From the IMG/VR virus record IMGVR_UViG_3300012931_000014, positions 1 to 36,073 of that record: a stretch of 36,073 nt of DNA; one strand, given 5' to 3'. Position numbers and translations under genes: made by a program. The stretch is from a virus. How positions within the stretch are numbered: position 1 is the first letter of the stretch; each line of letters begins with the position of its first letter. The notes under the pieces are model-generated. The model saw nothing but the letters and a program-made list of their open reading frames with translations. It was not told the origin of the DNA and did no database searches. Shown here piece after piece: positions 1 to 36,073 of the stretch.

Positions 1-123
1 CGTCTGTTTGATATGATAAGCACAGGAATTGATATTTATAATTGAGTTAATAGAGCCGGTATCTATCTGCCATACTCCAATCCCCGGCACTTCCGGCAGG
101 ATGAAACGAAGATTCATTGTCTC
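1..123. repeat. Left copy of 123-base terminal direct repeat
   Basis: Bases 1-123 are identical to 35951-36073. A perfect end overlap of this size normally marks a circular or circularly permuted molecule that an assembler opened at an arbitrary point. The open reading frame passing through the repeat is continuous across the join, which supports circularity over a true short terminal repeat. Confidence 0.95.
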
Positions 124-525
124 CTTGCATTTTTTGGCTTTGTACTCCGGGCAATCCTTGCCGAGGCAGGGTATCTCGAGCATATTAACAGTAGTAGCGT
201 TCTTGTCTACCATCGTGTCCGTTTTGGTGTCTATCATCCTCATAGCCAGTTCGCCATCCCCTTTGCACACAAGGCCATGGGTCAGACTGTAGGCTTTGTA
301 ATACTGAGAGCACCATTGCTCTTCGACTACATTTGGAATTAGTATTCGAAGCTCTTTCGGTTTTTCGCCAAACACAGTGACAAGTTTGTCGTAATCAGGG
401 TGGTCTTTCGGGAAGACGAAATAATCCGTCTTCATCGGATATCCTTTTTCAGGGTGTTTAATTCCCAAGTGGATTTTGCCAAGCCTGGGAATTCTTACCG
501 CATCTGATAAATCTTTAATCGGCAT
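1..525 (-). CDS. Recombination directionality factor-like protein (Gp3-like), N-terminal part
   Basis: ATG at 525 has a GAGGAG site at 535-540 that lies inside the end of the upstream gene. The 175 codons from 525 to 1 are open and continue in frame, across the circular join, into the frame at 35950-35351, giving about 374 residues in all. The visible N-terminal part starts MPIKDLSDAVRIPRLGKIHL and has a Tyr/Phe-rich start, then a Cys-rich segment (WCSQYYKAYS; then CLGKDC and KKC). This layout, followed by a FILPEVPGIGVWQIDTGS-type stretch, is how I recognise the phage Gp3-like family named after recombination directionality factors of serine integrases. The family name is from memory; excision activity is not shown, and no integrase is visible in this closed genome. 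It is one gene of the leftward early operon. Confidence 0.8.
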   Translation of the reverse strand, partial: MPIKDLSDAVRIPRLGKIHLGIKHPEKGYPMKTDYFVFPKDHPDYDKLVTVFGEKPKELRILIPNVVEEQWCSQYYKAYSLTHGLVCKGDGELAMRMIDTKTDTMVDKNATTVNMLEIPCLGKDCPEYKAKKCKETMNLRFILPEVPGIGVWQIDTGSINSIININSCAYHIKQT

Positions 526-529
526 TATT

Positions 530-1246
530 TTAAACTCCTCTTGTCGTAATTCTTAAACTATCTTCCTGCCAGGCTTTCACACCCGGAATATTCACTCCGG
601 CAATAACAACCTTACGGATTTTAACCAGGTCAGCAACCTTATAATCATCAGGAAGTTTGGCGAAGTCCTCGACCTCGAACTTCCATACTTTCGCTGTATT
701 CAAATCGCCAAAGTCCGACTGTGTTTTCTTGGTTACTTCGGCTTTGTTCTCAATAACGATAATTTCTTGGCTTAATTCGCCATTGAGTTTCATTTCGGCT
801 TCGGCGGCTTCCCGACTGAGACGTTCCGCCTCTTCCTGCTTGCGTCTTATTTCATTTTGCCCCTGGTTATACTGTATGATTTTGCCCCTGGTAATAGCGT
901 CCGCTTCTTTTAGCGGATTTAATATTGAATCGAACTCCGCCCTTATTTCGTCCATGTGCGCCTTAATCGGCTTGGTGTAATCATCGAGATACCCCTTGCA
1001 GGTCTTTTGCAGCTTGGAGATAAGAGCCAGGTCAGAGGTTGCAGATTTTACGTCATCGACTGATTTAATTACCCGCCCCCTGGCGTATTCGAGTGCCTTT
1101 TGAGCATTTTCGACTTGGGAACTTATAGTAATATCCTTGAGCGGGGATACTTTGATTAATGCCCTTTGTTCTATTTCTTCTATTCGCTCCGGCTGTTCTG
1201 ATTCTTTCATAATTATAAGATTTTGTTTTTCTTTTAATTCTTCCAT
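530..1246 (-). CDS. Coiled-coil phage early protein (DUF1351-like layout)
   Basis: This is a 238-residue cytoplasmic protein. The middle (about residues 45-165) is strongly helical and charged, with long heptad-like stretches rich in Glu, Lys and Ala. The C-terminal 60 residues look globular and end in a VNIPGVKAWQEDSLRI-type tail that I associate with phage proteins encoded beside recombination genes. The general plan (helical core, then a short basic tail) resembles DUF1351-type proteins, but I cannot confirm membership. The start at 1246 directly follows the TAA of the upstream small gene (TAAATG), and the next gene downstream begins 5 bases after this stop, so all three are likely translated from one message. 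A role in DNA recombination or annealing is only suggested by the neighbour. Confidence 0.8.
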   Translation of the reverse strand: MEELKEKQNLIIMKESEQPERIEEIEQRALIKVSPLKDITISSQVENAQKALEYARGRVIKSVDDVKSATSDLALISKLQKTCKGYLDDYTKPIKAHMDEIRAEFDSILNPLKEADAITRGKIIQYNQGQNEIRRKQEEAERLSREAAEAEMKLNGELSQEIIVIENKAEVTKKTQSDFGDLNTAKVWKFEVEDFAKLPDDYKVADLVKIRKVVIAGVNIPGVKAWQEDSLRITTRGV

Positions 1247-1408
1247 TTATTCCACCATCCAATAATTAGATTCTTTAAAAGTAAGCGGTTTAATTTCCTG
1301 CTCTTTTGCCAGTTCTCCCAGGGTAGTTTTACCATTGTTCCATTTACATAGTTGCTCTATCTGCTTGAATACCTGGTGTGCCTTGCCTGATATTTTAAAG
1401 ATTGTCAT
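1247..1408 (-). CDS. Small hypothetical protein, 53 aa
   Basis: ATG at 1408 follows an AAAGGGG site. The protein begins MTIFKISGKAHQVFKQIEQL and ends NYWMVE, with no recognised domain. Its TAA stop abuts the ATG of the coiled-coil gene (TAAATG), a stop-start join used repeatedly in this operon. The size, spacing and ribosome site support a real gene; the function is unknown. Confidence 0.65.
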   Translation of the reverse strand: MTIFKISGKAHQVFKQIEQLCKWNNGKTTLGELAKEQEIKPLTFKESNYWMVE

Positions 1409-1422
1409 TTTAATACCCCTTT

Positions 1423-1638
1423 CTAGTCATATTCCATAACCCCTTTTTCTAACTGCGCTATCAGTATCATTAATAGTTTTGTTTTCTTTTGCGGCGTATT
1501 GTTACCGCCCAGGATATCCTTAATCCTTTTAGCTACCTGTGGCTGTAACACCTGTGAAACTGCCTCGGTAACTTTATTAGTTGTTGCCTCGATAAGCTCC
1601 TGTGTTATTTCGTGGTTACCGGGTATTTTATCTGCCAT
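1423..1638 (-). CDS. Small hypothetical helical protein, 71 aa
   Basis: The protein is mostly polar and helical (MADKIPGNHEITQELIEATT at the N-terminus, then a KRIKDILGGNN turn and a helical C-terminus). There are no Cys pairs, membrane segments or catalytic motifs. Its start overlaps the end of the upstream zinc-binding gene by 11 bases, which points to translational coupling in the early operon. The function is not recognised. Confidence 0.65.
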   Translation of the reverse strand: MADKIPGNHEITQELIEATTNKVTEAVSQVLQPQVAKRIKDILGGNNTPQKKTKLLMILIAQLEKGVMEYD

Positions 1639-1849
1639 TATTTATTCCATTCTGCCGGTCATATCTTTGCCAACATTCTGTTTCGTTTTTACACTGAATA
1701 ACTACTGTATTCCCGCTTCCACCCACATACTTTAATTTTCTGATTACCCCTGAGTTAGTAATCCCGCAAGTGTTACACGTCAATTCTGTTAAACTTATAA
1801 GCTCCTCCTTTTTGATTGTCTTTGCTTCCGGCTCAAATATCTTCGTCAT
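1628..1849 (-). CDS. Small Cys-rich (possible zinc-binding) protein, 73 aa
   Basis: I place the start at the ATG at 1849 (MTKIFEPEAKTIKKEE) because it overlaps the upstream stop as ATGA, a coupling arrangement. An upstream in-frame ATG at 1882 lies deep in the previous gene and lacks a clear ribosome site. The middle carries a CNTCG knuckle and a later CKNETEC pair, a plausible four-Cys zinc site with a basic stretch between (VIRKLKYV). The protein may be a small regulator or nucleic-acid binder, but no family was recognised. Confidence 0.6.
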   Translation of the reverse strand: MTKIFEPEAKTIKKEELISLTELTCNTCGITNSGVIRKLKYVGGSGNTVVIQCKNETECWQRYDRQNGINNGR

Positions 1850-1974
1850 CTTACTGCCTGTGCCAATCCATCTTTTATCCATTTCCGTGCAGCATAAGAT
1901 GACACATTCAGAGTTGCACCCTTCTTTATTTTCCCTTTCCCGCCCTCGAAATCCTTTTTGATTTTGACTTTCAT
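1846..1974 (-). CDS. 42-aa basic protein, paralogue of the gene at 2290
   Basis: ATG at 1974 has GGGAGG 8-13 bases upstream. The protein starts MKVKIKKDFEGGKGKIKKGA and ends SSYAARKWIKDGLAQAVR. It aligns without gaps over its whole length with the 42-residue product at 2290-2418 (both MK[VI]KIKKDF, a K-G-x-x-KKG turn, then a [RE]KW[IV]KDGLA C-terminus). The shape suggests a small SH3- or KOW-like beta fold; that is inference. A longer reading with a start at 2073 would run through the upstream mini gene and is not favoured. Confidence 0.65.
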   Translation of the reverse strand: MKVKIKKDFEGGKGKIKKGATLNVSSYAARKWIKDGLAQAVR

Positions 1975-1978
1975 TCCT

Positions 1979-2065
1979 TTAAACCTCCCTTGTTGCGTAT
2001 TGCCATACAAACCCATAAAGGAAACCGATTTCTGCGACCATAACCAATAAAAACCAGATAGGCAT
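1979..2065 (-). CDS. 28-aa single-span membrane peptide
   Basis: The reading frame is MPIWFLLVMVAEIGFLYGFV and ends WQYATREV: one hydrophobic span with a polar C-terminus. The start codon directly follows the upstream TAA (TAAATG), GAGAGG lies 8-13 bases upstream, and the stop overlaps the ribosome site of the 42-aa gene. It is very short, so the call rests on this tight packing rather than on homology. Confidence 0.45.
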   Translation of the reverse strand: MPIWFLLVMVAEIGFLYGFVWQYATREV

Positions 2066-2284
2066 TTAAGCACCTCTCTTTAAAAAATGTTTTGCAATTT
2101 GTCTAATCCAATATGCAACAGCCACGAAACAGAGAACAAGAATAGGGATAAGAAAACTATGTCCCATATCCGTCTCCGTTGGTATAAATCTGAAAACGTC
2201 GGGTATAACAGAGCCAACAATAACAATCCCGCTAAAGAGTGCGCTGTCTCTGAATATATGGCTTCTAACAGGCTGTATCCCCAT
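2066..2284 (-). CDS. Small two-span membrane protein, 72 aa
   Basis: Two hydrophobic segments are visible, around residues 16-36 (LFSGIVIVGSVIPDVFRF) and 45-60 (SFLIPILVLCFVAVAYW), followed by a basic tail (RQIAKHFLKRGA). A GSVIPD motif and a following MGHS are reminiscent of the YdjM/DUF457 membrane family, but the protein is far shorter. A competing GTG-started frame at 2289-2080 is also hydrophobic. I prefer this frame because its stop makes the TAAATG join with the next gene and its end is positively charged, as expected for a membrane protein. Confidence 0.55.
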   Translation of the reverse strand: MGIQPVRSHIFRDSALFSGIVIVGSVIPDVFRFIPTETDMGHSFLIPILVLCFVAVAYWIRQIAKHFLKRGA

Positions 2285-2289
2285 AACAC

Positions 2290-2418
2290 TTACTTGACCT
2301 TCACTGCTAAGCCGTCTTTAACCCACTTCTCACCGGCATACGGTGTAACATTTATCACCTCGCCCTTTTTCAGTTCACCCTTGAATGTCTTGAAGTCCTT
2401 TTTGATTTTGATTTTCAT
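2290..2418 (-). CDS. 42-aa basic protein, paralogue of the gene at 1846
   Basis: ATG at 2418 follows an AAAGGAGG site. The product begins MKIKIKKDFKTFKGELKKGE and ends YAGEKWVKDGLAVKVK. It is the same length as the product at 1846-1974 and matches it along its full length, so the pair is a local duplication separated by two membrane-protein genes. No function is known; the alternation of charged and hydrophobic residues suggests a small beta barrel. Confidence 0.65.
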   Translation of the reverse strand: MKIKIKKDFKTFKGELKKGEVINVTPYAGEKWVKDGLAVKVK

Positions 2419-2454
2419 AGTCCTGCAAACCTCCTTTAATCAAATTCTAGCCAT

Positions 2455-2703
2455 CTATTTAAATAATCTATCCCATAGTGCTATCAAGACACTTGCAGGG
2501 TTTCTTTGCCGGTTCTGTTCAACCTCAAAAGATGTAGGGAACTTCTCCCGAGCCGCTATTTCTATCTTCCTGCTTTTAATAGTCTTCCCCGATTTAAAAG
2601 AGTGCCATAATTGCTTACTGACCCCCAAATACTTGGAAAATCCATAGTCGCTTAATTCTAACCCTTCCTGCTTTTGCTTTAGTTGCTCAAGTAAATTATT
2701 CAT
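2455..2703 (-). CDS. Cro/CI-type helix-turn-helix DNA-binding protein
   Basis: An 82-residue protein. Residues about 17-50 fit an XRE/Cro helix-turn-helix: SDYGFSKYLGVSKQLWHSF followed by KSGKTIKSRKIEIAA, with the hallmark pattern of a first helix, a short turn at LGVS and a recognition helix. The start overlaps the upstream HTH-HNH gene by ATGA, so the two are co-translated from the leaderless-looking promoter at 3210-3238. It is the best candidate to bind the four 22-base spaced repeats at 3220-3296 and set the early genetic switch. Whether it is the repressor or the Cro-like partner cannot be told from sequence. Confidence 0.75.
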   Translation of the reverse strand: MNNLLEQLKQKQEGLELSDYGFSKYLGVSKQLWHSFKSGKTIKSRKIEIAAREKFPTSFEVEQNRQRNPASVLIALWDRLFK

Positions 2704-3203
2704 ACTATAAACCCCTTCGGTATTAATTCCTTAAATCCTGCTCCCCAACCATGTGTCTCGGCAAGCCATAAACCTTGGCAGTGTTTTGTGCAAAAGAATA
2801 ATCCTGACTTATTATTTTTAATTCTTCGTTCTCTTTTGGACTTTGGGGGATAAAATAAAATCCCACATTGAGAACATATTAGAAATCTTATTGTATACCT
2901 ACAAGAGGGGTATGGCTTCTTTTTATTTAGATATAAATGACAAACCCTGCACAGTAATTGTAAGTTCTTTATGTTATTTAAAATATTATATTTATACTTT
3001 ATATGATGTATGTGTCCAGATTCTCCAACCAATGCCCCGCACGAATTACATTTATAATCATACATTTCGTAAATTTCTCTGCGTAATTTATTAGAGGGGC
3101 TAACGCACTCTTGAATATATTGCCGACTAACATTATATTTCTTAGCTATATCGGAGTAACTAAGCCCCTTGCTTTTTTCTTTTACTATTAATTTTAAATC
3201 CAT
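2700..3203 (-). CDS. HTH-HNH endonuclease-like protein, first gene of the early operon
   Basis: 167 residues with three visible parts. Residues 5-40 form a sigma-region-4-like HTH (GLSYSDIAKKYNVSRQYIQE). Residues 46-90 form an HNH zinc module: CNSCG, then GHIHHIKYKYN, then LLCRVCH. The C-terminal part has another zinc-type set: CSQCGILFYPP and FFCTKHCQGLW. The ATG at 3203 lies only 6 bases from the -10 box at 3210-3215 and has no ribosome binding site, so translation is probably leaderless. HNH proteins with an HTH are often homing or packaging-associated nucleases. Its place as first gene under the switch promoter is unusual, and it could also act as an autoregulator. Confidence 0.75.
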   Translation of the reverse strand: MDLKLIVKEKSKGLSYSDIAKKYNVSRQYIQECVSPSNKLRREIYEMYDYKCNSCGALVGESGHIHHIKYKYNILNNIKNLQLLCRVCHLYLNKKKPYPSCRYTIRFLICSQCGILFYPPKSKRERRIKNNKSGLFFCTKHCQGLWLAETHGWGAGFKELIPKGFIV

Positions 3204-3209
3204 ATACGT

Positions 3210-3308
3210 ATAATAGCACTTATTTTACTAAATTGCAATACTTATTTTATCAATACGCAAAATATATTTTACTAAGGTATTGATTATTTTACTAAGTAGT
3301 GTTACTAT
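3210..3308. promoter_or_regulatory. Divergent promoters with four 22-base spaced operator repeats
   Basis: Minus-strand promoter: -35 TTGCAA (3233-3238), 17-base spacer, -10 TATTAT (3210-3215). Plus-strand promoter: -35 TTGATT (3280-3285), 17-base spacer, -10 TACTAT (3303-3308). Four copies of a TTATTTTACTAA-like sequence start at 3220, 3242 (variant TTATTTTATCAA), 3264 and 3284, so they sit about two helical turns apart on one face. Copy 1 fills the minus-strand spacer and copy 4 overlaps the plus-strand -35. This is a classic switch layout. The promoters are fitted by eye. Confidence 0.75.
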
Positions 3309-3338
3309 TAATTAGACTAATAAAAGGAAGGTAAAAAA

Positions 3339-3671
3339 TTGGAATCACAAAAAGAGTTAGATATCAAGCACCCTATTATGAACAAGCCTTTACCTACTAT
3401 ATTGGATGAGTTGGAAGCGGCAATTCTCAGGGCAGAACTGGCAGCACAAAAAGCCGAAGAGCACAGCGGAGAAGCCAAAGATTATGCCGACAAGGCAAAA
3501 GAAGCCGCATCGAGAGAAGTTAAGGAAGCTATCAAGGCGTTACTCCCCGACATCTTGAACGCCCAAGCAACCGCCGATAAGGGGCTACAGATTGCCAATC
3601 TAGCCAATAATAACGCTACAAAGGCACTGTGGACTATACCGCTGACCTATTTACCCAACTCAAGGATTTAA
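3339..3671 (+). CDS. Coiled-coil protein, probably frameshifted at its 3' end
   Basis: TTG start at 3339 with AAAGGAAGG 7-15 bases upstream. The first 95 residues form a long amphipathic helix rich in Ala, Glu and Lys (ELEAAILRAELAAQKAEEHS; EVKEAIKALLPDILNAQATA). After about residue 97 the sequence changes character (WTIPLTYLPNSRI) and stops. Another frame then carries the natural-looking continuation (DLFTQLKDLRDEFRDF). A single-base indel or a recoding event near 3615-3645 is likely. It is the first gene of the plus-strand unit facing the early operon. The function is unknown. Confidence 0.6.
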   Translation: MESQKELDIKHPIMNKPLPTILDELEAAILRAELAAQKAEEHSGEAKDYADKAKEAASREVKEAIKALLPDILNAQATADKGLQIANLANNNATKALWTIPLTYLPNSRI

Positions 3672-3790
3672 GAGATGAGTTCAGAGACTTTGCGGTTACG
3701 ATTGTAAACGGATTATCAGACTTCGGCGCCGGGATAGTTGCCAGTACTAAGTTTCTGAAAATGAAAGCTCCGGAAGAAAAGAAGGAATAA
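3629..3790 (+). CDS. Out-of-frame continuation of the coiled-coil gene, or small overlapping gene
   Basis: This frame is open from just after two stop codons at 3608-3613 and reads VDYTADLFTQLKDLRDEFRD from the GTG at 3629, ending KFLKMKAPEEKKE. The helical heptad character resumes that of the upstream ORF, and the stop lies 2 bases before the next ATG. I see no canonical slippery heptamer at the crossover. A weak AAGG lies before the GTG, so independent initiation is possible. The coding potential looks real; the way it is expressed is open. Confidence 0.45.
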   Translation: MDYTADLFTQLKDLRDEFRDFAVTIVNGLSDFGAGIVASTKFLKMKAPEEKKE

Positions 3791-3792
3791 CA

Positions 3793-4017
3793 ATGAAGAA
3801 CTTTATAACCTTTGTAATATTGGCTTTCACCACAACCTTAACCGGCTGTCTGCTGGCTATGTTTATTGACGCTGCCTTAAATGGGATGGTTTATACAATG
3901 AATATCAATCACTACGGGGAAGGGTTAATCGAAGTAGTCCTTATAGCTGTAGTCTTTTTGGTTGGTTTCATCTGGACTATTAAGTACCTGGTTGATTCAT
4001 TTAGGAGGGATAAATGA
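3793..4017 (+). CDS. Small membrane protein with two spans, 74 aa
   Basis: An N-terminal hydrophobic span (residues 4-27) contains LTGCLLA, which resembles a lipobox with Cys19. A second span lies at about residues 46-68 (VVLIAVVFLVGFIWTIKYLV), before a charged tail (DSFRRDK). It could be a small lipoprotein-like or plain two-span membrane protein. Its end overlaps the next gene by 4 bases (ATGA). The function is unknown; membrane genes beside lysogeny switches sometimes act in superinfection exclusion, which is only a suggestion. Confidence 0.65.
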   Translation: MKNFITFVILAFTTTLTGCLLAMFIDAALNGMVYTMNINHYGEGLIEVVLIAVVFLVGFIWTIKYLVDSFRRDK

Positions 4018-4196
4018 AACAACCCAATAATATTAATGAAGTATTAGCAAAATTAAATAATGTAATCCAAGTGGATAAAGATATGTGGGAGGCAGACTGT
4101 CCATGTCCTGGCAGACCTCATAGGATGTTAGTTATTGATAATGGCGATAGGATAGTTCCTATTTGCTTAGGTTATAAAAATAAAGGAGGAGAATAA
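4014..4196 (+). CDS. Small Cys-containing hypothetical protein, 60 aa
   Basis: The start is coupled to the upstream membrane gene by an ATGA overlap. The centre reads WEADCPCPGRPHRMLVID and continues to PICLGY, giving a CxC...H...C cluster that could bind zinc, somewhat like an isolated zinc-finger edge of a primase-type domain. No catalytic domain is present. The stop directly precedes the next ATG (TAAATG). Confidence 0.6.
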   Translation: MKQPNNINEVLAKLNNVIQVDKDMWEADCPCPGRPHRMLVIDNGDRIVPICLGYKNKGGE

Positions 4197-4286
4197 ATGA
4201 AGAAAGTAATAGTACCCAATCATACTGGCTCTAATGATGTCCTGTTTTGCCATTACACCGTGTCTGGAAGGGGATTAGATGAGTAA
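4197..4286 (+). CDS. 29-aa hypothetical peptide
   Basis: ATG at 4197 follows a strong AAGGAGGAG site. The reading is MKKVIVPNHTGSNDVLFCHY, ending TVSGRGLDE. It overlaps the methylase start by 8 bases, so it may serve mainly as a translational lead-in for that gene. There is no recognisable fold. Confidence 0.5.
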   Translation: MKKVIVPNHTGSNDVLFCHYTVSGRGLDE

Positions 4287-4857
4287 TAAGAAATACCAGA
4301 TTATATATGCAGACCCACCGTGGAAATACAATGTTTTTAGTGATAAGCCACCTTGTAGCAGGAAAGCAGAAGAAGCTTATTACGAAACGATGGATTTATT
4401 AGATTTAGCAGATTTGCCTTTATGGGATATTGCTGATGAAAACTGTGTTCTTTTTATGTGGTCAACTTACCCAGCCCTACCCATCGCCTTGAAACTCATC
4501 AATAAATGGGGATTCCATTATCGGACAGTTGCATTTACATGGGTAAAGAAAAACAAAATATCAGACTCTTGGTTCTGGGGAATGGGTGGATGGACAAGGG
4601 CAAACGCCGAGATTTGCCTATTGGCTACAAAGGGAAACCCAGTTAGAAAATCAAAGTCCGTTCATTCAGTTTTGGATGATAGAATTACTAATCATAGCGA
4701 AAAACCTGAATCAGCCCGTCTAAGAATTATTGAACTCATGGGCGACTTGCCCCGTATCGAACTCTTTGCCCGCCGCAAAGTAGAAGGCTGGGACTGTTGG
4801 GGTAACGAAGTAGAAAGTGATATAGAATTAAGTGAGGTTATAAATGGATTAATTTGA
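4279..4857 (+). CDS. MT-A70 family adenine-N6 DNA methyltransferase
   Basis: 192 residues, close to the usual size for phage members. The catalytic DPPW sits at residues 12-15 (YQIIYADPPWKYNVF), with a later FMWST strand, the FTWVKK and GMGGWTRANAEICLLATKG block, and the C-terminal RIELFARRKVEGWDCWGNE that is characteristic of MT-A70 proteins (Ime4/ParB-linked type). It would transfer a methyl group from S-adenosylmethionine to adenine N6, probably on phage DNA to escape host restriction. No restriction endonuclease partner is adjacent. It is the last gene of the plus-strand unit. Confidence 0.9.
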   Translation: MSNKKYQIIYADPPWKYNVFSDKPPCSRKAEEAYYETMDLLDLADLPLWDIADENCVLFMWSTYPALPIALKLINKWGFHYRTVAFTWVKKNKISDSWFWGMGGWTRANAEICLLATKGNPVRKSKSVHSVLDDRITNHSEKPESARLRIIELMGDLPRIELFARRKVEGWDCWGNEVESDIELSEVINGLI

Positions 4858-4925
4858 ATAATAGTGGCGTGGCAAAGGTAAAATATTATCTGTAAATTTC
4901 GATTGTAGGTCATATTCTCAAGAAA

Positions 4926-4979
4926 TAAAAAAACTGCCCCCTCAAAGTATATACTAAAAATATATACCAAGAGGGGGCA
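4926..4979 (-). terminator. Rho-independent terminator at the end of the late operon
   Basis: The outer stem TGCCCCCTC (4935-4943) pairs perfectly with GAGGGGGCA (4971-4979). The inner stem GTATATA (4947-4953) pairs with TATATAC (4961-4967), and a 3x3 internal loop separates the two. Read on the minus strand, the hairpin is followed by a run of seven T, so it terminates leftward transcription coming from 5306. On the plus strand no T-run follows, so any effect on the methylase transcript would be weak. Confidence 0.85.
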
Positions 4980-4997
4980 AAGATAATATCAAACTAT

Positions 4998-5306
4998 CTA
5001 CGCTTTAATTTTATCTCTATGCGGCCTCCCATTTGTAAGGTTATCGATTCTGGTTTCAGCTCTAATAAAGCGCGCATCGGAATCGGTCTCATATTTATTA
5101 ACACGGATATTTAATTTATCCATCCGTTTATCTAGTTTATAAAAACCATCTTTTACTTCATCTCTTAATAGAGAAACTTCCGTTTTTAGCTTACCTGTTT
5201 CTTCACCGGCGGTTCGATCATCTTTGCTGCGGTTTCTTAACCAACCAATTGCTGCGATAAAAACCATAATCACTGTCGCAACTACCTGTATCGTATCTCC
5301 AATCAT
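4998..5306 (-). CDS. Membrane-anchored coiled-coil protein, holin/XhlA-like
   Basis: 102 residues. One N-terminal membrane span (residues 4-22, DTIQVVATVIMVFIAAIGW) is followed by RNRSKDD and a long charged coiled coil (LKTEVSLLRDEVKDGFYKLD and beyond) with a basic end. It is the last gene of the late operon, just before the terminator, in the lysis region. The size and content resemble the XhlA/holin-accessory group, although XhlA usually has its span at the C-terminus. A role in lysis timing or in anchoring the lysin is plausible but not shown. Confidence 0.65.
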   Translation of the reverse strand: MIGDTIQVVATVIMVFIAAIGWLRNRSKDDRTAGEETGKLKTEVSLLRDEVKDGFYKLDKRMDKLNIRVNKYETDSDARFIRAETRIDNLTNGRPHRDKIKA

Positions 5307-5452
5307 CTCATACCGCCTTATATTTTAGCTTTGAGTATATCTACCAGCCCGTAGAATGGCAAACTAGCCTTTTATTTTTATTATGAATAGAGAACCTTGG
5401 GTTAGAATGTCTTTAAGTGTTTACCGACCGCCTGACAAATAGGTAGTGGCGG

Positions 5453-5713
5453 TTAAACAAAACCCCCAAGGTGAAAACTTAGCCAAAAAGCAAAAATAGT
5501 AATTATTGAAAATAGAATCATCCAGAACCATTTGTTCGTAGCACACCGGTAGACCAGCCAGATTACATAAACAATAGCCCCCAGGGACAAACCAATAATC
5601 CAGATCCATGTCCATTTTGTTGCCATTCTGCGGAATTGATATGTAAAGGGCTCGAGCCGGCAAAGAAAATCCCGCCAAAAAAAAGTGTAGACTTTATCTA
5701 TAAAATTAATCAT
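5453..5713 (-). CDS. Two-span membrane protein, holin candidate
   Basis: ATG at 5713 has GAGGTTG ideally spaced. An in-frame TTG at 5719 is less well placed. The 86-residue product has spans at about residues 34-54 (WTWIWIIGLSLGAIVYVIWL) and 60-82 (WFWMILFSIITIFAFWLSFH), with basic residues before the first. Small size, two spans and position between the protease and the terminator fit a class II holin. The start overlaps the end of the upstream gene by 8 bases. Confidence 0.6.
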   Translation of the reverse strand: MINFIDKVYTFFWRDFLCRLEPFTYQFRRMATKWTWIWIIGLSLGAIVYVIWLVYRCATNKWFWMILFSIITIFAFWLSFHLGGFV

Positions 5714-5975
5714 GTTCAACCTCTTTAATGTCTAAATCGCCAAATAGACTCGATTTCACATTTTTAATATTCTCAGATGCTTTCTCTAGACTTTCTGCTA
5801 CGCTGGAACAGTGCTCTAAAACATCGTTGCAGGCATTGGCTACTTTCTGCAGATAATATATTTCTGCTTGTCTGGCATTCGATATCCTATTCATTTCATC
5901 CTGATAAGCAGGAAAACCGCCCGATATGTTATTAAAACTACTCACCATTTTATTTACTGTTTTCTCCCTATCCAT
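5706..5975 (-). CDS. Small helical hypothetical protein, 89 aa
   Basis: ATG at 5975 shares a base with the TGA of the upstream membrane gene (TGATG), which favours it over the GTG at 5978. The product is soluble and helical with two Cys and a heptad-like second half (VLEHCSSVAESLEKASENIK). It lies in the lysis region but has no recognised domain. It might pair with the neighbouring membrane proteins. Confidence 0.65.
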   Translation of the reverse strand: MDREKTVNKMVSSFNNISGGFPAYQDEMNRISNARQAEIYYLQKVANACNDVLEHCSSVAESLEKASENIKNVKSSLFGDLDIKEVEHD

Positions 5976-6154
5976 CACAACCTCATTTTAGATTTAATAG
6001 ATTGGATTATATTACTTTGATAATTACCCAGAAGATACGTCAACAAAGATACCCCAGAGCCCCAGATTTCAGCGATGCCTTGCCAGGATCCTATGACAAC
6101 CAGAGTAAAACCTGCTAATCCAATAAAACCATAAACTAAAATCTGTGTATTCAT
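5975..6154 (-). CDS. Small membrane protein, 59 aa
   Basis: ATG at 6154 has GGGAGG 8-13 bases upstream and joins the previous stop as TAAATG. Residues 5-25 form a membrane span (ILVYGFIGLAGFTLVVIGSW). A second, weaker hydrophobic region (WGSGVSLLTYLLG) follows, then a polar tail. In this position (after the protease, next to the two-span gene) it may be a second holin component or antiholin. Confidence 0.6.
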   Translation of the reverse strand: MNTQILVYGFIGLAGFTLVVIGSWQGIAEIWGSGVSLLTYLLGNYQSNIIQSIKSKMRL

Positions 6155-6307
6155 TTAATACCTCCCGCTAAATGCACTTTCGTTACAATATATCAAGTGC
6201 GGATTCACATAATACGTCACTGTATACGTCACTGTTCTAAATGTTAATTTATGAGTATAGATTTTATTTTCTCCATCGTCATAAATCTTTGCCCATCCGT
6301 CGTTCAT
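6155..6307 (-). CDS. 50-aa hypothetical protein in the lysis cluster
   Basis: ATG at 6307 follows GGAGGAT. The reading begins MNDGWAKIYDDGENKIYTHK and continues with a Thr/Tyr/Val alternating stretch suggestive of beta strands. The stop forms TAAATG with the next gene. No family was recognised. Confidence 0.6.
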   Translation of the reverse strand: MNDGWAKIYDDGENKIYTHKLTFRTVTYTVTYYVNPHLIYCNESAFSGRY

Positions 6308-6308
6308 T

Positions 6309-7109
6309 TTATCCTCCTAAAATTGCACCGAGTTTATCCCAGTTAATTTCTAAGACGTGAGCATCATACCCCCCGTGCTTTTTAAAACATTTGATTGCAG
6401 AGAATGGCAATAAGCATCTGCCATCTATGCCCCAATCTTCGCCCCAAGAGTTTTGAAGATTAAAATATTCAGTCTTATAATCGTGACCATAGAGAAAGGT
6501 CTCATGCCCGCCAGCGATAGAATCCCAACATCGAGGCTTTTTGAGTTTGCCGTTATCGTCTGTATAAGACCATTTATCATACCAGGGGGATCCGATTGCC
6601 ACTAGATTATTTTCTGATAGAGCTGTACATATTCCGTCAATACCATCGACAACGCGGGAATAAGATAATAAAGGTCGTTTTACTGCTTCTATATAAAGTT
6701 CGCTTGTTGGAGGTACTGGATTAAATCTTTCTTCATATTGCCATTGGCTTTCTAACAAACAACCATATTTTAATAACCATTCAAGGGCAAGTCTAGGTTC
6801 GGTTCCGCAATCCTCATTAACATAACCCCCGAGTTTCCTTCCTCCATAATAAATCCAACGTGGTGACATCCATTCTGTATAAATTCCTTTTTGAATTGTC
6901 TTACCGGTTAAAATCCCACCGATACCGTGACCAACACAAGAACCCTGATTCCCTTGATTAAGGACAAAAGGTAAAAATCCTGAAAGGTCAGACTTCTCTT
7001 TTATCTCAATTGGTTTCCTTGCAGTGATAAGCCAGTCCTTTTCATCTCTTTTGTCCTTAATCCAGCCGCCTATTAATCTATCCCTGTCATTTTTATACAA
7101 ATTATTCAC
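6309..7109 (-). CDS. Papain-like (C1) cysteine protease, candidate protein-degrading lysin
   Basis: 266 residues with a full C1 set. The oxyanion Gln and nucleophile lie in NQGNQGSCVGHG (Q52/Q55, Cys58), the histidine in GGHETFLYGHD (His202), and the asparagine in LQNSWGEDWG (Asn220), the standard C..H..NSWG order. There is no signal peptide and no obvious propeptide. The gene sits between the tail-tip genes and the small membrane proteins, where siphophages put the endolysin, and no amidase, lysozyme or glucosaminidase is visible anywhere. It may therefore be the lysin, or else a tail-associated entry protease. The GTG at 7109 is the longest start; a TTG at 7100 has a better spaced GAGGTG. 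Confidence 0.85.
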   Translation of the reverse strand: MNNLYKNDRDRLIGGWIKDKRDEKDWLITARKPIEIKEKSDLSGFLPFVLNQGNQGSCVGHGIGGILTGKTIQKGIYTEWMSPRWIYYGGRKLGGYVNEDCGTEPRLALEWLLKYGCLLESQWQYEERFNPVPPTSELYIEAVKRPLLSYSRVVDGIDGICTALSENNLVAIGSPWYDKWSYTDDNGKLKKPRCWDSIAGGHETFLYGHDYKTEYFNLQNSWGEDWGIDGRCLLPFSAIKCFKKHGGYDAHVLEINWDKLGAILGG

Positions 7110-7135
7110 CTCTTAAATAACTATTGCTCTCTGAA

Positions 7136-8587
7136 TTAAATCTTGTTATAAATATCCCTGAATGCTTTTGATATATCCTGTACTTTACCAGCTATTTCGA
7201 TTGTCGTCGTTGTTGGATCGAGCAAATCGGCATATTCGATTGATTGGACTATCCCGGCCGTATCAATGCTCAAATCCTCGTCAATTACTTTAACTGTAGA
7301 GCCAAGTTCCAACTCCTCGAAATCAAAATTGGCATCAAGTTCCGATAAGTTAAGAGCTGTGATTGCATATGCTACTGGAGGTGTGCTCAATGTCGGCAAT
7401 GTAGCCTGTGCCCACGCTAAAAGAGTGTCGGCATCGGTAGCGTAGTTAAACGTCTGAGCAAACCCAATGTCCCCATAAGTCTCGATAGCCTCAAAGTCTT
7501 TTATATATTTTGCGTGGGTATAGCTTACATAATATGTCGCACCAACTGAAAAATCACCTATTGCACATCTCAAAATCCGCTCGTCCGCGCCCTGCACAAA
7601 ATCAGAGCTTACATCTGAGTATGTAGTACGCATTTGCATCTCATAAATATAAATATACTGCGAATAATTATTTGACTTTACTCTTATTTGCATACCTGTT
7701 AACAAGCGGGGTTCTGGAAAATCATATTGTCCCCAGGCAGTAGCCCAATCGGAATCCCACGCACTTACGACCTCCTCCCACGTGTCTCCATCTTCTGTTA
7801 TTTGTACTTCGATATCTATAATTTGCGAATCAGAATCGGCACCTATATACCATCGTACTCCCGTACATAAAACGGGCTTTTCGTCCTCTGTAAGTGCTAT
7901 TAAAAAGTCTGTCCAGGTGTTTGCACTATAATAAGCTGATGGTCCCGTAGAGCCGTCGATAGCTCGCAAGGGAAAAGTCCAAGATGCCCCACCTGCATTT
8001 TCAAACGATACGCTTTGCTCCGAAACCATTTCATAGATAATAATTTCACCTCCGGTGCCTGCTGCCGGTAAGGCATCTCCTGCGCCTGTCCAGCCGGAGT
8101 AACATTTATAATCCTTTAGTAGGAGATAGCCATAAGTAGCATCGTAATCGGTATCCACTGCATCGTATTCAGGCTGATAATCGGATAAGTCGATTCCGCT
8201 CCCCACGGCGTAAAGCCGTGTCGCTAGCCCAGCCCAATCGACATCTTTTTCAATTCCGATTAAATTTTTCCCTACCCTGATTTGCTGCCCTTTATCTTCT
8301 CCGATACTTGTCCCCCAGTTAAATACTCTGTCATCCGTAACTTCAAAGTATCCTCCGACTATATCCAGCATATCGTTAAGACATTTTAAAATTGTCGCAT
8401 TGGACCAACTTATACTGAGAGTATTCGTAGGCTGGATTGTACCTATTGTAATCAACGGAGTTAATGTTTGGTAGGTTAACAGGCCTGTTACAATAGCTGT
8501 AACTGTATTATTTAGGCCGTATACAGGAACTATCCCGTGCGAAAGTTGCTCTAAATATCCACTTGCTTCAATCTGTGTTTCTATCAT
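7136..8587 (-). CDS. Tail-tip (Tal/Gp37-like) protein with inserted discoidin-like domain
   Basis: 483 residues. The N-terminal third (YQTLTPLITIG, WSNATILKCLNDMLDIVGGY, and RVGKNLIGIEKDVDWAGLA) and the C-terminal 100 residues (LGSTVKVIDEDLSI, IVQSIEYADLLDPT) read like the later domains of siphovirus tail-associated baseplate proteins. Between them, at about residues 190-330, is a beta-rich Trp/Tyr segment (VRWYIGADSDSQIIDIEVQI, MQIRVKSNN) resembling an F5/8 type C (discoidin) sugar-binding fold. The usual N-terminal domain of such proteins is missing here and looks encoded separately upstream at 9236-9882. It would act at the tail tip in host binding. Confidence 0.7.
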   Translation of the reverse strand: MIETQIEASGYLEQLSHGIVPVYGLNNTVTAIVTGLLTYQTLTPLITIGTIQPTNTLSISWSNATILKCLNDMLDIVGGYFEVTDDRVFNWGTSIGEDKGQQIRVGKNLIGIEKDVDWAGLATRLYAVGSGIDLSDYQPEYDAVDTDYDATYGYLLLKDYKCYSGWTGAGDALPAAGTGGEIIIYEMVSEQSVSFENAGGASWTFPLRAIDGSTGPSAYYSANTWTDFLIALTEDEKPVLCTGVRWYIGADSDSQIIDIEVQITEDGDTWEEVVSAWDSDWATAWGQYDFPEPRLLTGMQIRVKSNNYSQYIYIYEMQMRTTYSDVSSDFVQGADERILRCAIGDFSVGATYYVSYTHAKYIKDFEAIETYGDIGFAQTFNYATDADTLLAWAQATLPTLSTPPVAYAITALNLSELDANFDFEELELGSTVKVIDEDLSIDTAGIVQSIEYADLLDPTTTTIEIAGKVQDISKAFRDIYNKI

Positions 8588-8588
8588 C

Positions 8589-9239
8589 TTACGCCTTCAT
8601 AATAAATGCAAGCTCATAGTATGTCGGTCTAATATCTGTAATAGTATCGGTCGAGGAGACTGAAGCCTGGGAATTTGAGCTCCCGCAATAAATAGAAGAT
8701 GTCTCTGTGCCGGGGTGTTTGGTTATAAAACTAATTAAATGTGTATGACCTGATGTAGTCTTTGATGTAGCACCCCCAGTAGAACCGGGATTTGTTGACG
8801 AGGTTGCAATGCCCTGAATAAACTTAGCTACCAAATTAGGCGTTCCATTATTTCCATCGCACAGATACCATCCGCTTGGTATGCTGGCCAATGTACCAGA
8901 CCACATCACAATCACTCCCGAAGGTATTGCTCCCTCCAAATTATTGACAGCAGTATTCAAATCTGAAATATGTTGCGCTGTGACATTTAGAGAAACCACT
9001 GCATCTTCCGAATGAGCATTTGCGACAGTAGCTTCCTGCGCTCTTGTTATTGTAAGAGTATCACTGCTTCGATTAGTACAGCTCACAATTTCACTGTCTA
9101 TTGTAATATGGAAAGGATAAGTGGAGGGGAATAAATTACCTTCCCCTGTCGCAACTACAAGAGTTGTATCTGAATCGCTTATACCTGCAGCTAGCGAACT
9201 AATTGCATTGTTTTTAACTTTTAAAAATGTGGTTGTCAT
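8589..9239 (-). CDS. Tail fibre protein with phage tail-collar domain
   Basis: 216 residues. After a beta-rich stem region (residues 1-95, with SLAAGISDSDTTLVVATGEG) comes a collar-type domain: GVIVMWSGTLASIPSGWYLC, then DGNNGTPNLVAKFIQG, GGATSKTTSGHTH, and the terminal DIRPTYYELAFIMKA. This matches the collar/microcystin-dependent-protein type found in receptor-binding fibres. Its start overlaps the upstream gene by 4 bases (ATGA), and its stop is 1 base before the next ATG region. It is likely the trimeric host-recognition fibre. Confidence 0.85.
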   Translation of the reverse strand: MTTTFLKVKNNAISSLAAGISDSDTTLVVATGEGNLFPSTYPFHITIDSEIVSCTNRSSDTLTITRAQEATVANAHSEDAVVSLNVTAQHISDLNTAVNNLEGAIPSGVIVMWSGTLASIPSGWYLCDGNNGTPNLVAKFIQGIATSSTNPGSTGGATSKTTSGHTHLISFITKHPGTETSSIYCGSSNSQASVSSTDTITDIRPTYYELAFIMKA

Positions 9240-9625
9240 CGATTGTCCTTATTATTTGTAATTCGTAATTTTTTGACTATAGTATCTGTCAAATAATTTC
9301 GTACCCAGAGTTCATTGGGTAATACCACCTCTAGTTTTTTAACATCACCGGCAGGTAAACTAAAGCTCAATCGTGGCGGTTCATTCACTTTTAAAATTAA
9401 AGACGCATCATGATAATTTTCAAGAATCGAGATTAAATCGCCGTCCGAATCATGAACTTCGATGATATATTTAAAAGACTTAGGATGATAAATATCGGTA
9501 ACGATTATTATTGGAGCATACGTTGTAAGGATTAAATGAGACGTTTCGAGAGTTATTTTAGTGTTTGTAGATGAACTCCCTCTGGTATTAAAGGCAAAAG
9601 TATTAAGGGGAGCAGTATTAAACAT
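9236..9625 (-). CDS. Tail-tip N-terminal domain protein, duplicated copy with extension
   Basis: 129 residues. The first 50 residues begin MFNTAPLNTFAFNTRGSSS, a pattern I know from the N-termini of baseplate proteins. Residues 51-129 (KYIIEVHDSDGDLISILENY through NEPPRLSFSLPAGDVKK to LPNELWVRNY) are a close copy of the adjacent 84-residue product at 9628-9882. The domain looks like the first domain of a Gp37/Tal tail protein. The duplication next to the collar fibre may provide two attachment points on the tail tip. Confidence 0.7.
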   Translation of the reverse strand: MFNTAPLNTFAFNTRGSSSTNTKITLETSHLILTTYAPIIIVTDIYHPKSFKYIIEVHDSDGDLISILENYHDASLILKVNEPPRLSFSLPAGDVKKLEVVLPNELWVRNYLTDTIVKKLRITNNKDNR

Positions 9626-9627
9626 AT

Positions 9628-9882
9628 CTAGCTCCGCACATCGTGTACCCTGGTCGGTCTGAACTTGCGCACTATATCGCCAGATTTGTAATCTCTAAGC
9701 CACAATTCGTTTGGTAGTTTAACATCTGATTTTTTAACATCATCGCCGCGGAGGCTGAAAACTAGCGTTTGTGGTTCGTTTGTCTTCAGAGTTAAAGACG
9801 CATTGTAGTAATTCTCTAAATATGAGATTAGATTGCCCGAAGAATCGTGTATTTCGATGATATATTTAAGAAAGGTTGCCAT
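9628..9882 (-). CDS. Tail-tip N-terminal domain protein, single-domain copy
   Basis: 84 residues reading MATFLKYIIEIHDSSGNLIS, then YLENYYNASLTLKTNEPQTL, then a VKLPNELWLRDYKSGDIVRK strand pair. It is the domain that normally opens a siphovirus tail-associated protein, here as a free-standing gene. More than half of its positions match residues 51-129 of the neighbouring product. It is only two bases from the next gene, so the two are probably translated together. Confidence 0.7.
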   Translation of the reverse strand: MATFLKYIIEIHDSSGNLISYLENYYNASLTLKTNEPQTLVFSLRGDDVKKSDVKLPNELWLRDYKSGDIVRKFRPTRVHDVRS

Positions 9883-9897
9883 AAAAGCCCCTTAATA

Positions 9898-10464
9898 TTA
9901 TGTTAAGTCGAATACGCCACTTGTGCTGGCGGCTACTGTTAAAGTATTACCCGATGTAACCGTGACGTCTGCCGGCGTAGAATCGAGCAGACAGTAGCAA
10001 AGTATAGATCCGCCAACCTCATAGATGACTGCGTATCGAGCCGTAATCGAACCGCCCGAAGCCGTCCATACAGGGTCGGTGCTAATATCTACTGTTACTG
10101 TCGTTGTGCCAGATAAGGTGAGCGTGATTGAGTTTCCGCCTGTGGTGTAGCCGTACGCGTTAGCGACTTCATTTGTCAAAGCAGCATATGTTGTACTGCT
10201 AGAGCCGATATTAGACGTGCTCAAAAACAAAGCCATCTTCCACGTGTCGGAATCAATATCAAACGTACCATTCAGCAGGTTAGTTCTAGCCGCGTTGGTA
10301 AAAGTCCAGGCGCCCGCAACTCCTAACTGGGATAATGCGATTTTTTTAAACCAGTCTGGCATCCAGTTCATCCATTTCGGAACTATCGAAATGTTGTTTT
10401 TCTGAAATTTTGCCTTTGCGTGGTCAGTAAATAGTGCCTTAAATATAATTACTCTATTTTTCAT
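9898..10464 (-). CDS. Tail/virion fibre-like structural protein
   Basis: I use ATG at 10464 (AAGGA in front) rather than the TTG at 10488. Residues about 1-50 are basic and amphipathic (KNNISIVPKWMNWMPDWFKK). From about residue 50 the sequence is a known type of phage structural protein: NLLNGTFDIDSDTWKMALFL, the GYTTGGNSITL turn, DPVWTASGGSITARYAVIYE, and a Thr/Ser-rich beta end. It is encoded just after a terminator hairpin, at the head of the tail-fibre subcluster. The likely role is a tail-fibre or adaptor protein. Confidence 0.65.
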   Translation of the reverse strand: MKNRVIIFKALFTDHAKAKFQKNNISIVPKWMNWMPDWFKKIALSQLGVAGAWTFTNAARTNLLNGTFDIDSDTWKMALFLSTSNIGSSSTTYAALTNEVANAYGYTTGGNSITLTLSGTTTVTVDISTDPVWTASGGSITARYAVIYEVGGSILCYCLLDSTPADVTVTSGNTLTVAASTSGVFDLT

Positions 10465-10491
10465 TATTTCCTTCAAAATATTTCTCAAGAA

Positions 10492-10515
10492 ATAAAAGCC
10501 TCGATTTTCGAGGCT
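10492..10515 (-). terminator. Rho-independent terminator inside the late operon
   Basis: AGCCTCG (10497-10503) pairs with CGAGGCT (10509-10515) around a 5-base loop. On the minus strand the stem is followed by TTTTATTT. It lies between the distal tail gene and the fibre genes and would lower expression of the distal genes. Confidence 0.8.
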
Positions 10516-10551
10516 GTAGAATCCAAATCTAGCCGTTAAAAACTGTCGAGC

Positions 10552-11295
10552 CTATAAGAATGTATCTCGATAGGTAATGTTAAGTGTTCCCGTGGTAGAT
10601 AGTCCTGTAACTTTGATTGAGTTAGCACCTGGTGCAAGTCTCGGAAATTGACCTGTTACTGTTGACATTGAAGCCGCGCTGTTCTTATAAACTATCCAGT
10701 GTTCAACGTCTATTTCGAGTTCGTCACTGGAAACTAAAGACCCTTCCCAAGACAATTCTTCGTCTGTGGTTAAATTATTGACCAGAATAGTAACTGAAGA
10801 TAAAGTTTCCCCAGCGGTCAAGGTAAAAACAGGATTTACATATCCGGTGCCGCCAACAGTTTCAACAATAGTTTTGGGATCAGTGGTTATGTTGTAATCG
10901 CTGGATGTTTCGGTTGTGGAGTAGGCGAGCGGATCGGCACAGAGAAAGGTCAACATACCTCCCCAGACTGTATTAGAGACTTTATTTCCCGAAATATCAG
11001 TTAATTCTGCATTGTAATATCTGTCTGTCAATGAATCTAAAATAAAGTGAGCTTCACCGATGTCCAAATATTGTTTAATCGAATCTAGTTTGTTGTATAA
11101 ATCAGATACCGAAACGCCTTCTACTGTGGCATTGATAGTTAATGTTTTTGGAGTTCTTGTCGCTGTCCCAGCATAAGCTCTGTCTATGAGCTGTATTGTC
11201 GGGATGTCTTTCGATAAATCAGGTAAATTGGTGCTCTGAACTGTCAACCCGTAAGTTGACATATCTATACCATCAAATGAAAATGAGTTAGCCAT
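10552..11295 (-). CDS. Distal tail protein (Dit)
   Basis: 247 residues. The N-terminus (MANSFSFDGIDMSTYGLTVQ), an RTPKTLTINATVEG strand block, the AHFILDSLTDRYYNAELTDI segment and the MLTFLCADPLAYS motif are typical of the siphovirus Dit family (Sipho_tail). The C-terminal 120 residues form a beta-sandwich with Asn/Pro/Gly turns (RLAPGANSIKVTGLSTTGTL), as in Dit galectin-like domains. The gene lies directly after the tape measure with an 8-base overlap, the canonical place. It forms the hexameric hub joining the tail tube to the tip. Confidence 0.88.
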   Translation of the reverse strand: MANSFSFDGIDMSTYGLTVQSTNLPDLSKDIPTIQLIDRAYAGTATRTPKTLTINATVEGVSVSDLYNKLDSIKQYLDIGEAHFILDSLTDRYYNAELTDISGNKVSNTVWGGMLTFLCADPLAYSTTETSSDYNITTDPKTIVETVGGTGYVNPVFTLTAGETLSSVTILVNNLTTDEELSWEGSLVSSDELEIDVEHWIVYKNSAASMSTVTGQFPRLAPGANSIKVTGLSTTGTLNITYRDTFL

Positions 11296-13846
11296 TTAAA
11301 CCCACCTGCCTTAATCCGCTTTTTGATAGATTATAAAGTTCCTTGGCTATCTTTTTAATATCTGATTCTTCACGAATTACAGCTGAAATGTTAAAAGTTT
11401 GATCCAATTTAATATTATTCGAGTTCGATTGAGTACCTGATACAACCTGCTCTTTTCCTGCTTCACCGGCTATGGCGTAAACCTGTTGCGATTTTAAACC
11501 GTATAGCAGTGTCGGTTCTGCTATTTCGCCACCTGATGCATAGCCAGGTAGCCCGCTGGCGGCACTATTCAATGCATCTTGCAATCCAGGAACAGTTGAG
11601 ACAGTACCATATGTATCAGTCCCAGTAAGATTGTCATAAAGCCCTTCCAAATATGTGATTTCATTATTTATTCCCTGTATAGCTATCCCTAAATCATTTA
11701 CTACCCCCTGCTGAGTAATGATTGATGTTATTAAATTCTCCACAGCCTCTTGTTGTGTAGATATACTATCAGCTAATCCGGGGAGGGTTTCATTTTTGAT
11801 AGTGTCATAAATATCTTGTTGATCAGCGATACTGCCGGTTATCGAGTTTAAAATATCCGATTGTTCGGTAGAATTGCCTAGTATGCTGTCATACACGGCC
11901 TGAATACTTTCATTCAAGCTATCCAGAGTGCTTTGGGCTGTGGCTAATTCACTTGTTGCGGTATTTACATCAGATTGAGCAGTATCTACAGCTGCTTGAT
12001 CTACGTTTAAGGCATCTAGTGCCGCCTGTTGTTGTGCACTCAAATCAGATAGTTCAATTCCAGCATCAGTTAACTGAGACATTATATCTTCGTAGCTGAG
12101 TTCCTGGTCATTACCCAATATCGCATCAGCCTTGCTTTTGATATCATAGAGTTGGTTATCATATTCTGCTGTTTGCTGTGCTTCGAGTAGGTCTTTTTGC
12201 GCATTGAGTGCATCTAGTTGAGCCTCAAGAGCTGTCGTATCTGTGCCAGCTACATTGGCTTCTGCAATTGATAGCTTTACGTCATTAATTTTTTCCTGTA
12301 CAGCCTCTATCTCGTCGGCATATTCACCCATCCCCTCCAGGTTGGCGGATGATAAATCTTTTATAGCTGATTCGGTATCACTTATAGCATCGGTTAAATC
12401 ATTATAAGATTGAGTATCAATTTCTAGTTTATCGTTTGCAGCATCAAGAGCATCATTTGCGTCATCTAGTGCCTGTGTCCAGTAATCGACTTCGGATTGA
12501 GCATCGTGTACCGCATCAACATTGTCATCATATAATTTTGTCAGTTCATCAACTTTAGAGCTAGCATCATTCATTTCATCTGTAGCTTCAGACTCTTGAG
12601 CATATAAATCAGACAATGCATCTTCAGCTTCTGCCAGCGATTCTTGATAATCAGCTAATGTATCTTCAGCTTCTGCCAGAGATTCTTCATTACTAGTTAG
12701 ACTGTCATTTTCATTTTTGATTGCCTCTGTGGTTGTTGTGATTTGCTCAGCTAACTCTTTTTGCGAAACGGTATTCGATTTAAATAAATTCGTTATTTCT
12801 TTATACGTAACAATTAGAAGGGCAACAATAGCGACCAAGGCCGTCACCGCTGCTATTACCACGCCAACGGGGTTAGCTTCCATTGCCAGATTTAACGCTA
12901 TCTGCCCCGCAGTAGCCCCCTCGACCACATATGTATAAGCCACCCACGCGACATTAGCTGCTATAGTAGCTGTAGTATGCGCAATAGTGCTGACTGTCCA
13001 TGCAACAGTCTGTATAGTTGCATTAGACGCTAACTTAATATAAGCTGCTATTCCTAATAATAAAAGACCGAGAGCAGCAGTAGTTAAAACGATTGCACTT
13101 GTCAAATTAGGATGTTCGTCTGTCCAATCTTTGATAACATCAATTATTTTTGCAATAAAATTAGATATATTTTTTAATGCCGGAAGCAAATTAGTACCGA
13201 TGCTCTCAGAGAGATTATTTACTGCTAATTTGATTTTTTGCATTGCTGAATTAGTAGAAGTTCCCATCGCTTCAGCGCTACCGCCGTATCGTTCAGTTAT
13301 GGCGGCTAATATTTCTGTCGATGTTGCCCCGTCTGCCACGACAATACCATAACGGGATAGAGAGACTGAAGTCCCCTCTGCGGCATTACCCACCAACCTG
13401 GCAGCTGTTTCAAGATCAATATTCGCCCCTTTTGCTAGATCGAGAGAGGTTTGAAGCAGAGTTAAAGATTCATCATAATCACCGGTAATATTCAAGAGTT
13501 TATTAAACGCCGAATAAAGGTCATCATCGGAAACAGCAGACATAGATTCCATTGACATAATAGTATCGTCGAGGGAATCTTTTACATCATCATAATTAAC
13601 TCCGACATTTTTGAGCGTATTGGCAAGCCGGAGCATTGCCTCTTCTTCATTTGCAGCCTCGACAGTGGCGTATCCCAAAGCTGCTGAAATAGCAGCTCCC
13701 AGAACAAGAGCCGCATTGCCAACCTGCTCCCACTCCTGTTTTATCCCCGCGGCTGTCGATTTAGCAAGTGAGTTGACACCCATCAATTTTTCTTCAAATT
13801 CTGTCGTATCCAAACCTAGTTTAACTACTAAGCTTCCAAGTGACAT
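11288..13846 (-). CDS. Tape measure protein
   Basis: 852 residues. The N-terminus has the TP901-type region (MSLGSLVVKLGLDTTEFEEK, EEEAMLRLANTLKNVGVNYD, then LVGNAAEGTSVSLSRYGI). A hydrophobic stretch follows at about residues 250-350 (TAALGLLLLGIAAYI; VVIAAVTALVAIVALLIV), then a very long coiled coil rich in Asp, Ala and Gln, and a C-terminal GKEQVVSG region. Within the coil, ESLAEAEDTLADYQ repeats with a 14-residue period. It sets tail length and ejects with the DNA; by the lambda rule of about 0.15 nm per residue the tail would be around 125 nm. It is preceded by the frameshifting chaperone pair, as is usual. Confidence 0.93.
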   Translation of the reverse strand: MSLGSLVVKLGLDTTEFEEKLMGVNSLAKSTAAGIKQEWEQVGNAALVLGAAISAALGYATVEAANEEEAMLRLANTLKNVGVNYDDVKDSLDDTIMSMESMSAVSDDDLYSAFNKLLNITGDYDESLTLLQTSLDLAKGANIDLETAARLVGNAAEGTSVSLSRYGIVVADGATSTEILAAITERYGGSAEAMGTSTNSAMQKIKLAVNNLSESIGTNLLPALKNISNFIAKIIDVIKDWTDEHPNLTSAIVLTTAALGLLLLGIAAYIKLASNATIQTVAWTVSTIAHTTATIAANVAWVAYTYVVEGATAGQIALNLAMEANPVGVVIAAVTALVAIVALLIVTYKEITNLFKSNTVSQKELAEQITTTTEAIKNENDSLTSNEESLAEAEDTLADYQESLAEAEDALSDLYAQESEATDEMNDASSKVDELTKLYDDNVDAVHDAQSEVDYWTQALDDANDALDAANDKLEIDTQSYNDLTDAISDTESAIKDLSSANLEGMGEYADEIEAVQEKINDVKLSIAEANVAGTDTTALEAQLDALNAQKDLLEAQQTAEYDNQLYDIKSKADAILGNDQELSYEDIMSQLTDAGIELSDLSAQQQAALDALNVDQAAVDTAQSDVNTATSELATAQSTLDSLNESIQAVYDSILGNSTEQSDILNSITGSIADQQDIYDTIKNETLPGLADSISTQQEAVENLITSIITQQGVVNDLGIAIQGINNEITYLEGLYDNLTGTDTYGTVSTVPGLQDALNSAASGLPGYASGGEIAEPTLLYGLKSQQVYAIAGEAGKEQVVSGTQSNSNNIKLDQTFNISAVIREESDIKKIAKELYNLSKSGLRQVGLNG

Positions 13847-13850
13847 TTTT

Positions 13851-14201
13851 TTACTCCCTGATTATCTCCGTGCCGCCCATAGCAGCATTCCAAAGTCTTA
13901 ATTTTCCCAGGATTTTATTTGGAGATTCTTCTTCCTCTTTAAGTTGAGGCATAAAATCTTGGGGCGTGAATAGATCCGGATGTTTCGAACTATCACGATT
14001 GATGTTCGCTAATACAGAACAAATTGAACCAGTTCTCCAATTCAGCCAATCAATTTCTATCTTATTTCGTTCTTGTAATGCAACAAATTCTTTTAACGTC
14101 AATTCCCAAAAATCATTTTCAGATAGGTGTAAATCGTACCTCCCGATTGCCCAGAGTTCTAGGAAAGTGGGAGGTTCTCCCCGTTTGGGATTGCTCCCTC
14201 T
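13851..14201 (-). CDS. Tail assembly chaperone, -1 frameshift extension (gpT-like)
   Basis: This frame is open from immediately after a TAA at the A6G run (14200-14207) to 13851, 116 codons, and is best read as the extension of the gene at 14159-14494. It reads FLELWAIGRYDLHLSENDFW, then LTLKEFVALQERNKIEIDWL, and contains SVLANINRD...LFTPQDFMP, the hallmark of the second chaperone domain. An internal ATG at 14102 starts 19 residues before the ERNK stretch and would cut off the conserved ELWAIGRYD part. With the shift the fusion has about 214 residues. Confidence 0.8.
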   Translation of the reverse strand, partial: RGSNPKRGEPPTFLELWAIGRYDLHLSENDFWELTLKEFVALQERNKIEIDWLNWRTGSICSVLANINRDSSKHPDLFTPQDFMPQLKEEEESPNKILGKLRLWNAAMGGTEIIRE

Positions 14202-14494
14202 TTTTTATCTGGAAGAGAATCAATTATAGATTGCGTCGCCAATTGTGGTATATCCTGGTCATTTAAATCCACATCCATAATTGTTTCAGGAGTGATTGAT
14301 GGATCATTTTCGTGCAATAATTGAGACCAAATCAAAATACAAAACTCTTCCTCCGTAAGGTCGGATAAACGGAAGCCATGTATAAGACTTTTCCCCGTCT
14401 TTTCCTTGAATATTTTCGCAGCTCTCATGGTATTTTTAAGACGATGCTCTTTGCCATTTATGATAATAGATTTCAACGGTGCAATTTCTGCCAT
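14159..14494 (-). CDS. Tail assembly chaperone, zero-frame product (gpG-like)
   Basis: 111 residues: MAEIAPLKSIIINGKEHRLK, then TMRAAKIFKEKTGKSLIHGF and a helical LTEEEFCILIWSQLLHEND segment. This is the pattern of the first tail chaperone in siphophages (HK97 gp13/lambda gpG role), which coats the tape measure during assembly. It sits between the major tail protein and the tape measure. The gene contains GATAAAAAAGAG at codons 96-99, the probable slip site that makes the longer fusion. Confidence 0.85.
   Translation of the reverse strand: MAEIAPLKSIIINGKEHRLKNTMRAAKIFKEKTGKSLIHGFRLSDLTEEEFCILIWSQLLHENDPSITPETIMDVDLNDQDIPQLATQSIIDSLPDKKEGAIPNGENLPLS
14200..14207 (-). promoter_or_regulatory. 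Probable -1 ribosomal frameshift site (A6G)
   Basis: The minus-strand sequence is T AAA AAA G in zero frame. In the -1 frame a TAA sits exactly at the run, so the extension frame is open only downstream of it. Slippage of Lys-tRNA on the A-run joins Lys98 to the gpT-like frame. The position matches the programmed shift of other siphophage chaperones. It is not an ideal XXXYYYZ heptamer because the base before the A-run is T. Confidence 0.7.
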
Positions 14495-14569
14495 AATTCC
14501 CCCTTTAAAATAAATACAGGGGGTGGTGAATCCCCTGTATGATTTACAAAAATAATTAATTAGCTTGAT

Positions 14570-15298
14570 TTAAGGCGTGTAAATATGTACTTTATACTGT
14601 TTGGCAACTTTGCCGGTCTCTTTAACGTCCAGTGTAATATTGGTGATAGCTCCATCAGTAAGAGCTATCGTTCCGGACTGAGCGCCGGATAAGACGTCCT
14701 GGGAGGTGGTTCCATTATTGATCGTGATAGTAGCGCCGGTTAATGTCGGTGTGAATTTAACCCAGGTTGAAGCGGTATTTACAGCCACATTGTATTCATA
14801 GACAGCACCATCGAAGGTCGGGGTAAATGTCAAAGCCGCTCCGGTGTTCTCTTCGATACCTGTTAAGGTTGTCAAATCGGCTGAGGCTGTAATTGCAAGA
14901 GAGGGAGCGCCGGTGATTGTTATAGTCGCCGACCCTTTCAATTGGTCATCAAGCCCGCCATCTATGGGTTTAAAATCTGACAAAAACCCCGTTACTGTCA
15001 ATACTGTAGCTGAAGCAGGCGGATACGTTATAGTCGCCGTTCTAACCACCTGCGAGGCAAAATCAGCTGCCATTGCAATTTGACCATTCGTATCCCCAGG
15101 AATAAAGTTAAATTCCAAAGATATTGTCCCTGGATCTTTATTTCCCCCTATTTTCTCTAACCAACCAGATGTCGAATCCTCATTAGTAACATCGATCTGA
15201 GTAGATTTATAGCCCCCCAGGGTTATTTTTGTAATTTCCGCTACAAGTTGTCCGTTCCAGCGGAGTACCTTCCCAAATGCTTGTAATGCGCTTGTCAT
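14570..15298 (-). CDS. Major tail protein with C-terminal cadherin-like domain
   Basis: 242 residues. The N-terminal 135 residues (MTSALQAFGKVLRWNGQLVA; VTNEDSTSGWLEKIGGNKDP; TISLEFNFIPGD; FLSDFKPIDGGLDDQLKGSA) fit a tail tube protein. Residues about 140-242 form a separate beta-sandwich (LTTLTGIEENTGAALTFTPT, YEYNVAVNTASTWVKFTP, ITLDVKETGKVAKQYKVHIY) like cadherin-like or Ig-like domains that decorate tail tubes and may bind cell surfaces weakly. It comes after the tail terminator and before the chaperones, the standard order. Confidence 0.88.
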   Translation of the reverse strand: MTSALQAFGKVLRWNGQLVAEITKITLGGYKSTQIDVTNEDSTSGWLEKIGGNKDPGTISLEFNFIPGDTNGQIAMAADFASQVVRTATITYPPASATVLTVTGFLSDFKPIDGGLDDQLKGSATITITGAPSLAITASADLTTLTGIEENTGAALTFTPTFDGAVYEYNVAVNTASTWVKFTPTLTGATITINNGTTSQDVLSGAQSGTIALTDGAITNITLDVKETGKVAKQYKVHIYTP

Positions 15299-15324
15299 TT
15301 TTATAACCTCCTAAGTTATATTTT

Positions 15325-15738
15325 TTAAATATTTGTTATCTTTAATTCATAGAGTAAAATATAATCTACGGCTAAGCCGTAGAGTTCCACATCATTGTCA
15401 AACCCCAAGTCTGTCTCATTGTCGTAAGTACAATTATTTATCCATAATCCGCTACTACCTCCCATTAAGCCGGAGTATTTATCTAACACTGTGTGAATTG
15501 CGGCGGCGATACTTTTTAAAGACGAATACGTCGTACCAAAAATAGAAATCTGGAATCTGGCATTAACGTATCGCTTGCCAGTAGTTATACAGTCCTTAAC
15601 TTGTGATATTTTCTGTATACAAATATATGGTTTAACAACGTCCTGTGGTGCTTTTACGTAATAAATACGGTCGCCAACCAGTGCCGAGATAGTCGCCTCT
15701 CCCGCCAATTTCGATTGTAGAGCCTGCTCTACTAACAT
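15325..15738 (-). CDS. Tail terminator/completion protein (DUF3168-like)
   Basis: 137 residues. Start MLVEQALQSKLAGEATISAL, then RIYYVKAPQDVVKPYICIQK, an ARFQISIFGTTYSSLKSIAA strand-helix, and a beta end. This fits the DUF3168/gp17 type tail completion proteins that cap the tail tube. It overlaps the HK97 gp10-like gene by one base and is followed by the major tail protein, as expected. Confidence 0.85.
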   Translation of the reverse strand: MLVEQALQSKLAGEATISALVGDRIYYVKAPQDVVKPYICIQKISQVKDCITTGKRYVNARFQISIFGTTYSSLKSIAAAIHTVLDKYSGLMGGSSGLWINNCTYDNETDLGFDNDVELYGLAVDYILLYELKITNI

Positions 15739-16133
15739 TATGGTACCGCCCTTTCAATAATTTCTAGTAATTCTTGTTTAATATCTTCTTCAATTTTTTG
15801 TTTATCATCATCCCATGCGGGGCGGAAAAAAGGGTGCGGGGGTGCGGGATTTTTCCCAGCATGTCCGAACTCAACCAAATGTGCATGTGGTGCCCTCCCG
15901 TAATTAATCATTACAAGAGCAGCAGCCTCTTTATAATCTGAATAAGTCTTAGAGACAATACCTCTTTTAAGATTTCCCGTCGACCCCAACGGAGCACGTG
16001 AAATAATATCATCCCGTAAAAAATCAGCCGATTTCCCCAGAATTGGAGCGGCTTCCTCTTTAGACACTGATTTAAGCAATTTTTCGATATTGTTATTTAA
16101 TTCATCTAAGCCTTCAAGTTCAAACCACGGCAT
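15738..16133 (-). CDS. HK97 gp10-like head-tail joining protein
   Basis: 131 residues. The N-terminal helices (LEGLDELNNNIEKLLKSVSK), the SRAPLGSTGNLKRGIVSKTY motif and the AHLVEFGHAGKNPAPPHPFF block are the signature of the HK97-gp10 family (neck/stopper-associated tail component). Its stop is coupled to the tail terminator start. It acts where the finished tail meets the head. Confidence 0.9.
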   Translation of the reverse strand: MPWFELEGLDELNNNIEKLLKSVSKEEAAPILGKSADFLRDDIISRAPLGSTGNLKRGIVSKTYSDYKEAAALVMINYGRAPHAHLVEFGHAGKNPAPPHPFFRPAWDDDKQKIEEDIKQELLEIIERAVP

Positions 16134-16143
16134 ATTAGTACCT

Positions 16144-16464
16144 CTAATCCAAAGCCTCCGAATATTTTATCCAAAGTTTTTCGTTCCTATTTTCAGGATT
16201 GATAATTGTTACGATCCTAAGTATTCTATTGCCGATTTTGAGTCTCCATGTTGCCTGAATATCCGTACGGTATCTGATTTCTACCTCTCCTGATATATCA
16301 CTGTTGGCCTGTAAAGACTGAAATAAAAGAGTACCTGAAAGCGGTCTTATCGCCCCCCACACCGTAGCTTGGGTTGTAAAAGTTTCAACCCACTCCCCGA
16401 AGCTATTCTGGCTTTTAATGGGGGCCTGGAGTTCGATTCTATCTTTTAATTCCCCTGCTTTCAT
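16144..16464 (-). CDS. Head-tail joining protein (SPP1 gp16-like stopper)
   Basis: 106 residues: MKAGELKDRIELQAPIKSQN, then GEWVETFTTQATVWGAIRPL, and VEIRYRTDIQATWRLKIGNR. This matches the phage head-tail joining family (PF05521 type), a beta-barrel stopper that plugs the portal after packaging. It overlaps the upstream LamG-type gene by ATGA. Confidence 0.9.
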   Translation of the reverse strand: MKAGELKDRIELQAPIKSQNSFGEWVETFTTQATVWGAIRPLSGTLLFQSLQANSDISGEVEIRYRTDIQATWRLKIGNRILRIVTIINPENRNEKLWIKYSEALD

Positions 16465-17852
16465 GGTCTGCTCCTGCCACTATAAGAAGGTCGAGTATGC
16501 TCCTGCTGTTGTCCCCTTGAATGTTTTGAGGTAAATCCCCTATTTACACCACCTCTTTTTATAGCACTGATTTTAAAGTCTGCTCCTCCTATCTTTGCAA
16601 GCATAACTTGTAATTTCCCTGTCTCATCGTATGGAATTACAGCATTACCGCCTATTTTGGCTAGTATAATCTGTTCTCTTCGTTCGAAGAATTCGGCGTT
16701 ATCTCTATGACCAGTTTTTGCTTTTATCTCGACAATATGACCTCTTTCGTTTGCTGTTTGTGATACCGAACTGCCTTGACTGGCTAAAATAACCTGTTCG
16801 TGTCCAGTCTCGGTATAAAGATTATTTACTCCCCCAAACGTATTCAAAGCATCTGTCAAGCTCTTATTGGTTAAACTTATCCAGTCTGCGCTTCTGGCTA
16901 TGTTGGAGATACGGACTTCATCGATTAGACCCTTGAAATATAGGTTTGCTAATGCTCGCCTACCTAACTGTAACGTAGTTCTGGATGTTAGTGCCCCAGT
17001 ATAAGAATTTGGTGAACCTGAAGGAGAGCCACTGACATAATGTTGAGTTACACCGACATTATTCCATACAAAAGCTAATACATACCAACTATTTACTGTT
17101 ACATTAGCATTACTATCAGTCCTGTGCCCAGTTCCTTCTAAATAGTTAAAAACAATATTAGAGCTCCATTGTAATGCATACTGAAGATTGGCTGCTGCAT
17201 CGGTATTTCTACAAATTATATATCCATCCCCAGCTCCAGTTATAGGTTGTATAGTTGCCTCTAGTGTTAGGGGTCTGTCTATAATATCTACCCCTGATAC
17301 GGAAGTAAGTGCTACCATATCATTACTTCCGTCAAAACTTTGTGCCTTTCCTACACTTCTAGTTGCTTCAATAGGTTCGTTAATTCCCTTTTTTGTGCCA
17401 TTGTTAGCATTACTTGTTGAGTCTTTAATATGTGATGTGTCTGGATTGTCGTTCATGTGAGAGACGAAGACAAAATTGGAGTCCCAAACGGCTTGAGCGG
17501 GGGTTGAACCTGTTACACCGACATAGGTAGAGTTGTCTGCGTGTGTGGAGTCAAAATAGAGATAATAAGTATTGCCAGATGTAGAGGGATTGATTTTTGC
17601 CCAAAGTTCTCCTATTTCGTTCACAGTGTCCCAAGTGGCTACTTCTACATAACATTCAGTATTGGTATCATCGGCAATAGCTAACTTGAGATTATTCGCT
17701 CCAAGCTCGTCAAATACAGCCGTTAAATCCACATCGGTTTTCCCAGAAGAAGAACTGATTAAAACAAGATGTGGGTAGTTAGTTTCACTTTCTGGAACGT
17801 CTGCTCCTGCTATGGTTATTGATATTCTTTTAGCCCAACCTGATAACCACAT
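16461..17852 (-). CDS. DUF2341 plus concanavalin/LamG-like virion protein
   Basis: 463 residues inside the connector cluster, not a usual connector. Residues 1-130 fit DUF2341 (WAKRISITIAGADV; LVLISSSSGK; TYYLYFDSTHADNSTYV). Residues 130-335 form a LamG/concanavalin jelly roll (FVSHMNDN, SFDGSNDMVALTSVSGVDII, LTLEATIQPITGAGDGYII, FKGLIDEVRISNIARSADWI). The last 120 residues hold degenerate repeats (EQVILASQG, EQIILAKIGG, LQVMLAKIGG) and a basic tail. It is likely a head or neck decoration that binds carbohydrate. Coupling to both connector genes supports a virion role. Confidence 0.75.
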   Translation of the reverse strand: MWLSGWAKRISITIAGADVPESETNYPHLVLISSSSGKTDVDLTAVFDELGANNLKLAIADDTNTECYVEVATWDTVNEIGELWAKINPSTSGNTYYLYFDSTHADNSTYVGVTGSTPAQAVWDSNFVFVSHMNDNPDTSHIKDSTSNANNGTKKGINEPIEATRSVGKAQSFDGSNDMVALTSVSGVDIIDRPLTLEATIQPITGAGDGYIICRNTDAAANLQYALQWSSNIVFNYLEGTGHRTDSNANVTVNSWYVLAFVWNNVGVTQHYVSGSPSGSPNSYTGALTSRTTLQLGRRALANLYFKGLIDEVRISNIARSADWISLTNKSLTDALNTFGGVNNLYTETGHEQVILASQGSSVSQTANERGHIVEIKAKTGHRDNAEFFERREQIILAKIGGNAVIPYDETGKLQVMLAKIGGADFKISAIKRGGVNRGFTSKHSRGQQQEHTRPSYSGRSRP

Positions 17853-17860
17853 ATTGACTC

Positions 17861-18412
17861 CTATTCAGAAAGTCCGCAATATAAAGAGCCGCTCAATAAA
17901 TCCCCATTCAATAATGTTCTCGGGGTGCTAAGAGCCAGACTTGCAATCAGGTGTTTACCCGCAGCGTCTACAACAGCGGTTATATCGGTACACAAGAAGA
18001 TATTTTTAACAGCAGTAACCCAATCTTCACCTGCTGTCCAAGTGACAGTCTTAGAATCAGCTCTGTAATAAGCCGCTGGCTGATTGATATAGAAGTCCTG
18101 TCCAGCTACACCTGTTCCAGCACTCGAAACAGCTTTACGCTCATACCCACTCTTAGTTAATTCGGTTAGGGTTGCCAGTGTGTCTGCTTCAGCTAATGAA
18201 GCACGTGTATCTAATCCCAAATACAGATTAGCAGGGGGAGCGCCGTAGTTTGTCATTGTAGTGGCGAAGAAAGCTGATAATATAGCAATCTCTCCTGTAT
18301 CGTGGAGTATATTCCTATCTATTGCCTCTTCTGAATATATCAGCCGATAAATTCCTGATTTGTCTTTTCTCCAATGTTTAATATTCCAAACAGAATGATA
18401 TTTTAAGTTCAT
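17861..18412 (-). CDS. Phage structural protein of the head-tail region, unknown fold
   Basis: 183 residues: a basic N-terminus (NLKYHSVWNIKHWRKDKSGI), a conserved-looking core (AILSAFFATTMTNYGAPPAN; LTELTKSGYERKAVSS; SKTVTWTAGEDWVTAVKNIF) and a small-residue C-terminus. The core resembles phage proteins of the type encoded at 9898-10464 (GY...TW patterns and a VIYE/FLCT strand). It probably belongs to the capsid-neck decoration set with the LamG-type protein that follows 8 bases later. Confidence 0.6.
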   Translation of the reverse strand: MNLKYHSVWNIKHWRKDKSGIYRLIYSEEAIDRNILHDTGEIAILSAFFATTMTNYGAPPANLYLGLDTRASLAEADTLATLTELTKSGYERKAVSSAGTGVAGQDFYINQPAAYYRADSKTVTWTAGEDWVTAVKNIFLCTDITAVVDAAGKHLIASLALSTPRTLLNGDLLSGSLYCGLSE

Positions 18413-18428
18413 ATTGTCCCCCTAAAAT

Positions 18429-19358
18429 TTATAATATCCTGTCCATCCAGAGGAGAGCGTCTACTGCGAAGGGAAGTTCTTTTAAGTTATCCGTATCCAC
18501 AGCCTCTCTGTTTTTGTATAAATGACCGATTATTAACTTCATAGCTGACTTTACATCCTCTGGAACATCTGAAGCAGCTCCGTATCCGCAAGTGAAAGTT
18601 ACGCATACACCATTTGCGGGTCTTAAAGTTGTTGATGGCCAGCTTATGCTTGAATTTAAAACTATCCAGCCAGGCTCATTTTTAACGTCTACAAAGTAAT
18701 TAGTGTCGGCAAAAGGATATTCGTTATCATCGACATCGTAATACTTGATACTGTCTATCGAGATTAGTGGCGGTAGGGGAATTTGAAGTTGCCCATTGCG
18801 GGGGAATTCATCAAGCCATAATTCCCAAGATTGAGTTATGTAAGCCCTGTTCTGAAACTTTTCGCAATATGACCTTGCGGTTTTGATTAATGAAGTTATT
18901 AATGTGTCATCTGCCCCCGTTGGTGCGTTTTTAACTATCGAGACACCAAACGAACATGCGGCCGTTCCTACAGTACTTACTACCCTGAGCCATTGCTTAA
19001 TGCCCGTGTAGGCTAGTTCATAGGTTGTGTTATCATTTCCTTCGGTTATCTGAGTAAACGCCCCAGATGTCACGTCAGTCCATGTAGTGTTATTATCAGA
19101 CTCTTGCAGTTTTACATCAACAGTCCCGTTTGTGCCGTTAGTCCCAGACTCTAAAAGGACAACAGTGGAATAACCCAAAACGTCAACAGAAGTACCTATC
19201 AGTGAATAAGCCGAAGCGATGTTATGAGAGCCAGGTACAATTGACTGAACACTGGTTAAATTATCGGCAAAAGAACCTGAATCAACCCGCAAATGGAGTT
19301 TCGCTTCGACGCTACTGACTGGCTCTGTGGCTGGCTGGGTTTTTATCTTTAATGCCAT
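18429..19358 (-). CDS. Head-tail connector (gp6-like) with an inserted beta domain
   Basis: 309 residues, about 115 more than a normal gp6-type connector. The connector sequence starts ATEPVSSVEAKLHLRVDSG (residues 10-28) and resumes at about residue 150 (DDTLITSLIKTARSYCEKFQ, WELWLDEFPRNGQ, PPLISIDSIKYYDV, FTCGYGAASDVPEDVKSAMK, LLWMDRIL). The intervening segment (VDVKLQESDNNTTWTDVTSG, YELAYTGIKQWLRVVSTVG) is a beta-sandwich known from stand-alone phage decoration proteins. The connector ring would thus carry 12 outward domains. No frame break is seen at either border. Confidence 0.82.
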   Translation of the reverse strand: MALKIKTQPATEPVSSVEAKLHLRVDSGSFADNLTSVQSIVPGSHNIASAYSLIGTSVDVLGYSTVVLLESGTNGTNGTVDVKLQESDNNTTWTDVTSGAFTQITEGNDNTTYELAYTGIKQWLRVVSTVGTAACSFGVSIVKNAPTGADDTLITSLIKTARSYCEKFQNRAYITQSWELWLDEFPRNGQLQIPLPPLISIDSIKYYDVDDNEYPFADTNYFVDVKNEPGWIVLNSSISWPSTTLRPANGVCVTFTCGYGAASDVPEDVKSAMKLIIGHLYKNREAVDTDNLKELPFAVDALLWMDRIL

Positions 19359-19388
19359 AATAGTCTCCTGTGAATTCTTATCTCTAAA

Positions 19389-19420
19389 ACAGGCAGGAAT
19401 AAATAGCTACTCCTGCCTGT
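19389..19420 (-). terminator. Perfect 10-bp hairpin, terminator-like
   Basis: ACAGGCAGGA (19389-19398) pairs perfectly with TCCTGCCTGT (19411-19420). On the minus strand the stem is followed by TTTTAG. It lies just upstream of the connector genes and after the decoration gene. Confidence 0.65.
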
Positions 19421-19449
19421 GGGTAGAAAAAAGAATTATTTTAATAAAC

Positions 19450-19494
19450 ATTACAGGACGGTAGGTAAAGGAGTTAACCTTGCCGCCCTGTAAT
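19450..19494 (-). terminator. Second hairpin after the decoration gene
   Basis: ATTACAGGACGG (19450-19461) pairs with CCGCCCTGTAAT (19483-19494), 11 of 12 positions. On the minus strand it is followed by GTTTATT. With the hairpin 30 bases downstream it forms a tandem structure that may terminate transcription or protect the abundant capsid messages. Confidence 0.55.
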
Positions 19495-19511
19495 GCCCCT
19501 ATAGGGTTAAG

Positions 19512-20375
19512 TTAGGGTATGATTTGAAGCATGACGAAAGGAGCGTTGCTGGAACCACTGCTACTGTCATCCATAGCAATACCTGCCAGCTGGAAGCCAC
19601 TTTCCATTGTGACATCATTACTGGACACTACAGAGCCATTGCCAACAAAGGCTATAGTCCTGTCTCTCGCAGAATCGCAAGTATGAGTGTCACTGGTAAT
19701 CCAACAGATACCCCATGTCTGAACCCATAAGAATTGCCCAGAAGTGGCACAAACAGTCGGCATCCCAATAAATGTTACGTAATCGCCTCCTGAACCGTCA
19801 GCTTTAACGCCATTGAACGGATTTTCCATCAGTTCAATATTGGTCGTGCCCTCCGTGACCGCTGTGGTCAATGGCGAATCAAGTTTCAGTGTTAGCGATC
19901 CACCGGTCGTAGCAAGTGCAGGGTGACTGACTATCATGCGGTTTTGCGGATGCTGTGCAGAACCATTACCGATAACAATATAGCCGCCTGCCAGTTCGTT
20001 TTCCGATAATACACCTGTTGCCAACACGCCAATGGTTGTGTCGATAGTGACGGTGACATAGCAACTTCCAGCTGCACCGGCTGCCAATGTTTCTCCAGGA
20101 TAAGCAGCAGCTTGGGCTGCGGCAGTTGCTTGAGTCGGAGCAACGGCATTGGTATTGGTTTTCTTTGATTTATAAGCGCCCCATTCTGTTGAGCAGACAC
20201 CGCCAGCTTTAGAATAAATGAAAGTGCGTCCACCTCGCCTAATTATTGTACCGAGTGGATATTTCTGAACGGTGTCAACTGCATACGGAGTTCCGCCGGG
20301 CAGTTCGAATTCTACTTCGCCAACGGCAGGCATGTAGCCTTTATATTTAGCTTTTCCTTCAAAAGTTGTTCCCAT
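19512..20375 (-). CDS. Capsid decoration/fibre-like structural protein
   Basis: 287 residues. The N-terminus is charged (MGTTFEGKAKYKGYMPAVGE) and is followed by a short Ala/Gln-rich segment (NAVAPTQATAAAQAAAYPGE). The rest is beta-rich with many Gly, Thr and Asn (GGYIVIGNGSAQHPQNRMIV; GGSLTLKLDSPL; GIAMDDSSSGSSNAPFVML). There are no enzyme motifs. Its position right after the major capsid gene (apart from the HNH insertion) and before the connectors is where head decoration proteins lie. Confidence 0.65.
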   Translation of the reverse strand: MGTTFEGKAKYKGYMPAVGEVEFELPGGTPYAVDTVQKYPLGTIIRRGGRTFIYSKAGGVCSTEWGAYKSKKTNTNAVAPTQATAAAQAAAYPGETLAAGAAGSCYVTVTIDTTIGVLATGVLSENELAGGYIVIGNGSAQHPQNRMIVSHPALATTGGSLTLKLDSPLTTAVTEGTTNIELMENPFNGVKADGSGGDYVTFIGMPTVCATSGQFLWVQTWGICWITSDTHTCDSARDRTIAFVGNGSVVSSNDVTMESGFQLAGIAMDDSSSGSSNAPFVMLQIIP

Positions 20376-20479
20376 TTTATTATTTACCTCACTTAAATTT
20401 TATTCGTTACCCTCGAGGCGGAATTCCACCGTCTCCGATTAGCTTTAATATCAAGATTAAGTATTGTTGTCTAACAAAT

Positions 20480-20504
20480 AAGGGCAGGTGATAAGCCTGC
20501 CCTT
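20480..20504 (-). terminator. Hairpin after the HNH gene
   Basis: AAGGGCAGG (20480-20488) pairs perfectly with CCTGCCCTT (20496-20504) around a 7-base loop. On the minus strand ATTTGTT follows, a modest U-tract. It would end the HNH transcript or partly stop read-through from the capsid gene. Confidence 0.6.
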
Positions 20505-20533
20505 TGGTGGATGATTTAGCTGAATGATTTAGT

Positions 20534-21103
20534 TTAAATTCTCATTTTTTCTTGAAGTTGTTGAGTCAACTCTTTTACTTGCCACTTGAGTAACCGTATC
20601 TCCGTTCTTAACTCACAATGAGAGCACATGCTCTTATAGATAGCATGATTTTTAGGCGATATGAGTTCAAGATTTTCAATACGGTTATCATTTCGAACCC
20701 CATTTTTATGATGGACATGTTCTATTTTTAGAAGACGTCTGCCAAGGTGCTGTGCCATTATTAAGCGATGCTCAAGAATGCTTCCTTTCCCATTAGACAT
20801 ATTATAAAACGGGTCTTCTGGATATATCGGAATACAATTATATCCATGACAATTGTATTTACCGCCTTGCCAATTAGGATTTTTATTACCACGGAACGAT
20901 AGTGAACTTTTGCGCTTATGCTCTTCACTATACTCCCTGCCCTTTTTGGAACAAGAATTACAAAATTTAAATTCTGGGGTTCCTTTTATAAAGCGAACCC
21001 AGCGTTCTTTTCCACAACGTTCGCAAGCTGCCCAAATGCGACGGTTCTTACTATTAATTAAATCTAATGTTTTGCTACTTACTATTTCCCCTATTTCTGG
21101 CAT
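20534..21103 (-). CDS. HNH homing-type endonuclease
   Basis: I set the start at ATG 21103, which overlaps the zinc-ribbon stop (TAATG); a longer reading to 21154 runs inside that gene. The 189-residue protein has CERCGKERWVRFIKGTPEFK, CNSCSKKG, a GNKNPNWQGG linker typical of homing enzymes, then the HNH core EHRLIMAQHLGRRLLKIEHV, HHKNGVRNDNRIENLEL, and H170-type NHAIYKSM. A coiled helix ends it. Placed between capsid and decoration genes, it looks like an inserted free-standing homing endonuclease. Confidence 0.8.
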   Translation of the reverse strand: MPEIGEIVSSKTLDLINSKNRRIWAACERCGKERWVRFIKGTPEFKFCNSCSKKGREYSEEHKRKSSLSFRGNKNPNWQGGKYNCHGYNCIPIYPEDPFYNMSNGKGSILEHRLIMAQHLGRRLLKIEHVHHKNGVRNDNRIENLELISPKNHAIYKSMCSHCELRTEIRLLKWQVKELTQQLQEKMRI

Positions 21104-21222
21104 TATCTCTGCCCTCGCGGAATGTTCCAATAGGGGCTTTTGCACTTCGGGCAAACTTTCGGATTCTTAATTCTGGCAACCCATGAATGAGAACACCTTT
21201 GGCATTTGCAAGTTGTTAACAT
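21103..21222 (-). CDS. 39-aa zinc ribbon mini-protein (copy 1 of 3)
   Basis: ATG at 21222 follows GGAGGTTATAAA. The product is MLTTCKCQRCSHSWVARIKN, followed by PKVCPKCKSPYWNIPRGQR: two CxxC knuckles 16 residues apart and a CPKCKSPYW end. It closely matches the products at 29825-29944 and 34383-34520. Translation is coupled to the HNH gene (TAATG). Zinc binding is inferred from the four Cys; the partner is unknown. Confidence 0.75.
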   Translation of the reverse strand: MLTTCKCQRCSHSWVARIKNPKVCPKCKSPYWNIPRGQR

Positions 21223-21282
21223 TTTATAACCTCCATTAGTATATGAGTATAGTATATTACTAATGAGGCTAAATAACAAGTT

Positions 21283-22467
21283 TTACGTGTTATTATCCAA
21301 GGCTCTAAAAGCGTCTGGCCTAACTACCCCACCCCCCACTCTAAAATAACCCAGGAATCCTACCATCCCGGACTCAGCATACAGTTCGTCGAGTCTCATT
21401 ATTGACAATCCCATACGGTCAACGATGGTATAGCCACGCTTCCAGTTGCCGAATAAACCAACGATAGACCTGTCGGTATTATCCGATGCAGGGATGATCA
21501 TACTGGAATGGTTATAAAGGGGATAGCCGTCGAAGGTTTCAGGGAAGGTTCCGGCAACCCCACCGTTAGGATTGACCCAGAGATAATTAGCGGCGGCTTT
21601 GACTTTTCTGACCGTGCCCTCAGTGGTCGGATGAAGCATATATGATGCACCGGCTTTGTAGCTGGCGGGAAGGGCGTATTTTAAATCAATCAGATCATCC
21701 GGAACCATAGTGTCGGCGGTATCCAGGTCGATATAGTTGGCTATAACCGTCGCATCCAGTGTCACGCCGTCCGGCTCACCATAAGAGTGACCGCGTCCTA
21801 TCAAAAAGGCCGCGTCCTCAACCTCGGCTTTTTTCTGTGCAAAGGCTTCAGCGATTACCCCGGCCAGAATATCGTCCGAGTCCATGAGCTCGTCACGGCC
21901 TATTTTTACCAATCCGGACAAGTCCTCGACATAGATATAATCTTTTTCGATTGTCGGAGATGATTCAGTCGGCAGTGTACCGGTTTCCAGTTTTCCCCAT
22001 CCCATAGAGATATCGGTAATACTTCTGCGGGCTACTTTATCTCTTGTGGTCTGGCGTACGTTAGCCAATTGGCGGATAACTGAATACTTGGGGGTGATGC
22101 GATAGATTTCAGCCTCCAGATCTTCCGGCATCAAAAGTAATCCGTTCGTATCTTCGACCAAAGCTCTTTCTTCCTGATTGAGTTTGTTGACGCCAACCCT
22201 CATAGCCTTAAAGAAGGTTGCCCTCTTTTCTTTAACGCTATCATTGGCGCGGGGAGTGGTTGGGTTCTTTGCCATTTCGAGAGTCTGGAGCCGTTCTTCT
22301 CGTTCGATATCAGCATCCATTTCCCTGATATTTGCCAGTAGCCCGTCAATCTTGGTCTTTTCCTCGGCAGTCAAGTTGCGGTTTTCTTTCTCGGCTATTT
22401 CAGTATAGCCCCGGGCTTCAGCAACCTTAACGCCCTTTTCCTGTTTCATTTGTTCAATGTTTCGCAT
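21283..22467 (-). CDS. HK97-fold major capsid protein
   Basis: 394 residues. Residues 1-100 are a helical scaffold-like delta domain (IEQMKQEKGVKVAEARGYTE; EEKTKIDGLLANIREMDADI). The capsid proper follows: GLLLMPEDLEAEIYRITPKY, VARRSITDISMGWGKLETGT, DYIYVEDLSGLVKIGRDELM, AFAQKKAEVEDAAFLIGRG, LHPTTEGTVRKVKAAANYLW, GYPLYNHSSMIIPAS, and a GLFGNWKRGYTIVDRMGL strand set with a YFRVGGGVVRPDAF end. The delta domain is presumably removed by the protease encoded just upstream. It forms the T-number shell. Confidence 0.95.
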   Translation of the reverse strand: MRNIEQMKQEKGVKVAEARGYTEIAEKENRNLTAEEKTKIDGLLANIREMDADIEREERLQTLEMAKNPTTPRANDSVKEKRATFFKAMRVGVNKLNQEERALVEDTNGLLLMPEDLEAEIYRITPKYSVIRQLANVRQTTRDKVARRSITDISMGWGKLETGTLPTESSPTIEKDYIYVEDLSGLVKIGRDELMDSDDILAGVIAEAFAQKKAEVEDAAFLIGRGHSYGEPDGVTLDATVIANYIDLDTADTMVPDDLIDLKYALPASYKAGASYMLHPTTEGTVRKVKAAANYLWVNPNGGVAGTFPETFDGYPLYNHSSMIIPASDNTDRSIVGLFGNWKRGYTIVDRMGLSIMRLDELYAESGMVGFLGYFRVGGGVVRPDAFRALDNNT

Positions 22468-22487
22468 TTTAATTTTTCCCTCCGATT

Positions 22488-23099
22488 TTATTTTAGTTCT
22501 GCTATGCTTATTTTCCGTTTATATAACTCCAAGCTTTCGTCAGCCCGCGCTTCCGGCGCTAGCCCCTGATTGACTGGTTTATCCTCTTCTTTTAATGAGC
22601 TTAAATAATCCCTTACCTTAACAGATGTTTGGGGATAAGCGGGATAAGTCACAGGAGAAACATCAAATAATCTAACCTCAGTTAAAGTCCTAATGGGTAT
22701 TTTTTCGGTTAAATCCCAAGTTTCTCCCATATCAGAAACAATAAACCCAAAAGACATCTGACTTATATCCCCCCTGTCTATTGATATCATAAGATCACGT
22801 GCCCATTGATTATCAGGGGGGTCAATCTCAATGTTCAAACCCTTTTCGTCCTCTGTTAATCTGAGGGTATTTGCCTTATTTCTTCCGAGGACATAGTTAA
22901 CATCGTGGTTGAATAATGCCCTGACATCATCCTTTTTGAGGCTCTTGGCGAAAGTGCCTTTCTCGATTTTTTCCCTGAATCCGCCAAGGTCTTCTGACAG
23001 GTTGTTAAACACTGCGGCGTATCCCCTAATTTTTGGTTTTTGTCCTTCTTCATTAATTAACCTCAATTCAACATCTAAATTTCTTCGTTCAATTTCCAT
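22488..23099 (-). CDS. HK97-type prohead protease
   Basis: 203 residues: IRGYAAVFNNLSEDLGGFRE, the catalytic His in VRALFNHDVNYVLGR, the Ser in ISQMSFGFIVSDM, and the LFDVSPVTYPAYPQTSV core. This is the Caudovirales prohead protease (HK97 gp4, peptidase U35) that cleaves the capsid delta domain during maturation. The C-terminal 45 residues are charged and disposable-looking. The start codon shares a base with the portal stop. Confidence 0.92.
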   Translation of the reverse strand: MEIERRNLDVELRLINEEGQKPKIRGYAAVFNNLSEDLGGFREKIEKGTFAKSLKKDDVRALFNHDVNYVLGRNKANTLRLTEDEKGLNIEIDPPDNQWARDLMISIDRGDISQMSFGFIVSDMGETWDLTEKIPIRTLTEVRLFDVSPVTYPAYPQTSVKVRDYLSSLKEEDKPVNQGLAPEARADESLELYKRKISIAELK

Positions 23100-24505
23100 T
23101 ATTGGCCTCCAATTTCTTTTATCATAAAATCCTGAAAGTCTTCTTTATAATCTTCAAGCCATTTCTCAAATGTAGCAGGGTCTTTCTGAAATGCTCGTTT
23201 AATATTGGCTTTGTCTCTTTCAGTTATCTTTTTTACGGCATCAGGCAATGTGCTTCTCATTGTAACTTTATTAGTGTTAGTTCTAAATAAAAACTCATCA
23301 ATTTTATCAGCGGGCGTCATATTGCTTTGAACATAATACCTATCACCTATCCCATCGGGTTGTGGGTTCATTTCCTCTTTTTCTCTTATCTCGTCAGGGG
23401 ACAAAGCCCCCATGTAAAAAAGCTCTTTATAAAAAGCAGCGCGAGAGGCAGAGTCGCCTCTTAAAAGTCCTTCAAGAGAATGTTTGGTATAATATCCTGG
23501 CTTTAATAGCCTCCGGTCATATTCCTGTTCCCAGTTAGTAACCCACGGCAACATCGTATCTGTAACAAACTCGATATTCTGCTGCTCAATATTTGAAAAT
23601 GTAGAGTGTAAAAGATGCCCGATTTTATGTAACTGGACTCCATATATACGAGCAATATCCTCGACCTGAAATTGCCTTGTCTCTAAAAATTGAGCTTCTT
23701 CAGGCGGTATGCCGACCTTTTCATACTTCATGCCCTCTTCGAGCAGAATAATGCGACTTGCATTTCCCAGTCCTGCATATTCCTCATTCAGGGAATTTCT
23801 TAAATTATTGGAACCTTGTTTTGTTAACGTCCCGGGGTGGCTTACCACTCCCCCGACATTCATGCCGTTGCCGAAAAATGCCCCGCCGAACTGTTCCGCT
23901 GCAATCGATATCCCTATTGTTTCCATATGCTGTCGAATTGGAGAAAGCCCTTTCATGCCGTCAGTTCCAAGCCCCCTAATATGTAAAATACGGTATGGTT
24001 GCAGGTCATACGTCTGGACTTTGGGATGATTAGGAAGGCTGCCATATGGGACATTTATCCTATAGTACAATTCGCCGTTTTCTGACCTCATCGGTTCGCA
24101 GCACCAAGGGGGTATAGGCCACAATGCTATGGGATTGCCGAAATTATCGAACTCAATCTCTGCATATGCATTACCATGCAGACAGATATGAGCCATTGCA
24201 CCCTGTCTAAAAACCCAGGATGTCTGCTCTGGATTCGGAGAACGATGAAGTATTTGATAAACTGGATTATCAGTTGCTTTCTGACTGCCTTCCCCGGATA
24301 TCCTGTAGACATGAAGCGGGAGAGAGGCAAGACTGAACGATAGAACCCTCACACATGCCCAAACTGCAGATGTTCTCATTGCTGAATCAGGCGTTACCGA
24401 AACACCTGAAGTCGTGCTACCAGAACGAAAAGAGTTTATTATTTTATTCCACAGAGATTGCTGTGACCTTTTTTCCAACCATTTACTAATGAGCGGTATT
24501 TTCAT
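23099..24505 (-). CDS. Portal protein (HK97 family)
   Basis: 468 residues. Characteristic blocks: VSVTPDSAMRTSAVWACVRV, SLASLPLHVYRISGEG, PNPEQTSWVFRQGAMAHICL, HGNAYAEIEFDNFGNPIALW, ILHIRGLGTDGMKGLSPIRQ, EAQFLETRQFQVEDIARIYG, and a long terminal helix. It forms the 12-fold ring for DNA entry and connector binding. It lies between terminase and protease as usual for HK97-type phages. Confidence 0.95.
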   Translation of the reverse strand: MKIPLISKWLEKRSQQSLWNKIINSFRSGSTTSGVSVTPDSAMRTSAVWACVRVLSFSLASLPLHVYRISGEGSQKATDNPVYQILHRSPNPEQTSWVFRQGAMAHICLHGNAYAEIEFDNFGNPIALWPIPPWCCEPMRSENGELYYRINVPYGSLPNHPKVQTYDLQPYRILHIRGLGTDGMKGLSPIRQHMETIGISIAAEQFGGAFFGNGMNVGGVVSHPGTLTKQGSNNLRNSLNEEYAGLGNASRIILLEEGMKYEKVGIPPEEAQFLETRQFQVEDIARIYGVQLHKIGHLLHSTFSNIEQQNIEFVTDTMLPWVTNWEQEYDRRLLKPGYYTKHSLEGLLRGDSASRAAFYKELFYMGALSPDEIREKEEMNPQPDGIGDRYYVQSNMTPADKIDEFLFRTNTNKVTMRSTLPDAVKKITERDKANIKRAFQKDPATFEKWLEDYKEDFQDFMIKEIGGQ

Positions 24506-24555
24506 ATTTTCTCCGCATTAAAAAGATTTAACTTACATTATGGTTATTGCCCCCA

Positions 24556-27222
24556 TCAAAAGGTTTTAACACCCTCTGTCTCATAAATGGACATTTTGGG
24601 TTTATTAGAATGGCGGACAGCTCTATCCAATGCCATGCACAGACTTACTACTCCATCGATGCGCTGAGTAGCCTTAGATTTATCCGGTTTGATATTCCCC
24701 GCCGGATCCTGAGCGATGACAGCTGAGTCAGCATTCCACCTTAAAACTGGGTTATCGCCATGTTCTAACTTTCCGGACAATAAGGTGTCCATAAACCCCT
24801 TGGCTGCAGGTGACATACTTACATATCCTTGTCGGAACTGGACTAATAAGGGATGCCCGTCGCGTTTGTCTTTCTCATTGATAACAAATCCGTCATCCTG
24901 TAAATCTGTCAGGAGTTTAACAGTCCCCCATGGGTCATAAGCAAGTTCTTGCATATCGAACATTGCCCGGTCATCGTTTAACTGTTTTCTGATATAGGCA
25001 TAATCGATAAGATTACCTGGGGTCGTCTGGACATATCCCTGATGTACCCAGCGGGCGTATGGCACTCTATCGTGTTTTTCTTTTTCAGCGGCCATATCCG
25101 CGGGAATCCAGTAGCGCATTAGAACTTTGAATTTATCATCTACAGGGAAGACATGTGCAAGAGCGGTCAAGTCCCCACTACTTGAAAGGTCAAACGCTGA
25201 ATAACATCTTTTTCCTTTTAATTCTTCAATGTCCACCTTGCCGCCGCATTTATCCCAGTCTATTAATTTAATCCAGCGTGTCGATTGTTTTACCCAGATA
25301 TTAAGACGTAACTGCTTAAATGTGTTTTCTTCTTCGATTTTACGTTGCGCTTCCCTGAAAGCGTCACGGACTTTATCAATCTGAATTGTATGGCCTAAAG
25401 AGGGATTGACCTTGTACCAGTTCTCTTCGTTGGTCCAGTCCCAGTCAGTACCGGCTTCGTCATCCGGCGGACCGTAAATCACAGGGTAGAATGTCGGGTC
25501 TTCAATGGTTTCGTTTAGAATAGCCCTTGCTTTCTCGTGCAGTTCCCAACAGACAGAGTTTCTATCTATCCCCGCTGTTGTTATGATAAAGAATAAAGGC
25601 TGGCGCCTTGCATCCCCCGAGCCTTTGGTTAATACTTCATATAGTTTTCTATTTGGGTGAGCGTGCAGTTCATCGATGACTACACCGGAGACGTTAAGTC
25701 CGTGTTTTGTATTTACTTCTGAAGATAGCGTCTGCATAAAGGAATTGTCATTTATTAGCCAGATTCGCTTACGGGAATCATTAACCTTGCAACGTTTTGA
25801 TAGCGCCGGACTAAACCGTATCATCTGAGCAGCTGCGCCATAAACGAGCCCCGCCTGATCTTTGTCGGCGGCCGCACAATAAACTTGGGCGCCGGGTTCG
25901 TTATCTCCAAAAAGCAGGTAAAGCCCGACAGCGGCGGCCATTTCTGTATTATGTGTCGGAACCATGCCTTCGCCAGCCAGATACAAGTGAGAATAACTGT
26001 CAACTTGAATACATTTTACAGGTACGGATTCGACTGGATTGACGGCAACTATTTTTCTGAAGAAGTTTCGGGGGTATTTAATAGGTAGCAGTTTTTGACG
26101 TTCTAGTTTGCGTTTTAACTTAAAAACAGGGTTACCTTGATATGCCCAGAACTGAATCCTATATTTTAACCCGCAATCTTTACCATATAGTCTAGCCGTC
26201 TCTGCTTTGAATGACCGTTTAAATCCCAGCGTAATCAATAACTCTAATACATCAGATGCTATTTGCGATTCCGTGGTGGTGAATTCGCATTGTCCAGCCT
26301 TCGAAACATAACCATCCGAATCCATTAAACCCTGTAATAGTGATAGTCTTTGCTGATAGGATGCCCTTAGATATGAGCTAGGGATATGTTTATTATTTAA
26401 GAGGTTAGAATCACGCAAAGACCCAATAAGGGTAGGTCTCCCATTATGATTAGCCGTTCCGATTGGTGATAGAGATACCCGTACATCGAATGTACCAGGG
26501 TGTCTCGCATCCTTTTTAGGAACGGTAGTATAGTATCCAGCGTTTTCTACTTGAGCAACAAAATTGTAATAGTCTGCCTCACTCATAGTGAATTCAGCAT
26601 CATCATTCCTACCATCACCAAGCCAATAACCCAAAATATAAGGGTCAATCGGTAATGTGGCACTAGGAAGTATTAATGGTAAAGGATTAGCTATCTTATG
26701 ATTATGCCCGTTCTGATAGGCGAGCGTTTCGGCAATTTCCTTTGTGGTGTGTAATTTTGTTTTCAACCAAGGTTTATAAGTCGAAGTCAGCCATAAATGG
26801 GATTCATCCGCAATAATCTTGCTGTCATCTTCGAAGACAACCTCATAACACGGGTGACCGTATTGAATTCTGGTTGCATGGGTTACGCGACAAGTGTGAC
26901 CCTGTTCATCAAATAACTCATCACCCAGTTTAACTTCACCCATAGTAGTCCATCCGGATGGTGTAGGTAATGGAGTATCAAGTGCCAAAGCTTTACCGTT
27001 TTTCTTGGGGATCTCGATGTATACCGTGTTATATTGTCTGTATCCGTCTTCCCTGATAGTCCCGAATACATCACTAATAATCTTATGCTGCCACGGAAGG
27101 AGTTCGAACTTTCTACCTTTCCATTCACCAGTGGTAAGTTCTAAATTTTCTATGAATCGGATTGCCCTGTCCGCTTTAGCCTGACTGAATAGTGGTTTTT
27201 GGATTTCTATTTTAACGGGCAT
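24556..27222 (-). CDS. Large terminase subunit, split by an intein
   Basis: 888 residues; 540 remain after removing residues 78-425. The exteins give Phage_Terminase (PF03354-like) features: ELLPWQHKIISDVFG, Walker A PKKNGK|TEMAAAV reconstructed across the intein, Walker B VVIDELHA (D517, E518), and nuclease acidic residues in YSAFDLSSSGDL (D678), ELAYDPWGT (D763) and QRIDGVVSL (D856). It packages DNA and cuts it. The intein sits exactly between GK and T of the P-loop, so no ATPase can form until splicing. It follows the small terminase by 19 bases. Confidence 0.95.
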   Translation of the reverse strand: MPVKIEIQKPLFSQAKADRAIRFIENLELTTGEWKGRKFELLPWQHKIISDVFGTIREDGYRQYNTVYIEIPKKNGKALALDTPLPTPSGWTTMGEVKLGDELFDEQGHTCRVTHATRIQYGHPCYEVVFEDDSKIIADESHLWLTSTYKPWLKTKLHTTKEIAETLAYQNGHNHKIANPLPLILPSATLPIDPYILGYWLGDGRNDDAEFTMSEADYYNFVAQVENAGYYTTVPKKDARHPGTFDVRVSLSPIGTANHNGRPTLIGSLRDSNLLNNKHIPSSYLRASYQQRLSLLQGLMDSDGYVSKAGQCEFTTTESQIASDVLELLITLGFKRSFKAETARLYGKDCGLKYRIQFWAYQGNPVFKLKRKLERQKLLPIKYPRNFFRKIVAVNPVESVPVKCIQVDSYSHLYLAGEGMVPTHNTEMAAAVGLYLLFGDNEPGAQVYCAAADKDQAGLVYGAAAQMIRFSPALSKRCKVNDSRKRIWLINDNSFMQTLSSEVNTKHGLNVSGVVIDELHAHPNRKLYEVLTKGSGDARRQPLFFIITTAGIDRNSVCWELHEKARAILNETIEDPTFYPVIYGPPDDEAGTDWDWTNEENWYKVNPSLGHTIQIDKVRDAFREAQRKIEEENTFKQLRLNIWVKQSTRWIKLIDWDKCGGKVDIEELKGKRCYSAFDLSSSGDLTALAHVFPVDDKFKVLMRYWIPADMAAEKEKHDRVPYARWVHQGYVQTTPGNLIDYAYIRKQLNDDRAMFDMQELAYDPWGTVKLLTDLQDDGFVINEKDKRDGHPLLVQFRQGYVSMSPAAKGFMDTLLSGKLEHGDNPVLRWNADSAVIAQDPAGNIKPDKSKATQRIDGVVSLCMALDRAVRHSNKPKMSIYETEGVKTF
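25948..26991 (-). mobile_element. Intein with LAGLIDADG endonuclease, class 3 features
   Basis: 348 residues (78-425 of the terminase). It begins ALALDTPLPTPSGW, with Ala instead of the usual Cys/Ser. Block B has DESHLWLT with Trp144, block F has VPVKCIQVDS with Cys404, and block G is VPTHN with Thr423-His-Asn425, then extein Thr. This Trp-Cys-Thr set and the non-nucleophilic first residue define class 3 inteins. Two LAGLIDADG motifs are intact: LGYWLGDGR (197-205) and LLQGLMDSDG (295-304). It should both splice and home. Confidence 0.92.
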
Positions 27223-27241
27223 CTATCTCTCCAATTATGGA

Positions 27242-27739
27242 TTATGGAGCTAATTCTTTCATAAATTTCTCCATGTCATCTTCTTTCTCATCTTTTGCTA
27301 TGTTAATCCGGCCTCTACTGACAGGAGACATCCCGAATTCAATTAAAAAAGTGTGCATTTGCTCGAGACAACGATTTGCAACCGATAACAGCGGACTGAT
27401 TATCACATTACCAGCCTGTGTTTTGAGTAGATAAGCGTTCGAAGCGTCACCGCCGGACTCAATCGCTTTCTCCGTTATTTCGTTGATTTTATTTTCGGTC
27501 TCTACCCAGCGGCCGTATACCTGGCAATAAGCAGCAAGTGAAACGCGGTCAATCTTGGTGAATAAACCTAATCTTTCTAATTCAGGAACTATCCGCTTCC
27601 ATTCATTAAGAGCATACCGGTTAAGGAATTTTGGGGCTGTGGTTTTACCAGTAGGCTGAGGTTCGTTGAAATTGATGCGGTTTTTATTCGGTTCGCCTTC
27701 TTTTATCTTAATAACCGTGGGTCTTGGTCGTCTACTCAT
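27242..27739 (-). CDS. Small terminase subunit (P27 family)
   Basis: 165 residues: a basic PRPTVIKIKEGEPNKNRINF start, then GKTTAPKFLNRYALNEWKRI, VPELERLGLFTKIDRVSLAA, YCQVYGRWVETENKINE, and the NVIISPLLSVANRCLEQMHT region ahead of an acidic end. This is the P27-type TerS that recognises phage DNA and hands it to TerL. Its start overlaps the methylase stop by 8 bases. Confidence 0.92.
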   Translation of the reverse strand: MSRRPRPTVIKIKEGEPNKNRINFNEPQPTGKTTAPKFLNRYALNEWKRIVPELERLGLFTKIDRVSLAAYCQVYGRWVETENKINEITEKAIESGGDASNAYLLKTQAGNVIISPLLSVANRCLEQMHTFLIEFGMSPVSRGRINIAKDEKEDDMEKFMKELAP

Positions 27740-28940
27740 TTAATTTAACTGCCTTTTCACCTGTAAAGTCTTCCCAGCGTTTTATAATTACATCGCCGTA
27801 ATGTTCGTCTATCTCCATCATCCTGCATTTGCGTGATAGCTTCTCACAGGCAATTAATGTAGAACCTGAACCGCCGAAGAGGTCGATGATAAGATTGCTC
27901 TGCTTGCTGAATTTATCTATAAACCAGACACATAATTCAACTGGCTTCTGTGTGGGATGTAACCGTTTTCTTGTATCCTCTTTTGATAATCCAAATATTC
28001 CCTTCCATAAAACAGGGACTACTTGCCGTTTGTGTCTTGTTTTTGACCAACAGAGTTCAAAATTACTACCAAACATTTTGTCATAGCTGGAATTAGTCCT
28101 AATTCCAGCTCCCGTCTTGTCCCAAACAAACCAACTCCCAGTATTGCGATTTAAGATTCTTTCCGAGTAATAATCAGCTCCCCATAATATTATCTCTTTA
28201 CAATACTCAAATGATGCCAATATAAATAACGGGTCAAAATCTATATCATCATTAATAACATTCTCATACTTATTACCACCAGCGATTCCTTTCATATCAG
28301 AGAAGTCAGCGTCTAAACGCATTCCATAAGGCGGGTCAGTGAACACCATGTCCGCCTTCTCGCCCTGCATCAACTTCTCTACATCGGTTATAATTGTACT
28401 GTCACCGCATAAGAGCCTGTGTTCTCCTAACTGCCATAAATCGCCTTTCTTACAGATAGTCTCCACATTCTCAGGGATAGCGTCATCATCAGTTAAACCT
28501 TCTTCTGGAGTATGAAGTTGGTTCATCAAATCCTCTATCTCTTTATTATCGAAGCCTGTTAAATCCATATTGACTTCGCCGTCATCAAGTTCAGTTAAGA
28601 GGTCTTTCAATGTGGGTAAATCCCATTCACTTATCAGAGCCGACTGGTTGTCCATTAACCCATAGGCCATAGCCACCTCTTTGACATCATCGACAAATAC
28701 AACGGCTATTTTATCCCAGCCGAGTTCTTTAGCTGCTTGGTACATTCCGTTACCAGCTTCTATGATATTTGTATTCTGGTTAACTACAATCGGTTTTCTT
28801 TGCCCGTAAGTTTTTAAAGAGTTTTTTATAACTTCCAGATTATGTACCGGATGTTTACGCGCGTTTCTAGGGTCAATCTTGATAGAATTTATATCCGCTT
28901 CTAATGGTTTTAGTGATTCTATTATTAACTCGTTGGGCAT
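27732..28940 (-). CDS. ParB-domain DNA methyltransferase
   Basis: 402 residues. Residues 15-110 form a ParB-like domain (SIKIDPRNARKHPVHNLEVI; GQRKPIVVNQNTNIIEAGNG). The methylase follows: MVFTDPPYGMRLDADF (DPPY 202-205), GSWFVWDKTGAG, RLHPTQKPVELCVWFI, and the SAM-binding FGGSGST motif (355-361). Having DPPY ahead of FGGSG makes it a beta-class amino methyltransferase (N6-adenine or N4-cytosine). It is fused in operon to the terminase, so it may mark packaged DNA or guard it from host restriction. Confidence 0.93.
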   Translation of the reverse strand: MPNELIIESLKPLEADINSIKIDPRNARKHPVHNLEVIKNSLKTYGQRKPIVVNQNTNIIEAGNGMYQAAKELGWDKIAVVFVDDVKEVAMAYGLMDNQSALISEWDLPTLKDLLTELDDGEVNMDLTGFDNKEIEDLMNQLHTPEEGLTDDDAIPENVETICKKGDLWQLGEHRLLCGDSTIITDVEKLMQGEKADMVFTDPPYGMRLDADFSDMKGIAGGNKYENVINDDIDFDPLFILASFEYCKEIILWGADYYSERILNRNTGSWFVWDKTGAGIRTNSSYDKMFGSNFELCWSKTRHKRQVVPVLWKGIFGLSKEDTRKRLHPTQKPVELCVWFIDKFSKQSNLIIDLFGGSGSTLIACEKLSRKCRMMEIDEHYGDVIIKRWEDFTGEKAVKLNE

Positions 28941-28993
28941 CTTGACCCCCTGTTGCCTATTTTGTGAATTATAACGCGGTGGAGCACACTCGG

Positions 28994-29016
28994 TCTACAG
29001 TTATTAAGGCTGTAGA
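28994..29016. other. 7-bp inverted repeat upstream of the methylase, possible cos-linked or leader structure
   Basis: TCTACAG (28994-29000) pairs with CTGTAGA (29010-29016) around a 9-base loop. It lies in the 118-base gap between the HNH gene and the methylase, next to the terminase cluster where packaging sites often lie. There is no U-tract. A packaging role is only a suggestion. Confidence 0.35.
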
Positions 29017-29058
29017 GATTTGCATAGCCGTACGCCCCTCCGTAAAATTATTTTAAAA

Positions 29059-29436
29059 TTATTTTTTAATTTTCTTTCCGAACCCACCGTTTTCCAGTGC
29101 GGTCTTCTTTGAATGACACGAGGTACATAGTGATTGCCAGTTCCCCTCATCCCACATCAAAGTATAATCACCACAATGAGGGATAATATGGTCAACAACC
29201 GTAGCGACTGTAACGCGCCCTTCTTTCTGGCACATAACACATAGCGGGTATTGTGCAAGGTAGAACGCCCGTGCGTCTCTCCATCTCCTGTTATAACCCC
29301 GCTCCGCCGCCGTCCCCCGCTCCATATCAACCCTCTGGTTACGGGACTTCAAATGTTCAGCGCATAATCCCGAATATTCTACTGATAAATTCGGGCAGTT
29401 TGATATATGACAACCTGATATCGGTTTCGAGGGCAT
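29059..29436 (-). CDS. HNH endonuclease of the packaging module
   Basis: 125 residues: CHISNCPNLSVEYSGLCAEH, then RGYNRRWRDARAFYLAQYPL, zinc Cys pair CVMC (66,69), the DHIIPH motif (His83), NWQSLCTSCHSKK (C104, C107). This is the small HNH endonuclease commonly found upstream of P27-type small terminases, where it assists terminase cutting at cos in some phages. It is the first gene of the late block and has a GGGAGT site before ATG 29436. Confidence 0.9.
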   Translation of the reverse strand: MPSKPISGCHISNCPNLSVEYSGLCAEHLKSRNQRVDMERGTAAERGYNRRWRDARAFYLAQYPLCVMCQKEGRVTVATVVDHIIPHCGDYTLMWDEGNWQSLCTSCHSKKTALENGGFGKKIKK

Positions 29437-29502
29437 CTTGGTTTACTCCCATTAAAATAAAAGAAATTTAAAAATATATTTTAAAATAGTGCAAAAACCT
29501 AT

Positions 29503-29539
29503 TGACAATTGTTACCTGTAGATATATACTATAGGTAAT
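29503..29539 (+). promoter_or_regulatory. Strong sigma70 promoter with palindromic operator
   Basis: -35 TTGACA (29503-29508, consensus), 17-base spacer, -10 TATACT (29526-29531). A palindrome, TTACCTGTAG (29513-29522) and CTATAGGTAA (29530-29539), matches at 9 of 10 arm positions and covers the spacer and -10, so a dimeric repressor could silence it. It drives 29561-29944. Confidence 0.85.
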
Positions 29540-29560
29540 TAAAGATAAAGGAGGAGAAAA

Positions 29561-29779
29561 ATGAAAAATCTATTAGTAGCAACAATTAATCACAATGACG
29601 AGGACAGACGGATTAAAATTGTATGCCGGAAAGATGATGAGGGTTATTATCGCTGGTATGATGATGAGACAGACACAGAATCAGGATGCCACAAAGCTAA
29701 CAGCCTTGAGCAAGCCAAAGAATATGCGCTAGCTTGTTGGGGATCGGATGCTTGGAGTTTAAAGGCTAGCTGGCGTTAG
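29561..29779 (+). CDS. 72-aa hypothetical protein of a moron-like unit
   Basis: ATG follows AAGGAGGAG. The product is acidic (MKNLLVATINHNDEDRRIKI; RWYDDETDTESGCHKA) with an AKEYALACWGSDAWSLKASW end. It has no membrane span and no recognised domain. It lies on the opposite strand to both flanking operons and has its own promoter and operator, the pattern of a moron expressed apart from the lytic programme. The acidic character is reminiscent of DNA-mimic or inhibitor proteins, but nothing more can be claimed. Confidence 0.75.
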   Translation: MKNLLVATINHNDEDRRIKIVCRKDDEGYYRWYDDETDTESGCHKANSLEQAKEYALACWGSDAWSLKASWR

Positions 29780-29824
29780 TAATCAATATATAGCGTGAGA
29801 TGAATAAAATATACAGGAGGACAA

Positions 29825-29944
29825 ATGAAACTATTAAAATGTCTTAGATGCCAGCATACCTGGTATCAACGTACACCAAAAAACCCTACAATCTGCCCCA
29901 AATGTAAAAGCCCCTATTGGTCGAAACCTAGAAAAACGACCTAG
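29825..29944 (+). CDS. 39-aa zinc ribbon mini-protein (copy 2 of 3)
   Basis: ATG at 29825 follows AGGAGG. The product is MKLLKCLRCQHTWYQRTPKN, followed by PTICPKCKSPYWSKPRKTT. The two CxxC pairs and the KSPYW end match the copies at 21103 and 34383. It is the second gene under the 29503 promoter. Confidence 0.8.
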   Translation: MKLLKCLRCQHTWYQRTPKNPTICPKCKSPYWSKPRKTT

Positions 29945-30029
29945 AGAAAGCCCCGGCGATAACTTCGCATGGTATGAGGGCATAAATTATCACTATATAC
30001 AGGTAATTTAGCACCACAATCTTAAATTG

Positions 30030-30440
30030 TCAAGGTTTTAATGGATTTGGGGACATATCTGTCCTTTTATGCTTATACTTTCGATGTGATTTCCACTCTG
30101 CATATGTCTGTTTTCTTCTTTTCGGTCCGGAGCTGATATAATTTAAAACCCGTCGTGCCGGTCTTGATAACAGCTCATAATCCTCAATGCCAGACTGCAC
30201 CTCGTCTATAAGAGCTTCCCCGGCTTCCCCGGTCGTCTCTAATCTCTGCTCAAGTTCGGCTCTGACACATCCAGCACCCTCGAACGGAGCTGCATAGCGG
30301 CGTGTCCGACTTCCACCGACATACCCAGTCTCTACCGGCTCAATCGGCCACATACCAGCTTCAAGCGGTAGAACATCACTGATCATCCAGATGCACTGGC
30401 CGCGGTCGAAGATTATTTTCCCTGGCGACCACCAGGTCAT
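30030..30440 (-). CDS. Hypothetical protein, 136 aa
   Basis: N-terminus MTWWSPGKIIFDRGQCIWMI, then a Pro/Glu part (MWPIEPVETGYVGGSRTRRY), an acidic helical part (CVRAELEQRLETTGEAGEAL) and a basic tail (KRRKQTYAEWKSHRKYKHKR). There is no recognised family. Its start overlaps the upstream gene by ATGA. It is the last gene of the early block, and its base composition is clearly richer in G and C than its surroundings. Confidence 0.7.
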   Translation of the reverse strand: MTWWSPGKIIFDRGQCIWMISDVLPLEAGMWPIEPVETGYVGGSRTRRYAAPFEGAGCVRAELEQRLETTGEAGEALIDEVQSGIEDYELLSRPARRVLNYISSGPKRRKQTYAEWKSHRKYKHKRTDMSPNPLKP

Positions 30441-30655
30441 ACGACCCCCCGCTGATGCAGCGCCGGCAGCCGGATCTCTTTATCCCAGTTCGTCTCTTTC
30501 GCCGGATGGCATACGGGGAGCCGATAGTGTCGAATAGTTGAGATATCCGATTCTTTCGGCACATCCAGTTTTGTGCCGTAGCGTCTCATTTGCAGATCGT
30601 ATAGATGTTGCAGAGCCTGGGGATGCTCGTCAAATAAAATCCAGTATATTTGCAT
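30437..30655 (-). CDS. Hypothetical protein, 72 aa
   Basis: MQIYWILFDEHPQALQHLYD, then a basic/aromatic middle and end (RLPVCHPAKETNWDKEIRLP). ATG at 30655 has AAGGTGAAGG in front. It is coupled at both ends to its neighbours. No domain was recognised. Confidence 0.65.
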   Translation of the reverse strand: MQIYWILFDEHPQALQHLYDLQMRRYGTKLDVPKESDISTIRHYRLPVCHPAKETNWDKEIRLPALHQRGVV

Positions 30656-30658
30656 CCT

Positions 30659-30799
30659 TCACCTTCTCGGCCAGGGGTGTGCTGGCAATTGTTCTCCGCA
30701 TCTAGGGCAAACGCTACCCTCTACATACCCCGTCGGAGTCTGGTAATGCCCGAATAGTTTACAGAGCATTTTATTTATTTTTTGATTTTCGGTTTTCAT
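30659..30799 (-). CDS. 46-aa protein with one CxxC knuckle
   Basis: ATG at 30799 follows GGAGGTAG. The product starts MKTENQKINKMLCKLFGHYQ, continues with VCPRCGEQLPAHPWPRR, and holds a Cys-His-Cys-Cys set that could bind one zinc. It ends 3 bases before the next gene. The pattern differs from the three KSPYW ribbons. Confidence 0.6.
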   Translation of the reverse strand: MKTENQKINKMLCKLFGHYQTPTGYVEGSVCPRCGEQLPAHPWPRR

Positions 30800-30843
30800 C
30801 TTTTATCTACCTCCTCGAGTGCTTCGATAGCGATTATTAAGTT

Positions 30844-31344
30844 TTAGTTAATAGGAATTACAAATTTCTTTATTGGTTTTTCGCAGTAAATACACAATTC
30901 GCAAGATACGCTCACTGCCTGCTCAACGTCATTTCCGAGATATAAGACTGCCAATGCAAACTCTCTACCAGCGCCAACAGCTTCATAAGAAACAACCTCT
31001 TTAACGAAGTAGTTTTCTATATAAAATACTTTACTATCAAATGCTATAATATAATGATTTTCAAGTTTAAATTCCCCTGTTTTTAATTTTTTCCACTCAC
31101 AAAATTCAGTTATAAAATTTAGTATTCCATCCTCATTTGAGTATGCGGGTTTATGCGTTAGGGCAAAGACCTGCATTAATCCACTTTCACTGGCAGTGCC
31201 ACAACTTCCAATAACCATTCCATTCACTGAGGATAACTTAGAGTAATTATCCTTCCCCTTTTCTTGGGTATATCCTTGAACCATAATAGAGTCCGAGGCT
31301 ATCTCTATTCGGTCTTCTAATATTTTGCAACAAACTATACTCAT
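30844..31344 (-). CDS. HslV-like Ntn hydrolase (proteasome beta-type), Ser nucleophile
   Basis: 166 residues lining up end to end with HslV: MSIVCCKILEDRIEIASDSI, then a YSKLSSVNGMVIGSCGTASE block like HslV's RKVRRL...AGFAGGTAD, YEAVGAGREFALAVLYLG like AIGSGGNYALSAARAL, and SVSCELCIYCEKPI like SLRIAGDICVFTN. After Met removal the first residue is Ser rather than Thr; Asp17 and Lys35 (mature numbering) sit where HslV has Asp17 and Lys33. It may form a proteasome-like ring with peptidase activity in the early phase. No HslU partner is encoded. AGGAGG precedes the ATG. Confidence 0.75.
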   Translation of the reverse strand: MSIVCCKILEDRIEIASDSIMVQGYTQEKGKDNYSKLSSVNGMVIGSCGTASESGLMQVFALTHKPAYSNEDGILNFITEFCEWKKLKTGEFKLENHYIIAFDSKVFYIENYFVKEVVSYEAVGAGREFALAVLYLGNDVEQAVSVSCELCIYCEKPIKKFVIPIN

Positions 31345-31354
31345 AAAATTCCTC

Positions 31355-31525
31355 CTAAAGTTTAATATTCTCCCTGATTTCCTCGATCCTTACTGGTTGA
31401 TTATCTTCCTGGTGTATTAATACTTTGCCAAATACCAATGTGCGAAGTCTTTTAATTAAATGCGCCTCTTTCTCCGACAGCTCCATCATCACCTTGCCTG
31501 TTACGCTCTGTGTCTCTGTTTTCAA
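31355..31525 (-). CDS. 56-aa hypothetical protein
   Basis: TTG start at 31525 overlaps the stop of the upstream mini gene (TTGA), with AGAGG before it. The product reads KTETQSVTGKVMMELSEKEA, continues HLIKRLRTLVFGKVLIHQED and ends with charged residues. It has no known domain; the last helix suggests a small DNA- or protein-binding peptide. It precedes the HslV-like gene. Confidence 0.5.
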   Translation of the reverse strand: MKTETQSVTGKVMMELSEKEAHLIKRLRTLVFGKVLIHQEDNQPVRIEEIRENIKL

Positions 31526-31641
31526 ACTACACCTCTCAAAATCTCTGCTATCCGCCCAAAATCATCCGGGCGCCACAAATATACTTCGACACCGACGCCG
31601 TGTTCCGTACCTTCGTCTAACAGAATTTCGTATATCAGCAT
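31522..31641 (-). CDS. 39-aa hypothetical protein
   Basis: ATG at 31641 follows the NinG-like stop (TAAATG) with a GAGGT site. The product is MLIYEILLDEGTEHGVGVEV and continues YLWRPDDFGRIAEILRGVV. The alternating pattern suggests a small alpha/beta fold. The function is unknown. Confidence 0.55.
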   Translation of the reverse strand: MLIYEILLDEGTEHGVGVEVYLWRPDDFGRIAEILRGVV

Positions 31642-32010
31642 TTATACCTCGCTCGATTCCAGTTCCTTGATTTTGGCTTTCAAATAGAGCTTGATTAATT
31701 CCCTGTCTGTCTTTCCGTTATATCTCCCCCTTGCTTTCACCAGGTCGTACCTTTCCTGTCCCAGTTTCTTAATCATAAAATCTTGTTCATATTCGTCATT
31801 TTCCTCAAAATACTGATGGCATCCGAGACAAACCGAAATACAATTATCTTCATCCCAGCGCGTCGATAGCTTTCTTCGATGATTTATAGCGTGATGACAA
31901 TGTAGCCCCCTCCTGTCTGGGGTAGAACCACAGCGCTCACATTTCCAGCTCGCTTTCATTCTGATATATCGACTGAACAATAGATCTAAAGAATCAATTC
32001 TAACTTTCAT
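31642..32010 (-). CDS. HNH protein, NinG/Rap-like
   Basis: 122 residues: SLDLLFSRYIRMKASWKCER with CERCG (zinc), then GLHCHHAINHRRKLSTRWDE, DNCISVCLGCHQYFEEN, and a long helical end. The order FSRYIR-CxxC-HH-RWDEDN-CxxCH recalls the lambda NinG (Rap) recombination endonuclease more than homing HNH enzymes. Placed in the early operon near the ATPase, it may process recombination or replication junctions. It could also be a generic HNH protein. Confidence 0.75.
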   Translation of the reverse strand: MKVRIDSLDLLFSRYIRMKASWKCERCGSTPDRRGLHCHHAINHRRKLSTRWDEDNCISVCLGCHQYFEENDEYEQDFMIKKLGQERYDLVKARGRYNGKTDRELIKLYLKAKIKELESSEV

Positions 32011-32028
32011 TTATTCTCTGCACTTCCT

Positions 32029-32475
32029 CTAAAACTCTCCTGCTTCATGCATTAACTGGTATGTAGATTCTAATTTTTCAACCCATTCTTTATGTGCCGG
32101 AATACAAGATGGATTAGTAGCTACGTGTGCTATCTCATATATGTCGAGCAAAAAACGAAGCAAAAGATTAGTGTTAGCATCTTTAATTGGATGTAATTGT
32201 AAATCATCTATGAAAGTGTTATTTTCTATCATCGCTTCTATAACCAATAATGCCTTATCTTTAGTTCCAGTTTCTAATAATAATGTCTTATCATCCGAAC
32301 AATCTTCATCCTGTAGAATGACTACGTTGGGAATGTTTAATATATTATCCACAAATCTTTTTGCTGATTTTCTGTCTAAAGCAATAACATCTTGATAACC
32401 CTCTCCGTTTATACCTGTTGATGATGTCTGCAATAAAAGTGTTATCTGTTCTATTGTCTGTTCTTTACTATTCAT
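32029..32475 (-). CDS. Hypothetical protein, 148 aa
   Basis: An acidic, helix-rich protein: MNSKEQTIEQITLLLQTSST, VVILQDEDCSDDKTLLLETG, IEAMIENNTFIDDLQLHPIK, LRFLLDIYEIAHVATNPSCI. No catalytic motif or membrane span is visible. It is flanked closely by a coiled-coil gene and the NinG-like gene in the early operon, so a replication or host-takeover role is possible but not shown. Confidence 0.65.
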   Translation of the reverse strand: MNSKEQTIEQITLLLQTSSTGINGEGYQDVIALDRKSAKRFVDNILNIPNVVILQDEDCSDDKTLLLETGTKDKALLVIEAMIENNTFIDDLQLHPIKDANTNLLLRFLLDIYEIAHVATNPSCIPAHKEWVEKLESTYQLMHEAGEF

Positions 32476-32483
32476 TGTTTACC

Positions 32484-32678
32484 TCACTTTAATTCCTTAA
32501 TACGTTCAAGTGAAGCCAGAATTATCTTATCTTTATTAGCTATTATGTTCTTTAGTTTTTTATTTTCCGCTCTTAATTCCCCATTGAGTTTTCTATGAGA
32601 TTCATTGCTTGCTTCAAGTTCGGATATACGGGCTGAAGCCCCCTTTACAGTTTCACAAGTTAGACATTTATCTTTCAT
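32484..32678 (-). CDS. Small coiled-coil protein, 64 aa
   Basis: MKDKCLTCETVKGASARISE with a CLTC knuckle, then a continuous heptad helix (LRAENKKLKNIIANKDKIIL) to the end. A GGAGGAGGAG site precedes ATG 32678. It begins just past the GTTAC array. It resembles small phage spacer or dimerising proteins without a known function. Confidence 0.65.
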   Translation of the reverse strand: MKDKCLTCETVKGASARISELEASNESHRKLNGELRAENKKLKNIIANKDKIILASLERIKELK

Positions 32679-32729
32679 TTGTTCTCCTCCTCCTTTTTTA
32701 TTCTGTATACTTTGATTACTATCTTGCTA

Positions 32730-32827
32730 ACCGTTACACCTAGTGTAACGGTGTAACGTTACTGTAACAAAAGGCGTTACGTTACACACTCTCCCCCTAT
32801 AAGGGGAGTGTAACAAAACGCTGTAAC
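32730..32827. repeat. GTTAC/GTAAC pentamer array with palindromes
   Basis: Nine copies of GTTAC or its complement GTAAC lie at 32733, 32745, 32753, 32758, 32764, 32776, 32781, 32810 and 32823. A perfect palindrome with 10-bp arms is formed by 32730-32739 and 32743-32752, and a CTCCCC/GGGGAG hairpin lies at 32791-32808. The region is non-coding and follows the RepA-like ATPase gene, as expected for an iteron origin or for an operator. Confidence 0.8.
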
Positions 32828-32829
32828 AT

Positions 32830-34074
32830 TCATATAATACATAGCCCCCACTTCCCTGAATCCAGTTTGATAATCTCGTTTTTGTCTTTTAACCTTTTAA
32901 GAGCCACCCTGGCATTGTTATTTGTGATAGATAAAGCATCTTGAATTTCCTGTGTTGTTTTAATACCATCTTTTAGGAGGTCTTTAATTTGAGCTTGTGT
33001 TCCCAACGCCGATAAAAATTCTCCAATAGACTGTGGGGAACTTCCACTAATTATGGTTTTGTTATCTATTTCGCCGTCCCCTTTAAATTCCATGTGCAAC
33101 CCCATTGGTTTATGAAGTCTGGTAAATGGAGCCGGTTTGCGATGGAATAATGCTATATCCATTTCGTTTGAGTCTGCCTCTTGTGATTTTTTAATCTCCC
33201 AGATTGACCGGGCTTCTGCTGTATAATAAACATTCCCGTAGACTGATTTCTTTTTGTCCTCGCTTTTTGCTGTATGAGCTAATATCAAACTGGTTGTTTT
33301 AAGTTTTCTCCATGCTGTCCAAAAATTAAGTGCTGGCTCTGTTAAATTCAAATCACCCCCGGCGGCTAACCCCAGGCTATCGATTATCACCACTTCTGCT
33401 TTGCTTTCTATAACTTTCCCTGAGATTTGTTCAATATCATAATTCAGTGGGGAGCTACAACGTAAATAATTCAAAAATAATGGGGGCAGATTCATCCCCC
33501 TTTGAATACAGGAAAGTGACCATCTTATAGTCGATTCGTCGGTCTCCCAATCCAAGTAAAGTATTTTGATTGGCTTACTTGGGACTGCCCATTCAAAAGG
33601 GTTGTCGTACCAGGGCAAAATCATAAGAACTGAAAGTATCAAGGCAAATAAACTTTTAGATGATGACGGGTCGCCAAAGATTATAGTCGGATAATTACGT
33701 ATTATAAAAGGATGTATCAAAAATTCCGGGGGAGTAGCGGTTCCATCGTCTGTATTTATTTCTATAATTGATTCTCCCCGTCTGAACTTTTCAAGGGTAT
33801 AGACACAGACTTGTTCGAGGATTGCCCCCCAATCCGCCTCCAAACGTTTATTGAGGATACTGGCTAATCTATCCCTTGTAACACCGGATGAGAAATTAAA
33901 ACTAGCCTGATGTAGATGTCCTGAGGATACACCCGGAGATGTAGAGGAGATAACTATCTCACCTTTTAACTCCTGTGAATGCAAGGTGAGTCTACGGCAT
34001 TCTATTCGTATATTTTCATTTTCCCAATAATAATCATATCCGCCAACCACGTCTATAACTTTAGGAAGGCTCAT
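32830..34074 (-). CDS. RepA-like AAA/RecA-type ATPase with C-terminal winged helix
   Basis: 414 residues. Walker A is FGDPSSSKSLFA (134-141 core), followed by ILYLDWETDE, Walker B VVIIDSLGLAAGG (228-232), and a LILAHTAKSEDK sensor segment, as in hexameric RepA (RSF1010-type) or AAA_25 helicases. The last 65 residues (IKDLLKDGIKTTQEIQDALS, VALKRLKDKNEIIKLDSG) form a winged helix able to bind DNA. With no polymerase or primase in the genome, it is the best replication initiator or helicase-loader candidate, next to the GTTAC array. Its start overlaps the previous gene by 4 bases. Confidence 0.85.
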   Translation of the reverse strand: MSLPKVIDVVGGYDYYWENENIRIECRRLTLHSQELKGEIVISSTSPGVSSGHLHQASFNFSSGVTRDRLASILNKRLEADWGAILEQVCVYTLEKFRRGESIIEINTDDGTATPPEFLIHPFIIRNYPTIIFGDPSSSKSLFALILSVLMILPWYDNPFEWAVPSKPIKILYLDWETDESTIRWSLSCIQRGMNLPPLFLNYLRCSSPLNYDIEQISGKVIESKAEVVIIDSLGLAAGGDLNLTEPALNFWTAWRKLKTTSLILAHTAKSEDKKKSVYGNVYYTAEARSIWEIKKSQEADSNEMDIALFHRKPAPFTRLHKPMGLHMEFKGDGEIDNKTIISGSSPQSIGEFLSALGTQAQIKDLLKDGIKTTQEIQDALSITNNNARVALKRLKDKNEIIKLDSGKWGLCII

Positions 34075-34382
34075 ATTTGGATGACTCCTTTTTGTTCGTA
34101 TTGAGGTTTGTTTTTTTTCTTGGATTTCCTGTCCTCATTGAAAGTAATATAGTTTTTTAAGTCTTGTTCAAGTTCGTCAATTTTCTTGTAGGGAACTTTG
34201 TATCTTTTAATATCACATTCTGTTTTAAGGACTTCCCCTGTCTGGAACTCTGCCCAGTTAGAAATTTCTTTATTCAGCCAGCTAACGTATTCTTCCAGCC
34301 GTTCCAGCCGGACAGACACCAGACAGAGGATATTCACTAATTCCTCGTAGGTTAGTTTCTTACCTTCTAAAATATCAGCCAT
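34071..34382 (-). CDS. Helical protein upstream of the RepA-like ATPase, 103 aa
   Basis: LTYEELVNILCLVSVRLERL, then EEYVSWLNKEISNWAEFQTG, then a basic C-terminus with a KSKKKNKPQYEQ run. Overlap by ATGA with the ATPase start suggests a fixed ratio of the two, as for a helicase accessory or loader. No family was recognised. It directly follows a zinc-ribbon gene (TAAATG). Confidence 0.65.
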   Translation of the reverse strand: MADILEGKKLTYEELVNILCLVSVRLERLEEYVSWLNKEISNWAEFQTGEVLKTECDIKRYKVPYKKIDELEQDLKNYITFNEDRKSKKKNKPQYEQKGVIQI

Positions 34383-34520
34383 TTATTTAGCTTCCACTTT
34401 AGGGACATCCCAGTATAAAGAATGACATTTTTTATTAGGACATTGCCTAACATCTGATTTTCGGGGGATCCATTCGTATCCACATTTGTTACACTTTAGT
34501 TTTTTAATTGTTATTTTCAT
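34383..34520 (-). CDS. 45-aa zinc ribbon mini-protein (copy 3 of 3)
   Basis: The product is MKITIKKLKCNKCGYEWIPR, followed by KSDVRQCPNKKCHSLYWDVP and a KVEAK end. It has CxxC and CxxxxC pairs and an SLYW motif corresponding to SPYW in the copies at 21103 and 29825. ATG at 34520. It is non-overlapping with its neighbours and ends in a TAAATG join. Confidence 0.75.
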   Translation of the reverse strand: MKITIKKLKCNKCGYEWIPRKSDVRQCPNKKCHSLYWDVPKVEAK

Positions 34521-34574
34521 AAAATATATCATAGCATATATTATATTTACCCGTTAACTCCTAATTCTGGCGGG

Positions 34575-35099
34575 TTAAGCATTTATGTCTCCTGTAAGAT
34601 TCATCTCTTTTTGATTGCGTTTTAACCACGATAACACCCTTACAGTATGGAAGCCGCCGGGCAGTAAGAGCCATAGTTTTTCTCTCTTAAAGCCTTTGAT
34701 AACAGGTGCACAATAATCGAGCCACAGTATATTGTCAGTATGACTGCGTAAATAGACCTTGAGATTTCGCCTGAATATAACATCGCTTGAAATAGCACCG
34801 CTTAAACCATATCCATTGAGTTTTACATCAGTCCTTGTTATTTGATAAGGCGGGTCAAGAATACCCCAATCCCAATTTCGACTATCGGTCTTAATAAACT
34901 CTTTGACGTTACAATTTAGAGTTGCGTTTTTGTGTTCTATGTCTACTCGTTCATCGCCGATTAAACTTTGACCGGAGAACAAATGTAAAACCTTTCCCGA
35001 TACAAGGCTTTTAACAATCCTATCAACAACAGGAGTAAAAGCCCCGGGATAACCCGTGTTATTAAAACCCATTCCCAACGCTTCGACAGGTATCTTCAT
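34575..35099 (-). CDS. DNA methyltransferase-like protein with DPPY
   Basis: ATG 35099 with AAGGATAA upstream; a TTG lies 3 bases earlier. 174 residues: KVLHLFSGQS (SAM motif I, 39-44), ERVDIEHKNATLNCNVKEFI, then WDWGILDPPYQITR (DPPY 82-85). A later LWLDYCAPVIKGFKREKLWL part and HTVRVLSWLK close it. The motifs indicate an amino methyltransferase (N6-adenine or N4-cytosine), smaller than most. It is one of three methylases here. Confidence 0.8.
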   Translation of the reverse strand: MKIPVEALGMGFNNTGYPGAFTPVVDRIVKSLVSGKVLHLFSGQSLIGDERVDIEHKNATLNCNVKEFIKTDSRNWDWGILDPPYQITRTDVKLNGYGLSGAISSDVIFRRNLKVYLRSHTDNILWLDYCAPVIKGFKREKLWLLLPGGFHTVRVLSWLKRNQKEMNLTGDINA

Positions 35100-35160
35100 C
35101 AATTATCCTTCTTGTATTCGCCGTATTGTTCTTAAACAGGGCATTTGATTATTTTGATAG

Positions 35161-35325
35161 TCATTTATTTGCCTCGAAAAACGCTTTTGCAAATCCTGCC
35201 GGAGTAATAGCACGGATATAAGCTCTTCTGTTTTTAATAGAAATCTGTTTTATATACTCTGTGTATTCGGGCGGGCAAACAGGGCAAGGAGTATCCATGT
35301 TTATCGTGATATCCGCTTTGCCCAT
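35161..35325 (-). CDS. 54-aa hypothetical protein
   Basis: AAGGAGATAAAAC precedes ATG 35325. The product starts MGKADITINMDTPCPVCPPE, continues with YTEYIKQISIKNRRAYIRAI and ends with FAKAFFEANK. A CPVC pair may bind metal. It lies 25 bases after the directionality-factor gene in the early operon. Confidence 0.6.
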   Translation of the reverse strand: MGKADITINMDTPCPVCPPEYTEYIKQISIKNRRAYIRAITPAGFAKAFFEANK

Positions 35326-35350
35326 TTTGTTTTATCTCCTTCCTTTAAAT

Positions 35351-36073
35351 TTATTCTTTCCCCGCCTTAATTTTCACGTAACACTCACCCGGTAAGTCAG
35401 TAATCTGTGATTGTGAGTCTAGTTTCAGACTTTGCAGTACATCCCGCGGCTGCATGTCCCAATCCTCATTGCAGGCTTTGTATAAGTCGTTGACCGTCTT
35501 TATTGCCGAGGCGTCCCTATCAGCCTTAACAGGCCTTGCTTTGGCTTTTTGAGCTGCTTTTTTAACAGGTACCGGTTGCGGTGCGGTTGCCGTCTCCTGT
35601 TTCGAAGATGCGGACTCCATGGCATCGAAGTCCTTGTCTGAAGATATGATTTGCCCTTCGATTACTGGTTCGGGTTTAGTTGCTGCTGTAGCTTTTATTT
35701 TATCGGGTGAAGTTCCACCATCCGGCCAGAACTCATTGATATCATCCTCGACTTGCATATCGAAAGCGTCTTCAAGTGATCCAACTTGTAACATCTTAGT
35801 TTGCTCTCTGGCTGACGTCGCTAGTTGCGTTAGAGTCACGTCGGTTCTTAGATTCAAAACATACACGGTTTGTTTCTTGCCAGTTTCGGGGTTATTGACC
35901 TGTATAGATTCGAGCGTTAATTTAAGCGGTATTAATGCTAACCTGCCAAGCGTCTGTTTGATATGATAAGCACAGGAATTGATATTTATAATTGAGTTAA
36001 TAGAGCCGGTATCTATCTGCCATACTCCAATCCCCGGCACTTCCGGCAGGATGAAACGAAGATTCATTGTCTC
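35351..36073 (-). CDS. Recombination directionality factor-like protein (Gp3-like), C-terminal part
   Basis: Continuation of the gene whose start is at 525 (circular). The visible part runs from the internal Met (MNLRFILPEVPGIGVWQIDT) to the stop at 35351-35353. It contains SINSIININSCAYHIKQTLG, the strand IPLKLTLESIQVNNPETGKK, QTVYVLNLRTDVTL, and a Pro/Ala/Lys-rich tail (PQPVPVKKAAQKAKARPVKA). The FILPEVPG-WQIDTGS-SIININS block is the core I know from the Gp3-like family. The C-terminal 100 residues are charged and probably flexible. Annotating from 36067 alone would miss 136 N-terminal residues. Confidence 0.85.
   Translation of the reverse strand, partial: ETMNLRFILPEVPGIGVWQIDTGSINSIININSCAYHIKQTLGRLALIPLKLTLESIQVNNPETGKKQTVYVLNLRTDVTLTQLATSAREQTKMLQVGSLEDAFDMQVEDDINEFWPDGGTSPDKIKATAATKPEPVIEGQIISSDKDFDAMESASSKQETATAPQPVPVKKAAQKAKARPVKADRDASAIKTVNDLYKACNEDWDMQPRDVLQSLKLDSQSQITDLPGECYVKIKAGKE
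35951..36073. repeat. Right copy of 123-base terminal direct repeat
   Basis: Identical to bases 1-123. It is an end overlap of a circular sequence and lies within the directionality-factor gene. Confidence 0.95.

Follow-up and report, generated by a model that had tools for sequence, protein, structure and literature searches.

A putative direct-repeat operator array between divergent promoters of a tailed phage

Gene organization around the divergence point

The record analysed here (hereafter the window) is 36,073 bases long and carries tailed-phage genes, including those for terminase, portal, protease, capsid and tail proteins. It is linear, without end repeats, and may be incomplete. Nearly all genes are on the minus strand, apart from a short cassette (3339-4857) and one gene at 29561 on the plus strand. 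Because the cassette starts where the minus-strand genes turn away, gap 3204-3338 is a main divergence point of phage transcription.

To the left of the gap, an operon runs from 3203. Its first gene (2700-3203, minus strand) encodes a 167-aa protein composed of an N-terminal HTH followed by an HNH nuclease (PF01844, above the cut-off). The second (2455-2703, minus strand) encodes an 82-aa Cro/C1-like HTH protein and lies about 500 bp down the operon, its start overlapping the stop of the HTH-HNH gene in an ATGA. Small genes and an exonuclease-family protein follow. Two paralogous 42-aa genes (MKVKIKKDF.../MKIKIKKDF...) are located near each other at 1846-1974 and 2290-2418; they have the two strongest Shine-Dalgarno pairings among the ORFs compared.

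To the right, the cassette opens with a 110-aa coiled-coil-like protein (3339-3671, plus strand), which has a TTG start and a good Shine-Dalgarno sequence, AGGAAGG. A small membrane protein, a small protein and an MT-A70 methyltransferase come next. In region 3339-3790, the 110-aa ORF ends in one frame, and a different frame, open from 3629, continues the coiled-coil-like sequence (DYTADLFTQLKDLRDEF...). Either two genes overlap here, or a frameshift or sequence error is responsible.

At least three more HNH-type reading frames were found by sequence, at 20534-21154, 29059-29436 and 31642-32010, so that this phage is rich in HNH genes. By reading, the terminase large subunit (24556-27222) bears an intein-like insert. 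The terminase of contig L002 is 80% identical to it over 880 aa, insert included.

Relatives were searched for with the HTH-HNH, 82-aa HTH, coiled-coil, AAA, MT-A70, capsid and terminase proteins as well as with the DNA motif described below. None of the viral, genome, phage and plasmid collections yielded a relative that carries the gap region, and neither the region nor its regulators were matched in the phage and plasmid collections. Three contigs (L002, L003 and L061) are related through their head genes, with about 50-84% identity in portal, capsid or terminase; none of them spans the gap region. HTH-HNH matches in PHROG are generic HNH families. The matches obtained in the genome collection are distant proteobacterial capsids. 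Among annotated genomes, PV036453 has the most closely related portal; its layout differs. Our view of the repeat array rests on its anatomy, its statistics and known precedents.

A repeat array in the gap

The gap contains four copies of a 12-base sequence, TTATTTTACTAA, all on the plus strand and in the same orientation. Putative operator copies 1 (3220-3231) and 4 (3284-3295) are perfect. Copy 2 (3242-3253) reads TTATTTTATCAA, with two mismatches, and copy 3 (3264-3275) reads ATATTTTACTAA, with one. An earlier note on this DNA had placed repeats at these four positions; their coordinates were verified. It had also described a 22-base spacing on one helix face. The start-to-start steps are 22, 22 and 20, so that the spacing is exact for the first two steps but not for the last one. 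Under random placement, regular spacing by itself has a p value of about 0.009. The helical phase of the copies is approximate, and the shared face by itself is weak (p ~0.066).

Dinucleotide shuffling of the 135-bp gap produced a four-copy set with so high a score in 0 of 1000 cases, and four copies at any score in 3 of 1000. With Markov models of orders 0, 1 and 2 trained on the gap, the corresponding counts were 0, 1 and 5 of 1500, and no set among these had regular spacing. The array is thus beyond chance for DNA of this composition. Across the rest of the window, scanned every 45 bp in 135-bp stretches, no comparable score and no other set of four copies was found. A weight matrix derived from the four copies ranks the same four at the top of the window, as expected for training copies; the next-best match, at 19436, scores clearly lower. 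Two further candidate copies, at 3177 (two mismatches, within HNH coding sequence) and at 3309 (three mismatches), were rejected as no better than background. An Rfam search for structured RNA gave no match.

Identity between copies amounts to 87.5% in the cores, 29.6% in the spacers and 35% in the upstream flanks, for a composition expectation of 33.6%. Cores are alike while spacers and flanks are at chance, which points to selection on the core rather than to recent tandem duplication. Tandem duplication was therefore rejected as the origin of the repeats. Judged from sequence, a conserved core within random spacers is the signature of a binding-site array.

Inside the core, a partial dyad involves 8 of 12 positions in copies 1 and 4 and 6 of 12 in copies 2 and 3. 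This internal dyad is too weak for the core to be called a palindrome. We consequently rejected palindromic operators, of the kind found in lambda, as the primary reading, and direct-repeat operators are the better one. A 14/16 palindrome, GCAAAATATATTTTAC (3257-3272), overlaps copy 3; by estimate, it is not beyond chance.

Predicted promoters and a probable leaderless mRNA

Two divergent promoters are predicted in the gap, both by consensus match only. The leftward one (3210-3238, minus strand) reads TTGCAA-17-TATTAT, with its -35 at 3238-3233 and its -10 at 3215-3210. The rightward one (3280-3308, plus strand) reads TTGATT-17-TACTAT, with its -35 at 3280-3285 and its -10 at 3303-3308. Both have a TG-extended -10. 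Transcription would start at about 3203 leftward and at about 3315 rightward. When promoter-like sites on both strands of the window were ranked by means of approximate sigma-70 matrices, the minus site came 4th and the plus site 23rd. A stricter 9-of-12 consensus scan recovered the minus site and missed the plus site, and its total was close to the shuffle mean. Both promoters therefore stay predictions, their activity being what we infer from the consensus.

The end copies of the array coincide with these two independently ranked promoters. Copy 1 is located within the spacer of the minus promoter (3216-3232). Copy 4 covers the last two bases of the plus -35, then the first half of the plus spacer. 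Both placements agree with those proposed earlier.

Since the minus -10 ends at 3210, the expected +1 at about 3203 is the A of the HTH-HNH ATG. This gene also has the weakest Shine-Dalgarno pairing among 55 ORFs (-1.6 kcal/mol); the pairing of the first rightward gene is good (-9.8). A leaderless mRNA would explain both the position of the start and the missing Shine-Dalgarno sequence, and the HTH-HNH mRNA is probably of this type. The lambda cI mRNA is leaderless (PMC4965119). As at lambda PRM-cI, a promoter with its +1 on the AUG would lie alongside an operator array in a divergent region, here as a prediction. In contrast, the lambda operators are palindromic, and the leaderless gene here would encode an HTH-HNH nuclease, not CI.

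Comparison with direct-repeat operators

Precedents exist among repressors that recognise asymmetric sites. The P2 C repressor recognises a pair of 8-bp direct repeats, operators O1 and O2, at the early promoter, their centres lying 22 bp from each other (PMC4752584). The gap likewise has direct, non-palindromic repeats with a centre-to-centre step of about 22 bp on what would be an early promoter, recognised by consensus only, with a small phage HTH protein as candidate binder. A low-confidence model of this 82-aa protein aligns to P2 C (2xcj) with a Z score of 3.9, on a par with HigA and 434 Cro; a sequence search of the PDB with the 82-aa protein gave no match. The two P2 repeats flank a single -10, whereas here four 12-bp repeats span two divergent promoters. 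Moreover, an HNH nuclease gene precedes the candidate repressor gene here. Another repressor with non-palindromic sites is Pf4r, which is P2 C-like (PMC8402870).

Rco of plasmid pLS20, a member of the Xre family, recognises multiple copies of an 8-bp motif over divergent promoters; within each operator, most of them lie on the same strand (PMC4207663). Its operators O_I and O_II share with the present array the multiple copies of an asymmetric motif, the prevalence of one strand, the divergent promoters and a TG-extended -10. Cooperative binding was demonstrated for Rco and would apply here by extension. With Rco, the DNA loops between two operator clusters separated by 75 bp, and the genes under control serve conjugation, whereas a single array of four adjoins phage genes in our case. 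By analogy, the present arrangement would work like the P2 C, Pf4r and Rco systems.

Direct-repeat operators had been described as uncommon for CI-like repressors. This holds for lambda CI but is overstated in view of P2 C and Rco. Direct-repeat phage switches are already known, and the present array is sound but ordinary. Few direct-repeat operators are on record for phages, and the array is a clean candidate for another one. No relatives of this phage were found for the region, and the nuclease gene next to the array is predicted to be leaderless.

The region had also been likened to a genetic switch. A direct-repeat array over divergent promoters is indeed the best reading, but a lysis/lysogeny switch is not supported, given that the operators are non-palindromic and that neither an integrase or recombinase match nor a CI was found. 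Specifically, no PF00589 (tyrosine integrase) or PF00239 (resolvase/serine-recombinase) match and no recognisable CI-type repressor is present in the record, which may be a fragment, so that these absences carry little weight.

Proposed control by the 82-aa protein

The chances appear about even that the four repeats are operators through which the co-transcribed 82-aa Cro/C1-like protein limits its own expression (negative autoregulation). The repressor docking on the four repeats would be a small HTH dimer, most likely this second product of the leftward operon. It would occupy them cooperatively, in steps of about two turns, on one side of the DNA. Bound at copy 1, it would hide the leftward spacer; bound at copy 4, it would hide the rightward -35 and spacer. 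Both promoters would be repressed, including the one driving the repressor's own gene. Copies 2 and 3 would link the two promoters and make repression cooperative. The binder, its cooperativity and the sign of regulation are what we infer from this layout.

The 82-aa protein is the likeliest repressor. A single-sequence prediction (pLDDT 66) gives six helices with a Cro/C1-type HTH. Its fold matches are HigA, 434 Cro/repressor, SinR and P2 C, all tied at Z scores of 3.9-4.5. The match is weak yet consistently of the Cro/C1/HigA type. A Pfam search with the protein matched no family.

The HTH-HNH protein could itself be the repressor, its N-terminal HTH binding the repeats and silencing its own promoter. 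This is possible, though unlikely. Its gene is the first behind the leftward promoter, the array overlaps this predicted endonuclease promoter, and an HTH is predicted at residues 3-34 (block pLDDT 68-87) with weak HTH_28/HTH_23 matches. However, these matches fall under the Pfam cut-offs, and the fold past residue 35 is predicted too poorly for a structure search. In HNH proteins that carry an HTH, the latter normally serves cleavage-site recognition. The HNH motif looks intact by reading, so that the protein's own operator would need to resist cutting; in addition, a dedicated small HTH gene comes immediately after. The documented precedent is I-TevI, which represses its own late promoter (PMC2988022). 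There too, a phage endonuclease gene is directly behind a promoter with possible operator sites, but I-TevI is a GIY-YIG enzyme, is intron-borne and has one operator resembling its homing site. That the HTH-HNH protein, made from a leaderless mRNA, would bind the array and repress both promoters, a homing-type nuclease then acting as early-region repressor, seems to us quite improbable. If the nuclease does regulate, endonuclease autorepression would extend from T4 introns to a phage control region.

A regulator from the host, or one encoded outside the window, is an unlikely binder as well. Examples would be a repressor encoded on phage DNA absent from the record, or an activator that works from copies 2 and 3. 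The possible incompleteness of the linear record and the lack of a clear CI among the window genes are consistent with it, but two HTH genes sit in the operon driven from the gap, which is the usual layout of local autoregulation.

We regard it as very unlikely that the repeats are replication iterons, forming an origin bound by an initiator. Plasmid iterons do have a similar size and spacing, and the repeats are AT-rich (79%) with steps of about 22 bp. Against this, no recognisable initiator gene adjoins the gap, the AAA replication-type gene being at 32830-34074, and no DnaA box (with at most one mismatch) is present in the gap, the sole perfect box of the window being at 32345. The GC-skew change at the gap tracks the few plus-strand genes, and copies coincide with promoter elements. 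Least probable of all, the repeats would not be protein sites but would make the promoters stronger as AT-rich upstream elements or as phased, DNA-bending T-tracts: each copy has a T4 tract and the phase is roughly helical, but identity runs beyond the tract through ACTAA in three of the four copies, flanks of equal composition are unconserved, and copies 1 and 4 are inside the promoters, not upstream.

A second operator-like motif

A second, unrelated operator-like motif, TTACCTGTA[GT]ATA, is found at 29512 and 29994. It is shared by the two top-scoring promoters of the window (29502-29538 and 29985-30035), which read TTGACA-17-TATACT on the plus strand and TTGACA-17-TAAATT with a TG on the minus strand. 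The first of these sites forms a near-palindrome, TTACCTGTAGATATATACTATAGGTAA. The presence of the motif in the two best promoters together with this near-palindrome makes a second operator class likely. TTACCTGTA[GT]ATA could equally be the site of the 82-aa protein.

Follow-up and report, generated by a model that had tools for sequence, protein, structure and literature searches.

A xylellain-type C1A cysteine protease in the endolysin slot of a complete tailed-phage genome

Introduction

To lyse the host cell, a double-stranded DNA phage is expected to encode a peptidoglycan hydrolase. Cysteine peptidases that serve in viral lysis of the host wall are known from methanogen viruses, whose pseudomurein endoisopeptidases PeiW and PeiP belong to family C71. 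C1A (papain-family) enzymes, by comparison, have ordinary peptide bonds as their substrates.

The presence of C1A peptidases in tailed phages, including as a "lysin" or as part of an endolysin, is already known, and xylellain-type C1A genes have been published from Siphoviridae and Myoviridae (PMC10380794), even if the phage gene family has so far usually been annotated just as "peptidase". In Thermoanaerobacterium phage THSA-485A, a Bacillota phage, the lysis region contains a C1A gene (Tsac_2838) immediately beside the GH25 endolysin. Gordonia phage GMA2 carries its C1 peptidase (Orf38, cd02619) between Amidase_2/C39 lysins and the holin, directly before the latter, and its authors count Orf38 as one of four lysins (PMC4524720). 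In Alicyclobacillus phage MMB025, a C1 domain forms the N-terminal part of a 753-residue protein (CDS0095) that also contains an Rv2525c-like glycoside hydrolase and a PG_binding_1 domain, an endolysin that its authors regard as a peptidase combined with a muramidase (PMC13141910). Outside phages, the prokaryotic short C1A enzyme xylellain from Xylella fastidiosa (PDB: 3ois) provides the nearest solved structure.

Here, we describe a phage genome in which a protease of this type appears to lack the muralytic partner enzymes found in these systems. The occurrence of C1A peptidases in phages is not new; a complete genome with a C1A gene in the endolysin slot and no recognizable muralytic partner is unusual.

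Results

Genome completeness and layout

The window (the whole 36,073-bp stretch of DNA analyzed) is a tailed-phage genome of roughly 36 kb. Its first 123 bp (1-123) are identical to its last 123 bp (35951-36073), forming a terminal direct repeat and leaving a unique length of 35,950 bp. This identity of the two ends indicates that the genome is complete, and hence the missing peptidoglycan hydrolase discussed below is not an effect of fragmentation.

The minus strand encodes, in order, the small terminase, large terminase, portal, prohead protease, capsid, and head-tail genes, followed by the major tail protein, tape measure, Dit, further tail proteins, Tal, and then the C1A protease. The large terminase gene (24556-27222) contains an intein-like insert with LAGLIDADG/homing-endonuclease domains. 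Among the head-tail genes, a 463-residue protein (16461-17852) has a concanavalin/laminin-G-like lectin domain and is likely a decoration or receptor-binding protein, and two adjacent ORFs in the tail region (9236-9625 and 9628-9882) are diverged duplicates with 72% DNA identity over 97 bp. Two DNA methyltransferase genes are present, one of MT-A70 type (4279-4857) and one of ParB-domain N6/N4 type (27732-28940). The non-structural region includes a second protease-like gene (30844-31344), whose small product matches phrog_1040, "peptidase HslV family" (E 2.3e-15).

Identity and active site of the protease

The protease gene (6309-7109, minus strand) starts with GTG and encodes 266 residues. 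Its product matches the Pfam family PF00112 (E=1.8e-5; 25.3 bits against a gathering cut-off of 20.7), phrog_16701 "peptidase" (E=1.6e-18), and, in a phmmer search of the PDB, xylellain (3ois, E=2.8e-21). An AlphaFold model with a mean pLDDT of 91.3 returned the same structure as the top solved Foldseek match (E=1.9e-21, TM 0.82), and cathepsins were matched too. The similarity to xylellain extends over almost the whole protein and takes in the segment N-terminal to the catalytic domain; the two proteins differ in sequence (26% identity) and in setting, with xylellain encoded by a bacterial chromosomal gene and the window protease in a phage late block.

The catalytic residues occur in the expected Gln-Cys-His-Asn order with an NSWG motif, and the complete C1 triad noted in the initial annotation (Cys58, His202, and Asn220), together with the oxyanion Gln52, is invariant across 31 phage homologs; the active site is therefore under selection. 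Taken with the xylellain fold of the model, these features identify the product as a genuine C1A peptidase rather than a chance motif, with predicted proteolytic activity. Profile, fold, and motifs are those of C1A, ruling out a papain-fold lysin of the CHAP, NlpC/P60, or C71 type; PeiW and PeiP belong to that last family and act on pseudomurein, and no match to them was found.

The protein has a short N-terminal segment instead of an I29-type prodomain, which a Pfam scan did not detect. A simple hydropathy scan found neither a signal peptide nor a membrane segment. Peptidase_C1 was the only domain recovered by the Pfam scan, which thus recognized no peptidoglycan-cleaving domain and no peptidoglycan- or wall-binding domain, the latter being frequent but not obligatory in endolysins.

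Genes flanking the protease

As first noted from the sequence, the protease lies between tail-tip genes and small membrane proteins. Upstream is Tal (PF06605; 7136-8587, minus strand), which has a weak F5/8C-like insert; neither Pfam nor PHROG profiles revealed a catalytic wall-hydrolase domain in it, and no close relatives of it were found in viral_contigs. Downstream, five small ORFs follow on the minus strand, three of which (encoding 59, 88, and 102 residues) have predicted membrane segments. Directly 3' of the protease, a 50-residue ORF (6155-6307) has a strong Shine-Dalgarno sequence (GGAGG) and no family match. It is followed by a 59-residue small membrane protein (5975-6154) with one predicted membrane segment, a holin candidate likewise lacking a family match, and by a probably helical 90-residue protein (5706-5978). 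The best holin candidate is the 88-residue protein (5453-5719), which has two predicted membrane segments and for which no relatives were found in viral_contigs. The 102-residue protein (4998-5306) combines an N-terminal membrane segment with a probable coiled coil and matches phrog_1863 and phrog_1009, both of unknown function; its match to the Rz-like spanin family phrog_739 is very weak (E 0.06).

The late gene block is closed by a highly stable hairpin (4928-4980, minus strand) that has a T run and resembles an intrinsic terminator (-29.2 kcal/mol, z -7.1; equally stable in 0 of 200 shuffles). The next gene past this hairpin is the MT-A70 methylase, which runs in the opposite direction, convergent to the late operon.

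The endolysin slot in related phages and the probable host

The location of the protease gene, after the tail genes and beside the holin candidates, is that of a phage endolysin. The nearest capsid matches are to Bacillus, Parageobacillus, and Geobacillus phages, and two phages among these nearest capsid relatives that share the overall gene order show what fills this slot: past the tail genes, Geobacillus phage GBK2 has a holin, an endolysin, and a second holin, and Bacillus phage Silence an amidase endolysin and a holin. At the same location, a metagenomic relative (L013/L251), with a TerL 46% and a portal 42% identical to those of the window phage, encodes an M15 peptidase (E 1.6e-21) together with a PG_binding protein and a protein of holin size. 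Among the fragments whose portal is closely related, the longest (L007, 62%) stops inside the tape measure, before any lysis region. Judged by gene order, the C1A protease thus occupies the slot in which GBK2, Silence, and L013/L251 carry a wall-cutting endolysin, bearing out the endolysin position originally assigned to it.

Because the capsid and portal relatives point there, the host is probably a Bacillota bacterium, a usually walled group. At E<=1e-90, 33 of the 398 genomes in the phylum of Clostridium yunnanense contain a portal relative, compared with 0 of 198 in the phylum of a Desulfobulbaceae genome. The capsid and portal relatives speak against the host lacking ordinary peptidoglycan that the initial annotation had suggested. 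An Anaeroplasmataceae phage accounts for one portal match, and for this reason we keep a wall-less host in view as an unlikely case.

C1A homologs and their proximity to lysis genes

Two scans, using a search pattern from a three-sequence alignment (a divergent five-sequence alignment yielded no searchable pattern), located related C1A loci in bacterial genomes (75) and viral contigs (80). In the tree, a deep bacterial branch was set aside, as the multidomain bacterial proteins in it had been crudely trimmed. The nearest homolog of the window protease (L163, 46%) sits at the end of a contig, beside terminase genes, which leaves its lysis context out of view.

In seven IMG/VR contigs, a C1A gene lies near a true hydrolase. 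Pfam-confirmed neighbors of viral C1A genes comprise Glucosaminidase (L165), Amidase_2 (L182 and L200), GH108 (L186), GH25 (L193), Phage_lysozyme2 with M15 (L194), and VanY (L196). A proximity test covered 47 C1A-bearing virus records and three lysin families (Amidase_2, GH25, and GH108); most of these records had no lysin match at all, and among the eight with a match over the cut-off, six had a lysin no more than 5 kb away from the C1A gene (expected 1.9; P=0.002). Viral proteins matched in a BFVD fold search include some named peptidoglycan-binding-like, N-acetylmuramidase, and endolysin.

The named systems resemble the window locus to differing degrees. Tsac_2838 of THSA-485A belongs to the same family and the same supported tree clade, and differs in its adjoining GH25 endolysin, which the window phage lacks. 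GMA2 Orf38 shares the placement of a C1 peptidase in a lysis cassette; its sequence is very divergent, the host is actinobacterial, and Amidase_2 and C39-like lysins accompany it. The C1 domain of MMB025 CDS0095 shares homology with the window protease (blastp E 2e-7, searched in a small local database) and differs in being fused to the glycoside hydrolase and peptidoglycan-binding domains.

Many other phage C1A genes (L170, L172, L175, L183, and L187 among them) lie away from any recognized lysis gene. The family is therefore not exclusively lytic.

Discussion

Role of the protease in lysis

On balance, we favor a role of the xylellain-type protease as part of the phage lysis module, acting on envelope proteins. 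This reading draws on the fold, the conserved catalytic residues, the endolysin slot, and the terminator-closed gene block, as well as on the recurrence of C1A peptidases in lysis cassettes and their fusion to lysin domains in MMB025; the missing secretion signal and the C1A genes found elsewhere among tail or non-structural genes count against it. Lacking a signal peptide, the protease would be a cytoplasmic product expressed late along with the tail genes, and would reach the envelope once the holin candidates of the same block had opened the membrane. There, it may cut S-layer proteins, wall-anchored proteins, or host autolysins or their inhibitors, and this cleavage would help the cell to open. 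Since the gene fills the endolysin slot and has homologs in lysis cassettes and lysin fusions, the contribution of protein cleavage to lysis that was initially proposed is reasonable; the peptidoglycan-free host proposed with it is not favored. The recurrence of xylellain-type C1A peptidases in lysis cassettes and lysin fusions in itself gives this gene family a testable role.

The chance is almost even that a peptidoglycan hydrolase has gone unrecognized elsewhere in the genome, in a divergent tail protein, the tape measure, or a small ORF, with the C1A protease a mere accessory. Such an enzyme would be compatible with a place for the protease in the lysis module and would oppose only its acting as the sole lysin. 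In the confirmed lysis-cassette examples, a muralytic enzyme is found alongside C1A or fused to it. The initial remark that no peptidoglycan hydrolase is visible holds in a Pfam-profile search of the ORFs for amidase, lysozyme, and other lysin families, which recognized none among the families listed for the 53 other ORFs; these were the best 25 of 43 families at E<=0.01, a gap filled by a second scan, at E<=0.1, of the 19 ORFs that had no other assignment. Profile sensitivity limits this negative, as at least one probable lysin of the relatives, an amidase-like protein (L190) with a VVFHHTAG motif, escaped Pfam. The tape measure has a weak match to a PHROG "endolysin" (E 2.3e-6), albeit over its hydrophobic middle part. 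Against an unrecognized hydrolase, the late region past the tail genes contains no unassigned ORF of endolysin size, the remainder encoding 50-102 residues.

It is unlikely that the C1A protease replaces the endolysin entirely as the sole lysis hydrolase, whether it cleaved envelope proteins, unleashed host autolysins, or cut L-amino-acid cross-bridges. The genome is complete and has no recognized hydrolase, and the protease stands in the slot filled by endolysins in L251, GBK2, and Silence. Against this, we found no precedent, the likely Bacillota host possesses peptidoglycan, and C1A specificity is for ordinary peptide bonds. Somewhat less probable still is the full scenario of a siphophage without a muralytic endolysin, in which a papain-type protease and small membrane proteins lyse a walled bacterium proteolytically. 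If an endolysin slot did operate with a papain-type protease alone, this would establish lysis by way of a protease and extend the envelope-active enzymes by a further class.

Alternatively, the protein could be a virion protease at the tail tip, opening an S-layer or other surface protein at entry. The gene immediately follows Tal, and three homologs beside tail genes (L168, L184, and L212) would fit a virion role too; yet no tail domain is fused to the window protease, and other homologs adjoin or are fused with endolysins and holins, making this role doubtful. Least probable is a protease acting inside the cell in host takeover or counter-defense, with no link to lysis, for which the absent signal peptide and the many homologs in non-structural regions of large phages (L170, L172, L183, and L187) would speak, set against the late position of the gene and the enrichment of C1A near lysins.

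Two phage C1A homologs (L197, 3365-4234; L198, 1202-2011) have a hydrophobic, membrane-anchor-like C-terminal stretch. On a 16.8-kb Priestia megaterium plasmid (L087, 5980-7174), a related C1 peptidase gene is immediately followed by a gene for an I42-family (chagasin-type) inhibitor, a possible protease/inhibitor pair.
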